A DNA stretch of 64,000 nucleotides from contig NZ_BSOB01000017.1 in NCBI RefSeq assembly GCF_030160295.1, positions 214,049 to 278,048 of the forward strand, read 5' to 3'. Origin of the DNA: Dyella acidisoli. Lineage in GTDB: Bacteria > Pseudomonadota > Gammaproteobacteria > Xanthomonadales > Rhodanobacteraceae. The notes beneath the pieces are model-generated. The model was given only the letters and a program-made list of their open reading frames with translations, was not told the origin of the DNA and did not search any database. Shown one piece after another: positions 1 to 64,000 of this stretch. Made by a program: the position numbers and the translations under genes. Within the stretch, counting starts at the first letter, position 1. Each line of letters starts with the position of its first letter.

Positions 1-199
1 GTCGATCAAAGCAAGGCGACATCCTTCAGGCTTGTAACCCATGCAATGCTGTGAGCTCTTCAGGTCATTTCTTTGGGTTACTTTTCTTTGGGCCCGCAAA
101 GAAAAGTGACTCGGGCCCTTTAGGGGCCGAAAGCTCCGAAAGCGCCGCAGGCAATGGCTCAATCCACGAAATCCCCAGCTGAGGCTCGACGCTAATCAG
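1..199. repeat. Right end of dispersed inverted-repeat element (copy 2, cut by window edge)
   Basis: The sequence from the window start to about 199 matches the right half of the element at 44832-45380: the same order of a CTTGTAACC..ATGCAATGC block, a CTTTTCTTTGGG/CAAAGAAAAGTGAC inverted pair, a GGGCCCTTTAGG block, and a terminal CCCAGCTGAGG..GCTAATCAG end. It has no credible open reading frame. It ends 29 bp beyond the pilR stop codon. Only part of this copy is visible, so its left end and total length are unknown. Confidence 0.8.
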
Positions 200-228
200 A
201 TGCACGCAGGGGAAGGCAGGGCAAAGGA

Positions 229-1671
229 TCAATCAATCCCAAGCTTCTTCAGCTTGTACCGCAATGCACGGAACGTAATACCCAGCTTCCGCGCTGCCGC
301 CGTTTTGTTGTAGCGCGACTCTTCCAGCGCCTTCATGATCGCGGTGCGCTCGAGGTTGCTGATGTAGTCGTCCAGTGGCAATTCGCTGGAAGGCGTCTGC
401 GCGGCGGGTACGGCTGCGGGCGACTGGTTCTGCGCATAGGCCGCCGGGGTAGCGTGATGGGTGGAGTGCGCACCCGCGCCGACTTCGGCGGTATGACGCG
501 CAGGACGTTGCGGCAGCATCAGATCGCTGGCATCGATGCGATCACCGTCGCACATCGCCACCGCGCGCTCGAGAATGTTTTCCAGTTCGCGCACATTGCC
601 GGGAAAGTCGTACTCCTCCAGCGCCTGGCGCGCTTCGGGAAGCAGGCGCACTGGCGTGCCGCCGCCACTTTTCACCGCCAGATGGCGCAGCACGAAGTCG
701 GCCAGCAGCGGTACGTCGCCGCGGCGTTCGCGTAAGGGCGGCACGCGCAGTTCGATCACGTTGATGCGATAGAACAGGTCCTGACGGAACTGGCCCTGAT
801 CGACCAAGGCCGCGAGATTCTTGTGCGTGGCGGAAAGAATGCGCACGTCCACGGCGACTTCTTCGCGCGCACCGATCGGGCGCACGGCTTTTTCCTGGAT
901 CGCGCGCAGCAGTTTTACCTGCATGTGCAGCGGCAGCTCGGCCACTTCATCGAGGAACAGCGTGCCGCCGTGTGCGGCCTGGAACAGTCCTTCCTTGTCC
1001 GCAACCGCGCCGGTGAAGCTGCCTTTGCGGTGGCCGAAGAACTCACTTTCCATCAGCTCGGAAGGAATCGCGCCGCAGTTCACCGGCACAAATGGTCCGC
1101 TGGCACGCGGTCCCTGTTCGTGAATGAGCCGTGCGACCAGTTCCTTGCCCACGCCCGATTCGCCAGCGATGTACACCGGAGCCTGATTGCGCGCGAGCTT
1201 GCCAATGGTGTTGCGCACTTGCTGCATGGCGCCGGAGTCACCGATCAACCGCTCGCTTGAGCCGGTTGCAGCAGGGCTGGCACCAGCGCCGGTGCGTTTT
1301 TCTTCCGCCAGCTTCAGCGCAGTGCGGACCAGTCGGCGCAGCATCTGGATATCGACCGGCTTGGAAACGAAATCGAACGCGCCGGCCTTCAGCGCCGTGA
1401 CGGCGGCGTCAACGTTGCCATAAGCGGTGATCATCGCCACCGGCGTCTCGTCATGCTCGGCCGCGATCAGCTCCACCAACTCCTGGCCGCTGCCATCGGG
1501 CAGCCGCATGTCGGTGAAACACAAGTCGTAGCTGCGTTCGGACAACGCCTGGCGCGCTTCGGCGACCGTGCCGACTGCATCGACCTTGAGGTCCATGCGG
1601 CCGAGCGTAATCGTCAGCAGCTCCCGGATGTCGCGTTCGTCGTCGATAACCAGGACTGTCTGTTGGCTCAT
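229..1671 (-). CDS. pilR: PilR, NtrC-family sigma-54 response regulator of type IV pili
   Basis: A cytoplasmic response regulator of 480 aa, expected to be phosphorylated by PilS and to activate sigma-54 transcription of pilin genes. An N-terminal receiver domain (about residues 5-120) carries the acidic pair DD near residue 10 and phospho-acceptor Asp54 (FTDMRLPDG). A central AAA+ domain has Walker A GESGVGKE, the sigma-54 contact loop GSFTGA (Ser in place of the usual Ala) and Walker B FLDE. The C-terminus is a Fis-type helix-turn-helix (TAAARKLGI..RALRYKLKKLG). The start MSQQTVLVIDD at 1671 is chosen because the receiver begins there; the 20-residue upstream extension has no homology-like content. 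Its usual partner pilS lies about 18.6 kb away at 20265-21899. Confidence 0.95.
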   Translation of the reverse strand: MSQQTVLVIDDERDIRELLTITLGRMDLKVDAVGTVAEARQALSERSYDLCFTDMRLPDGSGQELVELIAAEHDETPVAMITAYGNVDAAVTALKAGAFDFVSKPVDIQMLRRLVRTALKLAEEKRTGAGASPAATGSSERLIGDSGAMQQVRNTIGKLARNQAPVYIAGESGVGKELVARLIHEQGPRASGPFVPVNCGAIPSELMESEFFGHRKGSFTGAVADKEGLFQAAHGGTLFLDEVAELPLHMQVKLLRAIQEKAVRPIGAREEVAVDVRILSATHKNLAALVDQGQFRQDLFYRINVIELRVPPLRERRGDVPLLADFVLRHLAVKSGGGTPVRLLPEARQALEEYDFPGNVRELENILERAVAMCDGDRIDASDLMLPQRPARHTAEVGAGAHSTHHATPAAYAQNQSPAAVPAAQTPSSELPLDDYISNLERTAIMKALEESRYNKTAAARKLGITFRALRYKLKKLGID

Positions 1672-1753
1672 GATTCGGCGGCTAAAGGTTGAGTTTCCGT
1701 TCAGGATACTCGCGGCACCCGCCAGTGGCAAAGCGCGGCGTGTTCGCGTACGT

Positions 1754-2815
1754 CTAATGACTGAGGTGCTTGAGGAAGAACCTTACCATCACACGATAGG
1801 CATCCTGCGACTCGGGCAGCTCCGGATCGGAGAAGAACGAGTGCCACATGCCTTCCCACACGTGCAGTTCGGTCTGCACTCCCGCTTTGTCGAGCAATTG
1901 CTGGCTGGCCAACACCGAACTCATCGCCATGTCGCGCGTGCCGGTGATCAGCAGGGTGGGCGGAAATTTGGCCAGCAACGCGGGCGAAAGGCCGGGCTGT
2001 ACCAGTGGATCGCGGGGGCTCGCGCCATGGAAATAGGGAAGGTCGGCCAGCGTGAGCCGGTGCGCCGGCGCGCCCTGGCCATTCAACACGGGGCCTATGT
2101 AGGCCGAGTCGCCGTCGATATCCAGCAACGAAGAGCACAAGGTACCGATGGCGCCGGGCACTGGCACCTTGTCGGTGATCAGGCGGGCAACCGATTCGCC
2201 AGTGAGGATGCCGCCGGCGGAGCAGCCATAGATACCGATCTCTTTGGGCTTGTACTGCTTGAGCAAGGCGCGATACACGGCCTCCACATCCTCGCTCGCA
2301 GCTGGGAACGTGTGCTCGGGCCCTTGTCGATAATCAACCGTGATCACCTTGATGCGGCCGATGCTTGCGACCGGAATCGCCTCCACCAGCGCGCCGCTAT
2401 GCGCACCCCACAGGAAGGCGCCGCCATGCAAATTGATCAGCACGCGATGCGCGTTTTCTTCGGAGACGCCCCGCGCCGGTAGCACCACGTCCGTCCTTAC
2501 GCCGCCGATCGTTTCGCTCTGGATCTTCACCGCATACATCTTTTGCATGCGCGCGGCGCGATCGCTGTTGAGGTGATCGTAAAAGGCGCGGCTCTGTTCG
2601 ATAGGTGCTGTGATCGGTGGTGCCTTGCTACCCGCGGCGAGCATTTTGGGGAAGAAGGCGCGTGCTTCGGGCGAAGCGAAGGTGGAGTAGGGGATACTGA
2701 CAGCGGGAGAGGTGATGGTGGCGTCGGGTTTGATAGTTGGTGCGGTGTCTTGCGCAGAAACTGCCGAACCGAATAGTGCGATGGCTGCAAGGCATAGAAG
2801 ACGTGGTGCGTACAT
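1754..2815 (-). CDS. Exported alpha/beta hydrolase (hormone-sensitive-lipase type esterase)
   Basis: A 353-aa predicted exported esterase/lipase. The start at 2815 is set by a strong GGAGGAAT ribosome site and by the signal peptide that follows (MYAPRLLCLAAIALFGSAVSAQ). The oxyanion-hole motif HGGA and nucleophile motif GCSAGG are present, followed by an acid-loop candidate (TRDMAMS) and catalytic His in WHSFF, the order expected of the HSL/acetyl-hydrolase branch. The longer upstream reading comes from the palindromic repeat at 2875-2954. It is the last island gene before pilR (82-bp gap) and shares strand with the sugar operon. The substrate is unknown; it might deacylate sugar esters but nothing in the sequence shows that. 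Confidence 0.85.
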   Translation of the reverse strand: MYAPRLLCLAAIALFGSAVSAQDTAPTIKPDATITSPAVSIPYSTFASPEARAFFPKMLAAGSKAPPITAPIEQSRAFYDHLNSDRAARMQKMYAVKIQSETIGGVRTDVVLPARGVSEENAHRVLINLHGGAFLWGAHSGALVEAIPVASIGRIKVITVDYRQGPEHTFPAASEDVEAVYRALLKQYKPKEIGIYGCSAGGILTGESVARLITDKVPVPGAIGTLCSSLLDIDGDSAYIGPVLNGQGAPAHRLTLADLPYFHGASPRDPLVQPGLSPALLAKFPPTLLITGTRDMAMSSVLASQQLLDKAGVQTELHVWEGMWHSFFSDPELPESQDAYRVMVRFFLKHLSH

Positions 2816-2874
2816 GATTCCTCCCTGCTCGCGATGGATGTAGGTTGCTATGAAAGTACAGTCTCCCTCGCCGT

Positions 2875-2954
2875 CGTCATTCCTGCGAAAGCAGGAATCC
2901 ATCTTGCTCTGATGCACCCCGTAAAAATGGATTCCCGCGTTCGCGGGAATGACG
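2875..2954. repeat. Twin palindromic intergenic repeat (GTCATTCC..GGAATGAC type)
   Basis: Two imperfect hairpins of the form GTCATTCCTGC-GAAA-GCAGGAATCCA, arranged head to head with a spacer of about 25 bp. The same 80-bp unit, including the spacer words TTGCTCTGATG and AAAATGG, recurs at 61943-62023. It lies between the trehalase and esterase genes and could act as a transcription-attenuating or mRNA-stabilising structure; no function is shown by the sequence. Confidence 0.85.
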
Positions 2955-2967
2955 GCTATGGGGCGTG

Positions 2968-4692
2968 TTACGGCGTACTCGCGGATTTTGGCGATTTCGT
3001 GCCGCTCAAAATTTCATCCATCATCAAATACACCCCGTTGGTCCAGCCGAAGCCGATCACATTGGCGGTGTAGCCCGCGCTCACTTTCACATCGGCATTG
3101 CCGCTGGCCATGTTGTATTTCTCGCGGATCGTGCCATCGGCGGCAAGGCTGCGATCGATCGTGGCGTTGAACTTGCCGGCGATGCGGTGTGCATCGTCGT
3201 GGAAGCCATAGGCATCCAAGCCGGCTACAGCAAGCCAGTTGGTGGGTGCCCAGCCGAACGGTGCATTCCACTGCGCACCGCTGGGCTTGTTGTCCATGGC
3301 AAGACCGCCGGACAGTTCGAAGATGGAAAGCTTGTCGCGCACGGAGGCCGCCTGTTGCGGTGAAGCCGCACTGGCCCATAGCGGATAGAAAGTGCTGAGG
3401 TAAGGTGCGTCGGACGGCTTGCCGGCAACGGCATCGTAATCGCGATACATGCCGAACTCAGGGCGCCACAGATACTTGTTCATCGCTTCTTTGCGCGCGG
3501 CGGCGGACTGCGCCCAGTGTTCCGCATCGGCGGTCTTGCCTAATTGCTGGGCAAAGTCGTGCAGATCCATCTCGTAGCGATAGAGCAGGCTGTTCAAGCT
3601 CACATCCGCGTAGTGATGGGTGGAGCCACCAAACGGGCCGTAATGGAAATTGGTGTCGAAACCCGATTCGCGCATGGCGCGATCGCCGTGGTAGTAGTCG
3701 GCGGTCAGGCGATAGCCGCCCAGCCAGTTGCCGGCGCACACCTTGGATGCTTGCACGTCGCAACTTTCCGTCTTCAGGCGATCGGATTCGGCTGCATCCG
3801 GATGCTCGCCGGCCTTGAGTAGATAACCAGGATTTTCGGTCGGATGGGCGAGCAGCCACTTGATCACGCCGCGATAGTATTCGCTGGTCTGTGCCTCCAG
3901 CACCGGGCCTGCGCCGAAATCGTAATAGCGCGCCAATCCTGTGTTGCCGGCAAGATGTTCCGGGCGCGTCCAGATGTCGTGATTGCGCACCGCGAGCGGA
4001 TAGGCTTTTTCGAGCCAGTCTCGCTTCTCGTCCGCATTGTGGAAAGCTGCCGGATCGTTGAGCACCGACACCATCATCCGGGTGAGGAACGGCGGCTGTG
4101 AACGGCTGAGGTAGTAAGTGCGGTTCGCGTTCAACACGCCGCCGTAGTACTGCACCTCGAACAGCGCGTTGTCGACCATGCTGCGCGCCAGCTCGGTGCG
4201 ATGGTCGGCCACCAGGCCAAGCAGGATGAAGTAGCTGTCCCAGCCGTACATCTCATTGAAAAAACCGCCGGGCACCACGTAGGGATGCGGTAGATAAAGC
4301 AGGCCTTGCACAGGCAGCTTGGTCGCGTCGACGTCACCGAGTTGCTCGATGGTGCGCGGTAACGTGTGTACATCGATATTGCAGCGTTTCTGTGCCTGCA
4401 GTAGATCCTGCGGCGCGGTGAACTGCGCCGGCACATAGAGCACGGGGCGTGTTCGTATCTTCGGGTCGAGCAACGACTTGCACTCGTCCTGGGAACGCGT
4501 GAGCGTGCTCCAGGCTTTGTCGATGTAGTCGCGGGTCTTGGCCGGATCGGGCTGTGCGGCGGAGGCGGTCGCGACAAACGTGGTTAGAAGCAATGAAAGG
4601 TAAGCAGTTCTTACAATGCCAATTCTTGCTTCGCCGGAATGACGGTGAGGAGAATTTAGGCTTTGCGGAGTAGTGCCAAGTTCGTTGTTCAT
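2968..4692 (-). CDS. Exported GH37 alpha,alpha-trehalase
   Basis: A 574-aa glycoside hydrolase family 37 trehalase, expected to cleave trehalose to two glucoses outside the cytoplasm. It has both family signatures, PGGFFNEMYGWDSYF and QWNAPFGWAP, at the expected spacing. A hydrophobic signal segment (YLSLLLTTFVATASAAQ) begins unusually late, after about 27 residues, because the 5' end of the gene contains part of a palindromic repeat (encoding SPHRHSGEARIG). The ATG at 4692 is chosen for the GGGGA site upstream; an in-frame GTG at 4716 is less supported. It lies 52 bp downstream of the first GH65 gene and is probably cotranscribed with it. Confidence 0.93.
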   Translation of the reverse strand: MNNELGTTPQSLNSPHRHSGEARIGIVRTAYLSLLLTTFVATASAAQPDPAKTRDYIDKAWSTLTRSQDECKSLLDPKIRTRPVLYVPAQFTAPQDLLQAQKRCNIDVHTLPRTIEQLGDVDATKLPVQGLLYLPHPYVVPGGFFNEMYGWDSYFILLGLVADHRTELARSMVDNALFEVQYYGGVLNANRTYYLSRSQPPFLTRMMVSVLNDPAAFHNADEKRDWLEKAYPLAVRNHDIWTRPEHLAGNTGLARYYDFGAGPVLEAQTSEYYRGVIKWLLAHPTENPGYLLKAGEHPDAAESDRLKTESCDVQASKVCAGNWLGGYRLTADYYHGDRAMRESGFDTNFHYGPFGGSTHHYADVSLNSLLYRYEMDLHDFAQQLGKTADAEHWAQSAAARKEAMNKYLWRPEFGMYRDYDAVAGKPSDAPYLSTFYPLWASAASPQQAASVRDKLSIFELSGGLAMDNKPSGAQWNAPFGWAPTNWLAVAGLDAYGFHDDAHRIAGKFNATIDRSLAADGTIREKYNMASGNADVKVSAGYTANVIGFGWTNGVYLMMDEILSGTKSPKSASTP

Positions 4693-4744
4693 GCGAAATC
4701 CCCATTTCAGAGCCACCGATCGCTAGCTGATGGCGTATTGCGAA

Positions 4745-7003
4745 TCAAAGAGTATGGCGCGTGAGGGTTACGTTTCCGTGGGCATCTCGCTGTAACGTGA
4801 TGTCCATCGACGTGCCGCGAAACGTGACGTGCTTGATCGTCACGCTCTTCCAGTGTGCAGGCAGCATGGGTGGATAGGCCTGCACCAGCCCTTGATCCTC
4901 GATGCGCAAGCCGGTAAAGCCGTAAAGGATGTTCTGCAGCAGTCCACCACTGGACGTCATGAAATAGCCGGTGTTGTTGCTGGCCGTTTCGGTGCGCACG
5001 TTGAAGGGCGGCTTGAGTACGTCAGCACTGATGTAGCTTTGGAACCATTTGTCTGCATCCTTCACGTAGCCGGCAGTGGCGGCCGTGATGGAAAGCGGCA
5101 AATAGCCCATGCTGTTGGCTTCGCGGTGTGACTGCTTGATGGGTGCGATGGCGTAGTCGTAGTTGCGCTTGCGCAGATCCTGGCTCATGGACAAGTCCAC
5201 CGATGGAAGGCTCAGATGAGGCAGTGCGCTGCCGCCCCATGAATCGATGTCGTGCGGTACGGTCTCGTCGAAATCCAGGTAGTGGCCTTCCTGCTTGGAG
5301 AAAGGCAGGTAGAGTCCTTTCGCCACTTCCGCCCAGTGCGGGTCAGGCTTGTCGTCGACGACGGCTGCGGCATCCGTGGCAATCTCAAGCGCCTTGCGTG
5401 CGGCCGCATTGGTAAACGTGTCGTTCGGCACGTCGTTGTAATCCTCGTCCACCGACGTGACGTGCAGGATGTCGTAGCGTTGCTTGATCGGATTGTAGGT
5501 GGCGCGACTGGCCCAGAAGTCGGCCACGGCACGAATGACCGGCCAGCCATGTTGGACCAGCCAGTCGCGATCGTGCGTGGCGAGGAAGTACTGCCATTGT
5601 GCGATCGCGATATCGGCGTTGACGTGGATTTCGCGTTCGTCCAACACCCAGGCGAAATGGGGTGTTTGCGAGCTTCCATTGTCCGGATCGGCTTCCCATG
5701 GATACATCGCGCCGCGCAGATTGCGTTCATGGGCGCGCTGCTTGGCCTCATCGAGCGTGCGGGCGCGGAACATCACCAGAGATTTTGCGCGATCAGAATG
5801 CAGCAAGAGCAATGCGGGGAACACCCAGGAATCGCTATCCCAGAAAATGTGTCCTGTGTAACCCGGTGTCATGCCGCAAGCGCCGATCGGCCACGCCGTG
5901 TCAGGTGCGACGTTCGACAGCAGATAATAGAGATCGGAGTGCACCATCCGCTGCGCTTTGGGATCACCGTTGATCACAATGTCCGACTGCCACAAGTTAT
6001 GCCAGGCGTTCTCGTGTTCTGCCAACAAGGCATCGAAACCTTTGTCGCGTGCGGCGGTTGCCTGGGCCAGATTCTGCTTCGCATTAGCGCCACCCCAGCC
6101 ATCTCGTGACATCGCCACGTATTTGGTGAAGGTGTAGGTGCGACCTTTGCGCACCTCGACGCGCAGGTTCAGCGCCAGGCGATAGTCGCTGCGGTAGCGC
6201 TCGACATGGCTGGCTTGGACATCGTTCGGCAGCGCGATCGCCACGGCTTGCGCCATACCGGCACCCTGCTCAGCCTTGCCTCGCAGCCATAGCGTGAGTG
6301 CTGAAGTATCGCCATCAGCGGTCAGCACATGCGTGTCGCCGTGGTACCACAACGGCGCTCGATCCGGTGTTGCGGGTGGTATCGGCCGCAGCGTCATGTT
6401 GTTGGCGAACACGGCTTCCTGCATCTGCGGGCCGTCTATTTTTGCCAATGCGAATCGCGGCTGGTGAGGCGCCCATTGATCGAGCTGGAAGGAAAGCTGC
6501 ACTTCGCCGTCGAAATCCGGCGTGATCGAAAACTGCGTCGCAGCAAGATGAGGCGATGCCTGGCTGACGAACGTCTCCACCTTGATCACGGTCGTTTTGT
6601 GGCCGTCGATGTAGTTGTACTGTGTGGTCAGTACGCCGTTGTACATGTCCAGCGTCTGCGCGTAGTCCTTGAAGTGATGGGCGTCGACGTCGACCTGATT
6701 CAGCCAGAACTGACCGGCGTGCGATGCGCCGGTGCTGTAGTCGATGCCGGTCCAGCCGGGGATGGCCGCGGGGCGTGACACGTCGCCTTTTGCGTAATCC
6801 ATGAAAGCGATCATGTAGGCGAGATTGCCTTCAGTCCCGCGTGGGGCGGTCATGGTGGAGATGTAGCCGTTGCCGAGTTGGCCGGGAAAATAAGTGCCAA
6901 GATCCTGCATGGTGGCAGTCAGCAGAAAACTGGAATCGGTAGCGGCGCAAACACTGCTGGCCATCAGCGCGAGGCAGGCGAGTAGCATGCGCCGCCGTGT
7001 CAT
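4745..7003 (-). CDS. Exported GH65-family alpha-glucosidase (hydrolase type), copy A
   Basis: A 752-aa protein with signal peptide MTRRRMLLACLALMASSVCAA, from a good GGAGG site. The family 65 core is shown by the FWDSDSWVFPALLLLH helix motif, MYPWEAD, and the acid-bearing motif HVTSVDEDYNDV (Glu520 candidate general acid). Where GH65 phosphorylases have the phosphate-binding NTSHG motif, this protein has NVRTETASNN, so Glu672 is a candidate general base. This pattern fits the hydrolase branch (acid trehalase, PGGHG, bacterial kojibiose hydrolase) rather than a phosphorylase. The start overlaps the upstream TPR-oxygenase stop by ATGA, implying coupling. The exact disaccharide (kojibiose, trehalose, nigerose) cannot be read from the sequence. 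Confidence 0.88.
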   Translation of the reverse strand: MTRRRMLLACLALMASSVCAATDSSFLLTATMQDLGTYFPGQLGNGYISTMTAPRGTEGNLAYMIAFMDYAKGDVSRPAAIPGWTGIDYSTGASHAGQFWLNQVDVDAHHFKDYAQTLDMYNGVLTTQYNYIDGHKTTVIKVETFVSQASPHLAATQFSITPDFDGEVQLSFQLDQWAPHQPRFALAKIDGPQMQEAVFANNMTLRPIPPATPDRAPLWYHGDTHVLTADGDTSALTLWLRGKAEQGAGMAQAVAIALPNDVQASHVERYRSDYRLALNLRVEVRKGRTYTFTKYVAMSRDGWGGANAKQNLAQATAARDKGFDALLAEHENAWHNLWQSDIVINGDPKAQRMVHSDLYYLLSNVAPDTAWPIGACGMTPGYTGHIFWDSDSWVFPALLLLHSDRAKSLVMFRARTLDEAKQRAHERNLRGAMYPWEADPDNGSSQTPHFAWVLDEREIHVNADIAIAQWQYFLATHDRDWLVQHGWPVIRAVADFWASRATYNPIKQRYDILHVTSVDEDYNDVPNDTFTNAAARKALEIATDAAAVVDDKPDPHWAEVAKGLYLPFSKQEGHYLDFDETVPHDIDSWGGSALPHLSLPSVDLSMSQDLRKRNYDYAIAPIKQSHREANSMGYLPLSITAATAGYVKDADKWFQSYISADVLKPPFNVRTETASNNTGYFMTSSGGLLQNILYGFTGLRIEDQGLVQAYPPMLPAHWKSVTIKHVTFRGTSMDITLQRDAHGNVTLTRHTL

Positions 7004-8820
7004 GGTGTTTCCTCCGGCACCACGTCGAAGGCCACCGTAAGTCGGGTCTGCTCGCTGTGGAATGGCACGGTGCCGTGCCAGAAATAGGAAGGAAACAGCA
7101 CCAACTTGCCCGCTTCGGGCCGGACTACGTGCTGGGTATGCAACGGCGGCGTGGTCACGATGCTGGGCTGCCCGAACGCGAGACATCCGTCCGGCGTGGA
7201 AGCGCGGGCCATGTCATCGGGCAGGTCTACGTAAAACGCCGAAGAAATCCAGCCGCGCGGGTGTACGTGACTGGTGTGAAAGCCTGCACTACGCAGCCGC
7301 ACCGACCAGCCGCCGTTGTAGCGATAAGCCCCGCGGTTGCGGCGGCGTAACGGATCGGAACCGCTGCCGATATGCGCGAGGTAAGCGCGGATCGGTGCGT
7401 CGAATGCTTCGAAAAGCGCCTGGATGATGAGATCCGGGTGACGCGTCAGATCGCCGGTGGTTTCCGTGCCATGGCGCAACGATTGGAACAACAACGGGTG
7501 GCCATGCGGATTGTGCAGGCGCTCCAGGCTGCGCTTCACATCAGCAAGGAAATGAGGCAGATCCGGCCACTGCGGTGGCGCCTGCAAGGTTTGCGGACGC
7601 ACCAGATCCGGATAGTCGCAAAACGCGTCGTAGCGCTCATCGCCGAGCAGACGCCATGCGGTGGTCTGCAATGCGATCAAGTATTGATCGTCCGGTGTGT
7701 TGGCAAGCAGTGCTTCGCAGTGACGCAATGCATTTTGCGCATCGCCGGTACCTAACAACGCCGCAGCCAGCAGGTTTCGCGGTGCGCTAGCGGAAGGTGA
7801 TCGTTGCAGTGCGCGTTCTGCCAATGTCAGCGCGGTGGCAGGATCGAATTCCAACGCAGCAAGCCCCGCACGTACCAGTAGGGAGGGTGTGGCTTGTGGA
7901 TGCGCCGCCGATGTCGCCAGGCACAGGTAAGCGCCGTGTGCATCGCCGGCGCCCTGCAGAATCGCCGCTTTCGTGGCGAGCAGCGCTTCGTCACCCTGGA
8001 ATTTTTGTAAGGCTTGATCGAGCACCGCGGTGGTCTGCGCGCTATCGCCTGTGCGCATCCATACCAGCCGGGCAAGATGATCGTGTGCATCGATATGGCG
8101 AGGTTCCTGCCGCAGGCAGTCGCGCAGGGCAGCTTCTGCGGATTCCAATTTGCCGAGTGCGATCAGGCTGCTTGCATGGGTGAAATAGACGGCTGCCGTC
8201 CGGTGCCCACGTGCAAGCGCGTTATCGGCGGCGCGTTCGGCCTCGGTGTGTTTGGACGCCGCCGCCAAGGCCATCGCCAGTGCATGGGCCGCAGCAGGAT
8301 CGTCAGGCAGCGCTTCTGCTCGTCGGCGATAAAAGCCAACGGCTTCATCCTGACGTCCGAGCGCCGCAAGCGCTGCAACATGTTGCGCGATCAGCTCGGC
8401 CGGTGCCTGTGTGGAACCGCACAAGGGGGCAACGATGGTCAGCGCATCGGTCGGGCGCTGCTGATCGTTGTAGTGGCGCGCAAGCAGCAGCGCGGCGTGC
8501 GGTAGACGCTGAGCTACACGTTGCAGCAACGGCACCGCTTCGTCCTGGCGTCCGCTGTTCAGTAGCAACTCGCCGAGCGAGGCCCACGTTGGCGCCCAGC
8601 CAGGATCGGCGGCCATGGCTTTGCGCAACAGCGCCTCCGCGCCTTCGATGTCCCCCTGTGCTTGCCGAATACCGCCCAGCAGGCGCAAGGCTTCCGCATA
8701 GTCAGGGTGCTCTTCGACAATGGATTGCAGTCGATCACGCGCACCGTGAAAGTCCCCGCCCTGCAACAGCTTGCCGACCTGCTGCATGGCTTCAAGGAGT
8801 GAGGGCGGGGGCATGGACAT
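7000..8820 (-). CDS. TPR protein with C-terminal 2OG-Fe(II) oxygenase domain
   Basis: A 606-aa cytoplasmic-looking protein with no signal peptide. Residues about 1-380 are tetratricopeptide-like repeats (e.g. GDFHGARDRLQSIVEEHPDY, GDIEGAEALLRKAMAADPGW). The C-terminal part (about 400-606) resembles the putative 2-oxoglutarate/Fe(II) oxygenase family Oxy_5: HVHPRGWISSAFYV gives candidate metal ligands His518/His520, WHG gives His582, and Arg593 is a candidate for 2OG binding. It starts 5 nt after the stop of GH65 copy B and overlaps GH65 copy A by ATGA, so it is fixed inside the sugar operon. The substrate is unknown; protein or peptide hydroxylation is one possibility. The start at 8820 has a weak ribosome site, consistent with re-initiation. 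Confidence 0.85.
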   Translation of the reverse strand: MSMPPPSLLEAMQQVGKLLQGGDFHGARDRLQSIVEEHPDYAEALRLLGGIRQAQGDIEGAEALLRKAMAADPGWAPTWASLGELLLNSGRQDEAVPLLQRVAQRLPHAALLLARHYNDQQRPTDALTIVAPLCGSTQAPAELIAQHVAALAALGRQDEAVGFYRRRAEALPDDPAAAHALAMALAAASKHTEAERAADNALARGHRTAAVYFTHASSLIALGKLESAEAALRDCLRQEPRHIDAHDHLARLVWMRTGDSAQTTAVLDQALQKFQGDEALLATKAAILQGAGDAHGAYLCLATSAAHPQATPSLLVRAGLAALEFDPATALTLAERALQRSPSASAPRNLLAAALLGTGDAQNALRHCEALLANTPDDQYLIALQTTAWRLLGDERYDAFCDYPDLVRPQTLQAPPQWPDLPHFLADVKRSLERLHNPHGHPLLFQSLRHGTETTGDLTRHPDLIIQALFEAFDAPIRAYLAHIGSGSDPLRRRNRGAYRYNGGWSVRLRSAGFHTSHVHPRGWISSAFYVDLPDDMARASTPDGCLAFGQPSIVTTPPLHTQHVVRPEAGKLVLFPSYFWHGTVPFHSEQTRLTVAFDVVPEETP

Positions 8821-8825
8821 CGTCG

Positions 8826-11072
8826 TTACAGTGCCGTGCGAACCAACTCCGCCTTGCCTGCCGCGTTGCGCTTGATCGTTATGTCGTACTGCCTGCCGCG
8901 GAAGCTCACGCGCCGAAGCGTCAACGACGTCCAATTCGGCGGCAACGCGGGTGCATAGGCTGCATCGAGGCCGTTGTCATCGATGCGCAAGCCGGTCAGG
9001 CCATAAATCATACTCTGCAGAAAACCCGATGACGTGGCGAGAATGTAGCCGGCGTTGTTCGCCACCGTTTCGGTGCGAACGTTGAAGGGCGGTTTCAGGA
9101 AACCGACCAGGTTGCGTTCGATCCAGTCCCCGGCGGTCTTCGCATCGCCGAGTTCTGAAGCGCCGACGGCGAGCATCACCATCATCATCTCGTTCGGATC
9201 GTCGCCGTGTACTTTCAGCTCATGCAACTGGAAGTCGAAGTCGTTGCGGCGTACGGCGTCCGACATCGGCAGGTCGAGATTGGGATACATCAGCCACGCG
9301 AGTGACGAGCCCATCCAGGTGATCTTGTCGTGCGGGACCGACTCGTCGAAATCCAGATGACGCTGTTCCTTGTCGAGGAACGGGATGTACATCTTGGCGG
9401 CGATCTGTGTCCACTGCGGATCAACTGGCTCGCCGACGGTCTTCGCCGCTTCGACGGCAATGTTGAGTGCCTTGCGTGCGGCGGCGTTGGTGAAGGAGTC
9501 GTTCGGCACGTCGTCGTACGCTTCGTCCGGAGACGTGACGTGCATGATCTCGTAGCGATCCGCCGCCTTGTTGTAAGTGACGCGACTGGCCCAGAACTGT
9601 GCGATTTCGCGGATCACCGGCCATCCGTATTGCTTCAACCAATCCTTGTCGCCGCTGGCGAGGTAGTACTGCCATTGCGCGATGGCGATATCGGCATTGA
9701 CGTGAATCTCGCGATACACGCCGTAGGCGAAATGCGGGGTGTTGTCCACGCCGGTCTGCGGATCGGATTCCCATGGATACATCGTGCCTTTCGCACCGTA
9801 CTGGATGGCGCGTTCGCGCGCAGGTTGCATGGTGCGGTGACGGAACATCACGATCGGCTTGGCGCGTTCCGGATGCAGCAACAGCAGCGCAGGGAAGACC
9901 CATGAGTCGCTATCCCAGAAGGCGTGGCCGGCATAGTTCGGCGTCAATGCACAGGCACCCATCGGCCACGCGGTGCCTACGGTGCTGTTGGACAGCAGGT
10001 AGTAGAGATCGGAGTGCACCGCTTTCTGCACGGCCGGATCGCCATCCACGACGATGTCCGACTTCCACAGCCCATGCCATGCGGCCTGGTGGTTTGCCAG
10101 CAGCGTATCGAAACCTGTCGTGCGCGCTTGCTTGGCGAGTTCCACGTCGGCTTTCGCATCACCGCCCCAATCCTGGCGTGATGCAGCGAGGTACTTGGTG
10201 AACGTGTACGTGGCTCCTTGCTTCACTTTGGCCGTGACGTGCAGCGACAGCAGGTTCGACGTCTTGTCGAGCTTGATGCTCTGGATGTCCAGCGCCTTTG
10301 GCAGATCGATGGCCGCGGCTTCCGCCATGCTCAGGCCTTCCTTTGCGCGGCCGTTCAACCAAAGTGTCAACGTTTTGGTATCGCCGTCGCTGGACAACAC
10401 TTCGGTATAGCCGGGATACCACACGGCGGCGCGGTCAGGCGTCGGTACGGGTTTGCTGTCGAGATTCTGTCCGCTGGCGATCACCGCAGCGATCATCTGG
10501 TCGCCGGTCATGCTGCCGATCGGAAGGCGCGGCTGATATTCGGACCAAAGGCGGATCGGGAAGGTGAGCTCGATGCTGCCGTCGAAGTGCGGTGTGATGG
10601 AGAACTGCGTCGCGGCAAGATGATTATCTGCCTGACTGACGAAGGTGGTGACCTTTACGTCGGTGGATTTGTTGGCGTAATCGAAGCGATAGCGCGTGGT
10701 GAGCGTGCCATCGTGCATGTCGAGCGTTTGCGAGTAGTCCGCGAAGATCTTCTTGTCCAGGCGCGTTGAATTGATCCAGCCGCCACCCGGGTTGTAGTCG
10801 ATCTCGCTCCAACCGGGAATGGCGGCAGGACGGGAGGCATCGCGTTTGTCGTAGTCCATGAACGCGACCATGTATGCGCGCGCGGGCTCAGTGCCGCGCG
10901 GCGAGGTCATGGTCGAGAAATAGCCGTTGGCGAGATAGCTGGGAAAATAGTTGCCAAAGTTGTCGGATGAAGCGGTGAGCTGAAAGCTCGGGTCCGTCGC
11001 GCCGTACGCGTTGGAGACGGCGGCAAACGCCGCGAGAAACAAACCAGACAGCCCAAGGCGGCGAAAGCTCAT
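8826..11072 (-). CDS. Exported GH65-family alpha-glucosidase (hydrolase type), copy B
   Basis: A 748-aa paralogue of the gene at 4745-7003, alike along its whole length (PGWSEIDY versus PGWTGIDY; FWDSDSWVFPALLLLHPERAK). The signal peptide MSFRRLGLSGLFLAAFAAVSNAYG follows a GGAG site 6 nt before the ATG at 11072. Candidate catalytic residues are Glu517 in HVTSPDEAYDDV and Glu668 in NVRTETVANN; the phosphorylase SHG motif is absent. The open frame runs on to 12425 but that extension overlaps the MFS gene and lacks coding character. The two paralogues probably arose by tandem duplication and may differ in linkage preference. Confidence 0.88.
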   Translation of the reverse strand: MSFRRLGLSGLFLAAFAAVSNAYGATDPSFQLTASSDNFGNYFPSYLANGYFSTMTSPRGTEPARAYMVAFMDYDKRDASRPAAIPGWSEIDYNPGGGWINSTRLDKKIFADYSQTLDMHDGTLTTRYRFDYANKSTDVKVTTFVSQADNHLAATQFSITPHFDGSIELTFPIRLWSEYQPRLPIGSMTGDQMIAAVIASGQNLDSKPVPTPDRAAVWYPGYTEVLSSDGDTKTLTLWLNGRAKEGLSMAEAAAIDLPKALDIQSIKLDKTSNLLSLHVTAKVKQGATYTFTKYLAASRQDWGGDAKADVELAKQARTTGFDTLLANHQAAWHGLWKSDIVVDGDPAVQKAVHSDLYYLLSNSTVGTAWPMGACALTPNYAGHAFWDSDSWVFPALLLLHPERAKPIVMFRHRTMQPARERAIQYGAKGTMYPWESDPQTGVDNTPHFAYGVYREIHVNADIAIAQWQYYLASGDKDWLKQYGWPVIREIAQFWASRVTYNKAADRYEIMHVTSPDEAYDDVPNDSFTNAAARKALNIAVEAAKTVGEPVDPQWTQIAAKMYIPFLDKEQRHLDFDESVPHDKITWMGSSLAWLMYPNLDLPMSDAVRRNDFDFQLHELKVHGDDPNEMMMVMLAVGASELGDAKTAGDWIERNLVGFLKPPFNVRTETVANNAGYILATSSGFLQSMIYGLTGLRIDDNGLDAAYAPALPPNWTSLTLRRVSFRGRQYDITIKRNAAGKAELVRTAL

Positions 11073-11116
11073 GAAAACTCCAGCGTAAAGCGTTGCGTGT
11101 TTCGACCTGGATGGTG

Positions 11117-12379
11117 TTACTTGGCGGCTAGTGTGATGGTTGCCGTCGCTGTGCCTGCACGATCGGTCTCGCGCTTGAAGAAGAACAGCGTGACCAGGAT
11201 CAACAGCATCGGCACCAGAGAGAAATAGAACGCGTGGATGCCATCGAAGCGCGAGAACACGATGGCCGTGATGCGTGAACCAAGCGTGCCGCCGAGTGCG
11301 GAGAAGATCACGATCAGGCCGGTCATCGCCGCATGCGACGGCTTGGGCAGCGAGCTCAGCGCCACCGAGTTGATCACCGGATAGATCGGCGCCATCAACA
11401 CGCCGATCAGCGGAATCAGGTAGGCAGCCGCGGGTGCATTCATCCAACCGACATCCGCCCGTTCCACCACGCCCTGGGCCAGCGGCAGCGTGAGCATCAC
11501 CAGCAGACCCATGCCGAGCACGCAGATGTTGAGCAGCGCATACCAGCGCATGCGGCGCAGCAGCTGGCCGGCAATGATGCGGCCCACTGCCGAGGCGCCG
11601 GCAAGGATGGTCGCGAGCTGGATGCTCATCGCATTCGGCAGCTTGAGAATTTCGTTGTTGAAGGTCGGCAGCCAGGTGCTGAAGCTCTGCTCGATCAATA
11701 CGTATAGAAAAGCTGAGGTGAGAAACACGTAAACCAGCGGACGCAGGAACAGATGCAGCATTTCCAGCAGCGAGCCGCGCATCGATTTGGTTTCCTCGGT
11801 GCGCGCCGCCGATTCGTCCAGGCGCGACGTGGCAAGCAACAGGATCACCAGCACGCAGATCACGGCCAGCACCCAATACACATTGAGCCACGACGGACTG
11901 GTCGGTTTTGCGCCATCGATGAAGGCGCTGAATAGCCACCCGGCGAACAGCACGCCGACCATGAACAATCCTTCGATCGTATTGGTAAGCCGGCCGTGCT
12001 CGCTGCGATCGTTGGCCAACAGGCCAATGGAGGAATACACCGCCACCTTGGTCAACGCGAACGACACGCCCACACAGGTGAACAACAGTTCCGTGGTGCG
12101 GAAGCTCGGATACAACGGCATCAGCACACAGGCGCAGGCAACGATGCCCAGCGCGATCATCATCGCGCGCCGATAACCAAGCAGGGGAAGAAAGGACGCA
12201 ACCAGGAAGGAAGTGATCGCAATCGGCAGATCCTTGAACAGCTCCAGCAGGCTCGCTTGCGGCTTGTCGACGCCGAAGGTGTAGATCGACTGCAAGATGA
12301 CCGTGCCCACGCTGTTGAGCAGAATCGCGAAGACCATGTAGATCAAGGCGAGCGCGGCGATCATGCGGAATCGGTTCAT
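11117..12379 (-). CDS. MFS transporter, probable sugar permease
   Basis: A 420-aa inner-membrane protein with about 12 hydrophobic segments, e.g. MIAALALIYMVFAILLNSVG, LPIAITSFLVASFLPLLGY, VFLTSAFLYVLIEQSF. The cytoplasmic loop sequence LLGYRRAMMIALG resembles the MFS loop 2-3. The ATG at 12379 is preferred (AGGCAGG site); an upstream ATG at 12406 is possible. It sits between the TonB receptor and GH65 copy B in the same orientation (44-bp gap to GH65 B), so import of glucose or an alpha-glucoside is the likely job. A palindrome-like GCAACGGTTGC at 12469-12479 in its leader resembles a LacI-family half operator but is only suggestive. Confidence 0.82.
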   Translation of the reverse strand: MNRFRMIAALALIYMVFAILLNSVGTVILQSIYTFGVDKPQASLLELFKDLPIAITSFLVASFLPLLGYRRAMMIALGIVACACVLMPLYPSFRTTELLFTCVGVSFALTKVAVYSSIGLLANDRSEHGRLTNTIEGLFMVGVLFAGWLFSAFIDGAKPTSPSWLNVYWVLAVICVLVILLLATSRLDESAARTEETKSMRGSLLEMLHLFLRPLVYVFLTSAFLYVLIEQSFSTWLPTFNNEILKLPNAMSIQLATILAGASAVGRIIAGQLLRRMRWYALLNICVLGMGLLVMLTLPLAQGVVERADVGWMNAPAAAYLIPLIGVLMAPIYPVINSVALSSLPKPSHAAMTGLIVIFSALGGTLGSRITAIVFSRFDGIHAFYFSLVPMLLILVTLFFFKRETDRAGTATATITLAAK

Positions 12380-12585
12380 GGCGACCTGCCTGGTGACGAA
12401 TTGCATGGCGAAACAAACCCTCCACCGGCCGTAACCGCCGAAGCTGTGCCGGGTGAAAGACCGGCCGCGCAACGGTTGCTAACGGCGAACTCTACAACGT
12501 GTTATGCGGGGAAAGTCCATGGCCGGACACAAGGCCGGCCATGGGTGCCCAAAGGAGGGGAGGGCGGCTAATGCTTCTAAAGAAA

Positions 12586-12613
12586 TCTCCCTCTCCCAGC
12601 ACGGGAGAGGGAG
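12586..12613 (-). terminator. Probable rho-independent terminator after TonB receptor
   Basis: A stem CTCCCTCTCCC / GGGAGAGGGAG with a short loop, followed on the minus strand by ATTTCTTT. It lies just past the receptor stop codon at 12627. The stem sequence belongs to a CCCTCTCCC..GGGAGAGGG class also seen at 21918-21957. It should separate the receptor transcript from the MFS-GH65-trehalase transcript, at least partly. Confidence 0.6.
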
Positions 12614-12626
12614 CAAAGCAGGACGA

Positions 12627-15176
12627 TCAGAAGTTGTACTTGATCTGCCCGTTCACCTCGCGGCCTTCGATCGAACGGGCCAAAATCACGCCACCCGAGC
12701 TGGCAAAGCCGAACAGGCGCGCATTGCCTTCGGTGATGCCGATCTGATTGGTCAGGTTGGTGCCTTGCACGCTCAACACCCAGTGCGGTCCGACGTTGGC
12801 CAGCACGCCGAAGGCCAGGTCGTAGTAGTTGCCCAGCGGCTGCTGCTGGATCAGGTCGCCGTAGCGGTTACCGACGTACTCGTAGGTGATCCAGGCTTTC
12901 ACGCTACCCCACGCGGTGGGGAAGGTGTACGAGGGTGTCAGGCGGAACTGGAACTTCGGCTGGCGCTGCAACTGCATGCCGTTGATGCTGCTGCATGCGT
13001 TGGCCCCGCTCTGCGTCGTATAGGCGAGGCAGCCGACGTAGCGATAGTAGTGGCCGTTCATGTAGTCACCGGAAAAGGTGACGGCGGCATGCTCGAACGG
13101 TTTCACCGTCGTGATGAAGTTCACGCCCTTGGCCTGTGCGCCGTACACGTAGGTGTTTTGGCCGGTATCGGTGGTGATGGTGTACGGCACGTTGTAGAAC
13201 AGGCGGCGATACGCGCTGACGTCGGCATAGATCCAGTCGGCCTGATACTTGAAGCCGATTTCGTAGTTCCTCACCTTCTGCACCGGCGTGGTGGGCATGC
13301 CGCGCAGATCGTCGAAGTCCGGGAAGTGCACGCCCAGGTTCGCGCGGACGTAGGCGCTCATGTTCGGGTTGAACTCGTAGTTGGCGCCCAGCGTCCAGGA
13401 CTTCTCCGTCTTCTCGTAATTGATGTACTGATTGCCTGGCGCGAAGTAGATGGAGTTGTTGTTGTAGAGCGTGTACGGGTTGTCATCCAGGTCGCCCTTG
13501 GCGGTGTTGGCGATCGCACCGTTCGACGTCTGGCGCTCCACACGCATACCGCCATCGATCAGCCAGTTGCCGATCTTCCAGGTATCCGTCGCGAAGAACG
13601 CGGTATTGAAGCCGTGCCAGCGCTCTTTGATGGCTGCTGCAGAAACGGCGCTGACAAAACCTTGTGGATCGGTCAGATCCCAGGTGTTCACGCCGTTGGT
13701 AAGCGACACCACGATCGGATTCGGATTGCTGATGGCCTGCAACAGCATGTTGTTGCCGAGGTACCAGGTGTCATGGTCCTGATAGACGGCGGTGAAGTTG
13801 CCCAGCGTCAGGGTATTGCCTTCGAACAATTCATCGCTGACGTGGAATTCGTTGCTGAACGATTCGAGGTTTTTGCGCACAGACCACAGGCCCTGCTGGG
13901 TGACGTTCTGGTTCATGTCCGCCGCCTGGCCATTCGTATAGGTGGCTGTGGCGACAAGACCAGCCGGAAGGTTGTTGGCTGTTTCTTGGCCGGCGATATA
14001 GGACGCCAACGAAGTGGGATTCGCTCCCGTGCTGAAGAACGAGACGGTATTCAGCTCGCCGGCGGTGAAGCCCAGCTTGTCCGAGATCGACCAGCCGTTG
14101 CCGAAATCCCAGTCGAAGTTCGCGCCGAACATGCGCAGATCCGCGCCGCGGCCCTTGGCAAGGTTCACGTCCTGACCGCCTGGCTTGCAGCCGGGGGTGA
14201 AACAGGGCGTGGTTTCGATGAATTCACGCTGGTCAGCCGTGCTGCCGAATGTGCCGGTGAGTGCATCGAAACCCGGATAGTTGGAGAAGTTGCCCTTGCT
14301 CGCGTTGAGGATCGGCGTATCGGTCACGAACTGGTTGTGATCCTTCAGCGCGCGCGCATAGAACATCAGCGACCCGTTGTCCCAGTCGCGCGTCAGCGTG
14401 GCGGTGAGCTGGCCACCGTTATCGGCCGGGAACTGCGGATTGCGCACGCCGTCCGAGCGACGCCAGAACCCGCCGATGCTGGCGTACCAGCCGTTGGCGA
14501 CCTTGCCGCCGAGGAAGCCATCGAGGCGGTACAGGCCTTCCGAACCGAAGGTAACGCCGATGTCGCCGGAAGGCGTGTCAGTGCCTTCGCGCAGGATGAA
14601 GTTCGAGGTCACACCCGGCTGGCCGTTGCCATACAACACCGACGGACCACCTTGCACGATTTCGACGCGGTCGATGGTGTCATCGAGACGGAACATGGTG
14701 GAGTGTTCCATGAACGACAGGTTCGACATCGGATACAGCGGCGTGCCGTTGATCTGGCCCGTGTAATACGGCGCGTCGCCGCCACCCGGGAAGCCGGCCA
14801 CTTCGATGTTCGCGCCGGTCTGGCCGCCGGACGATTCCGGATACACGCCGGGCGAGGCTTTCAGCAGGTCGGCCACGCTCTTGGGGTTGGCTTCTTTGAT
14901 CTGCTCTGAGCTCATCGAGGTGATCGAATAGCTGGCATCGATCTTTTTGATACCGCCGAATGTTGCCGTGCCGGTCACCACCACTTGTTGCAGGGTTTGC
15001 GCATTCTTGGCGTTGGCAGCCTGCTGGGCGCCGGGACTTGCCTTGACGGGAGCGGCTGTAGGCGCCGTCGTTGTATTTTGGGTCTGGCCGTTATCTTGCG
15101 CATACACAGCACCAGACATAAGCGTGGTCGTGATAGCTGCCGATAACGCTACGCGTGTGAGTGGCTTGGTCTTCAT
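12627..15176 (-). CDS. TonB-dependent outer-membrane receptor of the alpha-glucoside island
   Basis: An 849-aa outer-membrane receptor. It has a signal peptide (MKTKPLTRVALSAAITTTLMSGAVYAQ), a plug domain beginning around LQQVVVTGTATFGG with KASPGVYPESSGGQ and VEIVQGGPSVLYGNGQPG, and a C-terminal beta barrel ending in aromatic Phe (GQIKYNF), the export signature of outer-membrane proteins. It lies 66 bp downstream of the GH65-phosphoglucomutase gene and upstream of the MFS permease, so uptake of an oligosaccharide across the outer membrane is the natural inference. No LacI-like operator was seen directly before it. Confidence 0.92.
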   Translation of the reverse strand: MKTKPLTRVALSAAITTTLMSGAVYAQDNGQTQNTTTAPTAAPVKASPGAQQAANAKNAQTLQQVVVTGTATFGGIKKIDASYSITSMSSEQIKEANPKSVADLLKASPGVYPESSGGQTGANIEVAGFPGGGDAPYYTGQINGTPLYPMSNLSFMEHSTMFRLDDTIDRVEIVQGGPSVLYGNGQPGVTSNFILREGTDTPSGDIGVTFGSEGLYRLDGFLGGKVANGWYASIGGFWRRSDGVRNPQFPADNGGQLTATLTRDWDNGSLMFYARALKDHNQFVTDTPILNASKGNFSNYPGFDALTGTFGSTADQREFIETTPCFTPGCKPGGQDVNLAKGRGADLRMFGANFDWDFGNGWSISDKLGFTAGELNTVSFFSTGANPTSLASYIAGQETANNLPAGLVATATYTNGQAADMNQNVTQQGLWSVRKNLESFSNEFHVSDELFEGNTLTLGNFTAVYQDHDTWYLGNNMLLQAISNPNPIVVSLTNGVNTWDLTDPQGFVSAVSAAAIKERWHGFNTAFFATDTWKIGNWLIDGGMRVERQTSNGAIANTAKGDLDDNPYTLYNNNSIYFAPGNQYINYEKTEKSWTLGANYEFNPNMSAYVRANLGVHFPDFDDLRGMPTTPVQKVRNYEIGFKYQADWIYADVSAYRRLFYNVPYTITTDTGQNTYVYGAQAKGVNFITTVKPFEHAAVTFSGDYMNGHYYRYVGCLAYTTQSGANACSSINGMQLQRQPKFQFRLTPSYTFPTAWGSVKAWITYEYVGNRYGDLIQQQPLGNYYDLAFGVLANVGPHWVLSVQGTNLTNQIGITEGNARLFGFASSGGVILARSIEGREVNGQIKYNF

Positions 15177-15242
15177 CGAACGTTCTCCCCAACTAATTCG
15201 TATGTGTGATGGCGCGGCATGACCGCGTCTGTTAGCCGCTGC

Positions 15243-18200
15243 TTATGTTGTGAACAAGCTGATGTCGAACGCGGCGACGTTCGGCAGCAGCAGATCCGCC
15301 TCAGCCAGTGCAGGTGTCTGGCCAATACCTACTGCTTTCATTCCCGCAGCATGAATGCTGGCGATCCCTGCCGCGGCGTCTTCCACGCCGATACATTCGC
15401 TCGGCTCCAAGCCGAGGCCGCGCGCGGCGGCCAGGAAAATCTCGGGATCGGGCTTGGCGCGACTGATGTGGTTGGCGTCCACCACGTAGTCGAACAAGTC
15501 GGCGATACCGAGTCTTTCGAGCAAAAGCGGTGCATTCCGGCTGGCCGACGCCAGCGCGGTTTTCAAGCCGGCGCGACGCACCGATTCGATGGCATGGTGT
15601 GCGCCAGGCAACAAGTTGTGCGGACCGAAGCTTTCGATCTGCTGCCGGTAGTAGTCGTTCTTGCGCGAGGCCAGGGCTTCTTTTTCGTCCTCGGAATAAG
15701 CGCGTGGCGACCGCTCGAGCAAGATATCCAGCGAGCCGCGGCGATCGACGCCTTTGAGCCGTTCGCCGACGGAATCGTCGAAGGCAATGCCAATCTCTGC
15801 CGCAAGGCGCTTCCACGCAGCGTGATGCACCACGGCCGTATCGGCGATAACGCCATCGAGATCGAAGACCACGCCTTTTATCAGCGGGCGTGCAGGTGTG
15901 TGCAGCGGCAGGTTCACCGTGTGGCCGGCATGCAACGCCACGGTGTCGCCGTGGTGGAGGATGTCCAGTTGTGCGCCTTCAGTAAGCGCGTATTCCACGC
16001 GATCTTTCTTCACCGTCACGCGTATGTGGTGATCGCGCCAGCGCACGCCGAAACGGTAGCTGTTCCATGCTGCGGGCAGCGTGGGTGCGAATGCGGGGCG
16101 GCCATCGACCACACGCATGCCACCAAAACCCCAGGCCAGTGACAACCAGCTGCCGGCCATGGCTGCCATGTGCACGCCGTGCGAGGTGTTGCCGTGTAGA
16201 TTGTCGATATCCACGCGCAACGTATCGAGAAAATAGGCGTATGCCTTCTGCGTATACCCCACGTCCGACGCAACGATGCTGAAGGTGGATGCCGACAACG
16301 TGGAATCGTGCACGGTGACGCCTTCGTAGTAATCGAAGTTGCGTCGCTTGCTTTCCTTGTCGATACCGTTGCCCGCCAGCACGAAGGCCTGCAATACATC
16401 CGCTTGCTTGCATACCTGATGACGATAGATCGTCAGTGGATGCAACTGCAGCAAAAGCGGACGATGGCCGTGCTCGCTGGGGCGTGCAATCGGCAAGCGC
16501 GGTTTGTTGAGGAAGTCATCGTCCTGCGGAAAGATGCCGAGTTCCGGATCGACCGGCAGATACATTGCATCGGCTGCGGCCAGCCATGCAGCGATCTCCC
16601 TGTCGGATAGCTCGAGCGTGGTTGCGATACGGGCGTAATCCTGCGGCCGTTCGCGTCCCAGTTGCAAGGCTACCGATGCGGCATAGCGCAGATGCTGTTG
16701 CGCCATGTGGTTGGTGTAGTAGTTGTTGTCGACCAGTGCGGTGTATTCGTCTGGGCCGGTTACCTGGCAGATGCAGAATGCTCCGCCGCGGCGCGGGTTA
16801 TAGCTGCCCACGTGATGCCACAGGCGTGCGGTTTCGAACAGCACTTCGGCGCCACCGCGCACCAGGAAATCGATATCGCCGCTGGATTCGACGTAGAGGC
16901 GAATCGCAAACGCGATCGCTGCATTGATGTGGTATTGCGCCGAGCCGGAAGGGAAGTACGCCGAACACTCATCGCCGCTGATCGTGCGCCACGCATAGAG
17001 TGCACCGGCGGGATGATTCATTTCGCGTGCGTGGTTGCGTGCGCGGTCGAGCGTGTTGACGCGGTACTCAAGCATGCTGCGTGCGTGCGCGGGCGACGTG
17101 AAGGCGAACACGGGCAGGATGAAGGCTTCGGCATCCCAGAAATAATGGCCTTCGTAGCCTTCGCCGGTGAGCCCTTTCGCTGCCGCGCTGCCGCTGCCAT
17201 CACGCGGTGTGGATTGCAGCAGATGAAACAGGTTGAAACGCAGTGCTTGTTCGACTGGGTTGTCGCCATGGACTTCCACATCCGCTGCGTTCCAGAACAC
17301 GGCCCAAGCGCTTGCCTGATCCGCGCGATGGGTATCGAAATCCACTGTCAGCGCGCGTTCCAACGTAGTGGCTACGGTGTCGAGCAGGGAGGCTTCGGTG
17401 TCGCCGCTTTCGGGGCGGCTGCAGGCGTAGGCGACGAATTTCTCCAGCAACACGCTTTCGCCAGGTTGCAGTTCCGCCACGTAGTGCTGCTGCACGCCTT
17501 CGCTGTCGTCCACGATGGCACGGGCGAAAGCCAGGTTCGGTTGTGTCAGGCGATGGCGTTGCCCGCTGGCAAGACGGATGTGGCTGCTCTGGGTGCGCTG
17601 GCAGATCGAGGCAAGCGTTCGGTCCGCATCACTTGCAGTGATAGTCAGACCACCCTGGATGCGCGCGCCGATGCGCGGGTCATCGCCTTGGTCGGCGGCG
17701 CTGATATCGGCGACCAGCGCTGACTCCAGCGTGATCGGGCCGGTGTAGTCGATCGAGGTGACCCGGTAACGGATGCAGAGCAGGTTCGGCGCATGCAGGG
17801 GAACGATGCGTTCCGCATCGATCTGCAAGGTGACGCCTGAGGGGGAGCGCCAGCGCAGCGTTCTTTCCAGGCAGCCGGTTCGCAGGTCCAACGCTTGCTC
17901 GAACGCCAGCCATTCACCTTCGCGCAAGTAGACCGGTGCGTCGCCCAAGCGCAAGCCGATGCGTACGCCATCCGGTACCGGGATGCGTGTGTCGGTGCTA
18001 CGGGCAAAGCCGGGGAAGCGTTCGTGATATTCGATTGGCGTGCGTTCCCACACACCGGTAAGAAACGTGCCCTGGGTGGGGCTGCGATCTTCTTCCAGGG
18101 CGCCGCGCACGCCTAGCGTGCCGTTGGCGAGCGCAAACAGGCTTTCGAACTTGGCCTGTTCGAATCCCTTTGGACGCTGTGCATGAACGACCCGCCAGGG

Positions 18201-18260
18201 ATCGGGGGATGCCTGGTAAGCCGGTTCCATGGCGACGGCTTGCGCATCGTGGCTGTGCAC
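15243..18260 (-). CDS. GH65 disaccharide phosphorylase fused to beta-phosphoglucomutase
   Basis: A cytoplasmic bifunctional enzyme of 1005 aa. Residues about 1-792 are a GH65 phosphorylase: FWDAEAFILPVF, TGPDEYTALVDNNYY with general acid Glu505, Lys618-Gln619 (CKQADVLQ), and the phosphate-site GNTSHG (Ser693, His694). Residues about 793-1005 are a HAD-superfamily beta-phosphoglucomutase starting FDLDGVIADT, with LASASRN, KPDPEIF and GVEDAAAG motifs. Together they would convert a disaccharide plus phosphate into glucose and glucose-6-phosphate. The GTG at 18260 is preferred because AGGGGAG lies 5 nt upstream; an ATG at 18278 is in frame but has a poor site. The fused order is known in some GH65 proteins. 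Sugar specificity (kojibiose, maltose, trehalose or nigerose) is undetermined. Confidence 0.92.
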   Translation of the reverse strand: MHSHDAQAVAMEPAYQASPDPWRVVHAQRPKGFEQAKFESLFALANGTLGVRGALEEDRSPTQGTFLTGVWERTPIEYHERFPGFARSTDTRIPVPDGVRIGLRLGDAPVYLREGEWLAFEQALDLRTGCLERTLRWRSPSGVTLQIDAERIVPLHAPNLLCIRYRVTSIDYTGPITLESALVADISAADQGDDPRIGARIQGGLTITASDADRTLASICQRTQSSHIRLASGQRHRLTQPNLAFARAIVDDSEGVQQHYVAELQPGESVLLEKFVAYACSRPESGDTEASLLDTVATTLERALTVDFDTHRADQASAWAVFWNAADVEVHGDNPVEQALRFNLFHLLQSTPRDGSGSAAAKGLTGEGYEGHYFWDAEAFILPVFAFTSPAHARSMLEYRVNTLDRARNHAREMNHPAGALYAWRTISGDECSAYFPSGSAQYHINAAIAFAIRLYVESSGDIDFLVRGGAEVLFETARLWHHVGSYNPRRGGAFCICQVTGPDEYTALVDNNYYTNHMAQQHLRYAASVALQLGRERPQDYARIATTLELSDREIAAWLAAADAMYLPVDPELGIFPQDDDFLNKPRLPIARPSEHGHRPLLLQLHPLTIYRHQVCKQADVLQAFVLAGNGIDKESKRRNFDYYEGVTVHDSTLSASTFSIVASDVGYTQKAYAYFLDTLRVDIDNLHGNTSHGVHMAAMAGSWLSLAWGFGGMRVVDGRPAFAPTLPAAWNSYRFGVRWRDHHIRVTVKKDRVEYALTEGAQLDILHHGDTVALHAGHTVNLPLHTPARPLIKGVVFDLDGVIADTAVVHHAAWKRLAAEIGIAFDDSVGERLKGVDRRGSLDILLERSPRAYSEDEKEALASRKNDYYRQQIESFGPHNLLPGAHHAIESVRRAGLKTALASASRNAPLLLERLGIADLFDYVVDANHISRAKPDPEIFLAAARGLGLEPSECIGVEDAAAGIASIHAAGMKAVGIGQTPALAEADLLLPNVAAFDISLFTT

Positions 18261-18333
18261 GCATTCTCCCCTTGGCATCTTCCGATTGGTCGTCTCGTTG
18301 GCCTCTGGGGCCTGTGGTGGGCGAGCATAAAGG

Positions 18334-18369
18334 GCGATGATATCGATATCAAGATATCGATATCATCGC
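18334..18369. promoter_or_regulatory. Tandem palindromic operator for the LacI-type regulator
   Basis: A perfect inverted repeat with 17-bp arms (18334-18350 and 18353-18369) around a 2-bp centre. Each half contains GATATCGATATC, and the left unit is the 14-bp palindrome TGATATCGATATCA with a central CG, the form LacI-family dimers bind. It lies in the divergent promoter region between the phosphorylase fusion (start 18260) and the regulator (start 18509). Repression of both directions is the likely outcome. Confidence 0.75.
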
Positions 18370-18508
18370 TGCGTTGCACCATGATGCGCCCGTCAACGTG
18401 GCGAAAATGTGGTCAGCAAGAGCCTGCATTGGAGGAACTCAGAGTCCTCGGGCACACTTGTCGAGCCGCATCGATTACTGCATCCATGCACTACCAGGGA
18501 GTCGCCGC

Positions 18509-19522
18509 TTGACGCAGGCCAAGAAGAAACAACCTCTTGCGCAACGTCCCAGCCTCACCATGGCGGACTTGGCCGAGCTGGCGGGGGTGTCCAAGATCAC
18601 CGTGTCGCGGGCGTTGAGCGAAAGCCCGTTGGTCAATACCGAGACCCGTGAACGGGTACAGGCCCTGGCGCGCAAGCATGGCTACAAGTTAAACGTCAGC
18701 GCCCGCAACCTGCGTCTGCGCCGCAGCCATACGGTGGCGGTCATTGTGGAAATGAAGCCGTCGTCCGAACGCACCATGTGGGACCCGTACCCGTTATCAC
18801 TGCTCGGCGGCATTTCGCAGGAACTCACTTCGGCCGGCTACAGCGTGCTGCTGACCACCAGGCAAGGCGCATCCAATGCGGCGGTACAGGCCGCGGATGG
18901 GCTGATTCTGTTGGGGCAGGGCGCGCGCCAGGATGCGGTGCGTCTCTACGACAAGCTCGGTTTGCCCATGGTGGTGTGGGGCGCGGCCGGCGAGGGCGGG
19001 GACAACCATGTCGTCGTCGGCAGCGACAATCACCAGGGCGGCATCATCGCGGCTGAGCGCTTTCTTTCCATCGGCCGGCGCCATCCGGTGTTCATCGGCA
19101 ACCCCGATCATCCCGAAATGGCGCAACGCCTGTTCGGCTTCGTCGATGAACTGGCCCGCCATGGCATCAAGCCGCTATTGCTGCGACGTGCGGATTTCAC
19201 GCTGGAATCGGGCGTGGACGCGGTGCGTTCGCTGGCGGCACGCAAGGTGCGCTTCGATGCCATCTTTGCGTGCAGCGACTTGCTGGCGATGGGCGCGATT
19301 CGTGCGCTGGTCGAACTCGGGCAGTCGGTGCCGAACGACGTCTCCGTGATCGGCTATGACGACACGCCCTTAGGCGCCACTTTTCTCCCGCCCTTGAGTT
19401 CGGTGCGCCAGAACTGGCAGGAAGGCGGCGTGCTGCTCGCACGCAAAGTGCTGGCGGCGATTCATGGGCATCCGGTGCAGTCGCAAATGATGGCGACAAC
19501 GTTGGTGGTGCGTTCTACCTGA
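18509..19522 (+). CDS. LacI/GalR-family transcriptional regulator of the sugar island
   Basis: A 337-aa DNA-binding regulator. The N-terminal helix-turn-helix and hinge (MADLAELAGVSKITVSRALSES..NVSARNLRLRRS) are typical of LacI/GalR, followed by a periplasmic-binding-protein-like ligand domain (GGISQELTSAGY, VVVGSDNHQGG, FACSDLLAMGAIRAL, VIGYDDTPLGA). The TTG at 18509 is chosen: an AGGGAG site lies 7 nt upstream and the resulting length is normal for the family; longer upstream readings would add a non-homologous extension. It is divergent from the phosphorylase fusion across the operator at 18334-18369. The inducer is probably an alpha-glucoside or its phosphate. Confidence 0.92.
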   Translation: MTQAKKKQPLAQRPSLTMADLAELAGVSKITVSRALSESPLVNTETRERVQALARKHGYKLNVSARNLRLRRSHTVAVIVEMKPSSERTMWDPYPLSLLGGISQELTSAGYSVLLTTRQGASNAAVQAADGLILLGQGARQDAVRLYDKLGLPMVVWGAAGEGGDNHVVVGSDNHQGGIIAAERFLSIGRRHPVFIGNPDHPEMAQRLFGFVDELARHGIKPLLLRRADFTLESGVDAVRSLAARKVRFDAIFACSDLLAMGAIRALVELGQSVPNDVSVIGYDDTPLGATFLPPLSSVRQNWQEGGVLLARKVLAAIHGHPVQSQMMATTLVVRST

Positions 19523-19536
19523 GCCGCTTTATTGCG

Positions 19537-19836
19537 TTACGCCGCGTGCGGATGAATCTGCTTCAGCTCGTCGCCCAGTTCGCGGCGCGCACATTCCAGC
19601 TCATAGTTCACTTGCAGATTAATCCAGCTTTGCGCATCGGTTCTGAAATAACGCGCAAGACGGAGCGCTGTATCTGCGGTGATGCCACGACGTTCGTTTG
19701 CAATTTCGTTTACACGCGCCGGGGTGACACCAATTGCGCGTGCGAGTGCATTTGCGGATAGCCCCAGCGGCTTCATGTATTCCTCGCGCAGAATCTCGCC
19801 GGGATGAACCGGCGGCAGTAGCTTCTTGGCGGTCAT
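19537..19836 (-). CDS. higA: HigA-family antitoxin
   Basis: A 99-aa XRE-type helix-turn-helix antitoxin. It opens with the family signature PPVHPGEILREEYMKPLGLSANALARAIGV and continues ARVNEIANERRGITADTALRLARYF. It lies 44 bp downstream of higB, the reversed toxin-first order typical of hig loci. It should neutralise HigB and repress the shared promoter near 20170-20188. Confidence 0.95.
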   Translation of the reverse strand: MTAKKLLPPVHPGEILREEYMKPLGLSANALARAIGVTPARVNEIANERRGITADTALRLARYFRTDAQSWINLQVNYELECARRELGDELKQIHPHAA

Positions 19837-19880
19837 GGTCTTTCTCTCATTCTCAATGGCCGTAGGCCAATCCTTAGAGG

Positions 19881-20159
19881 TCAGTGATAGTCACAGATCT
19901 CTGCGTTGTAAGCGTTGCCATCCTTCCAAATAAAGCAGACGCGGTATTGGTCGTTAATGCGTATGCTGTATTGCCCGGCGCGGTCACCTTTGAGAGCTTC
20001 AAGGCGATTACCTGGTGGAACGCGTAGGAAGTCGAGCGTTGCCGCCGCCCGCAGCTGCGCCAATTTGCGACGGGCAACGCCTTCAATGTTGACCCATTTG
20101 CGAACCCGCTCACCGTTGGCAAGGGCTTCCGTGTCTTTATCGGCGAACGTCCTAATCAT
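19881..20159 (-). CDS. higB: HigB-family toxin (RelE-like mRNA interferase)
   Basis: A 92-aa toxin of the plasmid-maintenance killer / HigB group, expected to cut mRNA on the ribosome. Family sequence features are FADKDTEALANGERV near the start, ARRKLAQLRAAATLDFLRVPPGNRLEALKGDRAGQ as the core, and YSIRINDQYRVCFIWKDG before the C-terminal DYH. The full length is present, so the module looks intact. It sits at the boundary between the sugar island and pilS. Confidence 0.95.
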   Translation of the reverse strand: MIRTFADKDTEALANGERVRKWVNIEGVARRKLAQLRAAATLDFLRVPPGNRLEALKGDRAGQYSIRINDQYRVCFIWKDGNAYNAEICDYH

Positions 20160-20169
20160 GACCTTATCA

Positions 20170-20188
20170 TATATCGATAACCGATATA
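20170..20188. promoter_or_regulatory. Candidate HigA operator / higBA promoter
   Basis: A TATATCG-N5-CGATATA inverted repeat directly upstream of the higB start codon at 20159. The AT-rich palindrome in a GC-rich setting fits an autoregulatory antitoxin operator overlapping the promoter. It shares the ATATCG word with the LacI operator at 18334-18369, but the architecture differs. Confidence 0.55.
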
Positions 20189-20264
20189 GGGCGGCGCTCT
20201 CGATCTACGAAAAGAGCCCACAGATGGGGCAGATAAGTTCAATTATTTGGGTAAGCGAACCACG

Positions 20265-21899
20265 CTAGACGGCCGGCTCGATCCGCACGGGGGGCGTCAA
20301 TACCAATCTGAAGCAGCTTCCACCGCCTGCTACGCGCACATACTCCAGAGCCGCCTGATTCGCTTCTGCCATCTGTCGCGCGAGATAAAGTCCAAGACCG
20401 GTGCCGTATTCGTGCGTGGTGTAGAACGGCTCGAAGATTTGCGCTGCTACTTTCGGCGCAATGCCGGGGCCGCGATCGATTACTTCCAGAATCGGTACGC
20501 CATGTTCGCCGTGTCGTACCACTACCAGCACGCGCGCGGGTTCGCCAGGCATGCGGCCGTAGCGCAATGCGTTCTGCACCAGATTCCACACCACTTGATG
20601 CAGCTGCTGCGAGTCGGCTACCGCGATGACCGGCTGTGCGCTGTTGTCGATCACACGCAATGAGTCGTTGCCGATGTCGTTGCCCTGCTTGTATTCATCC
20701 ACGAAGCCGTGCGCCCAGTCGCCCAGGCTCAGCGTTTCAGGGCGTGAGCGTTCGCGTCGCGACAACTGCAAGATGTTTTCGATGATGTCGTTGAGGCGGC
20801 TGCAGTGATTGTTGATGATCTCGACCATGCGCAGGTCGGTGGCGCTCATCTCGTGCGATTCGGCCAATAGCTGCGCGGAGTAGCGGATGGCTGCAAGCGG
20901 ATTGCGGATCTCGTGCGCGATCGAAGCGGAAAGCCGGCCCAGCGAGCCGAGTGTGAGTTCTTCGGCGCGACGCGACACCAGCGAGGTGTCGTCCAGGAAG
21001 ATCAGCACGAGCGAATCATCGTTCGGCGCGAGTCGGCTGAAGCGCGGCACCACTTCTGGCATACCGTCGGCGAGCTGAGTGGCGGTTTCGTCCAGCTTGC
21101 CCGAGGTGATCCAGTGATACAGACGGCGCGACAACTCCGGTGCTACACGGCCCAGATCGCGCTGGTCGGAGGAAGGATTGCCCAACAGCATCCACGCCGA
21201 TTCGTTGATCTGATGGATGCGGTTGGCGTCGTCCACCAGCATCACGCCTGTTTTCATGCGGCGGATGATCAGCTCGTTGACCTGAGCCAGGTTGACCAAA
21301 TCGATGCTGCGCTGTTCGGCCAGTGCCTCGCTGGCGCGCAGCTGACGACCCAGCACGTTACATAAGACGACGATCGCGAAGTAGGCCATGCCGAACAGGC
21401 CCGACTCCAGGAAGTCGCGGTCGTCGACCGAGGGCGTGTGGGGCAGGGAGAACACGATGCGTCCGAGCACCCCAAGGGTGGCAAGCGCGGCAAGGAACAG
21501 CGCCAGCCGCAATGGAAGCAGCAACGCGCCCGCGGCAAGGTTCACGGCCAGCATCATCGCGATGCCGATGCGCGCCTCGTTCATCGCGGCGATCGCCAGC
21601 ACCGCCGCAACGATGTCCACCAGCAGGGTGCCCAGGATGCCCAGCCAGCCCAGTGACTTGGTGAGGTGGGTGATCGATACCACCGCCAGGGCGAACAGCA
21701 GGTAGCCAGCGGCCACCAGGCGCGCCAGGTCACTGTTGTCCAGATGGGGCCAGCCCATGCCGGTGGGGGTGAAGGCCAGCCCGACGTACACCAGCGCCTG
21801 GGCTAGCCTGAAATAATTCAGAAACAGCAGCTCGTGGCGGGTGGTCGTGCTGTTGGGCGAATCAACGATCGCGCGGCTGGACACGGTCTGCACACTCAC
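20265..21899 (-). CDS. pilS: PilS, membrane sensor histidine kinase of type IV pili
   Basis: A 544-aa inner-membrane kinase. About six hydrophobic segments fill the first 190 residues (ALVYVGLAFTPTGMG, GYLLFALAVVSITHL, LLVDIVAAVLAIAAM, LALFLAALATLGVLG, MAYFAIVVLCNVLG), followed by a PAS-like region (GVMLVDDANRIHQINESAWMLLG), the H-box AHEIRNPLAAIRYS with His329, the N-box NLVQNALRYG, and G-boxes DRGPGIAP and GTGLGLYLA. A GTG start at 21899 is proposed; longer readings run into the intergenic repeat at 21918-21957. The ribosome site is weak, so the start is uncertain. Its partner pilR is displaced to 229-1671. Confidence 0.92.
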   Translation of the reverse strand: MSVQTVSSRAIVDSPNSTTTRHELLFLNYFRLAQALVYVGLAFTPTGMGWPHLDNSDLARLVAAGYLLFALAVVSITHLTKSLGWLGILGTLLVDIVAAVLAIAAMNEARIGIAMMLAVNLAAGALLLPLRLALFLAALATLGVLGRIVFSLPHTPSVDDRDFLESGLFGMAYFAIVVLCNVLGRQLRASEALAEQRSIDLVNLAQVNELIIRRMKTGVMLVDDANRIHQINESAWMLLGNPSSDQRDLGRVAPELSRRLYHWITSGKLDETATQLADGMPEVVPRFSRLAPNDDSLVLIFLDDTSLVSRRAEELTLGSLGRLSASIAHEIRNPLAAIRYSAQLLAESHEMSATDLRMVEIINNHCSRLNDIIENILQLSRRERSRPETLSLGDWAHGFVDEYKQGNDIGNDSLRVIDNSAQPVIAVADSQQLHQVVWNLVQNALRYGRMPGEPARVLVVVRHGEHGVPILEVIDRGPGIAPKVAAQIFEPFYTTHEYGTGLGLYLARQMAEANQAALEYVRVAGGGSCFRLVLTPPVRIEPAV

Positions 21900-22136
21900 G
21901 AGGAGAAGTGGTAACTGCCTCCCCTCTCTCCCTGGGGAGAGGGTCCGGGTGAGGGGACAATCTTTCGGTAGAACAACATCGAAGCGAACTCCGATGCACC
22001 ACTTTCGCAAGATTGCCCCTTAACCTCAATCTTCTCCTCAGAGGGGAGCGGAAGTAAATCTGTTGGCCCGCCCCTTTCCATCCCTACCCGCTTCCGCGAA
22101 AATACCGGGCCGTATTGCGCGGTTTTCCCCATGTGA
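21900..22136. repeat. Non-coding stretch with CCCTCTCCC-type intergenic repeat
   Basis: The segment upstream of pilS holds a CCTCTCTCCC..GGGAGAGGG hairpin followed by GTCCGGGTGAGGGGA (about 21918-21957), a common gammaproteobacterial intergenic repeat, then a looser partial copy near 22028-22050. No gene is supported here; open frames in it are translations of the repeat. Confidence 0.6.
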
Positions 22137-22425
22137 GGGATGCTCTGATCGATTTTTCGTAAACGTCATGATGTCCAGAAGGCCCGCAGGGTGTGTTGCG
22201 CGGCGCCGGGAAGACAGGTTGTCTTGCCAAGCTGCGCGGCGCAGCCTGCGGGCCTTCTGGACATCACCCCATCGGTTTAATCTCGATATGTTGGGCCGTT
22301 GCTGTCCGTCCGCATGCCTTCGGCCCATCGTCTCGACAGACAGGCAGTCTGCCTTCACCGATGGTCCTGTGGCCTGCAGACGGACAGCAACGGTGACGTC
22401 TACGAAAAATCGATCAGAGCATCCC
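22137..22425. repeat. Nested two-armed inverted-repeat element upstream of sucC
   Basis: Outer arms 22137-22168 and 22394-22425 are complementary at 31 of 32 positions. They enclose two hairpins of equal length, 98 nt each: 22169-22266 (perfect 22-bp basal stem 22169-22190 / 22245-22266) and 22296-22393 (perfect 15-bp basal stem 22296-22310 / 22379-22393, continuing imperfectly). The hairpins abut the outer stem with no gap, and 29 nt separate them, so a three-way junction can form. Their tips share an AGACAGG..GTCT.GCC pattern. It ends 119 bp before the sucC start. Whether it acts as DNA, as leader RNA or as a mobile element is unknown. Confidence 0.85.
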
Positions 22426-22544
22426 CCGCATGGCCACGGCGCACTGCACACGCCGGTAGTGCGTAACACCGCCGTCCGTTCTCCCAAGCCTGTGCTGTGG
22501 CTACCGCGCAGGCTCGATCCTTCCCCATTCACTCGAGGTATCGA

Positions 22545-23711
22545 ATGAATTTCCACGAGTACCAGGCCAAAGAGCTGTTCGCGCAGTACGGCATTGCCGT
22601 GCCGCCGGGCAAAGTCGCCAATTCCCCCGACGCCGCCGTCGACGCCGCCAAGCACCTGGGCGGTTCGCAATGGATGGTCAAGGCTCAGATCCACGCAGGC
22701 GGCCGCGGCAAGGCCGGCGGCGTCAAGTTCTGCAAAAGCCTGGATGACGTGCATGCCGCCGCCAAGGGCATGCTGGGCAAGAGCATGGAAACCTATCAGT
22801 CCGCCGGCCGTGCGCTGCCGGTGAACCTGGTGCTGGTGACCGATGCCACCAACATCGCCAAGGAACTGTACCTGTCGATCCTGGTCGACCGCGACAGCAA
22901 GGCCGTGACCTTCATCGCTTCCAAGCACGGTGGCGTGGATATCGAGCAGGTGGCCAAGGAAACGCCGGATGACATCCACACCATCGTGGTGGACTTCATC
23001 GAAGGCCTGCAGCCGTACCAGTGCCGTCAGCTCGGCTTTGCGATGGATCTGAATCCCAAGCAGGTCACGCAGCTCACCAAGATCATGCTGGGCTTGTACA
23101 AGCTGTTCAACGAGAAGGACCTGTCGCTGGTCGAGCTCAACCCGCTCGCGATTCTCGAAGACGGCAACCTCGCCGCCCTCGACGGCAAGGTCAATTCCGA
23201 CGACAACGCCGAGTTCCGTCACGCGGACCTGGCCAAGATGCGCGACCTCACGCAGGAAGATGCGGCCGAAGCGGCCGCCGTGCAGCACAACCTCAACTAC
23301 GTGACCATGGACGGCAACATCGGCTGCATGGTCAACGGCGCAGGCTTGGCCATGGCCACCATGGACGTGATCAAGCTGGCGGGCGGCGAGCCGGCCAACT
23401 TCCTCGACGTCGGCGGCGGCGCCACCAAGGAGCGCGTCACCGAGGCGTTCAAGCTGATTCTCTCCTCCGACAAGGTGAAGGCCATCCTGGTCAACATTTT
23501 CGGCGGCATCGTTCGCTGCGACCTGATCGCCGACGGCATCATCGCCGCGGTGAAGGAAGTGGGTCTGAAGATTCCGGTGGTGGTGCGTCTGCAGGGCACC
23601 AACGTGGAGAAGGGCCGCGAACTGCTGGCCAACTCCGGTCTGGCCATTACGTCGGCCGACGATCTCAACGACGCGGCGAAGAAAGCCGTGGCCGCCGCGA
23701 AGTCGAAGTGA
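22545..23711 (+). CDS. sucC: Succinyl-CoA synthetase beta subunit (ADP-forming)
   Basis: A 388-aa TCA-cycle subunit, the same length as the E. coli protein. It begins with the family signature [17 protein letters not shown], has the ATP-grasp nucleotide region ([16 protein letters not shown]) and the C-terminal ligase part ([30 protein letters not shown]). The ATG at 22545 follows a GAGGT site; the upstream extension to 22497 is not conserved-looking. It is followed by sucD after 13 bp. Confidence 0.97.
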
Positions 23712-23724
23712 GGAGCAAACGAGC

Positions 23725-24600
23725 ATGAGCGTTCTCGTCAATAAGAACACCAAGGTGATCGTGCAGGGCTTCACCGGCCAGCAGGGTACCTTCCACGCCG
23801 AACAGGCGATCGACTACGGCACCAAGGTGGTCGGCGGCGTGACCCCGGGTAAGGGCGGCACCGAGCACATCGGTCTGCCGGTTTTCAACAGCGTGGCCGA
23901 AGCGGTCGACGAAACCGGCGCCGATGCGTCGGTCATCTTCGTGCCGCCGCCGTTCGCTGCGGACTCCATCCTCGAAGCCATTGATGCCGGCGTGCGCGTG
24001 ATCGTCACGATCACCGAAGGCATCCCGGTGCTCGACATGTTGCGCGTCAAGAACGTGCTGGCGCAGCATCCGGAAACCGTGCTGATCGGACCGAATTGCC
24101 CCGGTATCATCACCCCGGACGAATGCAAGATCGGCATCATGCCGGGTCACATTCACATGGCGGGCAAGGTCGGCATCGTGTCGCGCTCCGGCACGCTGAC
24201 CTATGAAGCTGTGTTCCAGACCACCAACGAAGGCCTGGGCCAGTCCACCTGTATCGGTATCGGTGGCGACCCGATCAACGGCCTGAACTTCATCGACTGC
24301 CTGAAGCTGTTCCAGGACGATCCGCAGACCGAGGGCATCATCATGGTCGGCGAAATCGGTGGCAGCGCCGAGGAAGAAGCGGCTGAATTCATTGGCGAAT
24401 ACGTCAAGAAGCCGGTGGTGTCGTTCATTGCAGGTGCGTCGGCTCCGGCCGGCAAGCGCATGGGCCATGCCGGTGCGATCATCTCCGGCGGCAAGGGCAC
24501 GGCAGCTGCCAAGTTCGCCGCGCTGGAGAAGGCGGGCGTTACTACGGTGAAGTCGCCGGCCGATCTTGGCAAAACGCTGGCTGGTTTGCTGAAGAAGTAA
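23725..24600 (+). CDS. sucD: Succinyl-CoA synthetase alpha subunit
   Basis: A 291-aa subunit that binds CoA and carries the phosphohistidine. The N-terminal CoA-binding region reads [18 protein letters not shown], and the active-site His lies in [17 protein letters not shown] near residue 248. It pairs with SucC to make GTP/ATP from succinyl-CoA. A GAGGAG site precedes the ATG. The operon ends at the terminator at 24621-24651. Confidence 0.97.
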
Positions 24601-24620
24601 TCCGCCGTGTTGCAGTGATC

Positions 24621-24651
24621 AAAAAGGGCCGCGGAAACGCGGCCCTTTTTT
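24621..24651 (+). terminator. Rho-independent terminator after sucCD
   Basis: An 8-bp perfect stem GGGCCGCG / CGCGGCCC with a GAAA loop, flanked by an A run upstream and six T residues downstream. It lies 20 bp after the sucD stop and can work in both orientations. Confidence 0.92.
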
Positions 24652-24711
24652 CATGCTTGCTCTTGTCCCCCAGCTCATCCATTACCATGTAGCGCCAGTC
24701 GAACCTGGAAC

Positions 24712-26358
24712 ATGCACTACATGGCCGTTCTCCGCCTGGCCCTGGCCCAATACGATTTCTCCGTCGGCGCCGTCGCCGCCAACACCGCCAAAGTTCGCGA
24801 ACTGATGGACCGTGCCCGCGAAGGCAAGGCGGCGCTGGCGGTGTTTCCCGAACTGACCATCAGCGGTTATCCACCTGAAGATCTGCTGCTGCGCCCGAGC
24901 TTCCTCGCCGCCTGCCAGGACGCCATCCAGGAGATTGCAGCCGATACCAACGGGCTGGCCGCCATCGTCGGTTTTCCGCACAGCATGGGTGAGGTGTACA
25001 ACGCTGCAGCATTCCTGGGCGGCGGTGAGATCGTGCAGATCACCCACAAGCGGGCGCTGCCGAACTATGGTGTCTTCGACGATAAGCGCTATTTCCGCCC
25101 GGGGCGGACCAGCGCAGTAGCGGTGGTCGATGGCGTACGTGTCGGCTATCTGGTTTGCGAGGACGTGTGGCAGGCCGAGCCGGCTGCTGCTGCGGCGGCT
25201 GCCGGCGCTGAATTGATCGTAGTGATCAATGCGTCCCCTTGGGATGACGCCAAACAGACGGCGCGCGAGGAAGTATTGGTGGCGCGTGCGAAGGAAACCG
25301 GTTGTGCCTTTGTGTATCTCAATCTCGTCGGCGGTCAGGATGAGGTCGTGTACGACGGCGGTACGCTGCTGGTGAATGGCGATGGCAGCATTGCCGCACG
25401 AGCGCCGGCGTTCATCGATGCGCTGCTGTGGGCCGACTTCGACACCACCACTCGCACGCTGCATGCACTGGACTGGCCAAGTGTGCCGGATGCCTCGCAC
25501 GAAGCCACGCTCTACGCTGCGCTGGTGCGCGGCATTCGCGACTACATCGACAAGAACGGCTTCAGCGGCGTGCTGCTGGGACTTTCGGGCGGCATCGATT
25601 CGGCGCTCACGCTTGCACTGGCGGTGGATGCGCTCGGTCCGGATCGTGTCACCGCAGTGATGATGCCCATGCGCTATACCTCGCAGCTTTCGCTCGACGG
25701 GGCGCGCGGACAAGCCGAACGGCTCGGCGTGGAATACCACGTGATCGGCATCGAGCCGGTATACGACGCCTTCATCACAGCGCTAACGCCTGCGTTCGCG
25801 GGCAAGTCGCCGGACGTCACCGAAGAAAATCTGCAATCGCGCACCCGCGGTGTGATGTTGATGGCGCTTTCCAATAAACACAGCCGTCTGTTGTTGGCCA
25901 CCGGCAATAAGAGCGAGATGGCAGTGGGTTACGCCACGTTGTACGGCGACATGTGCGGTGCCTACGCGCCACTCAAGGATGTCTACAAGACCGAGGTGTA
26001 CCGACTCTCCCGCTGGCGCAATCTGTCCGAGCAGCACATTCAGGGTGATGACGCATGGGTTATCCCGCCCGCGGTGATCGAGCGTCCGCCTTCGGCCGAG
26101 CTGCGCGAAAACCAGACCGACCAGGATTCGTTGCCGCCGTACGACGAACTGGACGCCATCCTCGCCCGCTTCATCGAAGAGGAGCAGTCGCAGGCGGAAA
26201 TCATTGCCGCCGGTTATGACGCAAACACCGTGCACCGCGTCGTTCGGTTAGTGCTGGTCAACGAATTCAAGCGGCGCCAATCGGCCCCCGGTCCGCGCGT
26301 AACGACACGCGCATTTGGTCGCGAGCGGCGATACCCCATTACCTCAGGCTGGAAATGA
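24712..26358 (+). CDS. nadE: Glutamine-dependent NAD+ synthetase
   Basis: A 548-aa two-domain enzyme that amidates deamido-NAD using ammonia from glutamine. The N-terminal nitrilase-type glutaminase domain shows the E-K-C triad in FPELTISGYPPEDLL (Glu47), HKRALPNYG and VCEDVW. The C-terminal synthetase has the PP-loop LGLSGGIDSALTLAL and TGNKSEMAVGY. A second ATG at 24721 gives MAVLRLALAQ and is about as likely as the first. It is transcribed alone between two terminators. Confidence 0.95.
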   Translation: MHYMAVLRLALAQYDFSVGAVAANTAKVRELMDRAREGKAALAVFPELTISGYPPEDLLLRPSFLAACQDAIQEIAADTNGLAAIVGFPHSMGEVYNAAAFLGGGEIVQITHKRALPNYGVFDDKRYFRPGRTSAVAVVDGVRVGYLVCEDVWQAEPAAAAAAAGAELIVVINASPWDDAKQTAREEVLVARAKETGCAFVYLNLVGGQDEVVYDGGTLLVNGDGSIAARAPAFIDALLWADFDTTTRTLHALDWPSVPDASHEATLYAALVRGIRDYIDKNGFSGVLLGLSGGIDSALTLALAVDALGPDRVTAVMMPMRYTSQLSLDGARGQAERLGVEYHVIGIEPVYDAFITALTPAFAGKSPDVTEENLQSRTRGVMLMALSNKHSRLLLATGNKSEMAVGYATLYGDMCGAYAPLKDVYKTEVYRLSRWRNLSEQHIQGDDAWVIPPAVIERPPSAELRENQTDQDSLPPYDELDAILARFIEEEQSQAEIIAAGYDANTVHRVVRLVLVNEFKRRQSAPGPRVTTRAFGRERRYPITSGWK

Positions 26359-26378
26359 CTGCACCTCAACCTACAAAA

Positions 26379-26415
26379 GAAAAAGCCGGTGGCTCAGTGC
26401 GCACCGGCTTTTTTC
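26379..26415. terminator. Bidirectional terminator between nadE and bamD
   Basis: A stem AAAAGCCGGTG / CACCGGCTTTTTT around a 10-nt loop, placed between the convergent ends of nadE (26358) and bamD (26435). T runs are available on both strands. Confidence 0.9.
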
Positions 26416-26434
26416 CGCATCAAACGGCCAACGC

Positions 26435-27295
26435 TCAATAGTGGCCCGAGAACGGAATCATCTTGCGTATCAGCGACGGCGAGTGCGGCCACTTCGGATC
26501 CTTCAGATACGGGTGGTCCGGATAGTTCGTCGTCAGCACCTGCCGCACCTGGTCGGCTTGCTGCTTCTGGCCCAGGGCCAGATAGCTGCGGCACATGATG
26601 GCCAGTGCGTCGCCGGCTTGCGGCGATTCCTGATAGTGCTCGATCACGTACTGGGCGCGGTCTGCCGCAGCTACGTAGGCCTTGTTGCGCAGATAGAACT
26701 TGGAGACGTTGATTTCGTACTGGGCCAGCACGTTGCGCAGATAGATCATGCGCTGGCGGGCGTCCGCGGCGTAGGCACTATCGGGGAAGCGGCGGCTGAG
26801 TTCAGCGAAATCGTCGAACGACTTCAGGTTGTAACCCTGGTCGCGGCGCGTCTGCTTGCCAATTTCCTGGCTGGTGAACGTACGCTCGATAATGCCCGTG
26901 GTGCGGTCGAAGTTGATCAGACCGCGCAGGTAATAGGCATAATCCACATGTGGATTGAGCGGGTTCGCCTTGATGAAGCGGTTGACCGTCGAATAGGCGT
27001 CGTCCGGCTTGTTGTTCTTGTATTGCGCGTAAGCCAGTTCCAACTGGGACTGCTCGTTGAACGGACCGGATGGGAAACGGGCGATCAGACGCTGGTACGC
27101 TTTCTCAGCCGCTGAATAATCGGCATGGACCAGATCGTTATGGGCCCTGGCGTAAAGCTGCGGCAGCGGCAAGGTATCGAGCGGATCGCCGCCGCGATGG
27201 AACCATGAGCAGGCGCTCATCGTCAGTGCCAGGACGAGCACGATCAGTACTTTAAGGGCAGATGTCGGGGCGACCGGCAGCTTGGTTACGCGCAT
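26435..27295 (-). CDS. bamD: BamD, outer-membrane assembly lipoprotein
   Basis: A 286-aa lipoprotein of the BAM complex that inserts beta-barrel proteins. The signal sequence ends at the lipobox LTMSAC. It is followed by TPR-like repeats typical of BamD/ComL (YSAAEKAYQRLIARFPSGPF, EQSQLELAYAQYKNNK, HVDYAYYLRGLINF, FDDFAELSRRFPDSAYAADARQRM). It is divergent from rluD with a 71-bp shared promoter region, the arrangement also found in E. coli. Confidence 0.96.
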   Translation of the reverse strand: MRVTKLPVAPTSALKVLIVLVLALTMSACSWFHRGGDPLDTLPLPQLYARAHNDLVHADYSAAEKAYQRLIARFPSGPFNEQSQLELAYAQYKNNKPDDAYSTVNRFIKANPLNPHVDYAYYLRGLINFDRTTGIIERTFTSQEIGKQTRRDQGYNLKSFDDFAELSRRFPDSAYAADARQRMIYLRNVLAQYEINVSKFYLRNKAYVAAADRAQYVIEHYQESPQAGDALAIMCRSYLALGQKQQADQVRQVLTTNYPDHPYLKDPKWPHSPSLIRKMIPFSGHY

Positions 27296-27366
27296 GAGTA
27301 AGGGGTTCAGATGTTTGAGCGAAAAGGGATCATAGCCGAAACCGGTTCCCGGCCGGGGGTTCAGGG

Positions 27367-28344
27367 ATGACAGGCTCCATCATTCGTCATGAGGCGGTTG
27401 TCCCCCTGTCGGCGGCAGGTCGAAGGTTCGACCAGGCCTTGGCCGAGATGTTCCCGGACTACTCCCGTTCCCGCCTGACCAGCTGGATCAAGGCGGGCGC
27501 GGTGACATTGGACGGCGTGCCGGCGGTGCCACGTCATCTGCTGAAGGGAGGCGAGCAGGTGCGGCTGGAAGCGGAGCTGGAGACCGAAGTATCCAGTGAG
27601 CCTGAGGCCATCGCCCTGGACATCGTCCATGAGGACGAGCATCTGCTGGTGTTGAACAAGCCCGCAGGCCTGGTCGTGCATCCCGGTGCCGGCAACCCGG
27701 CAGGCACGCTGCTCAACGCGCTGCTTCATCACGATCCGAAGCTGGCCGAGCTGCCGCGCGGCGGCATTGTGCATCGTTTGGACAAGGACACCTCCGGGCT
27801 GATGGTGGTTGCCAAAACGCTGGCCGCGCACACCGCCCTGGTCGACATGCTGTCGCGCCACGACGTTGATCGCCAGTACGAAGCTGTAGTGCTCGGCGCA
27901 CTCATCGCAGGTGGCACCGTCGACGCCCCCATCGGCCGTCATCACAGCGATCGCCTGCGCCAGGCCGTGCGCGACGAAGAAGACGGCAAGCACGCTATGA
28001 CCCACTACCGCCTGCGCGAGCGCTTCCGCACACATAGCTTGATCCAGTGCAATCTCGAAACCGGACGCACGCACCAGATCCGCGTGCACATGGCACACAT
28101 CGGTCACCCGCTGGTCGGCGATCCACTGTACGGCGGCAGCTTGAAATTGCCCAAGCGCGCGACGCCGGAATTGGTGGCCGCCTTGCGCGGCTTCCGTCGA
28201 CAGGCGCTGCATGCGGAGCGGTTGGCGTTTGAACACCCAGTTACCGGCGAAGCATTGTCGTTTGATGCGACACGTCCGGATGATGTAGATGCGTTGATCG
28301 CGGCACTTCGTGCCGATCTCGCAGTCAACGGTTCCAACGAATAA
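27367..28344 (+). CDS. rluD: RluD, 23S rRNA pseudouridine synthase
   Basis: A 325-aa enzyme that modifies uridines 1911/1915/1917 of 23S rRNA in E. coli. It has an N-terminal S4 RNA-binding domain ([27 protein letters not shown]) and the catalytic motif [12 protein letters not shown] with the conserved Asp, then [21 protein letters not shown]. It is followed by pgeF after 5 bp; the two are likely cotranscribed. Confidence 0.95.
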
Positions 28345-28349
28345 TCACG

Positions 28350-29105
28350 ATGCATTCGATGACTGACGCCTGGCTCTTCCCCGACTGGCCCGCGCCGCGT
28401 GGTGTGCATGCGGCCGTCACTACGCGTGATGGTCCAGGTGTTTCGCAGCCGCCTTTCGGGCGTTTCAATCTCGGGTTGCGCAGTGGTGAAGACGAGCAGA
28501 CTGTGCGCAGCAATCGCGGCGCGTTGCGTCAGTCGCTGGCGTTGCCGGCGGAGCCGCGCTGGTTGCGGCAGGTGCATGGCACCACCGTGGCGGAGCTTGG
28601 TCCGTTGCCGGGTCCTCACGAACCCGAGGCGGATGCAGCGGTTTCGCACTTGCAGGGCACGGTGCTGGCGATTCTCACGGCCGATTGCTTGCCCGTGCTG
28701 CTCTGTGCCGACGACGGCAGCATCATGGGTGCCGCGCATGCAGGCTGGCGAGGACTGGTCGCCGGCGTGCTGGAAAACACGGTCGAACAGATGCAGATGC
28801 ACCCCGAGAACCTGCTGGCATGGCTCGGTCCATGCATCGGTGCGCCTTCGTATGAAGTGGGTGAGGAAGTGCGCAAGGCGTTTCTTCATCACGACCCTGC
28901 CGCGGCTTCGGCCTTTGTGCCGACCCGCTCGGGGCATTGGCTATGCGATCTGGCCACGTTGGCGCGGCAACGCCTGGAGGCGGCGGGCGTTACGCGTATC
29001 TATGGCGGCGGTTTTGATACGCGCACCGACGCACGCTTTTATTCCTATCGGGGCGAAGGGGCCCGCAGCGGTCGATTCGCCAGCCTGATCTGGCTGGAGC
29101 CTTAG
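28350..29105 (+). CDS. pgeF: PgeF (YfiH), peptidoglycan editing factor / polyphenol-oxidase family
   Basis: A 251-aa member of the YfiH/laccase-domain family, which in E. coli removes wrongly incorporated residues from cell-wall precursors. Conserved metal-site segments are visible: RQVHG, ADAAVSH, TADCLPVLL, HAGWRGL and GPCIGAPSYEVG. A second start at 28359 (MTDAWLFPDWPAP) is possible. The rluD-pgeF-clpB order matches E. coli. Confidence 0.94.
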   Translation: MHSMTDAWLFPDWPAPRGVHAAVTTRDGPGVSQPPFGRFNLGLRSGEDEQTVRSNRGALRQSLALPAEPRWLRQVHGTTVAELGPLPGPHEPEADAAVSHLQGTVLAILTADCLPVLLCADDGSIMGAAHAGWRGLVAGVLENTVEQMQMHPENLLAWLGPCIGAPSYEVGEEVRKAFLHHDPAAASAFVPTRSGHWLCDLATLARQRLEAAGVTRIYGGGFDTRTDARFYSYRGEGARSGRFASLIWLEP

Positions 29106-29151
29106 GTTGGGGTTTGCACCCTAACCTACCTTAAAGCATCCATCTGCAACG

Positions 29152-29179
29152 CTTGAATCACCCCGCTGCGTCCGCATCT
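29152..29179 (+). promoter_or_regulatory. Probable sigma-32 heat-shock promoter of clpB
   Basis: CTTGAAT, a 13-bp spacer and CCGCATCT closely match the sigma-32 consensus CTTGAAA-N11-16-CCCCATNT. It lies 51 bp before the clpB start codon, the expected place. Confidence 0.65.
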
Positions 29180-29229
29180 TTGCGGGCAGTGGCGGTGCGT
29201 CCGCCAAAAACCTTTTTGGGGATACCTCG

Positions 29230-31815
29230 ATGCGAATGGACAAACTTACCTCGCGTTTCCAGCAGGCGCTTGCGGATGCGCAATCGCTTGCAGTGGGGCG
29301 CGATCACAACATGCTCGAGCCGGTGCACATCATGGCTGCACTGCTCGACCAACAAGGCGGCTCGACTGCGCCGTTGCTGACCCAGGCACACGTCAACGTG
29401 CCGGCATTCCGTCAGCGCGTGTTTGAGCTGCTCGACCGACTGCCAAAAGTGAGTGGACAGGAAGGCAACATCCACGCCGGCAACGAACTGACGCGCCTGC
29501 TCAACCTCACCGACAAGCTTGCACAGCAGCGCGGCGACCAGTTCATCGCCAGCGAGCTGTTCGTGCTGGCCGCCCTGGAAGACAAGGGCGAACTGGGTGC
29601 GGCATTGAAAGCAGCCGGCGCCACCAAGACCAACCTGGAAGCTGCCATCGACAAGCTGCGCGGCGGCGAAAAAGTGCAGAGCGAAAACGCCGAAGACCAG
29701 CGCCAGGCACTGGAAAAATATTGCATTGACCTCACTGCGCGCGCCGAGAGCGGCAAGCTCGATCCGGTGATCGGCCGCGACGAGGAAATTCGCCGCGTGA
29801 TCCAGGTGCTGCAACGTCGTACCAAGAACAATCCCGTGCTGATCGGCGAACCTGGTGTGGGCAAGACAGCCATCGTCGAAGGCCTCGCGCAACGCATCAT
29901 CAAGAACGAAGTGCCCGAGGGCCTGCGCGACAAGCGCGTGCTCGTGCTCGACATGGGCGCGCTGATTGCCGGTGCGAAATTCCGTGGCGAGTTCGAAGAG
30001 CGCCTCAAGGCTGTACTCAACGACCTGGCCAAGAACGAAGGCCAGATCATCCTGTTCATCGACGAATTGCACACGATGGTCGGTGCCGGCAAAGCCGAGG
30101 GCGCGATGGACGCCGGCAATATGCTTAAACCTGCGCTGGCGCGCGGCGAGCTGCATTGCGTCGGCGCCACCACGCTGGACGAATACCGCAAGTACATCGA
30201 GAAAGATGCTGCATTGGAACGCCGCTTTCAGAAGGTGTACGTGGGCGAGCCGAGCGTGGAGGACACCATCGCCATCCTGCGCGGCTTGAAAGAACGCTAC
30301 GCCATGCATCACGGCGTGGAGATCACCGATCCCGCCATTGTTGCTGCGGCCACGCTGTCGAACCGTTACATCACGGATCGCCAACTGCCGGACAAGGCCA
30401 TCGACCTGATCGATGAGGCTGCCTCGCGCATCCGCATGGAAATCGACTCCAAGCCGGAAGAACTCGACCGCCTGGAGCGCCGCCTGATTCAGCTCAAGAT
30501 CCAGCGCGAAATGCTGAAGAAGGAAACCGACGAGGCTTCGAAGAAGCGCCTTGCGGATCTCGATAACGACATTGCCAAGCTCGAACGCGAATTCTCCGAT
30601 CTCAACGAAGTGTGGAAGTCGGAAAAGGCCGCGTTGCAAGGCGCGACCAAGGTCAAAGAGCAGATCGAGCAAGCGCGCGTGGAACTGGAAGCAGCGCAGC
30701 GCAGGCAGGATTACGCCAAGATGAGCGAGATCCAGTACGGCCGCATGCCTGAACTGGAAAAGCAACTCGCTGCGGCGCAAGCTGCCGAGAAGCAGGATTT
30801 CAAGCTGGTACAGGATCGTGTCACGGAAGAAGAAGTGGCCGAAGTGGTGTCGCGCTGGACGGGTATTCCCGTCAGCAAGATGCTTGAAGGCGAGCGCGAC
30901 AAGTTGCTGCACATGGAAGAATCGCTGCACAAGCGCGTGGTTGGCCAGGACGAAGCGGTGCGTGCGGTCTCCGACGCCATCCGTCGTGCACGCGCAGGCC
31001 TGTCCGATCCCAATCGCCCTTACGGTTCGTTCCTGTTCCTTGGCCCCACCGGCGTGGGCAAGACGGAACTCTGCAAGGCACTGGCCGAATTCCTGTTCGA
31101 TACGCAGGAAGCGATGATACGCATCGACATGAGTGAATTCATGGAGAAGCACTCCGTCGCGCGTCTGATCGGTGCACCTCCCGGTTATGTCGGTTACGAG
31201 GAAGGTGGCTATCTCACCGAGGCGGTGCGTCGTCGGCCGTACAGCGTGATCTTGCTGGACGAAGTGGAGAAAGCGCACCCGGACGTCTTCAACGTGCTGC
31301 TGCAGGTGCTCGACGATGGACGCCTCACCGACGGCCAAGGCCGCACGGTGGATTTCCGCAACACCGTGATTGTGATGACTTCCAACCTTGGCTCGCAGCT
31401 CATCCAGGAAAACGCGGGTGACACCGAGGCCGATTACCTGCAGATGAAAGCCGCTGTGCTGGGTGTGGTGCAGGCGCACTTCCGTCCGGAATTCATCAAC
31501 CGTCTGGACGAGCTGGTGGTGTTCCGCCCGCTGGAGAAAAAGCAGATTCGCAAGATTGCGCTGATCCAGCTCACGTATCTGGAAAAGCGCTTGGCCGAAC
31601 GTCAGCTCAAGCTGGAGATCGACGAGAAGGCGCTGGATTTGCTCGGCAACGTTGGTTTCGATCCGGTATACGGCGCGAGACCGCTCAAGCGTGCGATCCA
31701 ACAACAGTTGGAGAACCCGTTGGCGAGGGAAATCCTGGAAGGACGTTTTGTATCGGGTGACACGATTGTGGTTGAAGTGGAAGGCGGGCATCTGGCGTTC
31801 CACAAGAACGCCTGA
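29230..31815 (+). CDS. clpB: ClpB disaggregase
   Basis: An 861-aa AAA+ chaperone that works with DnaK to dissolve aggregates; the length matches E. coli ClpB. The N-terminal domain begins [21 protein letters not shown]. The first AAA module has Walker A GEPGVGKT and Walker B ILFIDELH, followed by the coiled-coil middle domain (about residues 400-530, rich in KL/KA/EE heptads). The second AAA module has [19 protein letters not shown] and [12 protein letters not shown]. It is preceded by a sigma-32-like promoter. Confidence 0.97.
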
Positions 31816-31835
31816 TGTTTGTACCGCTTCCTTGT

Positions 31836-31863
31836 CATCATTCCCGCGAAAGCGGGAATGATG
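31836..31863. terminator. Palindromic repeat serving as convergent terminator
   Basis: A 12-bp perfect stem CATCATTCCCGC / GCGGGAATGATG with GAAA loop lies between the convergent ends of clpB (31815) and the TPR-sulfotransferase (31868). It is a single unit of the GTCATTCCCGCG palindrome family. It lacks a clear T run, so termination is an inference. Confidence 0.6.
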
Positions 31864-31867
31864 AGTA

Positions 31868-33904
31868 TCAGATGCCAAGTGCTGTGGTGCTATCTGTTCG
31901 ATAGCGCACAAGCGCATCGCCAAGCTGCTCCTTGAGCGCGCCGAGATAGGGCGCGAACTTGGCCCACTGATCGACGCCGTCGCGAAAGATCGGACGGCGA
32001 ACCTGCTCGGAACTTGCCGTGCGCACGCTGCGCACAGTCTTGTGGAATTCCAGGCAACCGGGTTCGAACGGCAGACCGCAGAAATCGAGCAGGCGTCGCA
32101 CATTGCCTTCCAGATCATCGACCACGTCTTCGTGGTAGATGCGCAGCACGCGGCCGGGTAGCGCCGCATCCCAATGCTCCATCAGCTCGAGATAGGTGCG
32201 GTAATAGCGCGCGATGTCCTCGACGCTGTAGGTGAATTCCTGGCCGGTGGCGAACAGTTGCTTGAGATTGCTGAAGCAGCAGGCCATAGGCTCGCGCCGT
32301 GCATCGATGATCTTTGCGTTGGGCAGTATCAGATGGATCAGGCCAAGGTGCCGGAAATTATTCGGCATCTTGTCGATGAAATAAGACTTGCCACTACGGT
32401 AGATGCGCGTATCGCGCAGATACTTTTCGCCCAGCTCGCGAAAGTCCTCCGGCTGCATGCAGGTCAGCACACCGGGGTAGCGGGGATCATCGAGATCAGG
32501 ATCGCGTCCCTGCAGATCGAGCACGATACGCGGAATATCAGCCAGCTCCTGCGTGCCTTCCACCTGCGAATGAGAGGCGAGGATCTGTTCGAGCAGGGTG
32601 GAGCCGGCACGTGGCAGGCCGACGATGAAAATCGGATCAGGACTCGGATCGCCTGCGCCCGTGCGGCTTGCGAGGAATTCGCGAGTACAGATTTCGATCT
32701 GCCTGCGCGTGTTGGTCTCGATGATCTCGGGGCGATAACGGCTTTCGGAGCGCTTGAGCGCATTGCCTCGATCGTAATAGTTCCACGATTCGGCGTAGTC
32801 GCTGCGATCCTCGAACGCTTTGCCTAATGCGAAACACAGATGATAACGATCGATCAGCGGGGTGGCCGATGACGCTTCCTCGGCACGCATCCGGGCCATC
32901 TCATCATCCGAAAAGCGATAAGTTTTGAGGTTGGCCAGGCTCCAATACGCATCGCCAAAGTTGGGGCGTGCCGCCGTCGCTGCGCGGTAAGCTTCGATCG
33001 CGTCGGCTTGCCTTCCTTGTGTCTTCAGCGAATGGGCAAACGACAGGTGCAAATCGGCGGCGCCCGGCAGTTGCTGCAAAAGCTGCTGATACAAACCGAT
33101 GGCTCGCTCGTGTTCACCCAGGCCGACGCTCGCGCTGGCGTAGAGCGTGCGGTAATCGACGTGATCAGGATCGACCGCAAGCAGCTTTTCGATTTCCTCG
33201 GAGGCCCGCTGGTACAGGTGTCGTTCGAATAGGACGCACGCATAGTCATAGCGTGCCGCTCGATAGTTCGGTGCGATCTTCAGTACCGCGTCGAGCAGCA
33301 TTTCGGCGTCGTCGAGCACGTCGCGTGCCAGGCCTATACGTGCAAGCAGGCGCATCGCTTCGACGTCATTGCCGACTTTGATCAGGTAAGCGCGGATGAT
33401 CTGCTCGGCAGGTTCGAGGTCGCCATCCGAGAAATGGCTGGTTGCGTGCACGACTTCGGGCGCCAAACGCTTGAGCGTGGCGACATGCGCGGCGGCGGTT
33501 GCCGCATTGGTAGTATCGCCAGTCATGCGATACAGACCTTCGAGCAAGTTCCAGCTCGAAGGCAAGGCAGGATTGATGTTGACGGCACGCAATAGCGCGT
33601 CGATCGCACGCGGCGCATCGCGCATCACGACGTAGCAATGACCGCGCTCTTCGTGCAAACGGCTGAATTGGGGGTGGTGCTGTTCCAGCCGCGCCAGCGT
33701 CTGCAAGGCCGCGTCGATCTGTCCGAGATAGCGCTGGCTTCTGGCTATGGCGTGCAGCACGTCGCGGTGTTCCGGTGCTTCCACGGCCAACGCTTCGGCT
33801 GCTTGCAGGGCTTGGGCATAGTGCCCGGCACCTTGCAGCTCGCGCAGTTGCTGAACTCGTTGCTCCACCGATAGCAATCCCGGGTCGGCCGGCGTGGCAT
33901 TCAT
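31868..33904 (-). CDS. TPR-repeat sulfotransferase
   Basis: A 678-aa soluble protein. Residues about 1-390 are tetratricopeptide repeats (GHYAQALQAAEALAVEAPEH, GQIDAALQTLARLEQHHP and others). Residues about 424-678 form a sulfotransferase domain: the PAPS 5'-phosphosulfate loop GLPRAGSTLLEQIL, the 3'-phosphate region (IIDARREPMACCFSN) and a catalytic-region FIDKMPNNF. This domain type includes tyrosylprotein sulfotransferases such as Xanthomonas RaxST, so a protein or peptide acceptor is possible but not shown. It lies directly downstream of a TonB receptor and its terminator. The ATG at 33904 is chosen; a TTG at 33916 is the alternative. Confidence 0.88.
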   Translation of the reverse strand: MNATPADPGLLSVEQRVQQLRELQGAGHYAQALQAAEALAVEAPEHRDVLHAIARSQRYLGQIDAALQTLARLEQHHPQFSRLHEERGHCYVVMRDAPRAIDALLRAVNINPALPSSWNLLEGLYRMTGDTTNAATAAAHVATLKRLAPEVVHATSHFSDGDLEPAEQIIRAYLIKVGNDVEAMRLLARIGLARDVLDDAEMLLDAVLKIAPNYRAARYDYACVLFERHLYQRASEEIEKLLAVDPDHVDYRTLYASASVGLGEHERAIGLYQQLLQQLPGAADLHLSFAHSLKTQGRQADAIEAYRAATAARPNFGDAYWSLANLKTYRFSDDEMARMRAEEASSATPLIDRYHLCFALGKAFEDRSDYAESWNYYDRGNALKRSESRYRPEIIETNTRRQIEICTREFLASRTGAGDPSPDPIFIVGLPRAGSTLLEQILASHSQVEGTQELADIPRIVLDLQGRDPDLDDPRYPGVLTCMQPEDFRELGEKYLRDTRIYRSGKSYFIDKMPNNFRHLGLIHLILPNAKIIDARREPMACCFSNLKQLFATGQEFTYSVEDIARYYRTYLELMEHWDAALPGRVLRIYHEDVVDDLEGNVRRLLDFCGLPFEPGCLEFHKTVRSVRTASSEQVRRPIFRDGVDQWAKFAPYLGALKEQLGDALVRYRTDSTTALGI

Positions 33905-33921
33905 GATCGATCGCAAACCTT

Positions 33922-33953
33922 AAAAAAAAAGAGGGTGGGCATTACGCCCACCC
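33922..33953 (-). terminator. Rho-independent terminator between TonB receptor and sulfotransferase
   Basis: On the minus strand, GGGTGGGC / GCCCACCC with a 5-nt loop is followed by nine T residues after TC. It sits 33 bp past the receptor stop at 33986 and only 18 bp before the sulfotransferase start, so the latter is either expressed by read-through or from a promoter inside this short gap. Confidence 0.88.
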
Positions 33954-33985
33954 GATTCTACTTAAACCGCCAGGGCAGCAATGGT

Positions 33986-36616
33986 TTAGAACTTGAAGCC
34001 CACCTTCAGGCCGATCACGCGCGGACGAATCGGCACTTCCGACTCGATGAACTGAGCCGAGGAGGTGAACACGCTGGCGTGGTTGTCGGTCAGGTTGGTG
34101 CCGTACAGCGACACATCCCAGTTGTCCTTGGCCACGCCTACCGATGCGTCGACGGTGTTGTAACCGGCCTGCAGGTAACGCAATTCAACGGTGGTGATGT
34201 CCGTCACGCCCGAGCCACTCGGATAGGTGGCCGGCTGGTTGTACATCGAACCGGTGTGGTTGAAGCCAACCTGCGCGAATGCCTTGAAGCCGTCGCCGAA
34301 CGTCCAGTCGTAACGCAGGCGCATGTTGTACTGCGAGCGGGGCGAGAAGGCTGGCACGCTGCCGATTTCACCAAACGGATTGGCGAAGGACGTTTCGGCA
34401 CCGACAGCGCCGGTTTGGATGATGCACTCGTTGTACCGCGGCGAGCCAGGGATGTTGTCAATCAAGCACGGTGAAGTGGTCTGCTTGGCATGGTTGAGCG
34501 AACCGGAGCCGATAAGCGTCAAGCCATCGGTGAGCCGTGCCTGGAATTGCAGTTCGCCGCCATCCACCTTGTAGTTCGGCCCGTTGACCGCGAAGGTGGT
34601 GTTACCCAGCACCAGCGGATTGAAGAACTGCATCTGCACGTTGTCCCACCGCATGTCGTACAGCGAGCCGTTGAGCATCAGGCGGTCGTCGAAGAACGTG
34701 GTTTTGAAGCCGATTTCGTTGTTGGTCAACGTATCAGGCGCGTAGCTGATCGGCTTGCGGTACTGCGCTTCGCCATCGAGCTTCGCCACGCCCGAGGTCG
34801 TGCGATTGAAGCCACCCGGGCGGAAACCTTGCGAGAAGGTGTAATACACCATCGTATTCGGCGTGATGTGCCACACCACGTTCGCACGACTCTTAAAGCC
34901 GTGATACGTCTTGTGGTAGTTCATCACCGTGTCGTTGCCCACGTAGGTGCCGTTGGGAACATTGTCCTGCGCGGTGGTGGTGTAGAACTCCGTACCCGTC
35001 TGCCACTCGGAGTAGTGGTAATAGCGCGTGCCGCCGGTCACAGTCAGCACTTCGGGAATGATGTCGTACGACAGCGAAGCGAATGCCGCTTCCTGTTTGT
35101 AGCCGCGCTGCTCGACTTCACCGAAGGCCGTGTCGTCGGGCATCTCGACGCCCGGCGAAGACATCGCATTGGCTACGCACGGATAGCCGCCGGCGACCGC
35201 ATTGGCCAGGTTCTGCGGCGTACAAGACGGGATGGTCTTGTAGTTGAAGTTCATGTGGTCGTCGATGTTGAAATCTTCGTAGTACAGGCCGCCGATGACG
35301 CGGAAGCGATAGTCTTCCGGGGTGCTCAGGCGCAACTCATGGCTCTGATGCGTGCTGTTGACGTGGTCGTTCCAATAGCCGACCGGCGAATAGCAGATCG
35401 GCTTGCCCGCGCTGGACAGGCCCGCTGACGTGCCGGTGCACTGGTAATACATGCCGCCGGCGCTGCGCGAATAGTTGGTGTAATCCTGCTGTTCGCTGAT
35501 GTGGCGATTGGTGTAGCCGCCGGTGTACACCAGCGAGAGGTCACCGATCTGGCCGTTCAACGTCCACGAGGTATTGGTGAAGTGGTCGTTGTTCCAGGCC
35601 GGTACGAAGGAGGTGATCTGGTCGGTGCCCAGCGTCTGGCCGTCGGTGCCGATCGGGTACGTCGAGGACTGGCCCTTGGCGTCCAGGTTCTGATAGCTCT
35701 CGGCGATCAGGAAGTTCCAGTCGTCGTTGATCTTCCACAACGCGGACAGGCGGGCGCCCTGGTAGTCAACGGGGTTCCAGTTGTTCTGCGCGACGCTGTA
35801 GTTGTTGATGACCGAAGTGCCGCCGGCAGCGACGTAAGGCGCCATGGCTCCGCCGCCGTCCGTGGACTGGCGCGTGTACGTGCTTGGCACGTTGTTGATG
35901 TAACCGCCCTCATGATCGTGGTAGATCACGCCACGCACTGCCAGCGTACCTGGAATGAGCGGCAGGTTCAGCACGACGTTGGCCGAATTGTTCGGTGCGC
36001 CGCCATCGGTAACGCCAACGCTGGCTTCTGCGCTGCCGCTCGTCTTGTTGAGATTCGGCTTGTTGGTGATGTAGCGAACGGCACCCGCCTCGGCGCCACC
36101 GCCGAACAACGTACCCTGCGGGCCTTCGAGCACTTCGAGGCGCTCCATATCTACCATGTAGATGTCGAGATTGCGCGCGGGGAACTGCATCGACTGGTCG
36201 TCGAGATAAACCGCGACGTTCGGGAACGGTGCGATCGACGCGCTCGACTGATTGCCGAGGAAGCCGGTGCTCAGGCCGCGCATGTAGATGTTGCCCTGGC
36301 CTGGGCCGTTCGCGGCGAAGGTCACATTGGGCAGATACTTGATCAGGTCATCGAACGACACGACGTTCAACTGCTGCAAGGTCGTGCCGGTGAATGCCTG
36401 CAGCGTAATCGGCACGTCCTGCATGTCTTGGGCTGTGTGCTGCGCGGTCACCGTCACCGTACCGAGTGTGGACGCGGAGGATGCATCCGGTTTGGCGGGC
36501 TGTGCAGCTGATGTTGATGGTGTTGTTGGAGCCGGCTGCACGGTGTCGTCTGCATAAGACACGCGAGTGACCGCAAGCGCGGCAAGCACCGCGCAAGTGA
36601 TTGGATTGATCTTCAA
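33986..36616 (-). CDS. TonB-dependent outer-membrane receptor next to phn locus
   Basis: An 876-aa receptor with signal peptide MKINPITCAVLAALAVTRVSYA, a TonB-box-like segment (GTVTVTAQHTAQDMQDVPITLQ), plug motifs (FDDLIKYLPNVTF, MERLEVLEGPQGTLFGGGAEAGAVRYITNKP) and a barrel ending GLKVGFKF. The plug style resembles the siderophore/oligosaccharide-type receptors of alpha- and gammaproteobacteria. It lies between the sulfotransferase and phnM, in the same orientation as both. The substrate is unknown; a phosphonate or a phosphonate complex is conceivable from position only. Confidence 0.9.
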   Translation of the reverse strand: MKINPITCAVLAALAVTRVSYADDTVQPAPTTPSTSAAQPAKPDASSASTLGTVTVTAQHTAQDMQDVPITLQAFTGTTLQQLNVVSFDDLIKYLPNVTFAANGPGQGNIYMRGLSTGFLGNQSSASIAPFPNVAVYLDDQSMQFPARNLDIYMVDMERLEVLEGPQGTLFGGGAEAGAVRYITNKPNLNKTSGSAEASVGVTDGGAPNNSANVVLNLPLIPGTLAVRGVIYHDHEGGYINNVPSTYTRQSTDGGGAMAPYVAAGGTSVINNYSVAQNNWNPVDYQGARLSALWKINDDWNFLIAESYQNLDAKGQSSTYPIGTDGQTLGTDQITSFVPAWNNDHFTNTSWTLNGQIGDLSLVYTGGYTNRHISEQQDYTNYSRSAGGMYYQCTGTSAGLSSAGKPICYSPVGYWNDHVNSTHQSHELRLSTPEDYRFRVIGGLYYEDFNIDDHMNFNYKTIPSCTPQNLANAVAGGYPCVANAMSSPGVEMPDDTAFGEVEQRGYKQEAAFASLSYDIIPEVLTVTGGTRYYHYSEWQTGTEFYTTTAQDNVPNGTYVGNDTVMNYHKTYHGFKSRANVVWHITPNTMVYYTFSQGFRPGGFNRTTSGVAKLDGEAQYRKPISYAPDTLTNNEIGFKTTFFDDRLMLNGSLYDMRWDNVQMQFFNPLVLGNTTFAVNGPNYKVDGGELQFQARLTDGLTLIGSGSLNHAKQTTSPCLIDNIPGSPRYNECIIQTGAVGAETSFANPFGEIGSVPAFSPRSQYNMRLRYDWTFGDGFKAFAQVGFNHTGSMYNQPATYPSGSGVTDITTVELRYLQAGYNTVDASVGVAKDNWDVSLYGTNLTDNHASVFTSSAQFIESEVPIRPRVIGLKVGFKF

Positions 36617-37122
36617 AACGATATCCCCCGAGACATGTGGTGATTGCGCAGCACCGGTATGAATGCTTGATGCTGTCTTGATGAGAAGGCTAGGGGGTAG
36701 CCATGAAATGCTGATGACGTCGTCTAGCCAACTTGCATAGATGTCTAGCCGAACTCGTCATGCACGCCGAGCGCCCCTGAACAGCGCGCGTACTCTTGTG
36801 GCTTTTCATGACAATTTGATGCCAGAAAAACTTTTAAATAATGACATTCGGTGCGTGTGCCGGCGTATTTATTGGAACACTGCAGACAACTTCCCTCGCA
36901 TCGCAATATCACGCGATGTGCCCCGTGTGCACAGGATTGTGAATGCCGGTAAGCATCTACAACGATTTATGACTTATCGATGCCCGATGCTTATCGATAT
37001 CAATGGCATTCGAAAACAGTGATCTGCGAAATCTTACTGTGTCGTCATCATTCTCGCTTTCGTGAGAATGACATTAAGGAATGATTACGCTACGGACGTG
37101 TGTAAGCGTTTGCATCAATCGC
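36617..37122. other. Non-coding region upstream of TonB receptor, relatively AT-rich
   Basis: No gene is supported. The first part holds likely regulatory words for the receptor: an inverted pair GGCTA/TAGCC at about 36688-36702 and direct repeats GTCTAGCC ending at 36729 and 36750 (21 bp apart). The middle (36800-37020) is clearly poorer in GC than the surroundings. A single palindrome of the CATTCTCGC..GTGAGAATG type lies at about 37044-37072, downstream of phnM. A 93-codon open frame at 36741-37022 has no recognisable features. Confidence 0.55.
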
Positions 37123-38265
37123 TTAAAACGCGCGCTCACCATGTACCCATACATTGCGCACGATCGGCAAGCCATCCATCACGCGCATACGCACTACATC
37201 CGCGCGCAAGCCGGGCTTGAGCTGCCCGCGATCTTCGAAGCCCAGCGCCTTGGCCGGATTGCGGCTGACCGTGGCCATGGCGCGCGGCATCGACCAATCT
37301 GCTTGCGTATGCAACAGAAAGGCACCGTGCAACAGGCTGGCCGGCACATAGTCCGAAGAAAGCATGTCGAGGCGATCGGTGCGTGCAAGCTCCAGCGCGG
37401 CTACGTTGCCGGAGTGCGAACCGCCGCGCACGACGTTAGGCGCGCCCATCACCGTGCGCAGACCGTGCGAATACGCAGCGTCGGCGGCCTCCTGTGTAGT
37501 GGGGAATTCGGAAATGGTCACGCCGATGCGTTGCGCGTGACGCACTTGTTCGGTATCGGTGTCGTCGTGGCTGGCCAGCACCATCTTGTGCTGCTTCGCC
37601 AAGGTGAGCACGGCGCGCTCGTGTCGGGCACTGTAGGTGGCCTGCTGTTCGGCGCGGCGTTTCACCACTTCGGCGAATTCCTCCTCCGTCCAGCTCATAT
37701 GGTTCTTGCTGTAATACTTGCGGTACTGCTGCAGATCGCGGTACTGGCGTTGGCCAGGCGTGTGGTCCATCAGCGAAACCAGCCGCACACTGTCGTGATG
37801 CAGCAGTGGTTCCAAGGCTTCGAGCAAGCGCGGATAGGCCAGTTCGCAACGTAGATGCAACCAATGATCTGCGCGCAGGGCTCCGCTGGCTTGACCTTCA
37901 AGAATGGCGTCATAGGTGCTGCGCAGCGTTTCGATGCGCACGCTTTCCTCTTCCAGGTCACCCACCGACAACGCGTCGAATACGGTGGTGATACCGGCGG
38001 CCACCACCTGTGCATCGTGTGTAAGCACTGCCGGCAGCGACGGCCACAGCACACCGGCGCGGGGCATCAGATGTTTTTCCAGGTTGTCGGTGTGTATTTC
38101 GATCAGGCCCGGGATGATGTAGTCACCCTCGCAGTCGATCGCGCCCGGCGATGGCGTACGACCTTCGTCGATCATGCGGATCATGCCGTTGCGGGCGAAC
38201 AGGCTGCCGTGGATGACCGTGTTGTCGAGCACGATGCGTGCGTTGGTCAAGACTAAATCGTTCAT
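37123..38265 (-). CDS. phnM: PhnM, alpha-D-ribose 1-methylphosphonate 5-triphosphate diphosphatase
   Basis: A 380-aa amidohydrolase-superfamily enzyme that removes pyrophosphate from the triphosphate intermediate of the C-P lyase pathway. Visible metal-site and family motifs are LIEIHTDNLEKH, HDAQVVAAGITTVFDALSVGD, LVSLMDHTPGQRQYRD and ASHDDTD. The start MNDLVLTNARIVL at 38265 matches the family N-terminus; an in-frame ATG lies 15 bp upstream. Last gene of the phnGHIJKLM operon. Confidence 0.95.
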   Translation of the reverse strand: MNDLVLTNARIVLDNTVIHGSLFARNGMIRMIDEGRTPSPGAIDCEGDYIIPGLIEIHTDNLEKHLMPRAGVLWPSLPAVLTHDAQVVAAGITTVFDALSVGDLEEESVRIETLRSTYDAILEGQASGALRADHWLHLRCELAYPRLLEALEPLLHHDSVRLVSLMDHTPGQRQYRDLQQYRKYYSKNHMSWTEEEFAEVVKRRAEQQATYSARHERAVLTLAKQHKMVLASHDDTDTEQVRHAQRIGVTISEFPTTQEAADAAYSHGLRTVMGAPNVVRGGSHSGNVAALELARTDRLDMLSSDYVPASLLHGAFLLHTQADWSMPRAMATVSRNPAKALGFEDRGQLKPGLRADVVRMRVMDGLPIVRNVWVHGERAF

Positions 38266-38293
38266 GGAGTTCTTATGCATAGAAGAAAGAGAG

Positions 38294-38995
38294 TTAAGCG
38301 GCTTCCAGCGCCTGCATGGTAAAGAGGCGCGTGGCGACTTGGTCGCGCATGGCTTCGTCGTGAAAGATGCCGAGCACCGCGGAGCCGGCGGCGCGAGCTT
38401 CAGCGAGTAGTTCTGCCACTACGGCGCGATTGCCGGCATCAAGCGAAGCTGTGGGTTCGTCCAGCAGCAGGATGGGGCGCGGCACAATCAGTCCGCGAGC
38501 GATGTTTACTCGCTGCTGCTCACCACCGGAGAACGTGCCGGGCGGCAACGCCCACAGGCGTTCGGGAATATTCACCCGACGCAACATGGCGGCCGCGCGT
38601 TCGCGTGCTTCGTGTTCATCCATGCCGTCGCGCAGCAGCGGCTCGGCCACGATGTCCAGTGCGGATACGCGTGGAATCACGCGCAGGAACTGGCTGACGT
38701 AGCCAAGTGTGCGCCGACGTACATCCAGCACTTCGTGTGGCGTCGCGCTAGCCAGATCCAGCCAGCGATCGTCGTGGCGCACGTACACGGCGCCGCCACT
38801 CGTCCGGTAATTGGCATAGATCACGCGCAGCAGCGTGCTTTTTCCCGCGCCGGAGGGGCCGGATAACACCACGCATTCACCGGCGTGCAAACTCAGGTTC
38901 ACACCACGGAGCACATTGAGATGCGCGCCATGCTGCTGGTGCAATTCGAACGACTTGCCAAGGTCGCGCAGTTCAAGCATCAAGGTAGCGGTCAT
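38294..38995 (-). CDS. phnL: PhnL, ABC-type ATPase of the C-P lyase complex
   Basis: A 233-aa ATP-binding protein associated with the phosphonate activation machinery. Walker A is SGPSGAGKST, the ABC signature is FSGGEQQR and Walker B is ILLLDEPTASLD. It overlaps phnK by ATGA at 38992-38995. Confidence 0.95.
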   Translation of the reverse strand: MTATLMLELRDLGKSFELHQQHGAHLNVLRGVNLSLHAGECVVLSGPSGAGKSTLLRVIYANYRTSGGAVYVRHDDRWLDLASATPHEVLDVRRRTLGYVSQFLRVIPRVSALDIVAEPLLRDGMDEHEARERAAAMLRRVNIPERLWALPPGTFSGGEQQRVNIARGLIVPRPILLLDEPTASLDAGNRAVVAELLAEARAAGSAVLGIFHDEAMRDQVATRLFTMQALEAA

Positions 38996-39762
38996 GTGGT
39001 CAACACCGATGAAACGAGCAATTGCGTATACGGATGCTGCGGATCGTCCAGGATCTGGTCGGTAAGCCCAGTTTCCACCACGCGTCCGCCTTGCATCACC
39101 ATCGTGCGCGCTGCCAGCAGGCGCGCGACGGCCAGATCGTGCGTCACCATCACGGCGGCCAGGTCCAGCTCGTGCACCAATCGGCGCAGCAGATCCAGAA
39201 TGCGCGCTTGCACCGATACATCCAATCCCGCCGTCGGTTCATCCATGAACACCAGACGCGGATGGGTCACCAGCGTGCGTGCAATTTGCAGTCGCTGTTG
39301 CATGCCGCCGGAAAAATCGGCCGGCATGTCATCAATGCGCGCAGGATCGATTTCCACACGCTCCAGCCAGCCGCGCGCGATGTTGCGCAAGCGGCCATAG
39401 TGACGTTCGCCCAGCGCCATCAGACGTTCGGCTACGTTTGCACCGGCGCTCACGTTCAAGCGCAGCCCGTCGCGTGGATTCTGTGTGACGAATCCCCACT
39501 CCTGACGGGCAAGCCGTCGACGGTCCGCTTCATTCAAGCTGCCGACATCCAGCCATGCGCCGTCGCGCTGCCGGTAGCGTACCGAGCCGGACGTGGGCGC
39601 GAGCTGCGCGGCCAGCGTATTGAGCAAGGTAGATTTGCCCGAGCCCGATTCACCCACGATACACAGCAGTTCGCCGGGATACAGATCGAAACTCACGTCT
39701 TCGCAGCCTACGCGCTGGCCGTAGCGGTGGCCGAGCGTGCGCACTTTCAGCAGCGCGTTCAT
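38992..39762 (-). CDS. phnK: PhnK, ABC-type ATPase of the C-P lyase complex
   Basis: A 256-aa ATPase that binds the PhnGHIJ core. It has Walker A GESGSGKST, signature FSGGMQQR and Walker B LVFMDEPTAGLD, with C-terminal QILDDPQHPYTQLLVSS. The start MNALLKVRTLG at 39762 overlaps the phnJ stop by ATGA. Confidence 0.95.
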   Translation of the reverse strand: MNALLKVRTLGHRYGQRVGCEDVSFDLYPGELLCIVGESGSGKSTLLNTLAAQLAPTSGSVRYRQRDGAWLDVGSLNEADRRRLARQEWGFVTQNPRDGLRLNVSAGANVAERLMALGERHYGRLRNIARGWLERVEIDPARIDDMPADFSGGMQQRLQIARTLVTHPRLVFMDEPTAGLDVSVQARILDLLRRLVHELDLAAVMVTHDLAVARLLAARTMVMQGGRVVETGLTDQILDDPQHPYTQLLVSSVLTT

Positions 39763-40595
39763 GCCTGCGCCTCCGTGCGTTGGCTGCAGAAATCCGTATC
39801 TGAACACACGAACATGCGCGTGCCCCGATCGTCCACCACCACTTCATCCAGGTAGCTTTCGCCCGAGCCGCACAACGCGCAGCGTTCATCCCATTGCTGC
39901 ACGTCGAACGGATGATCTTCGAAGGCCACGCTTTCTACGCGCGTATACGGCGGAATGGCATAGATGCGTTTTTCGCGTCCGGCGCCAAACAGCATCAGGG
40001 CCGGTGAGTGATCCAGCTTGGGATTGTCGAATTTCGGAATAGGCGAGGGCGATGTCAGGTAGCGTCCATCCACCAGCACTGGATAGTCGTAACTGGTCGC
40101 AATGCGCCCGTAGCGGGCGATGTCTTCGTAGAGCTTGACGTGCATGAGTCCGTAATCGGCCAGGGCGTGCAGCGTGCGTGTTTCGGTTTCGCGTGCTTCC
40201 AGGGTGCGTAGCGGTTCGGGCTCCGGTACCTGGAATACCAGGATCTGATCCTCGCGCAGCGGTGTTTCAGGAATACGGTGGCGCGTCTGGATCAGCGTGG
40301 CTTCCGCCGTACGCTCAGTGGTGGCGATACCCGCCACGCGCGCAAAGAAACGACGGATGTTCACCGCGTTGGTGGTGTCGTCCGCGCCTTGGTCGATCAC
40401 CTTCAGTACGTCGTCCGGCCCCAGCAAGGCAGCGGTGACCTGGATGCCGCCGGTGCCCCAGCCGTAGGGCAGGGGCATTTCTCGGCTGCCGAACGGAATC
40501 TGGCAACCGGGAATGGCCACTGCTTTGAGCAGGGCGCGGCGCAACATGCGCTTGGTGTCTTCGTCGAGGAAGGCGAAGTTATAGCGGGGCGTCAT
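39759..40595 (-). CDS. phnJ: PhnJ, radical-SAM C-P lyase
   Basis: A 278-aa enzyme that cleaves the carbon-phosphorus bond of ribose 1-alkylphosphonate 5-phosphate. Cys239, Cys242, Cys264 and Cys270 (CALC ... CSDTDFC) correspond closely in number and spacing to the E. coli iron-sulfur ligands. The start MTPRYNFAFLDE at 40595 overlaps the phnI stop by ATGA. Confidence 0.97.
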   Translation of the reverse strand: MTPRYNFAFLDEDTKRMLRRALLKAVAIPGCQIPFGSREMPLPYGWGTGGIQVTAALLGPDDVLKVIDQGADDTTNAVNIRRFFARVAGIATTERTAEATLIQTRHRIPETPLREDQILVFQVPEPEPLRTLEARETETRTLHALADYGLMHVKLYEDIARYGRIATSYDYPVLVDGRYLTSPSPIPKFDNPKLDHSPALMLFGAGREKRIYAIPPYTRVESVAFEDHPFDVQQWDERCALCGSGESYLDEVVVDDRGTRMFVCSDTDFCSQRTEAQA

Positions 40596-41695
40596 GCGTG
40601 CAAACCTCCCGCTGCGTGCAAGGGTTGCTCGCCGCTGTCCGCAGCTTGCTGCTTTGCAAGCGTGCGCAACAGCGACAGCTCGGCTTGGAAATCTACGTAG
40701 TGCGGTAGCTTGAGATGTTGCACGAAGCCCGAGGCTTCCACGTTGTCTGAATGCGACAGCACGAACTCCTGATCTTGTGCCGGTGCATGCGCCGTTTCGC
40801 CCAGTTCGTCGCAGCGCAAGGCGCGGTCTACCAATGCCATCGACATGGCCTTGCGTTCGCCTTCGCCCATGCTCAATCCGTAGCCTCGCGTGAATTGCGG
40901 CGGCACGCCGTTGCCGCCATGAAATTGGTTGATCATCTGGCACTCGGTGACGGTGATGCTGCCGATCTCGATCGAAAAGCCGAGTTCCTCCGGGCAAATA
41001 CACACGTCCACTTCGCCCATGCGTATTTCACCCGCGAAGGGATGGCTTTCCGCATAGCCGCGTTGCGTGGAATAGGCCAGGCCTAGCAAATAGCCTTCGT
41101 CGCCGCGCGCCAGGTTCTGCAGGCGTGTGGCGCGGTCGGCCGGAAACGTAAGCGGTTCGCGGGTGAGATCGAGTGGTTCTGGATCGCTATCGGCATCCGC
41201 CGGCTCAATCAAGGCTTCGGCTTCCAGCAGATCCAGCACGCGGGGCATCTCGGCGGGCAAAGGAGCTTCGGCGGATGTCGTCGCAGTCGGCGGTGTTGTA
41301 TCGAAATCCAGCAGGCGCTGCGTGTAATCGGCGGTAGGCCCAAGCACTTGGCCGCCGGGAATGTCCTTGAAGGTGCCGGATACACGGCGACGCACGCGCA
41401 TGCCATCCGTCTCAAGCGGTAGCGTGTAGCCAAAGCGCGGCAACGTGGTGCGGTAGGCGCGCAGCAGAAAGATCGCCTCCAGCATGTCGCCCGCTGCCTG
41501 GCGAATAGCCAGCGCGGCCAGTTCCTCGTCGTACAACGAACCTTCCTGCATGACGCGCGCTACGCCCAGGCGCAGTTGTTCGCGGATCTGCGTCAGCTCC
41601 AGTTCCGGCACAGCCGGATCGCCGCGCCGCGCTTCGGCCAGCAATTCCAGCGAACGGGCAATAGCTTGCTCGCCCCCTTTCACGGCTACGTACAT
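40592..41695 (-). CDS. phnI: PhnI, C-P lyase core subunit
   Basis: A 367-aa core subunit (MYVAVKGGEQAIARSLELL, FGYTLPLETDGMRVRRRVSG, FIC.EELGFSIEIG-like region, HGGNGVPPQFTRGYGLSMGEGERK) which catalyses transfer of the phosphonate to ATP ribose together with PhnGHL. The start codon directly follows the phnH stop. Confidence 0.95.
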   Translation of the reverse strand: MYVAVKGGEQAIARSLELLAEARRGDPAVPELELTQIREQLRLGVARVMQEGSLYDEELAALAIRQAAGDMLEAIFLLRAYRTTLPRFGYTLPLETDGMRVRRRVSGTFKDIPGGQVLGPTADYTQRLLDFDTTPPTATTSAEAPLPAEMPRVLDLLEAEALIEPADADSDPEPLDLTREPLTFPADRATRLQNLARGDEGYLLGLAYSTQRGYAESHPFAGEIRMGEVDVCICPEELGFSIEIGSITVTECQMINQFHGGNGVPPQFTRGYGLSMGEGERKAMSMALVDRALRCDELGETAHAPAQDQEFVLSHSDNVEASGFVQHLKLPHYVDFQAELSLLRTLAKQQAADSGEQPLHAAGGLHA

Positions 41696-42274
41696 TCAAT
41701 GCTCCAGCAAACGGGTGGTACGCGGCAGCGCCAGCACGTGCTGCTCAGCCACGAAAAACATGTCGATACCCAGCGGAAAGCTTTCGGCCAATGCCGCGCG
41801 CTGGGTCCAGAAATCGGCAGGCAAGCCTTCGATATGCAGCATTTCCTGGTCGCGGATGCCTGGGCCGGCCACACACACGCCGGCTTCGTTGCGAAAGCCT
41901 TGCACCTGCACAATCAGGCTGGTGGAGCGATCCGGATAACGCAGCTCGCCTTGGGCAAAGGACTGCAGCGACGGCATCGCATCCGGCGCAGTGATCAGTG
42001 CAAAATCCGCCTCTTTCGCAGTCTGTGCCACGCGCAGACCAGTGTGGAAACGCAGGTGCTCAAGCGCATTCCCCACAGGCTGCTGCAGCCACAGCGCGGT
42101 GGCTGCATCGCAGAGCGTAAGCAGTATCGCCATGGCGGCTGGCGCTACCGATTCAGGCGCGGGTGGCAGAACGGGTAGCGCGCGAGGTACGGCGGGGCGG
42201 GCCATCGCCTGCAGCAGTTCGCGGAAGGTGCGCTGGCTGTCGAAAACCGGATTAGCAAACGCGGCAAGCATCAA
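41696..42274 (-). CDS. phnH: PhnH, C-P lyase core subunit
   Basis: A 192-aa subunit of the PhnGHIJ complex. Family features are the N-terminal FANPVFDSQRTFRELLQAMARP, central ALLTLCDAATALWL-like helix, and C-terminal GPGIRDQEMLHIEGLP and FPLGIDMFFVAEQHVLALPRTTR. ATGATG at the 5' end overlaps the phnG stop. Confidence 0.95.
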   Translation of the reverse strand: MMLAAFANPVFDSQRTFRELLQAMARPAVPRALPVLPPAPESVAPAAMAILLTLCDAATALWLQQPVGNALEHLRFHTGLRVAQTAKEADFALITAPDAMPSLQSFAQGELRYPDRSTSLIVQVQGFRNEAGVCVAGPGIRDQEMLHIEGLPADFWTQRAALAESFPLGIDMFFVAEQHVLALPRTTRLLEH

Positions 42275-42717
42275 TCACCCCGCACCACGGTAAAGAACTC
42301 CACCTTGCTGGCTGCCGCCTTGCGGCTGGCCGTATCCCTCCGGGCCTGCAGCGAGCGCAGAAGGGGTTCCAGCAGTTCTGTGCGCAGACGCGCATGCAAG
42401 CTCGGATCTTGCAGCAGCGCGTCGGCCAAGGCCGCCAGTTCGGCGTGCCGTGCGTGCGTGCCGCGCACCCAGGCGTGTCCGATGCGTTCGCCGATCTGCA
42501 CGCTGCAGCGGGTCACGGTGATCTCGCCGAAATTGAACTGCGCGCCGTTGCCGCCCATGCGTCCGCGCAGCATGTACAGGCCGGTTTGCGCAGGGCGCAG
42601 CCAGGCAGCATCGACGGGCGGCGCAAGTTCTTTCATGGCCAGGGCCAGTTCGTCTGGCTCCGACTGCGCCAGCAACGACATCCATTGCGAACGCGCCAAG
42701 TGGGGGGAGGTGTCCAT
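42271..42717 (-). CDS. phnG: PhnG, C-P lyase core subunit
   Basis: A 148-aa subunit, first gene of the minus-strand phn operon. Family features are RSQWMSLLAQSEPDELA, GLYMLRGRMGGNGAQFNFGEITVTRC and GHAWVRGTHARHAELAALADALLQ. The ATG at 42717 follows AGGA by 7 nt; the longer frame to 42738 would run into the operator region. The promoter lies in the operator-containing gap 42718-42851. Confidence 0.94.
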   Translation of the reverse strand: MDTSPHLARSQWMSLLAQSEPDELALAMKELAPPVDAAWLRPAQTGLYMLRGRMGGNGAQFNFGEITVTRCSVQIGERIGHAWVRGTHARHAELAALADALLQDPSLHARLRTELLEPLLRSLQARRDTASRKAAASKVEFFTVVRGD

Positions 42718-42741
42718 AGGTGTTCCTAGGCTTGTCACAAA

Positions 42742-42759
42742 TGTCTAGTTATCTAGACA
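42742..42759. promoter_or_regulatory. Palindromic operator, probable PhnF site
   Basis: TGTCTAG-TTAT-CTAGACA is a perfect 7-bp inverted repeat in the 134-bp gap between the divergent phnG and phnF. GntR/HutC-type regulators bind such sites. It should control both arms of the phn locus. Confidence 0.75.
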
Positions 42760-42851
42760 GGTGCGGGCGCCACTTGGCGCCCTTCGAACGGCATTCCAGC
42801 AGGTCAGCATGCCGTTCCCATGACGACGAATAGACAGGTTGAGGACGTGGT

Positions 42852-43583
42852 ATGGCTGAAATCGAACGAGGCCGGGGCGTTGCGCTCTGGAGCCAGATCA
42901 GTGGCATCCTGGCCGATGACATTCTCAAAGGGGCGCTGCGCCAAGGTGAGCAACTGCCATCCGCGCAGGAGTTGGCGGTGCGCTTCAACGTCAACCGCCA
43001 TACCGTGCGCCGTGCCGTTGCTGCGCTGGAGCAGCGCAACCTGGTGCGTACCGAGCAGGGTCGCGGCACCTTCGTGCAGGAGCACGCGCTGGATTACCCC
43101 ATCAGCCGGCGCACGCGCTTCACTCAGAACATGCGCAACCTCAACGTGGAAGCGGATATCGAAGTGCTGGAGGATGCGCGCGAGATCCCGCCACCACAGG
43201 TGGCGCAGGCGCTGTGCATGGATCGTCACGCCTATGCCTACCGCATCGAAACGATCAGCCGTGCCGACGGACATATCGTGGACTACAGTACGGCGTATTT
43301 TCCTGCTGCGCGGTTTACCGGCCTGCCTTCGGTATACCGTCGCCTGCGATCGGTCACGCGGACGCTGGAAGAATTCGGTGTCATCGACTACGAGCGCAAG
43401 CACACGCGCGTGTCTGCACGTCTGCCCGACGCGCACACCGCGAGATTGATGAAACAGGCGACCAACCGGCCGGTGCTCTACGTGCAATCCATCAATGCCG
43501 ATACACGCGGTGTGCCGGTGCAATATGGCATCACGCGCTTCTCCGGCGAGTGGGTGCAACTTGTGTTGATGGCGGATGGCTGA
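42852..43583 (+). CDS. phnF: PhnF, GntR/HutC-family regulator
   Basis: A 243-aa regulator with an N-terminal winged helix (LWSQISGILADDILKGAL, LPSAQELAVRFNVNRHTVRRAVAALEQRNLVRTEQGRGTFV) and a C-terminal UTRA ligand domain (SRRTRFTQNMRNL, VDYSTAYFPAARF, VSARLPDAHTARLMKQ). It is divergent from phnGHIJKLM across the operator at 42742-42759 and overlaps the next gene by TGATG. Confidence 0.93.
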   Translation: MAEIERGRGVALWSQISGILADDILKGALRQGEQLPSAQELAVRFNVNRHTVRRAVAALEQRNLVRTEQGRGTFVQEHALDYPISRRTRFTQNMRNLNVEADIEVLEDAREIPPPQVAQALCMDRHAYAYRIETISRADGHIVDYSTAYFPAARFTGLPSVYRRLRSVTRTLEEFGVIDYERKHTRVSARLPDAHTARLMKQATNRPVLYVQSINADTRGVPVQYGITRFSGEWVQLVLMADG

Positions 43584-44233
43584 TGCGTTACGCGGTCTAT
43601 TTTTGTCCGGCGCCGGACAGTGCCTTGCATGCGTTCGGAACCGAGTGGTTAGCGACTACTGTTGTGCCGACTATCGCGCCAGAACGGTTGCAGGTGCTGC
43701 TCGCCGACGTGCGGCGCTACGGCTGGCACGCCACGCTCACTGCGCCGTTCGAGCTGGCATCGCATGCAAGCTATGATGACTTGCATCGTCGCATCGCCGA
43801 TATTGCCGTGTACACACCGGCCTTCGAGTTGCCGCTGCAACTCGACACACTGGCAGGCTTTCTCGCGCTGCGGCCATGCGGCGATACGCAAGCCGTCGAT
43901 GCATTGGCCGCGCAATGCGTGCGCGATCTAAACACATTACGTGCGCCCATCACGCAAGCTGCGTGGGAGCGGCGGGCTGAAACACTGGATGACACGGAGC
44001 ACACACTGTTTCGCCAATACGGCTATCCCTATGTGCTGGACCGTTATCGTTTCCATTTGACGCTTTCCGCGCCTGCTACTGCAGAAGAAGAACAAGCCTT
44101 GTGTGCATACCTATTGCCCAAGTTGGGCCACGCCCCTTGCGCGCGCATCGACGCTCTCACCGTTTGCCGTGAGCCGATACCAGGCGCAGCGTTCGAGCAA
44201 CTCGTGAGCCTGCCGCTGAAGGCCGCGGCATGA
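43583..44233 (+). CDS. 2H-phosphoesterase-like phosphonate metabolism protein (DUF1045 family)
   Basis: A 216-aa protein of the family annotated as putative phosphonate metabolism protein. Two 2H-type motifs are visible, WHATLTAPF near residue 50 and FHLTLSAPA near residue 155, the paired HxT/S signatures of 2H phosphoesterases. It overlaps phnF by 1 bp and phnN by ATGA, so it is an integral member of the phnF-phnN arm. Because phnP is absent from this locus, hydrolysis of the ribose cyclic phosphate made by PhnJ is a reasonable inferred role. Confidence 0.85.
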   Translation: MRYAVYFCPAPDSALHAFGTEWLATTVVPTIAPERLQVLLADVRRYGWHATLTAPFELASHASYDDLHRRIADIAVYTPAFELPLQLDTLAGFLALRPCGDTQAVDALAAQCVRDLNTLRAPITQAAWERRAETLDDTEHTLFRQYGYPYVLDRYRFHLTLSAPATAEEEQALCAYLLPKLGHAPCARIDALTVCREPIPGAAFEQLVSLPLKAAA

Positions 44234-44835
44234 ACCAAGGGCGCTTGTATTACGTCATGGGACCTTCCGGCGCCGGCAAGGACAGCGTGTTGGCCTGGGT
44301 GCGGCAACACGGCGCGACGCACAGCGTGCTGTGCGCGCATCGCTATATCACTCGGCCAGCACATGCTGGTGGCGAAAATCATGTGGCATTGAGCGAAGCT
44401 GAGTTCCACTCGCGCGAACAACGTGGCCTGTTCGTGCTGAGCTGGCAGGCGCATGGCCTGCACTACGGCATCGGCAGCGAAGTGCTGCATTGGCTGGAGC
44501 ATGGTATGGACGTGCTGGTAAACGGCTCACGCGCAGCGCTCGCGCTTGCACGCCAGCGCTTTGACAACTTGCAGCCGGTGCTCATCACGGCCAGTGCGGA
44601 ATGCATCGCGCAACGACTTGCTTTGCGCGGACGCGAAACGGAGGCGGATATCGCTGCGCGGTTGCACCGTGCTGAGGCTTATTCTGTGCCGTCTGACAGT
44701 GTGGTTATTCGGAATGAAAGCAGCGTTGAGGAGGCGGGGGCGGTGTTGTTGCGGGCGATTTGCGAGGGGCGCGGTTCTAGTGGGGGCGTCCCCAGTGGAA
44801 ACGTCTCACATCTCGATATGCAAATCCTTTTCTGA
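44230..44835 (+). CDS. phnN: PhnN, ribose 1,5-bisphosphate phosphokinase
   Basis: A 201-aa guanylate-kinase-fold enzyme that makes PRPP from ribose 1,5-bisphosphate, the last step of phosphonate degradation. It has the P-loop VMGPSGAGKDSVL and HRYITRPAHAGGENHVAL. The C-terminal tail after about residue 184 (GGVPSGNVSHL...) looks non-conserved, and the stop codon lies inside the terminal repeat of the element at 44832-45380, so the natural 3' end may have been replaced. Confidence 0.92.
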   Translation: MNQGRLYYVMGPSGAGKDSVLAWVRQHGATHSVLCAHRYITRPAHAGGENHVALSEAEFHSREQRGLFVLSWQAHGLHYGIGSEVLHWLEHGMDVLVNGSRAALALARQRFDNLQPVLITASAECIAQRLALRGRETEADIAARLHRAEAYSVPSDSVVIRNESSVEEAGAVLLRAICEGRGSSGGVPSGNVSHLDMQILF

Positions 44836-45380
44836 TTAGCGTCTCGCCTCAGCTGGGTGTGTCGTGTTGTTGTGGCATTGCCTGCGGCGCTTCCGGTCGC
44901 GAAGCGCCCGGGTCACTTTTCTTTGCTGGCCCAAAGAAAAGTAACCCAAAGAAATGGCCTAAAAGGCTCACAGCATGAGTAAGGTAAAAGCCTGAACGCC
45001 TATGGCTAGATCGAAGGTTGCTCGCCCATGGTTCAACGCCCCCGCTATACCGCGAGGCGTCGGAGCGCTGAGGACTTAAAGCAGATCGGGCAGAGCTCAG
45101 CAAAGCTCAACCTATCGGCAGGCTCGCTTTAAGCCCTCAACGCTCCGACGCCTCGCGGTATAGCGGCGCGGTAGAAGCTTGGCCCGCCAACGATCAAAGC
45201 TAAGGCGTCATCCTTCAAGCTTGTAACCTATGCAATGCCATGAGCTCTTCAGGCCATTTCTTTGGGTTACTTTTCTTTGGGCCAGCAAAGAAAAGTGACT
45301 CGGGCCCTTTAGGGACCGAAAGCGCCGCAGGCAATGTCCCAACAACACAAAATGCCCAGCTGAGGCGAGACGCTAATCAG
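44832..45380. repeat. 549-bp long-inverted-repeat element (copy 1, complete)
   Basis: The ends are perfect 26-bp inverted repeats (44832-44857 and 45355-45380). The outer arms of about 120 bp stay closely complementary through a TTTCTTTGGG/CCCAAAGAAA-rich section; the centre contains another strong stem (CGCTATACCGCGAGGCGTCGG near 45050 with its complement near 45150). The whole unit can fold into one long hairpin. No reading frame longer than about 85 codons is plausible in it. A partial second copy is at 1-199. The layout suggests a non-autonomous mobile or intergenic repeat; no flanking duplication was identified. Confidence 0.85.
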
Positions 45381-45410
45381 AAACCCTTTTGCTTGATCTT
45401 TGATCCAGCC

Positions 45411-46703
45411 TCACGCCGCAGCAGCGACAGGCACCGACAGCCGCGCCCGCCGCGCCTTCTCGTAAAAATACAGCGCCGACACCAACGTAATCAGCATGCC
45501 GATGCCTGACAACGTCATCACCGTCTGCGCATAGAACGATGCCCAAGACAAATGCATGCCGCCGAATTCCTTAACCAGGATTATCGCCACGCTACCCATA
45601 TAGCCGCTGCTATCGGCGATATACATGATGAAGCCGACATTGCCGCCAACACGGAACGTCGCCAGCATGCGTTCGAAGAAGGTGGCGTTATACGGCACGT
45701 AAGCCAGATACAGACCGAAACCGCTTAGGCCAATCCAGCCCAGTGGATCGATCATGGCGTGGTTGTGCATCCAGGTGGCTAACACGGCGATGCTGAAGCC
45801 ACCGAAGATCAGTACGTGATTGAGCATCAGCGCCCTGAGGTTATTGCGCACAATCATGGTGAAGGCTGTGATGATCAACACCGCAACAGCGATCGGTGCT
45901 TCAGTCTCAGTGAACACCGAGGCATCGCCGCCGTGGCCGAGATCGCTCCATATTTCCGCTGCGAAATTGTCACGGAAATCGCGCGTGATGGTCAGCGCCA
46001 CATAGGCCATCACGATCATCGCGATGCCGGGCAGGAAGCGTGCCAGGAAGGCGCGCCGCGTAGCGGCATCCATCGGCAAGCGCACACTGCGCGCGGCCAC
46101 ATCGGCAGCGTCCGGCGCAGGCAGGTGTTCCAGTACCCAGACTGCCAGGCACAGCGGTGCGATGAACAACAAGCCGGTGGTGAAGGGCATCCAGAATTCA
46201 CTCACATGCCAGTGCACCATCAACCACATGCCGACGGATTTCACCACGCCGGAGCCCACGATAAAGCTGGCACACATGCATGCACCCATCATCTCGGTGC
46301 CGCGGCGTCCTTCCAAATATCCGAAGATCACGCCCCACACCATGCCTAGCGGCAGGCCGTTGAGGAATAGAAACGGGATATTCCACGGCGCTGGAATCAG
46401 CGCGAAACCCAACAGCGCGATCCATGAGAAACCGATCAAGCAGACGAGTGTGCGTGCGCGATGCTGGCGCTGGATCTCGGCGATCCAGGTAATCCCGCGC
46501 ACCTTGCTCAGCATGTATCCAAAAACCTGTGCGATGACCAGCCACACCTTGTAATCGATGCCGCCGACGTGAAGGCCATCGAAGGATGCGGCAGTGAACG
46601 GTTTGCGAAATGCATACATCGACGCATAGGCCAGAAACGCCGCGCTGCCGGCCAGCAGGTTGATCATCAAGGGATGGCGGTAAAGACGCGACGCAATGAA
46701 CAC
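45411..46703 (-). CDS. MFS-like 12-TM membrane protein (DUF5690-like)
   Basis: A 430-aa inner-membrane protein with about 12 hydrophobic segments. The first helix and loop, FLAYASMYAFRKPFTAASF, recall the RK-containing start of organophosphate:phosphate antiporters (GlpT/UhpT). Other segments are MVWGVIFGYLEGRRGTEMMG and NVGFIMYIADSSGYMGSVAIILVKEFGG. I place it in the DUF5690 group by overall look; the family function is not established. It lies between the phn locus and the phospholipase C gene, so transport of an organophosphate is a guess from context. Confidence 0.6.
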   Translation of the reverse strand: MFIASRLYRHPLMINLLAGSAAFLAYASMYAFRKPFTAASFDGLHVGGIDYKVWLVIAQVFGYMLSKVRGITWIAEIQRQHRARTLVCLIGFSWIALLGFALIPAPWNIPFLFLNGLPLGMVWGVIFGYLEGRRGTEMMGACMCASFIVGSGVVKSVGMWLMVHWHVSEFWMPFTTGLLFIAPLCLAVWVLEHLPAPDAADVAARSVRLPMDAATRRAFLARFLPGIAMIVMAYVALTITRDFRDNFAAEIWSDLGHGGDASVFTETEAPIAVAVLIITAFTMIVRNNLRALMLNHVLIFGGFSIAVLATWMHNHAMIDPLGWIGLSGFGLYLAYVPYNATFFERMLATFRVGGNVGFIMYIADSSGYMGSVAIILVKEFGGMHLSWASFYAQTVMTLSGIGMLITLVSALYFYEKARRARLSVPVAAAA

Positions 46704-46841
46704 GGAAATATCCGGTAAACCGCTGAATGGCGATGCCGGCAGAGTGGACGTGTCAGGTTACAGCGGCGTGGCGATCGCTAGGCGCGGGAACGGGAAAGGT
46801 CTAGAGCGGTTTGAGCTCTGGTCACCCTGTGAAAAGCAGTT

Positions 46842-46866
46842 CCCTCCCCTGCTTGCAGGGGAGGGG
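46842..46866. terminator. Hairpin after phospholipase C gene
   Basis: An 11-bp perfect stem CCCTCCCCTGC / GCAGGGGAGGG with a 2-nt loop lies downstream of the phospholipase stop (46920). The same stem family occurs at 54988-55011 and 55279-55304. A T run is weak, so it may be a repeat rather than a true terminator. Confidence 0.5.
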
Positions 46867-46919
46867 TACACCTATTCAGTGGCGCATGGCTGATGAGAAA
46901 GCCTTGCAACAAGGGACGT

Positions 46920-48968
46920 TCAGTGCGGTGGCTCGGTCGTGCTCGGCAGCCCGTTTTCCATATGCCCGCACAAACGGCGTGACCAGTTGCTCAAGCCTGC
47001 AACGATCGCCTTGAGGTCGTACCAGTTCGCGCTGCTGCTCAGATTCCAGGTGTCGTTAACGCTGCCGCCTGCAGGCACGGTATAGGTGCGCATGTCGGAG
47101 GCGTTATAGCCGTTGGTGACCGTCATCGAGCAACTGCTGGTGCCAGCATTGCTCATGGTCAGCGTGACCGTGCCGGCGCTCGGGTTGTAGCTGATGGCAG
47201 TTTCCGGCATGACAGCCGCCGACTTGGCGCTGCCCTGGTAATGACGCATGAAACCGTTCGGTCCGTGCACTTCCAGCGCGTAGGTTCCGCCGTTGAACAC
47301 GCTGCCGTTCCAATAATCGGAAACGGACGCATTGGTGCCCACCGTATAGGTCCACGGGCCGGTGCTGCTGCTGCGATTGAATGCATAGACCTGAAACACC
47401 ACGCCAACCGTACCTGTATTGATGAAGTCGATATCGAACTGGTTGGCGGACGTGTTGATGCTGCCTTGCGCGTCTATCGTGTAAGGCAGCGCGCAGGCCG
47501 GGTAAATGCCGGTTTCGGCGGTCGGCATGGTTTGTGTCTTCGGCACCGTTGGTGCCGGCAAGGTGGAACATTCCGTGCTCGATTGCGATACGTAGTTGCT
47601 GGTCGACGGCAGGCTTGGCCAGTTCGTGTTGCTGCCGCTGAAATCGAAGGCGGCGGTGAGATCGCCGCAGACTGCCCTGCGCCATGCGCTGATGTTCGGT
47701 TCGGTCACGCCGGTCCATTGCTCCAGAAATTGCAGGACCGAGCTGTGATCGAAAACCTGCGAACACACACGGCCGCCGTAGGTCCAGGGAGACACGATGA
47801 TCGCTGGTACGCGGTAACCCAGTCCGATCGGTGAGGCATTGATCGTGCTGCCGGATTCATTGACCGTGCTCAGTTCGCCCGACGTGCTGACGGTGGACTT
47901 GCCGCCGGTGATGGATGACGGTGGGCACGGCGGCGGCACATGATCGAAGAAGCCGCCGTTTTCATCGTAATTAAGGATAAAGACCGTGCTGGCATATACG
48001 CTGGGATTGGACGCCAGTGCGGCCACCAGTTGAGCGGTGAGGTTTTCGCCATCCGGCGGTTGATAGTTCGGATGCTCCGACAGCGACGCAGGTGCGACGA
48101 CCCATGAGACCTGCGGCAAGGTGTTGTTGGTGACGTCGTTTTGGAAGGCCGTCACGATGTTCGACACGGTCGCCATGCCCTGGTCGTACAGCGCGGAACC
48201 GGGCGCGGCGTTTTTGAAATTGGCGAACCACGCCAGTGCGTTGTCGTCGAAATTGTCGCTCTGCTGGTAGACCTTCCAGCTCACACCGGCCGACTGCAGG
48301 CGTTCGGCATAGGTAGTCCAGGTCCAGCCCGAGCTGGATTCGGTGTCGTCCAATACAGGCGAGGTACCTACCGAAAGTCCGTTGCTGCCGGTGAACAGGA
48401 ACAGGCGATTCGGATTGGTGTCGGTGAGCGTTGAACAGAAATACTGGTCGCAGACGGTGAAGCTGTCGGCCAGTGCGTAGTAGAACGGCAGGTCGTTGCG
48501 GTTGTAAAACCCCATGCCAAGCCCCGGCGAACGCGCCGTATTCCATGCATTGAACTTGCCGCCGTTGTTGATGGCCGTGTCGGTGGTGAAGCCCATCGAG
48601 GATGCGCTGATGCAGGTGGCGTTGGTCTTGGTCGTATCCAGATGGAAAGGCAGGATGTAGTTGCTCTTGTACGGCTGATACCACACGTTGTTCCCCGTGA
48701 GCGTGGTGCTGGGCAACGGCGCCGGCACGGGATCGTTGAAGCCGCGCACACCGGGGCGGCTGCCGAAGTAGTGATCGAACGAGCGGTTCTCTTGCATGAA
48801 GATCACCACGTGCTTCACATCGCTGATGGTGCCGGTAACCGTGGCGGCCGGTGTCGCCAGCGCTTTGCGTATGGCTGGTGGCAGCATCGACATAGCTGTC
48901 AGTCCACCCGCGGCGCCGGCCGTTACCTTCAGGAATCGCCGACGCTTGATATCGTCGATCTCGCTCAT
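46920..48968 (-). CDS. Tat-exported phospholipase C (phosphocholine-specific type)
   Basis: A 682-aa exported phosphoesterase. The N-terminus has a twin-arginine signal (IKRRRFLKVTAGAAGGLTAMSML), and the ATG at 48968 follows GGGGAGAGG. The phosphoesterase domain (about residues 50-470) has VKHVVIFMQENRSFDHYFG, NPNRLFLFTGSNG and ENGGFFDHVPPP. The C-terminal part (about 500-680) holds two beta-rich repeats of the DUF756 kind (FDIDFINTGTVGVVFQVYA, SMTVTNGYNASDMRTYTVPAGG). Family members release phosphocholine or phosphate from phospholipids; an acid-phosphatase role is also known in the superfamily. Confidence 0.9.
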   Translation of the reverse strand: MSEIDDIKRRRFLKVTAGAAGGLTAMSMLPPAIRKALATPAATVTGTISDVKHVVIFMQENRSFDHYFGSRPGVRGFNDPVPAPLPSTTLTGNNVWYQPYKSNYILPFHLDTTKTNATCISASSMGFTTDTAINNGGKFNAWNTARSPGLGMGFYNRNDLPFYYALADSFTVCDQYFCSTLTDTNPNRLFLFTGSNGLSVGTSPVLDDTESSSGWTWTTYAERLQSAGVSWKVYQQSDNFDDNALAWFANFKNAAPGSALYDQGMATVSNIVTAFQNDVTNNTLPQVSWVVAPASLSEHPNYQPPDGENLTAQLVAALASNPSVYASTVFILNYDENGGFFDHVPPPCPPSSITGGKSTVSTSGELSTVNESGSTINASPIGLGYRVPAIIVSPWTYGGRVCSQVFDHSSVLQFLEQWTGVTEPNISAWRRAVCGDLTAAFDFSGSNTNWPSLPSTSNYVSQSSTECSTLPAPTVPKTQTMPTAETGIYPACALPYTIDAQGSINTSANQFDIDFINTGTVGVVFQVYAFNRSSSTGPWTYTVGTNASVSDYWNGSVFNGGTYALEVHGPNGFMRHYQGSAKSAAVMPETAISYNPSAGTVTLTMSNAGTSSCSMTVTNGYNASDMRTYTVPAGGSVNDTWNLSSSANWYDLKAIVAGLSNWSRRLCGHMENGLPSTTEPPH

Positions 48969-49162
48969 ACACCTCTCCCCAGCAAATGGCCGGCCCACGC
49001 CAGCCCCTGCGTAGCTCAGCGCGAAGCTGTTGCAGCGACTTGCCAGTGCGACGACAGCGAGCAGACGGGTGATAGATGGGTGGAGGAGCCTGTCACTTGT
49101 CTTCGACAGGCTGAACCATGCTTCACGTGGCGTGCACACGCGCGTGGCTCGTGCATAAAAAA

Positions 49163-49187
49163 TCCCGGCACAGGCCGGGATTTCCAT
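49163..49187 (-). terminator. Terminator after cysteine-peptidase gene
   Basis: Minus-strand stem AAATCCCGGC / GCCGGGATTT followed by TTA, 42 bp past the stop codon at 49229. It is nearly identical, including flanking bases, to the hairpin at 49845-49877. Confidence 0.75.
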
Positions 49188-49228
49188 GCATACAGCGCAC
49201 GAGTTCTGGTGGTGGTCCAAGCGTGGCC

Positions 49229-49777
49229 TCAGCGGAAGCTGATGATCGTGCGGCCGAGCCAGTTGGCGAAATCGTCGTACCGAACGCGTTGCAACTGGCC
49301 GCCGACACCCGCCGGCCAGGGATCACGCACCAAGAGCGTGAAGTTATTGCCGTTGTCTTCGTAACCGTAGACCACGTAATAGTGGATCGCCGTGCCAATG
49401 ATGACGATCTCGCCGGCATCGATGTCGGCGCGAAAATTCTCTTGGGTGTAATTGGCCTCGAAATGGCCGCCGATGTCATTGGGATAGATCGCGCCCCAAT
49501 TGGTGCGGATCAATTGCACGCGGGCGCTGTTGAGGTTGGCTCCGCCATTTTCCTGTTGGTTCGCAAGCAGGTCATACGTCGTTGCGCTGTTCCATTGTTC
49601 TAAGGTCGGTTTTGCCCCGGCATCGACCAAGCGGATCACGCTGGTGCGTGCAATCTCATACTGGCTTGGAGTGGTCAGGCCGTAATAGTTCCGGGCCATC
49701 AATTCCGCTGCAGCAAAGCACCAGGCTGGTGTTTCCTGTGCAATCAGGGCAGGCGGGTTGGGTACGGTGTTTGGCAT
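49229..49777 (-). CDS. Papain-like cysteine peptidase, AvrRpt2/C70-like
   Basis: A 182-aa protein with an AGGAGAG site before the ATG at 49777. The N-terminal QETPAWCFAAAELMARNYYG fits the Gln-x5-Cys start of papain-like folds (Cys24 by my count from this start), followed by a candidate His in AIHYYVVYGYE and Asp in LLVRDPWPAG. The size and motif spacing resemble the AvrRpt2 family and C39-like peptidases. There is no signal peptide. It is alone between two almost identical terminators, which suggests an inserted single-gene unit. The role (effector, toxin or housekeeping) cannot be told from the sequence. Confidence 0.7.
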   Translation of the reverse strand: MPNTVPNPPALIAQETPAWCFAAAELMARNYYGLTTPSQYEIARTSVIRLVDAGAKPTLEQWNSATTYDLLANQQENGGANLNSARVQLIRTNWGAIYPNDIGGHFEANYTQENFRADIDAGEIVIIGTAIHYYVVYGYEDNGNNFTLLVRDPWPAGVGGQLQRVRYDDFANWLGRTIISFR

Positions 49778-49844
49778 GAGCGTCTCTCCTGTGTGATGGG
49801 GCACGCAAAAGGACGTTCGACTGCGCAGGATGTGAACACACGCA

Positions 49845-49877
49845 AAAAAAATCCCGGCTCATTGGCCGGGATTTTTC
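49845..49877 (-). terminator. Rho-independent terminator after TonB receptor
   Basis: Minus-strand stem AAAAATCCCGGCC / GCCGGGATTTTTTTT, 43 bp past the receptor stop codon at 49920. A long T run makes this a good terminator. Confidence 0.88.
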
Positions 49878-49919
49878 ATGCACACATCGCATGTAATGTT
49901 TGGCAGTGGGCTTGTTGGG

Positions 49920-52418
49920 TCACCAGTGATAGATCACTTTGGTGTAATAGTAGCGCCCATTGAAGCCCGCGGGTGAAAAATTTGAATACGGGATGGTGCC
50001 GTTAACATTGTTCGCGGCGATGGTCTTGTCCGGATAGCTGTTGGTGGCGTTGTCCACGCCGAGCGTAAACGTCCAATTGTCCAGGTTGTAACTGCCTGCC
50101 ACGTCCAGCACCCACTGTGGACTGTAGGTTTGATTCAACAGGTACGAACTGTTGCTGTACGACGTGAAGCTGCCATAGCGGGTGAGGTTGCCGTTGAACA
50201 CCCACTGGCCCAGCGTGTAGTTCTCGTTGAGAATCAACTTGCTGCGTGGCGTTGAGTTGGCCAGCAGGCCTTTGACGTCGCGGTACGTCACACGCTGCAA
50301 CTGCAGGCCCAGCGCATTCAGTTGCTCCGGATTAGCGGCTACGTGCGTGACCTGCGTGCGGTTGTAGTTGTAGCTCAAGGTGCTGTTGAGCACGCCCGCG
50401 TTGCCAAAGTCGGAGCGGAAGCTTGCGACCAGATCGCCGCCCTGGGTGCGCGTGTCCACCGCATTGGTGAAGTACTGCGCCGAACTGAATGCCACGTTGG
50501 TGACACCGTTCGCGGCCAGATAAGCCACCACGGCCGGTCGATTGAGGCCGCTCAGCGTGTTTGAAAGCACGACGCGGTTGTAGACGTTGATCTGGTACAC
50601 GTCGAAGGTCAGCGTGAGCGGATCAATCGGATTGAACACCGCACCCACGGTGTAGTTATGCGAGCGCTCCGGCTTCAGCGCCTGCGCGCCCAGCAACTGC
50701 GCGACCTGATTGCTCACCGGCAACAGGCCGGTCTGGTAGATGCCTGGTGCAACGCCCGGGCCTGCGCTGCTCGGCGTGAGATACAGCGAGCCGATCTGCG
50801 AATAGTCTTCTTGGGCCAAAGAGGGTGCCCGGAAGCCGCTGGAGACACTTCCGCGCAACGCGAAGCGTGAGGTGAAGTCGTAACGGGCCGCCAGCGCGCC
50901 GGAGACGGTGTTGCCGAAATCGTTGTAGTCCTCATGGCGCACTGCAAACGACGTGCCCAGCTTGTCGGTGAGGTTGGTTTCCAGGCTTACGTACTGCGCT
51001 ACGTCGCTGCGGCTCCATGAGCCCGTGTTCACCGGACTGTAGCCGCTGAAGCCCTGCGAGCCGCCGCTCACGCCGGAAGTGCCTACGTAGTAGGAGCTCG
51101 GATCGCCAGCGCTGATCTGATACGTATTGCGCTGATATTCCGCACCGAACGCAAGCGTTACTGCATTCGGCAGCCAGCTCAGGTTGAAATCCTTCGCGAT
51201 GTCGACATCCGCCAACTGCTGAGCGGAAGAGACCACCCCATCGAAGAAGCTGGTGGGCGTGTAGCCGAAGTCGTGCAGGAAGGCGTAGTTGGCGGTGTGA
51301 ATGGTATCGAGCGATACGCGATTACCGCCGTAGTTGGCGCTCACGTCCCAGCGCCACCCACCGCTGGTGGTGCCGCGCACGCCGGCGACCAGCGATTGAT
51401 CGGTGCTGCGCGCCTGCAGCAGCGGCTGATAACCGCCTGGATAGAGCGCAGTAAGCAGCGACTTCACCGAAGACGGATAGCCGTATGGATTGCGATACAG
51501 CTCATCGGAAATCGCATTGCGTGAGCTGTAGCTGCCGAACGCGTAAAACTGGATGTTGTTGGTGATGTCGTACTGCGAGTTAAGGAACAGGCTGTGCTGG
51601 CTCACGGTGGGATCGCCGAACACCTGCCTGCGGCCCAATTGCGGGTAGCGGATATCCGCACCGCCGTGATTGGTCTCATCTTGATGCCCGTCATCCAGGC
51701 TGATGCGCAGCCAACCTTTGTCCCCATTCAACGGTATGCCGAAGTTGGCCGAACCCTGCCACTGCTTGCCGCCGCCGCGCTGGAAGCGACCGCCATCAAG
51801 TTCGACTGAGCCACCCTGTGCGCCGTGCTTCAAGATGATGTTGATCACGCCCGCGAGTGCGTCGGAGCCGTATTGCGCAGAAGCGCCATCGCGCAGCACT
51901 TCAATGTGATCGATCGCGGAAAGCGGAATGGTGTTGAGGTCCACCGGCGCTGAGCCGCGGCCGATGGTGCCATCCACGTTCACCATCGCGCTGGTGTGCC
52001 AGCGCTTGCCGTCGACCAGTACCAACACTTCATCCGGCGCAAGGCCGCGCAACTGCGCGGGGCGTTGCGAGTCGGTGGCATCGGTTGCAGCGGGGCGCGG
52101 GAAATTCAGTGACGGAATCAAGCGCGCCAAGGCGGTGGAAAGTTCGTTGGTGCCGGTGCTCTGCAGTGCGGAGGCGGGCACTACGTCGATCGGTGATAAC
52201 GACGTGCTGTCGGTGCGGTTCTGCGCGCGTGTACCGGTGACGATCACCGCTTGCAGATTCTTGGGGTTGCTGGGCTGAGTCGAGTTGCTGCTCTGCGCTG
52301 TGTCCTGTGCCGCTGCGGCAGAACCGAAAGCGAGTAGCAGCGAAGTGGTGAGTAGGGTGAGGGCGTAGCTGTTCTTGTTGGACCGCTGGTGATTGGGCCG
52401 GTTGTTGTCGTTGTTCAT
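49920..52418 (-). CDS. TonB-dependent outer-membrane receptor
   Basis: An 832-aa receptor. The signal segment is SYALTLLTTSLLLAFGSAAAAQ. The plug contains LQAVIVTGTRAQNRT, RGLAPDEVLVLVDGKRWH, IPLSAIDHIEVLRDGASAQYGSDALAGVINIIL, and the barrel ends FNGRYYYTKVIYHW. This plug type is the large, widely distributed group in Xanthomonadales, clearly longer than BtuB, so it is not taken as the cobalamin receptor despite lying divergent from the cob operon. The substrate is unknown. Confidence 0.9.
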   Translation of the reverse strand: MNNDNNRPNHQRSNKNSYALTLLTTSLLLAFGSAAAAQDTAQSSNSTQPSNPKNLQAVIVTGTRAQNRTDSTSLSPIDVVPASALQSTGTNELSTALARLIPSLNFPRPAATDATDSQRPAQLRGLAPDEVLVLVDGKRWHTSAMVNVDGTIGRGSAPVDLNTIPLSAIDHIEVLRDGASAQYGSDALAGVINIILKHGAQGGSVELDGGRFQRGGGKQWQGSANFGIPLNGDKGWLRISLDDGHQDETNHGGADIRYPQLGRRQVFGDPTVSQHSLFLNSQYDITNNIQFYAFGSYSSRNAISDELYRNPYGYPSSVKSLLTALYPGGYQPLLQARSTDQSLVAGVRGTTSGGWRWDVSANYGGNRVSLDTIHTANYAFLHDFGYTPTSFFDGVVSSAQQLADVDIAKDFNLSWLPNAVTLAFGAEYQRNTYQISAGDPSSYYVGTSGVSGGSQGFSGYSPVNTGSWSRSDVAQYVSLETNLTDKLGTSFAVRHEDYNDFGNTVSGALAARYDFTSRFALRGSVSSGFRAPSLAQEDYSQIGSLYLTPSSAGPGVAPGIYQTGLLPVSNQVAQLLGAQALKPERSHNYTVGAVFNPIDPLTLTFDVYQINVYNRVVLSNTLSGLNRPAVVAYLAANGVTNVAFSSAQYFTNAVDTRTQGGDLVASFRSDFGNAGVLNSTLSYNYNRTQVTHVAANPEQLNALGLQLQRVTYRDVKGLLANSTPRSKLILNENYTLGQWVFNGNLTRYGSFTSYSNSSYLLNQTYSPQWVLDVAGSYNLDNWTFTLGVDNATNSYPDKTIAANNVNGTIPYSNFSPAGFNGRYYYTKVIYHW

Positions 52419-52734
52419 TGCGGAAAGTTTCCCCTAGCGTATGACGTGCTGCTTTGCAGCAAGTCAGATTAGTGACAATGTCGTCCGCCCCCAACGGACG
52501 ATTGAGGCGAGCCATAGTCCAAATGGAAATATCCATGTCGAACATGCGCTTGCCACATAGCTACGGCTGTCCCCGGCCGTAGGCATCCCCACGCTTGCGT
52601 GTGCTGCATGGCGAGCATCGACGATGTATGGCGATCCTTCAACTCGTAAGCCGTGATGCCAATCCCAGCTTGCGTCCTTGCGCTGTATGGCGGGCTCCCT
52701 AGGCGGGTCGGGGAGCACGCTCTAAGATGCTCCG
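52419..52734. other. Intergenic region between TonB receptor and cobalamin riboswitch
   Basis: No gene is supported. Short hairpins such as CGTCCGCCCCCAACGGACG (52484-52502) and CTACGGCTGTCCCCGGCCGTAG (about 52560-52582) are present. The promoters of both divergent transcripts must lie here; no clear -35/-10 pair was recognised. Confidence 0.5.
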
Positions 52735-52945
52735 GCTTGAGGTGATCGTCGGCATGGCCGGCGGTTGAAACGGGAATCCGGTGCGCCGTCTGCGCGGCCA
52801 TGCCGGAGCTGCCCCCGCAACGGTAAGCGAGCAAAACGATCCACACACCGCCACTGTGCCATGTGCATGGGAAGGCGTGGATCGGAAGGCACCAGCCTTC
52901 GCTCGCGAGCCCGGAGACCGGCCTCATGTGAAACCGGACAGGCGG
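52735..52945 (+). promoter_or_regulatory. Cobalamin (AdoCbl) riboswitch
   Basis: The conserved core elements occur in order: GGTTGAAACGGGAATCCGGTG, GAGCTGCCCCCGCAACGGTAA (B12 box region), CCACTG, GGGAAGGC and CGAGCCCGGAGACCGGCC. It is on the plus strand, about 100 nt before cobO. Binding of adenosylcobalamin should shut down the downstream operon. Edges are approximate. Confidence 0.95.
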
Positions 52946-52989
52946 AGGGCCGTGTCGGGGCCGCTTCATCGCCGGTGCCGCTGCTGTTT

Positions 52990-53037
52990 TCCTCCTGCTA
53001 CTTGAGATGCCTGGCTTACGCCAAGGCATGCGGAGGG
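52990..53037 (+). promoter_or_regulatory. Likely riboswitch expression platform over the cobO ribosome site
   Basis: A hairpin ATGCCTGGC-TTAC-GCCAAGGCAT (53007-53029) ends directly before the Shine-Dalgarno GGAGGG (53032-53037). The upstream CCTCC at 52991-52995 is complementary to that ribosome site and could sequester it, so control of translation start is more likely than termination. Confidence 0.5.
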
Positions 53038-53042
53038 AATAT

Positions 53043-53672
53043 ATGAGCGACCATCCATCGCGCGATGCCATGACACCGGAAGAGCGCTATCGCGAGCGCA
53101 TGCAGCGCAAGAAAGAGTTGGTCGATCGCAAAATTGCGCGCGCCACCATTGATCGCGGCGTGCTGGTGGTGAATACCGGCAACGGCAAGGGCAAGAGCTC
53201 TTCCGGTTTTGGCATGCTGGCCCGTTCGCTAGGTCACGGCTTCAAGTGTGGCGTGGTGCAGTTCATCAAGGGCACTTTCTCCACCGGAGAGGAAGCCTTC
53301 TTTCGCCACTTTGCCGGCGACCAGCTCGACTACCACGTGATGGGCGAAGGCTTCACCTGGGAAACGCAGGACAAAGCGCGCGATATCGCTGCAGCGCAGG
53401 CGGCATGGAACATCGCTGCGGGCATGCTTAGCGATCCCGCGTACGACTTCGTATTGCTGGACGAACTCAATATTGCGTTGGTGAAGCAATACGTGCAGTT
53501 GGAGCAGGTACTCGCCGCCGTCACCGCGCGACCGCCACGCCAGCATGTGGTGATCACCGGACGCGGTGCACCTGATGGCCTCATCGCCGTCGCCGACACG
53601 GTGACTGAGATGCGCGTGGTCAAGCATGCATTCGATGCAGGCATCAAAGCGCAGAAGGGCATCGAGCTGTGA
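53043..53672 (+). CDS. cobO: Cob(I)alamin adenosyltransferase, CobO/BtuR type
   Basis: A 209-aa enzyme that adds the adenosyl group to corrinoids. The P-loop VNTGNGKGKSSSGFG and the ligand region FIKGTFSTGEE, FTWETQD and LLDELNIAL are typical. The ATG at 53043 follows GGAGGG. It is the first gene behind the riboswitch and overlaps cobB by GTGA. Confidence 0.96.
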   Translation: MSDHPSRDAMTPEERYRERMQRKKELVDRKIARATIDRGVLVVNTGNGKGKSSSGFGMLARSLGHGFKCGVVQFIKGTFSTGEEAFFRHFAGDQLDYHVMGEGFTWETQDKARDIAAAQAAWNIAAGMLSDPAYDFVLLDELNIALVKQYVQLEQVLAAVTARPPRQHVVITGRGAPDGLIAVADTVTEMRVVKHAFDAGIKAQKGIEL

Positions 53673-54961
53673 GCGTTCGCCGTTGCCCCGCCTTGCTGGT
53701 TTCCGCACCTGCATCAGGGCAGGGCAAAACATCGGTCACGGCAGCACTTGCACGTTGGCACACGCGGCAAGGGCGACGCGTGCGCGTGTTCAAGACGGGG
53801 CCGGATTTTCTCGACCCGATGGTGCTGGCCCGCGCTGCGGGTGGTCCGGTTTATCAGCTCGATCTGTGGATGTGCGGCGAAGCGGATGTGCGCAAACGCC
53901 TGTTCGATGCGGCGGGTGAGGCCAATCTGATCCTGGTGGAAGGCGTGATGGGCTTGTTCGATGGCACACCTTCCACCGCCGATCTCGCACAGCAATTGGG
54001 CCTGCCTGTGCTCGCGGTCATCGATGGTTCGGCCATGGCGCAGACCTTCGGCGCATTGGCGTGTGGCTTGGCGAGCTATCGCGAAGGCTTGTCGATGTAC
54101 GGTGTGGCAGCCAATCGCATCGGCAGTGCGTATCACGCGCAACTGTTGAAAGAGAGCCTACCCGCCTCACTGCATTGGCTGGGTGCGTTGCCGCGCGAAG
54201 ATCGTCTCGCTTTGCCTGAACGGCATCTTGGTTTGGTCTCCGCAGGCGAGTTGTCTGATATCGATGCGCGGCTCGATGCGCTGGCAGAGGCCTGGTCGCA
54301 GCATGCGGCGACCGAGCTACCGCCATCTATTGCTTTTGAGGCGCCGACGTTCGACGCCGTTCCGCCGCTGCTGCAAGGCCGGCGTATTGCGATCGCGCGG
54401 GACGACGCATTCTGTTTTCTCTATCCAGCGAACCTGGATCTGCTGCGCGAAGCGGGCGCAGAGCTGCGTTTCTTTTCTCCCATTGCAGGCGATGCGTTGC
54501 CCGAGTGCGATGCAGTCTGGCTGCCGGGTGGTTATCCGGAACTGCATCTGCAGGCTTTGTCGCAACGGCATGATCTCCATGCAGCGCTGCGCGAGCACCG
54601 CGATGCCGGCAAGCCCATGCTCGCTGAATGCGGCGGTCTGCTGTTTGCGCTCGATGCGCTGGCCGATCGAGAAGGGCATACGGCGCAGATGGCGGGTCTG
54701 CTATCCGGACATGCGGCGATACAACCCCGGCTTGCTGCACTGGGTTTGCAAGGTGCCAGCTTGCCTGAAGGCGAATTGCACGGGCACACATTTCATTACG
54801 CTCACGCATCCATCGATGCGCAACCACAGACACACGCGTTCAATCCAAATCATGGGCCGTGCAAAGAGGCGGTTTATCGCGATCGCCGTATGACGGCCAG
54901 CTTCGTGCACTTTTACTTTCCATCCAATGCGCACGCTGCATTGCGGTTGTTCCTGCCATGA
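53669..54961 (+). CDS. cobB: Cobyrinic acid a,c-diamide synthase
   Basis: A 430-aa glutamine amidotransferase (CobB/CbiA). The N-terminal dethiobiotin-synthase-like ATP domain has SAPASGQGKTSVTAAL and KTGPDFLDPMVL; the C-terminal class I amidotransferase-like domain has WLPGGYPELH and MLAECGGLLFALD with the catalytic Cys. The GTG start overlaps the cobO stop. It amidates side chains a and c, a step that precedes adenosylation in the aerobic pathway. Confidence 0.94.
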   Translation: MSVRRCPALLVSAPASGQGKTSVTAALARWHTRQGRRVRVFKTGPDFLDPMVLARAAGGPVYQLDLWMCGEADVRKRLFDAAGEANLILVEGVMGLFDGTPSTADLAQQLGLPVLAVIDGSAMAQTFGALACGLASYREGLSMYGVAANRIGSAYHAQLLKESLPASLHWLGALPREDRLALPERHLGLVSAGELSDIDARLDALAEAWSQHAATELPPSIAFEAPTFDAVPPLLQGRRIAIARDDAFCFLYPANLDLLREAGAELRFFSPIAGDALPECDAVWLPGGYPELHLQALSQRHDLHAALREHRDAGKPMLAECGGLLFALDALADREGHTAQMAGLLSGHAAIQPRLAALGLQGASLPEGELHGHTFHYAHASIDAQPQTHAFNPNHGPCKEAVYRDRRMTASFVHFYFPSNAHAALRLFLP

Positions 54962-55322
54962 GTGCAAGGTTTATGGGGAACTACACGCTCCCTCCCCTGC
55001 TTGCAGGGGAACATGCTCACTTTTCCCATCCTGCAAGCAGGATGAGGTGGGGTGGGATAAACACTTGCCTCAAACCTTCAACTTTCCCGCAAGTGTTCAT
55101 CCCCTCCCAACCCAATGCACCGAACTTAAGGAGAGTCCCTACTTGTCGTCATTCCAGCGAAAGCTGGAATCCAGTGCCTCTCCACCCCAAAAGTCGCTGG
55201 ATTCCAGCTTTCGCTGGAATGACGGGTGTTAGATCCCTGGTGGCTGAAACATACTTAAGTTCGGAGCATTGCCCCCAACCTTCCCCCGCAAGCAGGGGGA
55301 GGGGCACCAGCAAGGCATCGAC
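54962..55322. repeat. Repeat-rich gap inside the cob operon
   Basis: This 361-bp gap separates cobB from the remaining, tightly overlapped cob genes. It holds hairpins of the CCCCTGCTTGCAGGGG class at 54988-55011, about 55025-55045 and 55279-55304, and a twin palindromic repeat at 55147-55225 (ATTCCAGC-GAAA-GCTGGAAT in both orientations). No gene is supported. These structures may lower expression of the distal genes or mark an insertion into the operon. Confidence 0.75.
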
Positions 55323-56243
55323 ATGAGCACAGCGATAGCGATGCTTGCTGCCCTATTGCTTGATCGCCTCCTGGGCGAACCACGTCGCGCGCATCCGTTG
55401 GTCGCATTCGGCCGCATGGCCAGCTGGATCGAACAACACATGCATGCGGATCGACGCGGAAAAGGTGTGCTCGCATGGATGCTTGCCGTGCTGCCATGCG
55501 TGCTGCTAACGCAAGCCGCGCAGCAATACGTGCCAACATGGTTGGCTTGGTGCATCGCCGTGATCGTGTTGTATGCAGCGATCGGGTTGCGCAGTCTTGG
55601 AGAACATGCGCGACCCGTCGCCGAGGCGTTGCAGAATGATGATCTCGATGCCGCACGCGCGGCAGTCGGACGCATGGTCAGCCGCGACACCGCTGCACTA
55701 AATGCGCAACAAGTTGCCGCAGCAGCCACCGAATCCGTGTTGGAAAACGGCAACGATGCCGTATTCGGCGCCTTGTTCTGGTTCGCCATGCTGGGTGCGC
55801 CTGGCGCTGTGCTGTATCGCCTGGCCAATACGCTGGATGCCATGTGGGGTTATCGCACGCCGCGTTACGAGCGTTTCGGCTGGGCCGCGGCGCGTATCGA
55901 CGACGTGCTGAACTTTTTGCCTGCGCGTCTCACTGCGTTTACCTACGCGCTATGTGGCCACTTCGAAGGTGCCGTTCGCTGCTGGTACGCGCAGGCGCCG
56001 CAATGGGACAGTCCCAATGCCGGTCCGGTGATGGCTGCAGGTGCAGGTGCGTTGCACGTGAAATTGGGCGGCGCGGCGCCTTATCACGGTGTGTGGGAAG
56101 CTCGGCCGGAGCTCGGCAGCGGCGATCCGCCCAGCGCCGATGCCATCCATCGTGCTTTGAGTCTGCTGCAGCGTGGCGTCGTCATATGGCTGGCGGTTGC
56201 TTTATTGCTGGGCTTGGCAATGCAGGGAGGCACGCATGCTTGA
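55323..56243 (+). CDS. cbiB: Adenosylcobinamide-phosphate synthase, CbiB/CobD
   Basis: A 306-aa inner-membrane protein that attaches aminopropanol phosphate to adenosylcobyric acid. Typical segments are [61 protein letters not shown] and [31 protein letters not shown]. The ATG at 55323 is used; upstream codons are part of the repeat. Its end overlaps the next gene by 8 bp. Confidence 0.95.
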
Positions 56244-57219
56244 GCATGGCGGTCGCCTGCGGCAGGCAGCGCGCGACCACGGTATTCCGTTGGAGCAATG
56301 GCTGGATTTGTCCACGGGCATCAGTCCATTCGGTTGGCCGGTGCCGTCTGTTCCCGCATCGGTGTGGCGGCGACTGCCTGAAGAGGACGATGGGTTGATT
56401 GAAGCCGCTTGTGCTTATTACGAAGCGGCTCATGTATTGCCGGTGGCGGGTTCACAAGCCGCGATTCAAGCGCTGCCTTTGCTTCGGCCGACATCACGCG
56501 TGGGCGTCATTGCACCTGGCTATGCCGAGCATGCACACGCGTGGCGACGCGCTGGTCATCAGGTCACAACGCAGGCTGCCGATGCACTGCTTGCCAACTT
56601 GGCATCATTGGACGTGCTGGTGCTGATTCATCCGAATAATCCTGGCGGTGAACGATTCGATGCCGAAGCGTTACTGCGTGTGCATGCAGAACTCGCACGG
56701 CGTGGTGGCTGGCTGGTGATTGATGAGGCTTTCATCGACGTTGCGCCCGAGCAAAGCGTGTGCCGATATGCCGATCGCGAAGGGCTGATCGTGTTGCGGT
56801 CCGTAGGCAAGTTTTTCGGCTTGGCTGGCGTACGAGCGGGTTTTGTCTGCGCATCGCCGAGCATGCTCCGGGCTCTGCGGGAGCAGCTTGGTCCATGGAC
56901 CTTGAGCGGGCCGTCGCGCTACGTAGTACAGCAGGCGCTGGCCGATCGCGCGTGGCAGGCACAAGCGCGTGTCCGCTTGCTGCAAACCAGTGAGCGTCTT
57001 GCAGCGTTGCTTTCCAGGCACGCATGGCATCCCACGGCAGGCTGCGGCTTGTTTCAGTGGTGTTGCCGCGATGACGCTTCGCGAGTACACCAGGCACTGG
57101 CGCGGCACGGCATTCTCACGCGCCTGTTCGAGACACCTTCCAGTCTGCGCTTCGGTCTGCCGCCTGACGATGCTGCGTTCGAACGCCTCGACCGCGCGTT
57201 GCAGGAGGCAATGCAATGA
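56236..57219 (+). CDS. cobC: Threonine-phosphate decarboxylase-like PLP enzyme (CobC/CobD)
   Basis: A 327-aa fold-type I aminotransferase-like enzyme that supplies aminopropanol phosphate. It starts [35 protein letters not shown] after GGGAGG, and the PLP lysine is in [28 protein letters not shown] and [12 protein letters not shown] are also conserved. It overlaps cobQ by ATGA. Naming differs between Pseudomonas (CobC) and Salmonella (CobD). Confidence 0.93.
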
Positions 57220-58688
57220 CCGCGCGCGTGTTGATGGTGCAAGGCTGCACGTCCGATGCGGGCAAAAGTACGCTGGTGACCGCATTGTGCCGCTGGGCGC
57301 TTCGCCGAGGCTTGCGTGTGGCGCCGTTCAAGCCGCAGAACATGGCTTTGAATTCAGCCGTTACGGTGGATGGTGGCGAGATCGGCCGAGCGCAGGCGGT
57401 ACAGGCGCAAGCGTGCGGGCTTGAGCCGCGTATCGATTTCAATCCGATCCTGCTCAAGCCCAATAGCGACGTCGGCGCGCAGGTGATCGTGCATGGCCAT
57501 CCCGTTGCAAATATGGATGCGCGTGACTACCACGACTACAAGCGCCGCGCGTTCGACGCGGTGATGGCCTCCCATCAACGTCTAGTGGATGGCTATGACG
57601 CGGTGATCGTCGAAGGCGCGGGCAGTCCTGCCGAAATCAATCTGCGCGATCGCGACATCGCCAATATGGGTTATGCGGAAGCGGTGGATTGTCCGGTGAT
57701 TTTGGTGGCGGATATCGATCGCGGTGGCGTGTTCGCGCATCTGGTCGGTACGCTGGCGCTGCTGTCGCCCAGTGAACGTGCACGCATAGCGGGCTCCGTG
57801 ATCAATCGGTTTCGCGGAGATCTTGCGTTGCTGCAGTCAGGACTCGATTGGCTGGAGCGTGAAACCGGCAAGCCGGTGCTCGGCGTGCTGCCCTATCTGC
57901 ATGGTCTGCATCTGGAGGCCGAGGATGCGTTGCCGCGCGAACGCATGGACAAGTCACGCGCACGGCTGCGTGTTGCTGTGCCAGCCTTGCCGCGGATCAG
58001 CAATCACACCGATTTCGATGCGCTGCGCGCGCACCCTGATATCGATTTGCATATCGTCGGACCCAACGAACCGCCATCTGCGTGCGACCTGATCATTCTT
58101 CCCGGCTCAAAATCCACCCGCGCGGACCTTGCATGGTTGCGAGAGCAGGGCTGGGATCGCGCGATCGAGCGGCATCTACGGTATGGCGGCAAGCTGCTGG
58201 GTATCTGCGGCGGTTTGCAAATGCTCGGGCAGGTTGTGCACGATCCACAGGGTATCGAGGGCGCACAGGGTTCCAGCGAAGGACTGGGCTGGCTCGACAT
58301 GGAAACCACCTTGCAGGCACACAAACAGCTTCATCGCGTGAAGGGCCGCTTGGCATTCGCGGATGCTCGTGTGGAGGGTTATGAAATCCATTGTGGTACC
58401 AGCAACGGCGCTGCCTTGAAGAATGCGTTTGCGCAGCTCGATGACGGACGCAGCGATGGCGCCATCTCGATGGACGGTCAGATCATGGGCAGCTATTTGC
58501 ATGGCCTGTTCGACGATCCGCAGGCGCTATCCGCCTTGCTGCGCTGGGCGGGTTTGCAGGATGCCGTCACCGTCGACGTGCGAGCCTTGCGGGAAAGCAG
58601 TATCGAACGTTTGGCGGATGCGGTGGACATACACTTGAACACGCGCTTGCTCGAACAGTGGCTGGGAATGACTGCATGCGTACCTTGA
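57216..58688 (+). CDS. cobQ: Cobyric acid synthase
   Basis: A 490-aa glutamine amidotransferase that amidates side chains b, d, e and g. The N-terminus [31 protein letters not shown] is diagnostic; further motifs are [37 protein letters not shown] and [10 protein letters not shown] with the catalytic Cys. It overlaps both neighbours. Confidence 0.97.
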
Positions 58689-59197
58689 TCCTCGGCGGCG
58701 CCCGCTCGGGCAAAAGCGCGTTGGCGGAGCGGCTGGCAGTCGACAGCGGGCGGGAGGTCGTCTACATCGCCACCGCGCAAGCGGGTGATGCGGAAATGGC
58801 AGCGCGTATCGCGCATCATCGTGCTTGCCGGCCACAGCAGTGGCTGTGCGTGGAAGAGCCGCTGCATCTTGCCGACGTATTGCATAAATATGCACGGGAA
58901 GATCGCTGCATGCTGGTCGATTGCCTTACGCTATGGCTCAGCAACCTGCTTGGCGATCCCGACATGCAAGGTTTCGAGCGCGAGCGTGATCGACTCCTCA
59001 GCGTGCTGCCTGGTCTTCCTGGCGATGTACTGATGGTCAGCAACGAAGTCGGCCTCGGTATCGTGCCGATGGGTGAATTGACGCGCCGTTTCGTGGATGA
59101 AGCCGGGCGTCTGCATCAAGCTATTGCTGCGGTCAGCGAACGTGTCGTGTTCGTAGCCGCCGGTTTACCTCTTGCTCTCAAAGGAACGCTCCCATGA
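58676..59197 (+). CDS. cobU: Adenosylcobinamide kinase / guanylyltransferase
   Basis: A 173-aa bifunctional enzyme (CobU/CobP) making GDP-cobinamide. The P-loop [31 protein letters not shown] and [13 protein letters not shown]-like segment ([25 protein letters not shown]) are characteristic. The ATG at 58676 lies inside cobQ, giving a 13-bp overlap. Confidence 0.95.
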
Positions 59198-60240
59198 GTC
59201 TTGACTGGCTTTCTTCGCCATGTGCTCAGCCGAATACCGCACTGGCCGAGTCGGCGCGCGCGCACCAATCGCAATTGACCAAGCCGCCCGGCTCGCTCGG
59301 TGCGCTGGAAGCGGTGGCGATCCAGCTCGCTTCATTGCAGGGCACATCAAAGCCCGCAGTAGATCGCGTGTGGATCAGCGTGTTTGCCGCCGACCACGGC
59401 GTAGCGGAGGAGGGTGTTTCCGCGTTTCCGCAAGTGGTCACTGGTGAAATGGTGCGCAACTTCGCCACCGGCGGTGCAGCGATCAGCGTGCTGGCACGCT
59501 GCCTGGATGCGAAGCTGGATGTAGTGAATCTCGGTACGGTCAACGATCCGGGCGACATTCCGGGCGTGCGCCGCGCGATCATCGCCCCGTCCACCGCGAA
59601 CTTTTGTCATGGGCCGGCGATGACGGAAGCGCAACTGGAAGCGGCGCTCGACATCGGCGCGGAGAGCGCACGCGCTGCGCTGAAATCGGAGGCGCAGCTT
59701 TTCATCGGTGGCGAAATGGGTATTGCGAATACAACTGCAGCCGCTGCGTTGGCGAGCGCGTTGCTCGAGGAACCGCCATCGTGTCTCGCTGGTGCGGGTA
59801 CCGGGCTCAACGCTGCAGGTATCCAGCACAAGGTGAGTGTGCTGGAACGTGCCTTGGAACAGCACGTCACAGCAGAGACAGCGTTGGAACGATTGCGTTG
59901 TCTGGGTGGTTTCGAGATCGCTGCACTGACCGGTGCGTATGTGGCCGCGGCACAGTCGGGCATGCCGGTGTTGGTCGATGGTTTCATTGCCACTACGGCA
60001 GCACTGGTTGCTGTGTCGATTCAACCGGACGTGCGGCCGTGGTTGTTGTTCGCGCATCGCTCGAAGGAGCACGGTCATGTGCGTTTGCTGAGGGCGCTGG
60101 AAGCGGAACCGCTGATTGATCTGGGGTTGCGCCTGGGCGAAGCCAGCGGTGCCGCTACCGCGGTGCCGTTGTTGCGTCTCGCATGCGCCCTGCACAACGG
60201 CATGGCGACGTTCGAGCAGGCGGGTGTATCTACTGCATGA
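59194..60240 (+). CDS. cobT: Nicotinate-nucleotide--dimethylbenzimidazole phosphoribosyltransferase
   Basis: A 348-aa enzyme that activates the lower-ligand base as alpha-ribazole phosphate. Conserved segments are [78 protein letters not shown] and the C-terminal [21 protein letters not shown]. It overlaps cobU and the next gene by ATGA. Confidence 0.97.
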
Positions 60241-60794
60241 GTACGTGCATTGAATTATTGCGCCACGGCGACACCGCGCAGCGCAGCTATCGCGGGCAGC
60301 TTGATGATGCGCTGAGCGAACTGGGCTGGTCGCAACTGCGTGCAGCAGTACAAGGACGCATGTGGGACTGCATCGTGTCGTCCTCGTTGCAACGTTGCGC
60401 TGCATTTGCGCACGAGTTGTCGCAAGCGCGCGGCTTACCGTTACGTATCGACGCGAGGCTTGCCGAATACCACTTCGGCACTTGGCAGGGCATGCCGATC
60501 GAGCGCATTGCCGAAGAGCAGGGCGATGCGTTGGCGCGATTCTGGGCCGATCCGGTGAAGTATCCGCCGCCGGGCGCGGAGACTTTCGAGGCGTTTCGCG
60601 AGCGGTTGTGCGCAGCGCTCGATGACATTGCGATGCAGACGGCAGGGCAGCGTGTGCTAGTCATCACGCACGGTGGTGCGATCCGTCTGCTGCGTTGCCG
60701 AGTGGAACAGCGCAGCTATGGCGACATGGCGAGTATCGAAGTGCCGCATGCTTCGCTACATCCTGTGTCCTGGCCGGTAGCGGTTACGGCGTGA
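60237..60794 (+). CDS. Alpha-ribazole phosphatase-like histidine phosphatase
   Basis: A 185-aa histidine phosphatase: the RHG motif is in [16 protein letters not shown], with [20 protein letters not shown] and [11 protein letters not shown]. In cob operons this protein is CobC of the Salmonella nomenclature, which removes the phosphate of alpha-ribazole phosphate or of adenosylcobalamin phosphate. The ATGA overlap with cobT and TGATG overlap with cobS support membership. Confidence 0.9.
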
Positions 60795-61516
60795 TGCGTG
60801 CGCTGCTGGTGGCGATCGGCTTTCTCACCCGGCTGCCGGTGCCGGCTTATGCATACGACGATGTGCGCGCCAAGGCGGCCTCGCTGGTCTGGTATCCGCT
60901 GGTTGGTGTGTTGATCGGTCTACTGTTGGGTGTGCTGGCGTGGTTGTTGCGCGACACGTCGACCATGCTGTCCTCTGCTTTGCTAGTGACGGCGTGGGTG
61001 GCGGTGACGGGAGCACTGCATCTGGATGGGCTGGCCGACAGTGCCGACGCGTGGATCGGCGGCATGGGCGATCGCGAGAAAACCCTGGCGATCATGAAGG
61101 ATCCGCGCAGCGGACCCGCTGGCGTGGTGGCGCTGGTGCTGACATTGCTGCTGAAGTTCGCCGCGTTGGCGAGCCTGGGGCCCGCTCCGTGGGCGGCAGT
61201 GCTGTTGGCGCCCTTGCTGTCACGAGCCAGCCTCGTGGCGCTGTTTCTCACTACGCCGTATGTGCGAAGCGGCGGGTTGGGCACGGCCTTGGTGGATGCG
61301 CCTCGCCGAGCATGCGTGATCGCATTGATGGTGACCGTGGCGGTGTGCATGCCGTTCGGCGGGCGGGGGCTGCTGGTGCTGGTGTTGGCGGCGGCGGTGT
61401 TCGGCTTGTGGCGGCATGCCTGCCTGAACCGGCTTGGCGGCTGCACGGGCGACACCGCCGGAGCGCTGGCCGAAATGGTGGAGGTAGCGGTGCTGGTGGG
61501 TTTGGCCTTACGCTGA
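60794..61516 (+). CDS. cobS: Cobalamin (5'-phosphate) synthase
   Basis: A 240-aa polytopic inner-membrane enzyme that joins GDP-cobinamide and alpha-ribazole (phosphate). It has the conserved acidic motif ALHLDGLADSADAWIGG and DPRSGPAGVVALVLTLLLKF, and the late GCTGDTAGALAEMVEV. The ATG at 60794 shares a base with the previous stop. Last gene of the operon. Confidence 0.95.
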   Translation: MRALLVAIGFLTRLPVPAYAYDDVRAKAASLVWYPLVGVLIGLLLGVLAWLLRDTSTMLSSALLVTAWVAVTGALHLDGLADSADAWIGGMGDREKTLAIMKDPRSGPAGVVALVLTLLLKFAALASLGPAPWAAVLLAPLLSRASLVALFLTTPYVRSGGLGTALVDAPRRACVIALMVTVAVCMPFGGRGLLVLVLAAAVFGLWRHACLNRLGGCTGDTAGALAEMVEVAVLVGLALR

Positions 61517-61603
61517 GCGCCGGCCAACGTGTTGTAGTGGCCTTTCCGTCCCGATAATCAGCCGCGGCCATCGGCCCCGATGGCGTTTGCGTAGCCCTTC
61601 CCT

Positions 61604-61906
61604 ATGCCTATTTACGAATTCCAATGCAACGCCTGCGGTCATCGTTTCGACCGCTTGCAGAAAATTTCCGACCCCGATCCTTCCACGTGCCCTGACTGTG
61701 GCGCCCCGCAAGTGCAGCGGCAGATCAGCGCGCCGCAGTTCCGTTTGGCGGGCGGCGGCTGGTACGAAACCGACTTCAAGAAAGACGGTGACAAGAAGCG
61801 AAATCTCGCCGGAGATGCCAGCACCAGCACGTCGTCGGAAAAGAGTTCCAGTCCGTCACCCGCCCCTGCGCCGGCTCCAGCCCCGTCTGCCGCGTCGAAC
61901 GATTGA
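61604..61906 (+). CDS. FmdB-family zinc-ribbon protein
   Basis: A 100-aa protein with an N-terminal zinc ribbon, MPIYEFQCNACGHRF followed by CPDCGAPQVQRQIS (two CxxC pairs), and a low-complexity Ser/Pro/Ala tail (PSPAPAPAPAPS). Homologues sit upstream of aspS in many proteobacteria. The function is unknown; a regulatory or metal-linked role is usually suggested. Confidence 0.93.
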   Translation: MPIYEFQCNACGHRFDRLQKISDPDPSTCPDCGAPQVQRQISAPQFRLAGGGWYETDFKKDGDKKRNLAGDASTSTSSEKSSSPSPAPAPAPAPSAASND

Positions 61907-61942
61907 GCGTGGATTGCCATGAACGTATGCGTTCCCTCACGG

Positions 61943-62023
61943 CCGTCATTCCCGCGAAAGCGGGAATCCACTTTGCTCTGATGTATCCATGAAAATGGAT
62001 TCCCGCTTTCGCGGGAATGACGG
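61943..62023. repeat. Twin palindromic intergenic repeat
   Basis: Two GTCATTCCCGC-GAAA-GCGGGAATCCA units in opposite orientation with a spacer containing TTTGCTCTGATG and GAAAATGG. It is the best-preserved copy of the unit at 2875-2954. It sits between the FmdB gene and aspS. Confidence 0.88.
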
Positions 62024-62168
62024 CTCCCCTGAGGACCTTCCACCACGGCAGATGCCGATGCGCTGATGATCATTGGGGTACTGCACGGCGGGATGCCGTG
62101 GGGAATGCTAAGATTCCGAGCCTTTTCCACGCTGATTCGCCGCCCTGGCGGCACGGAGCATCAAGCGC

Positions 62169-63941
62169 ATGCGCACGCATTACTGCGGCCTCATCAATGA
62201 GTCGCTGGTCGGCCAGACCGTCACCCTGTGCGGCTGGGTCAACACCCTTCGCCTGCAGAGCCACGTCGCCTTCGTCGATCTGCGCGACCATGAGGGCATC
62301 GCCCAGGTAGTGATCGAGCGCGAGAACGCAGATGCTTTCGCAGTAGCCGGCGAGCTGGGTTACGAATACTGCGTGCGCGTCACGGGCAGCATTCGCAAGC
62401 GCCTGTCGGCCAACGACAAGCTGAAGACCGGCACGGTGGAGCTGCTGGCCGAGAAGGTGGAGATTCTCAACGCTGCGAAGGATTTGCCGTTCGCGCTGCA
62501 CGAGAACCCCAACGAGGACATGCGGATGACGTACCGCTACCTCGACCTGCGCCGCCCCGAGATGCAGCACATGATGCGTACGCGCATCAAGCTGGTGCAG
62601 GCGTTGCGCCGTTATCTGGATGCGCGCGGTTTTCAGGACATCGAAACGCCCATCCTCACCAAGGCTACGCCGGAAGGCGCGCGCGATTACCTGGTGCCCA
62701 GCCGTGTGCATCCGGGTCAGTTCTATGCGCTGCCGCAGTCGCCGCAGCTGTTCAAGCAGATCCTGATGATGGCCGGTTTCGACCGTTACTATCAGATCGC
62801 GCGCTGCTTCCGTGACGAAGACTTGCGCGCCGACCGCCAGCCGGAATTCACTCAGCTCGATATGGAATTCGCCTTCGTGCAGGAGCGCGATGTGCAGGAT
62901 TTCGTCGAAGCGATGATCCGCCATATCTTCAAGGAAGTGGTCGGCGTGGAATTGGCCGAATCGTTCCCACGCATGACCTGGGACGAGGCGATGCGCCGTT
63001 ACGGTTCCGACAAACCCGACCTGCGCATCACGCTGGAATTGGTCGACGTAGCGGATCTGCTCAAGCACGTGGAATTCAAGGTGTTTGCCGAACCGGCCAA
63101 CGATCCGGCCGGCCGCGTGGCTGCGCTGCGCTTGCCTGGCGGTGCCACGCTCAGCCGCAAGGAAATTGATCAACTCACTGAATACGTGGCCAAGTACGGC
63201 GCGAAGGGGTTGGCGTGGATCAAGGTGGAAGACCTCGCCAAGGGCCGCGAAGGCGTCAATTCGCCGGTGGCGAAGTTCCTCGATGATGCCGCGCTGGATG
63301 CCGTGCTCAAGGCGACTGGCGCGCAATCGGGTGACATGGTGTTCCTGGGCGCGGGCAAGTGGAAAGCCGTCACCGACTTCATGGGCGCGCTGCGCTTGAA
63401 GGTGGCCAAGGATCGCGGCCTGGTGGAAAACAGCTGGAAACCGCTGTGGGTGACTGACTTCCCGATGTTCGAGTATGACGAGGAAGAAAAACGTTTCGTC
63501 GCCCTGCATCACCCATTTACTGGTCCGAAGGTGGATGACATCGCCGATCTGCGCGCCAATGCAGCGATTGCGGTGAGCCGCGGCTATGACATGGTGCTCA
63601 ACGGCAACGAAATCGGCGGCGGTTCGATCCGTATCCATCGCCCGGACATGCAAAGCGCAGTGTTCGAGTTGCTCGGCATCGGCGCAGAAGAAGCCGAGAT
63701 GAAGTTCGGCTTCCTGCTCAAGGCGCTGAAGTTCGGCGCGCCGCCGCACGGCGGCATCGCGTTCGGCATCGACCGCGTTGCGGCATTGATGGCGGGCACC
63801 GAATCGATCCGCGACGTGATTGCGTTCCCGAAGACCACCAGCGCGCAGGATCTGATGACGGATGCGCCGTCTGTAGTGAGCGAGCCGCAGTTGAAAGAAC
63901 TGCATGTCGCGGTGGCGGTCACAGAAAAAGCGAAAAGCTGA
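62169..63941 (+). CDS. aspS: Aspartyl-tRNA synthetase
   Basis: A 590-aa class II synthetase of the bacterial type. The N-terminal anticodon-binding OB fold begins [24 protein letters not shown]. The catalytic core shows motif 2 ([23 protein letters not shown]) and motif 3 ([14 protein letters not shown]), with the bacterial insertion (GAD) domain between. Full length is in the window. Stop at 63939-63941 is followed by a hairpin. Confidence 0.98.
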
Positions 63942-63947
63942 GCTGGC

Positions 63948-63977
63948 GATGCCATGCCTCAATCACGGCATGGCATC
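63948..63977 (+). terminator. Hairpin after aspS
   Basis: An 11-bp perfect stem GATGCCATGCC / GGCATGGCATC with an 8-nt loop, 7 bp beyond the aspS stop. There is no uniform T tract after it, so intrinsic termination is uncertain. Confidence 0.5.
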
Positions 63978-64000
63978 CTGCCTGCTGCTTTGTAGTGCTT

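Follow-up and report, generated by a model that had tools for sequence, protein, structure and literature searches.

A dispersed two-armed hairpin repeat upstream of sucC in Dyella acidisoli, a probable IS5-type non-autonomous element with a covarying fold

Architecture of the Copy Between the pilS-Like Gene and sucC

The window (the whole stretch of 64,000 nucleotides of Dyella acidisoli that was analysed) carries a minus-strand pilS-like frame and, divergent from it, sucC, which starts with an ATG at 22545; both gene names are taken from translations alone. The gap between them houses a large nested inverted repeat located ~120 bp upstream of sucC (Table 1). The original prediction had placed it in this divergent gap and described a 32-bp outer stem with one mismatch and two adjoining 98-nt hairpins, the basal stems of which are perfect over 22 and 15 bp, all of which was borne out by re-inspection of the letters. 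The pairing of the outer stem continues into the flanking CCATG..CATGG, and repeat detection therefore gives 40 nt at 93%. A potential three-way junction had also been proposed. Both hairpins do stand on the outer stem, but the 29-nt linker, which had gone unmentioned, forms a small third hairpin, and the junction is therefore four-way. The two hairpins are not of equal length throughout the family, hairpin 2 being 96 nt long in copy L012.

Table 1. Features of the element and its host site in the window.
Feature	Position	Strand	Remarks
Left terminal inverted repeat/outer stem	22137..22168	+	5'-GGGATGCTCTGATCGATTTTTCGTAAACGTCA; 18 of the 23 first bases equal the IS end of L271
Hairpin 1 (98 nt)	22169..22266	+	family G-U pairs favour the plus strand
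Hairpin-1 core, common to other Lysobacterales elements	22187..22248	+	68.8 bits with covariance model R1 (31 rows, the window copy itself among them)
Linker with small third hairpin	22267..22295	+	~CCCTTCGGG (shortened) in a number of copies
Hairpin 2 (98 nt)	22296..22393	-	G-U pairs favour the minus strand in the window's type
Right terminal inverted repeat/outer stem	22394..22425	+	
Host palindrome CCATG...CATGG, element in its loop	22129..22433	.	empty form e.g. CCATGTCGAGGCATGG (L059, L060)

Folded as DNA, the element reaches -126.9 kcal/mol, compared with -52.7 (sd 3.2) for 100 shuffles, none of which equals it (z = -23); with RNA parameters, the z-score is -20.9. A separate, imperfect inverted repeat adjoins the pilS-like gene at 21919-22052 (GGTGAGGGGACAATCTT.. 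/ ..CAAGATTGCCCCTTAACC). Sequences like it are found in the same gap of many congeners, and match themselves on both strands in several.

Copies in the Genome and in the Family

Twenty-nine distinct places of the host's own 5.3-Mb genome match a 309-base query, in 56 matched pieces, many of which are the other arm of the same element. The complete copies are 72-80% identical to that of the window and display the same fold, with near-perfect stems of their own. Across the Rhodanobacteraceae, matches occur in at least 66 of 197 genomes (the own one included) and at least 16 of 26 genera, these being lower bounds since three candidates per genome were scored. The similarity search of the unit across relatives, proposed along with the prediction, reveals a dispersed repeat. 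The tip pattern of hairpin 2 was found in at least 110 stretches of named genomes and, among the matches listed, in Dyella, Rhodanobacter, Mizugakiibacter, and MAGs labelled Lysobacterales or Lysobacteraceae. The element is short, devoid of a transposase, and present in multiple dispersed copies, as is expected of a MITE.

By crude codon-based gene calls, none of 74 copies lies inside a gene. Thirty-five are located between tandem genes running in the direction of the element, 16 between tandem genes running against it, 18 in divergent and five in convergent gaps; a stop or a start is often just a few bases away. Such a placement would fit an RNA hairpin being tolerated where neighbouring genes are transcribed together. 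No match to the element was found in the collections of phages and plasmids searched, and a phage or plasmid origin was rejected; the viral contigs gave no exact match to one hairpin-1 tip pattern. No description of this family was found in the open-licence literature, judged by titles and the beginnings of abstracts.

A small repeat of ~48 nt (TCGCTCCTCAAAGCC...GGGTACATCCATGTACCC...CCCCGCGTGC) sits within hairpin 2 of copies L015, L103, and L104. A similar one adjoins sucC, upstream of it, in genome G172 (L065).

Conservation and Covariation of the Fold

Alignment A1 comprises 71 two-armed copies drawn from the loci fetched early, a part of all the matches listed. It leaves out the partial, one-armed, or enlarged copies L015, L016, L034, L039, L064, L085, L086, L092, L095-L101, L103, and L104, as well as the duplicate L069. 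A further alignment, A3, has 31 rows and leaves out L329 and L307 (wrong match) and six loci without a match. RNAalifold predicts 105 pairs on A1, 74 of them with double changes. With the outermost pair left aside, 97.4% of the cells of the remaining 104 pairs are paired (85.9 in shuffled alignments), 73 pairs are doubly changed (38.9 in shuffles), and the covariation score is 0.348 (0.135 in shuffles); none of 500 shuffles reaches any of these measures. When the structure is slid along the alignment, pairing falls to 32-40%. Double-change cells number 824, compared with 240 in shuffles and 54-96 in the slid control. Furthermore, any two copies differ on average on both sides at 17.2 pairs and on one side at 8.6, with 5.0 double differences expected if the sides were independent. 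The slid control and this double-to-single ratio weigh more, because related copies beat shuffles even in the absence of structure. The stem-preserving changes that a covariation search had been suggested to look for are present. The prediction had also held that complementarity is maintained against drift; this stands across the copies of the mobile family, but not across sucC orthologues.

Empty Sites and Flanks

Among 15 congeneric genomes, the gap between pilS and sucC is without a match to the element in 14. The fifteenth, G017, harbors in the same gap a one-armed version of the same family, a nearly perfect palindrome of ~70 pairs (L064, 1960-2250). Twelve of the empty gaps are in readable orientation: ten carry a short CATG-n-CATG and an eleventh a variant; the motif has been lost in G115, the nearest relative by sucC. 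The flanks of 16 other copies of the own genome were sought in G115, G066, and G080. Both flanks were found together for 12 of them, giving 28 site-by-relative comparisons, all without such an element, and in 25 of these the flanks lie within ~25 nt of being joined. Empty sites in relatives, as expected for an IS5 MITE, are thereby documented. The others are L002/L135, in which a short remnant of both element ends is kept at the relative's site (G080), and L003/L149 and L014/L136, in which more than 100 nt of other sequence separates the flanks, with a 43-nt hairpin-1-like match in the latter. Most of the displayed empty sites exhibit no clean duplication.

The dinucleotide TA flanks 34 of 71 copies on the left, 39 on the right, and 24 on both sides, against a background of 1.8% per dinucleotide; it is missing on one or both sides in 47. 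A target duplication of 4 bp was rejected: of the 24 copies with TA on both sides, no more than 15 are flanked by equal 4-mers, and a 2-bp TA fits better.

In-place maintenance was considered for the sites shared between genomes (L004/L025 and L005/L024). However, L004 is empty in three closer relatives and L002/L036 are inverted at the same site, so that re-insertion is an equally good reading. At the L002/L036/L135 site, the element is found in opposite orientations in two genera and as an ends-only remnant in G080, pointing to re-use or repeated loss.

Terminal Repeats and a Candidate IS5 Partner

The terminal inverted repeats match the ends of insertion sequences of relatives, which are candidate autonomous partners. 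That of G017 (L108/L263) is bounded by GGGATGCTCTGAACAATTAG.. and GGGATGCTCTGATTTATTCCTCG and contains a transposase frame of the IS5_4 type (E 2.7e-92 against NF033581, profile positions 1-259 of 285), which may itself be broken. A related IS in G080, of which the protein is 64% identical, has ends GGGATGCTCTGAACAAATC and GGGACACTCTGATTTATTCCTCG. The MITE consensus matches the right end of the G017 IS at 21 of 23 positions and the end seen in L271, a broken sister copy of this IS, at 22 of 23, the best end match; left ends match at 16 of 23. A search of the own genome revealed no IS with such ends; its three transposase matches are 34-37% identical and lack them. G017, a 3.5-Mb genome, also contains 24 DUF4096 transposase matches of 91-96 bits (L379, L383, L385-L406), apparently a recent burst.

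Related Elements with Other Ends in the Lysobacterales

With a type-A query, tips of hairpin 1 were detected in genomes of a second family of the order, which we take, from the make-up of the order, to be the Xanthomonadaceae/Lysobacteraceae. The loci fetched there are two-armed, ~270 nt long, and bear the ends GGGCGTGTCA, GGGCCTGTTA, and GAGCCTGTT. A query of this other-ended kind matched 80 of 299 genomes of the order and 33 of 85 genera, many E-values being marginal, with two candidates per genome scored. IS5_3-type transposase frames lie between such ends in L380/L384 (GGGCGTGTTAACACTAT) and L381 (GAGCCTGTTCACGATCTT). The L380 frames score 114 and 106 bits against a cut-off of 110; the L381 frame (131 residues, 92 bits) is below it, and the L381 end has 18 consecutive bases in common with element L357 of the own genome.

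At least 39 hairpin-1 cores are present in the own genome (150 of 7195 candidates scored). Thirty of them were fetched and 28 assigned: 17 belong to the window's type, and the other 11, of which six are one-armed by their fold, bear GAGCC-like ends. Homology between end types is seen for hairpin 1 only; hairpin 2 is common to them in layout, not convincingly in sequence. One reading is an exchange of ends between element types; another is that a hairpin-1 module may have been captured by different MITEs. A class-wide search covered 369 genomes but was insensitive, as only 14 candidates were scored in each and none came from the four members of the order that were displayed; it returned the own genome and three others at 35-39 bits, the latter being taken here as chance matches. 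Within the window, a weak match to the hairpin-1 model (23.9 bits) at 30268-30318 on the minus strand is probably chance as well.

Strand Polarity of the G-U Pairs

In columns where a Watson-Crick pair is the most frequent, the counts of G-U and A-C on the plus strand are 89:17 in hairpin 1, 17:47 in hairpin 2, and 30:44 in the outer stem. With all columns counted, they become 256:17, 54:48, and 30:44, the loss of polarity in hairpin 2 being due to one fixed wobble column. When both strands of the 71 copies are folded, the counts are 312:70 for hairpin 1 and 61:168 for hairpin 2. The polarity is clearest in one-armed elements: six copies of the own genome that have hairpin 1 alone give 79:13, and eight copies with hairpin 2 alone (six own, two from relatives) give 53:7, with the same direction in all eight. 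In the elements with other ends, of which 26 distinct ones were counted, hairpin 1 is polarised as well (133:26); hairpin 2 is not minus-polarised there, with 41:25 (RNA parameters) or 20:20 (DNA parameters).

We read this polarity as probable selection on one folded strand, and a strand-biased mutation arising from the element's own transcription would also explain it. Transcription of neighbouring genes was rejected as the cause, the directions of the hairpin polarities being identical in all four gene contexts.

A Mobile Element with a Selected Fold and Its Alternatives

The ends, the TA flanks of a third of the copies, and the existence of IS5 insertion sequences with matching ends lead to the identification of the element as a non-autonomous IS5-type MITE; the non-autonomous element was among the guesses of the original prediction, and the dispersed copies and empty sites agree with it. 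The element is a mobile repeat rather than a switch specific to sucC. The best joint explanation, in which we have good confidence, is that of an IS5-family MITE moved by means of IS5_4-type ends, with a folded strand kept by selection. An IS5_4-type transposase would act on the 23-30 bp ends and move the body, a putative mobilisation. Less certainly, copies would have to keep a folded single strand in order to spread or to be tolerated between co-directional genes, and this putative strand is more likely RNA read from the neighbouring genes than ssDNA. Were it required, both sides of a stem would as a consequence change together in active lineages. The two-armed elements resemble a pair of one-armed units set face to face, with each being sense on one strand; either orientation of insertion would then present a sense hairpin first, a step for which the window's own type, unlike the related ones, provides support.

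The strongest alternative, although unlikely, keeps the same MITE and attributes the pairing to replication template-switching between the arms, without selection on the fold. This mechanism has been described for RNA stems (PMC8794818). A one-step mutation accounts without selection for double changes between copies only 1-6% apart: below 6% divergence, they already represent ~30% of the changed pairs (14 pairs of copies, with the outermost pair, possibly a trace of the target, counted in). In L098, moreover, an arm has been copied over its partner, making the tip of hairpin 2 fully palindromic. In contrast, columns 33-280 retain a G.A non-pair in 62 of 71 copies, and the tips are not inverted in 71 of 71 copies for hairpin 2 and 70 of 71 for hairpin 1, the exception (L102) being a deletion copy. 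Columns 216-217, 219-220, 228-229, and 236-240 of the hairpin-2 tip are unpaired, yet 92-100% conserved, although the unpaired columns of this hairpin are on average no more conserved than the paired ones (0.813 and 0.806). Nor is the strand polarity of the G-U pairs predicted by template-switching alone. Selection on a folded single strand, probably RNA, is inferred to act, and template-switching during replication may help; both are retained, with the larger share attributed to selection.

A DNA cruciform or an ssDNA hairpin bound by a host or transposition protein is less probable still. The fold is as improbable by chance with DNA parameters as with RNA ones, and some of the conserved unpaired tip letters resemble a recognition site. 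However, both strands of a duplex fold in a cruciform, so that the polarity requires a single-stranded form, and the ends and flanks are DDE/IS5-like. The bases of the hairpins were also compared with integron attC boxes, and this candidate was discarded, the order of the boxes being opposite.

A structured RNA leader regulating sucCD, which the position upstream of sucC had suggested, is highly improbable: the element is not conserved before orthologous genes (one match in 15 congeners, one-armed), occurs between many other gene pairs, and belongs to no Rfam family at its threshold. Seven loci gave no Rfam match at or above the gathering threshold; in the window at 21800-22700, all nine matches up to E = 1 (eight microRNA families and one bacterial sRNA) are below it.

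Beyond the IS5-type MITE with its selected strand, a broader proposal can be put forward tentatively, as a possibility that we consider less probable than its contrary. A selfish hairpin unit may extend across the Lysobacterales, with the folded sense strand as the selected product, either one-armed or as a facing pair, its hairpin-1 core kept in at least two families and mobilised with the ends of at least two IS5 subgroups (IS5_4 and IS5_3). If true, it would be an RNA-like parasite, as if able to change its transposase.

Comparison with Known Systems

Bacterial MITEs such as Correia/NEMIS, ERIC, RUP, and YPAL are described as A+T-rich elements of ~100-200 bp in the review PMC2229807. Like them, the present element is small and gene-free, possesses terminal repeats and TA ends, and is mostly intergenic. 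It would also resemble them in the long stem-loops of the transcript. Unlike the MITEs described there, it is 265-290 nt long, has G+C-rich arms, two of them large and carried by an outer stem, and displays a strong measured covariation. With IS5-family insertion sequences, it has the ends in common, those of the window's type matching NCBIfam IS5_4 (NF033581) at 21-22 of 23 positions and those of a related type matching IS5_3 (NF033580) over 18 consecutive bases; in contrast to them, it is without a transposase and its interior is unrelated.

With dozens of diverged copies in each genome, strong covariation, and sites that are empty in relatives, this natural family allows two explanations of compensatory evolution, template-switching during replication and selection on a folded strand, to be separated with data. 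It also raises the question of a MITE interior common to two bacterial families while the transposase ends differ.

REPs are short hairpins next to a tetranucleotide and are associated with RAYT transposases. The element resembles the REP/BIME of Stenotrophomonas and Pseudomonas in consisting of dispersed palindromes in related bacteria, and differs from them in its size and its IS5-type ends.
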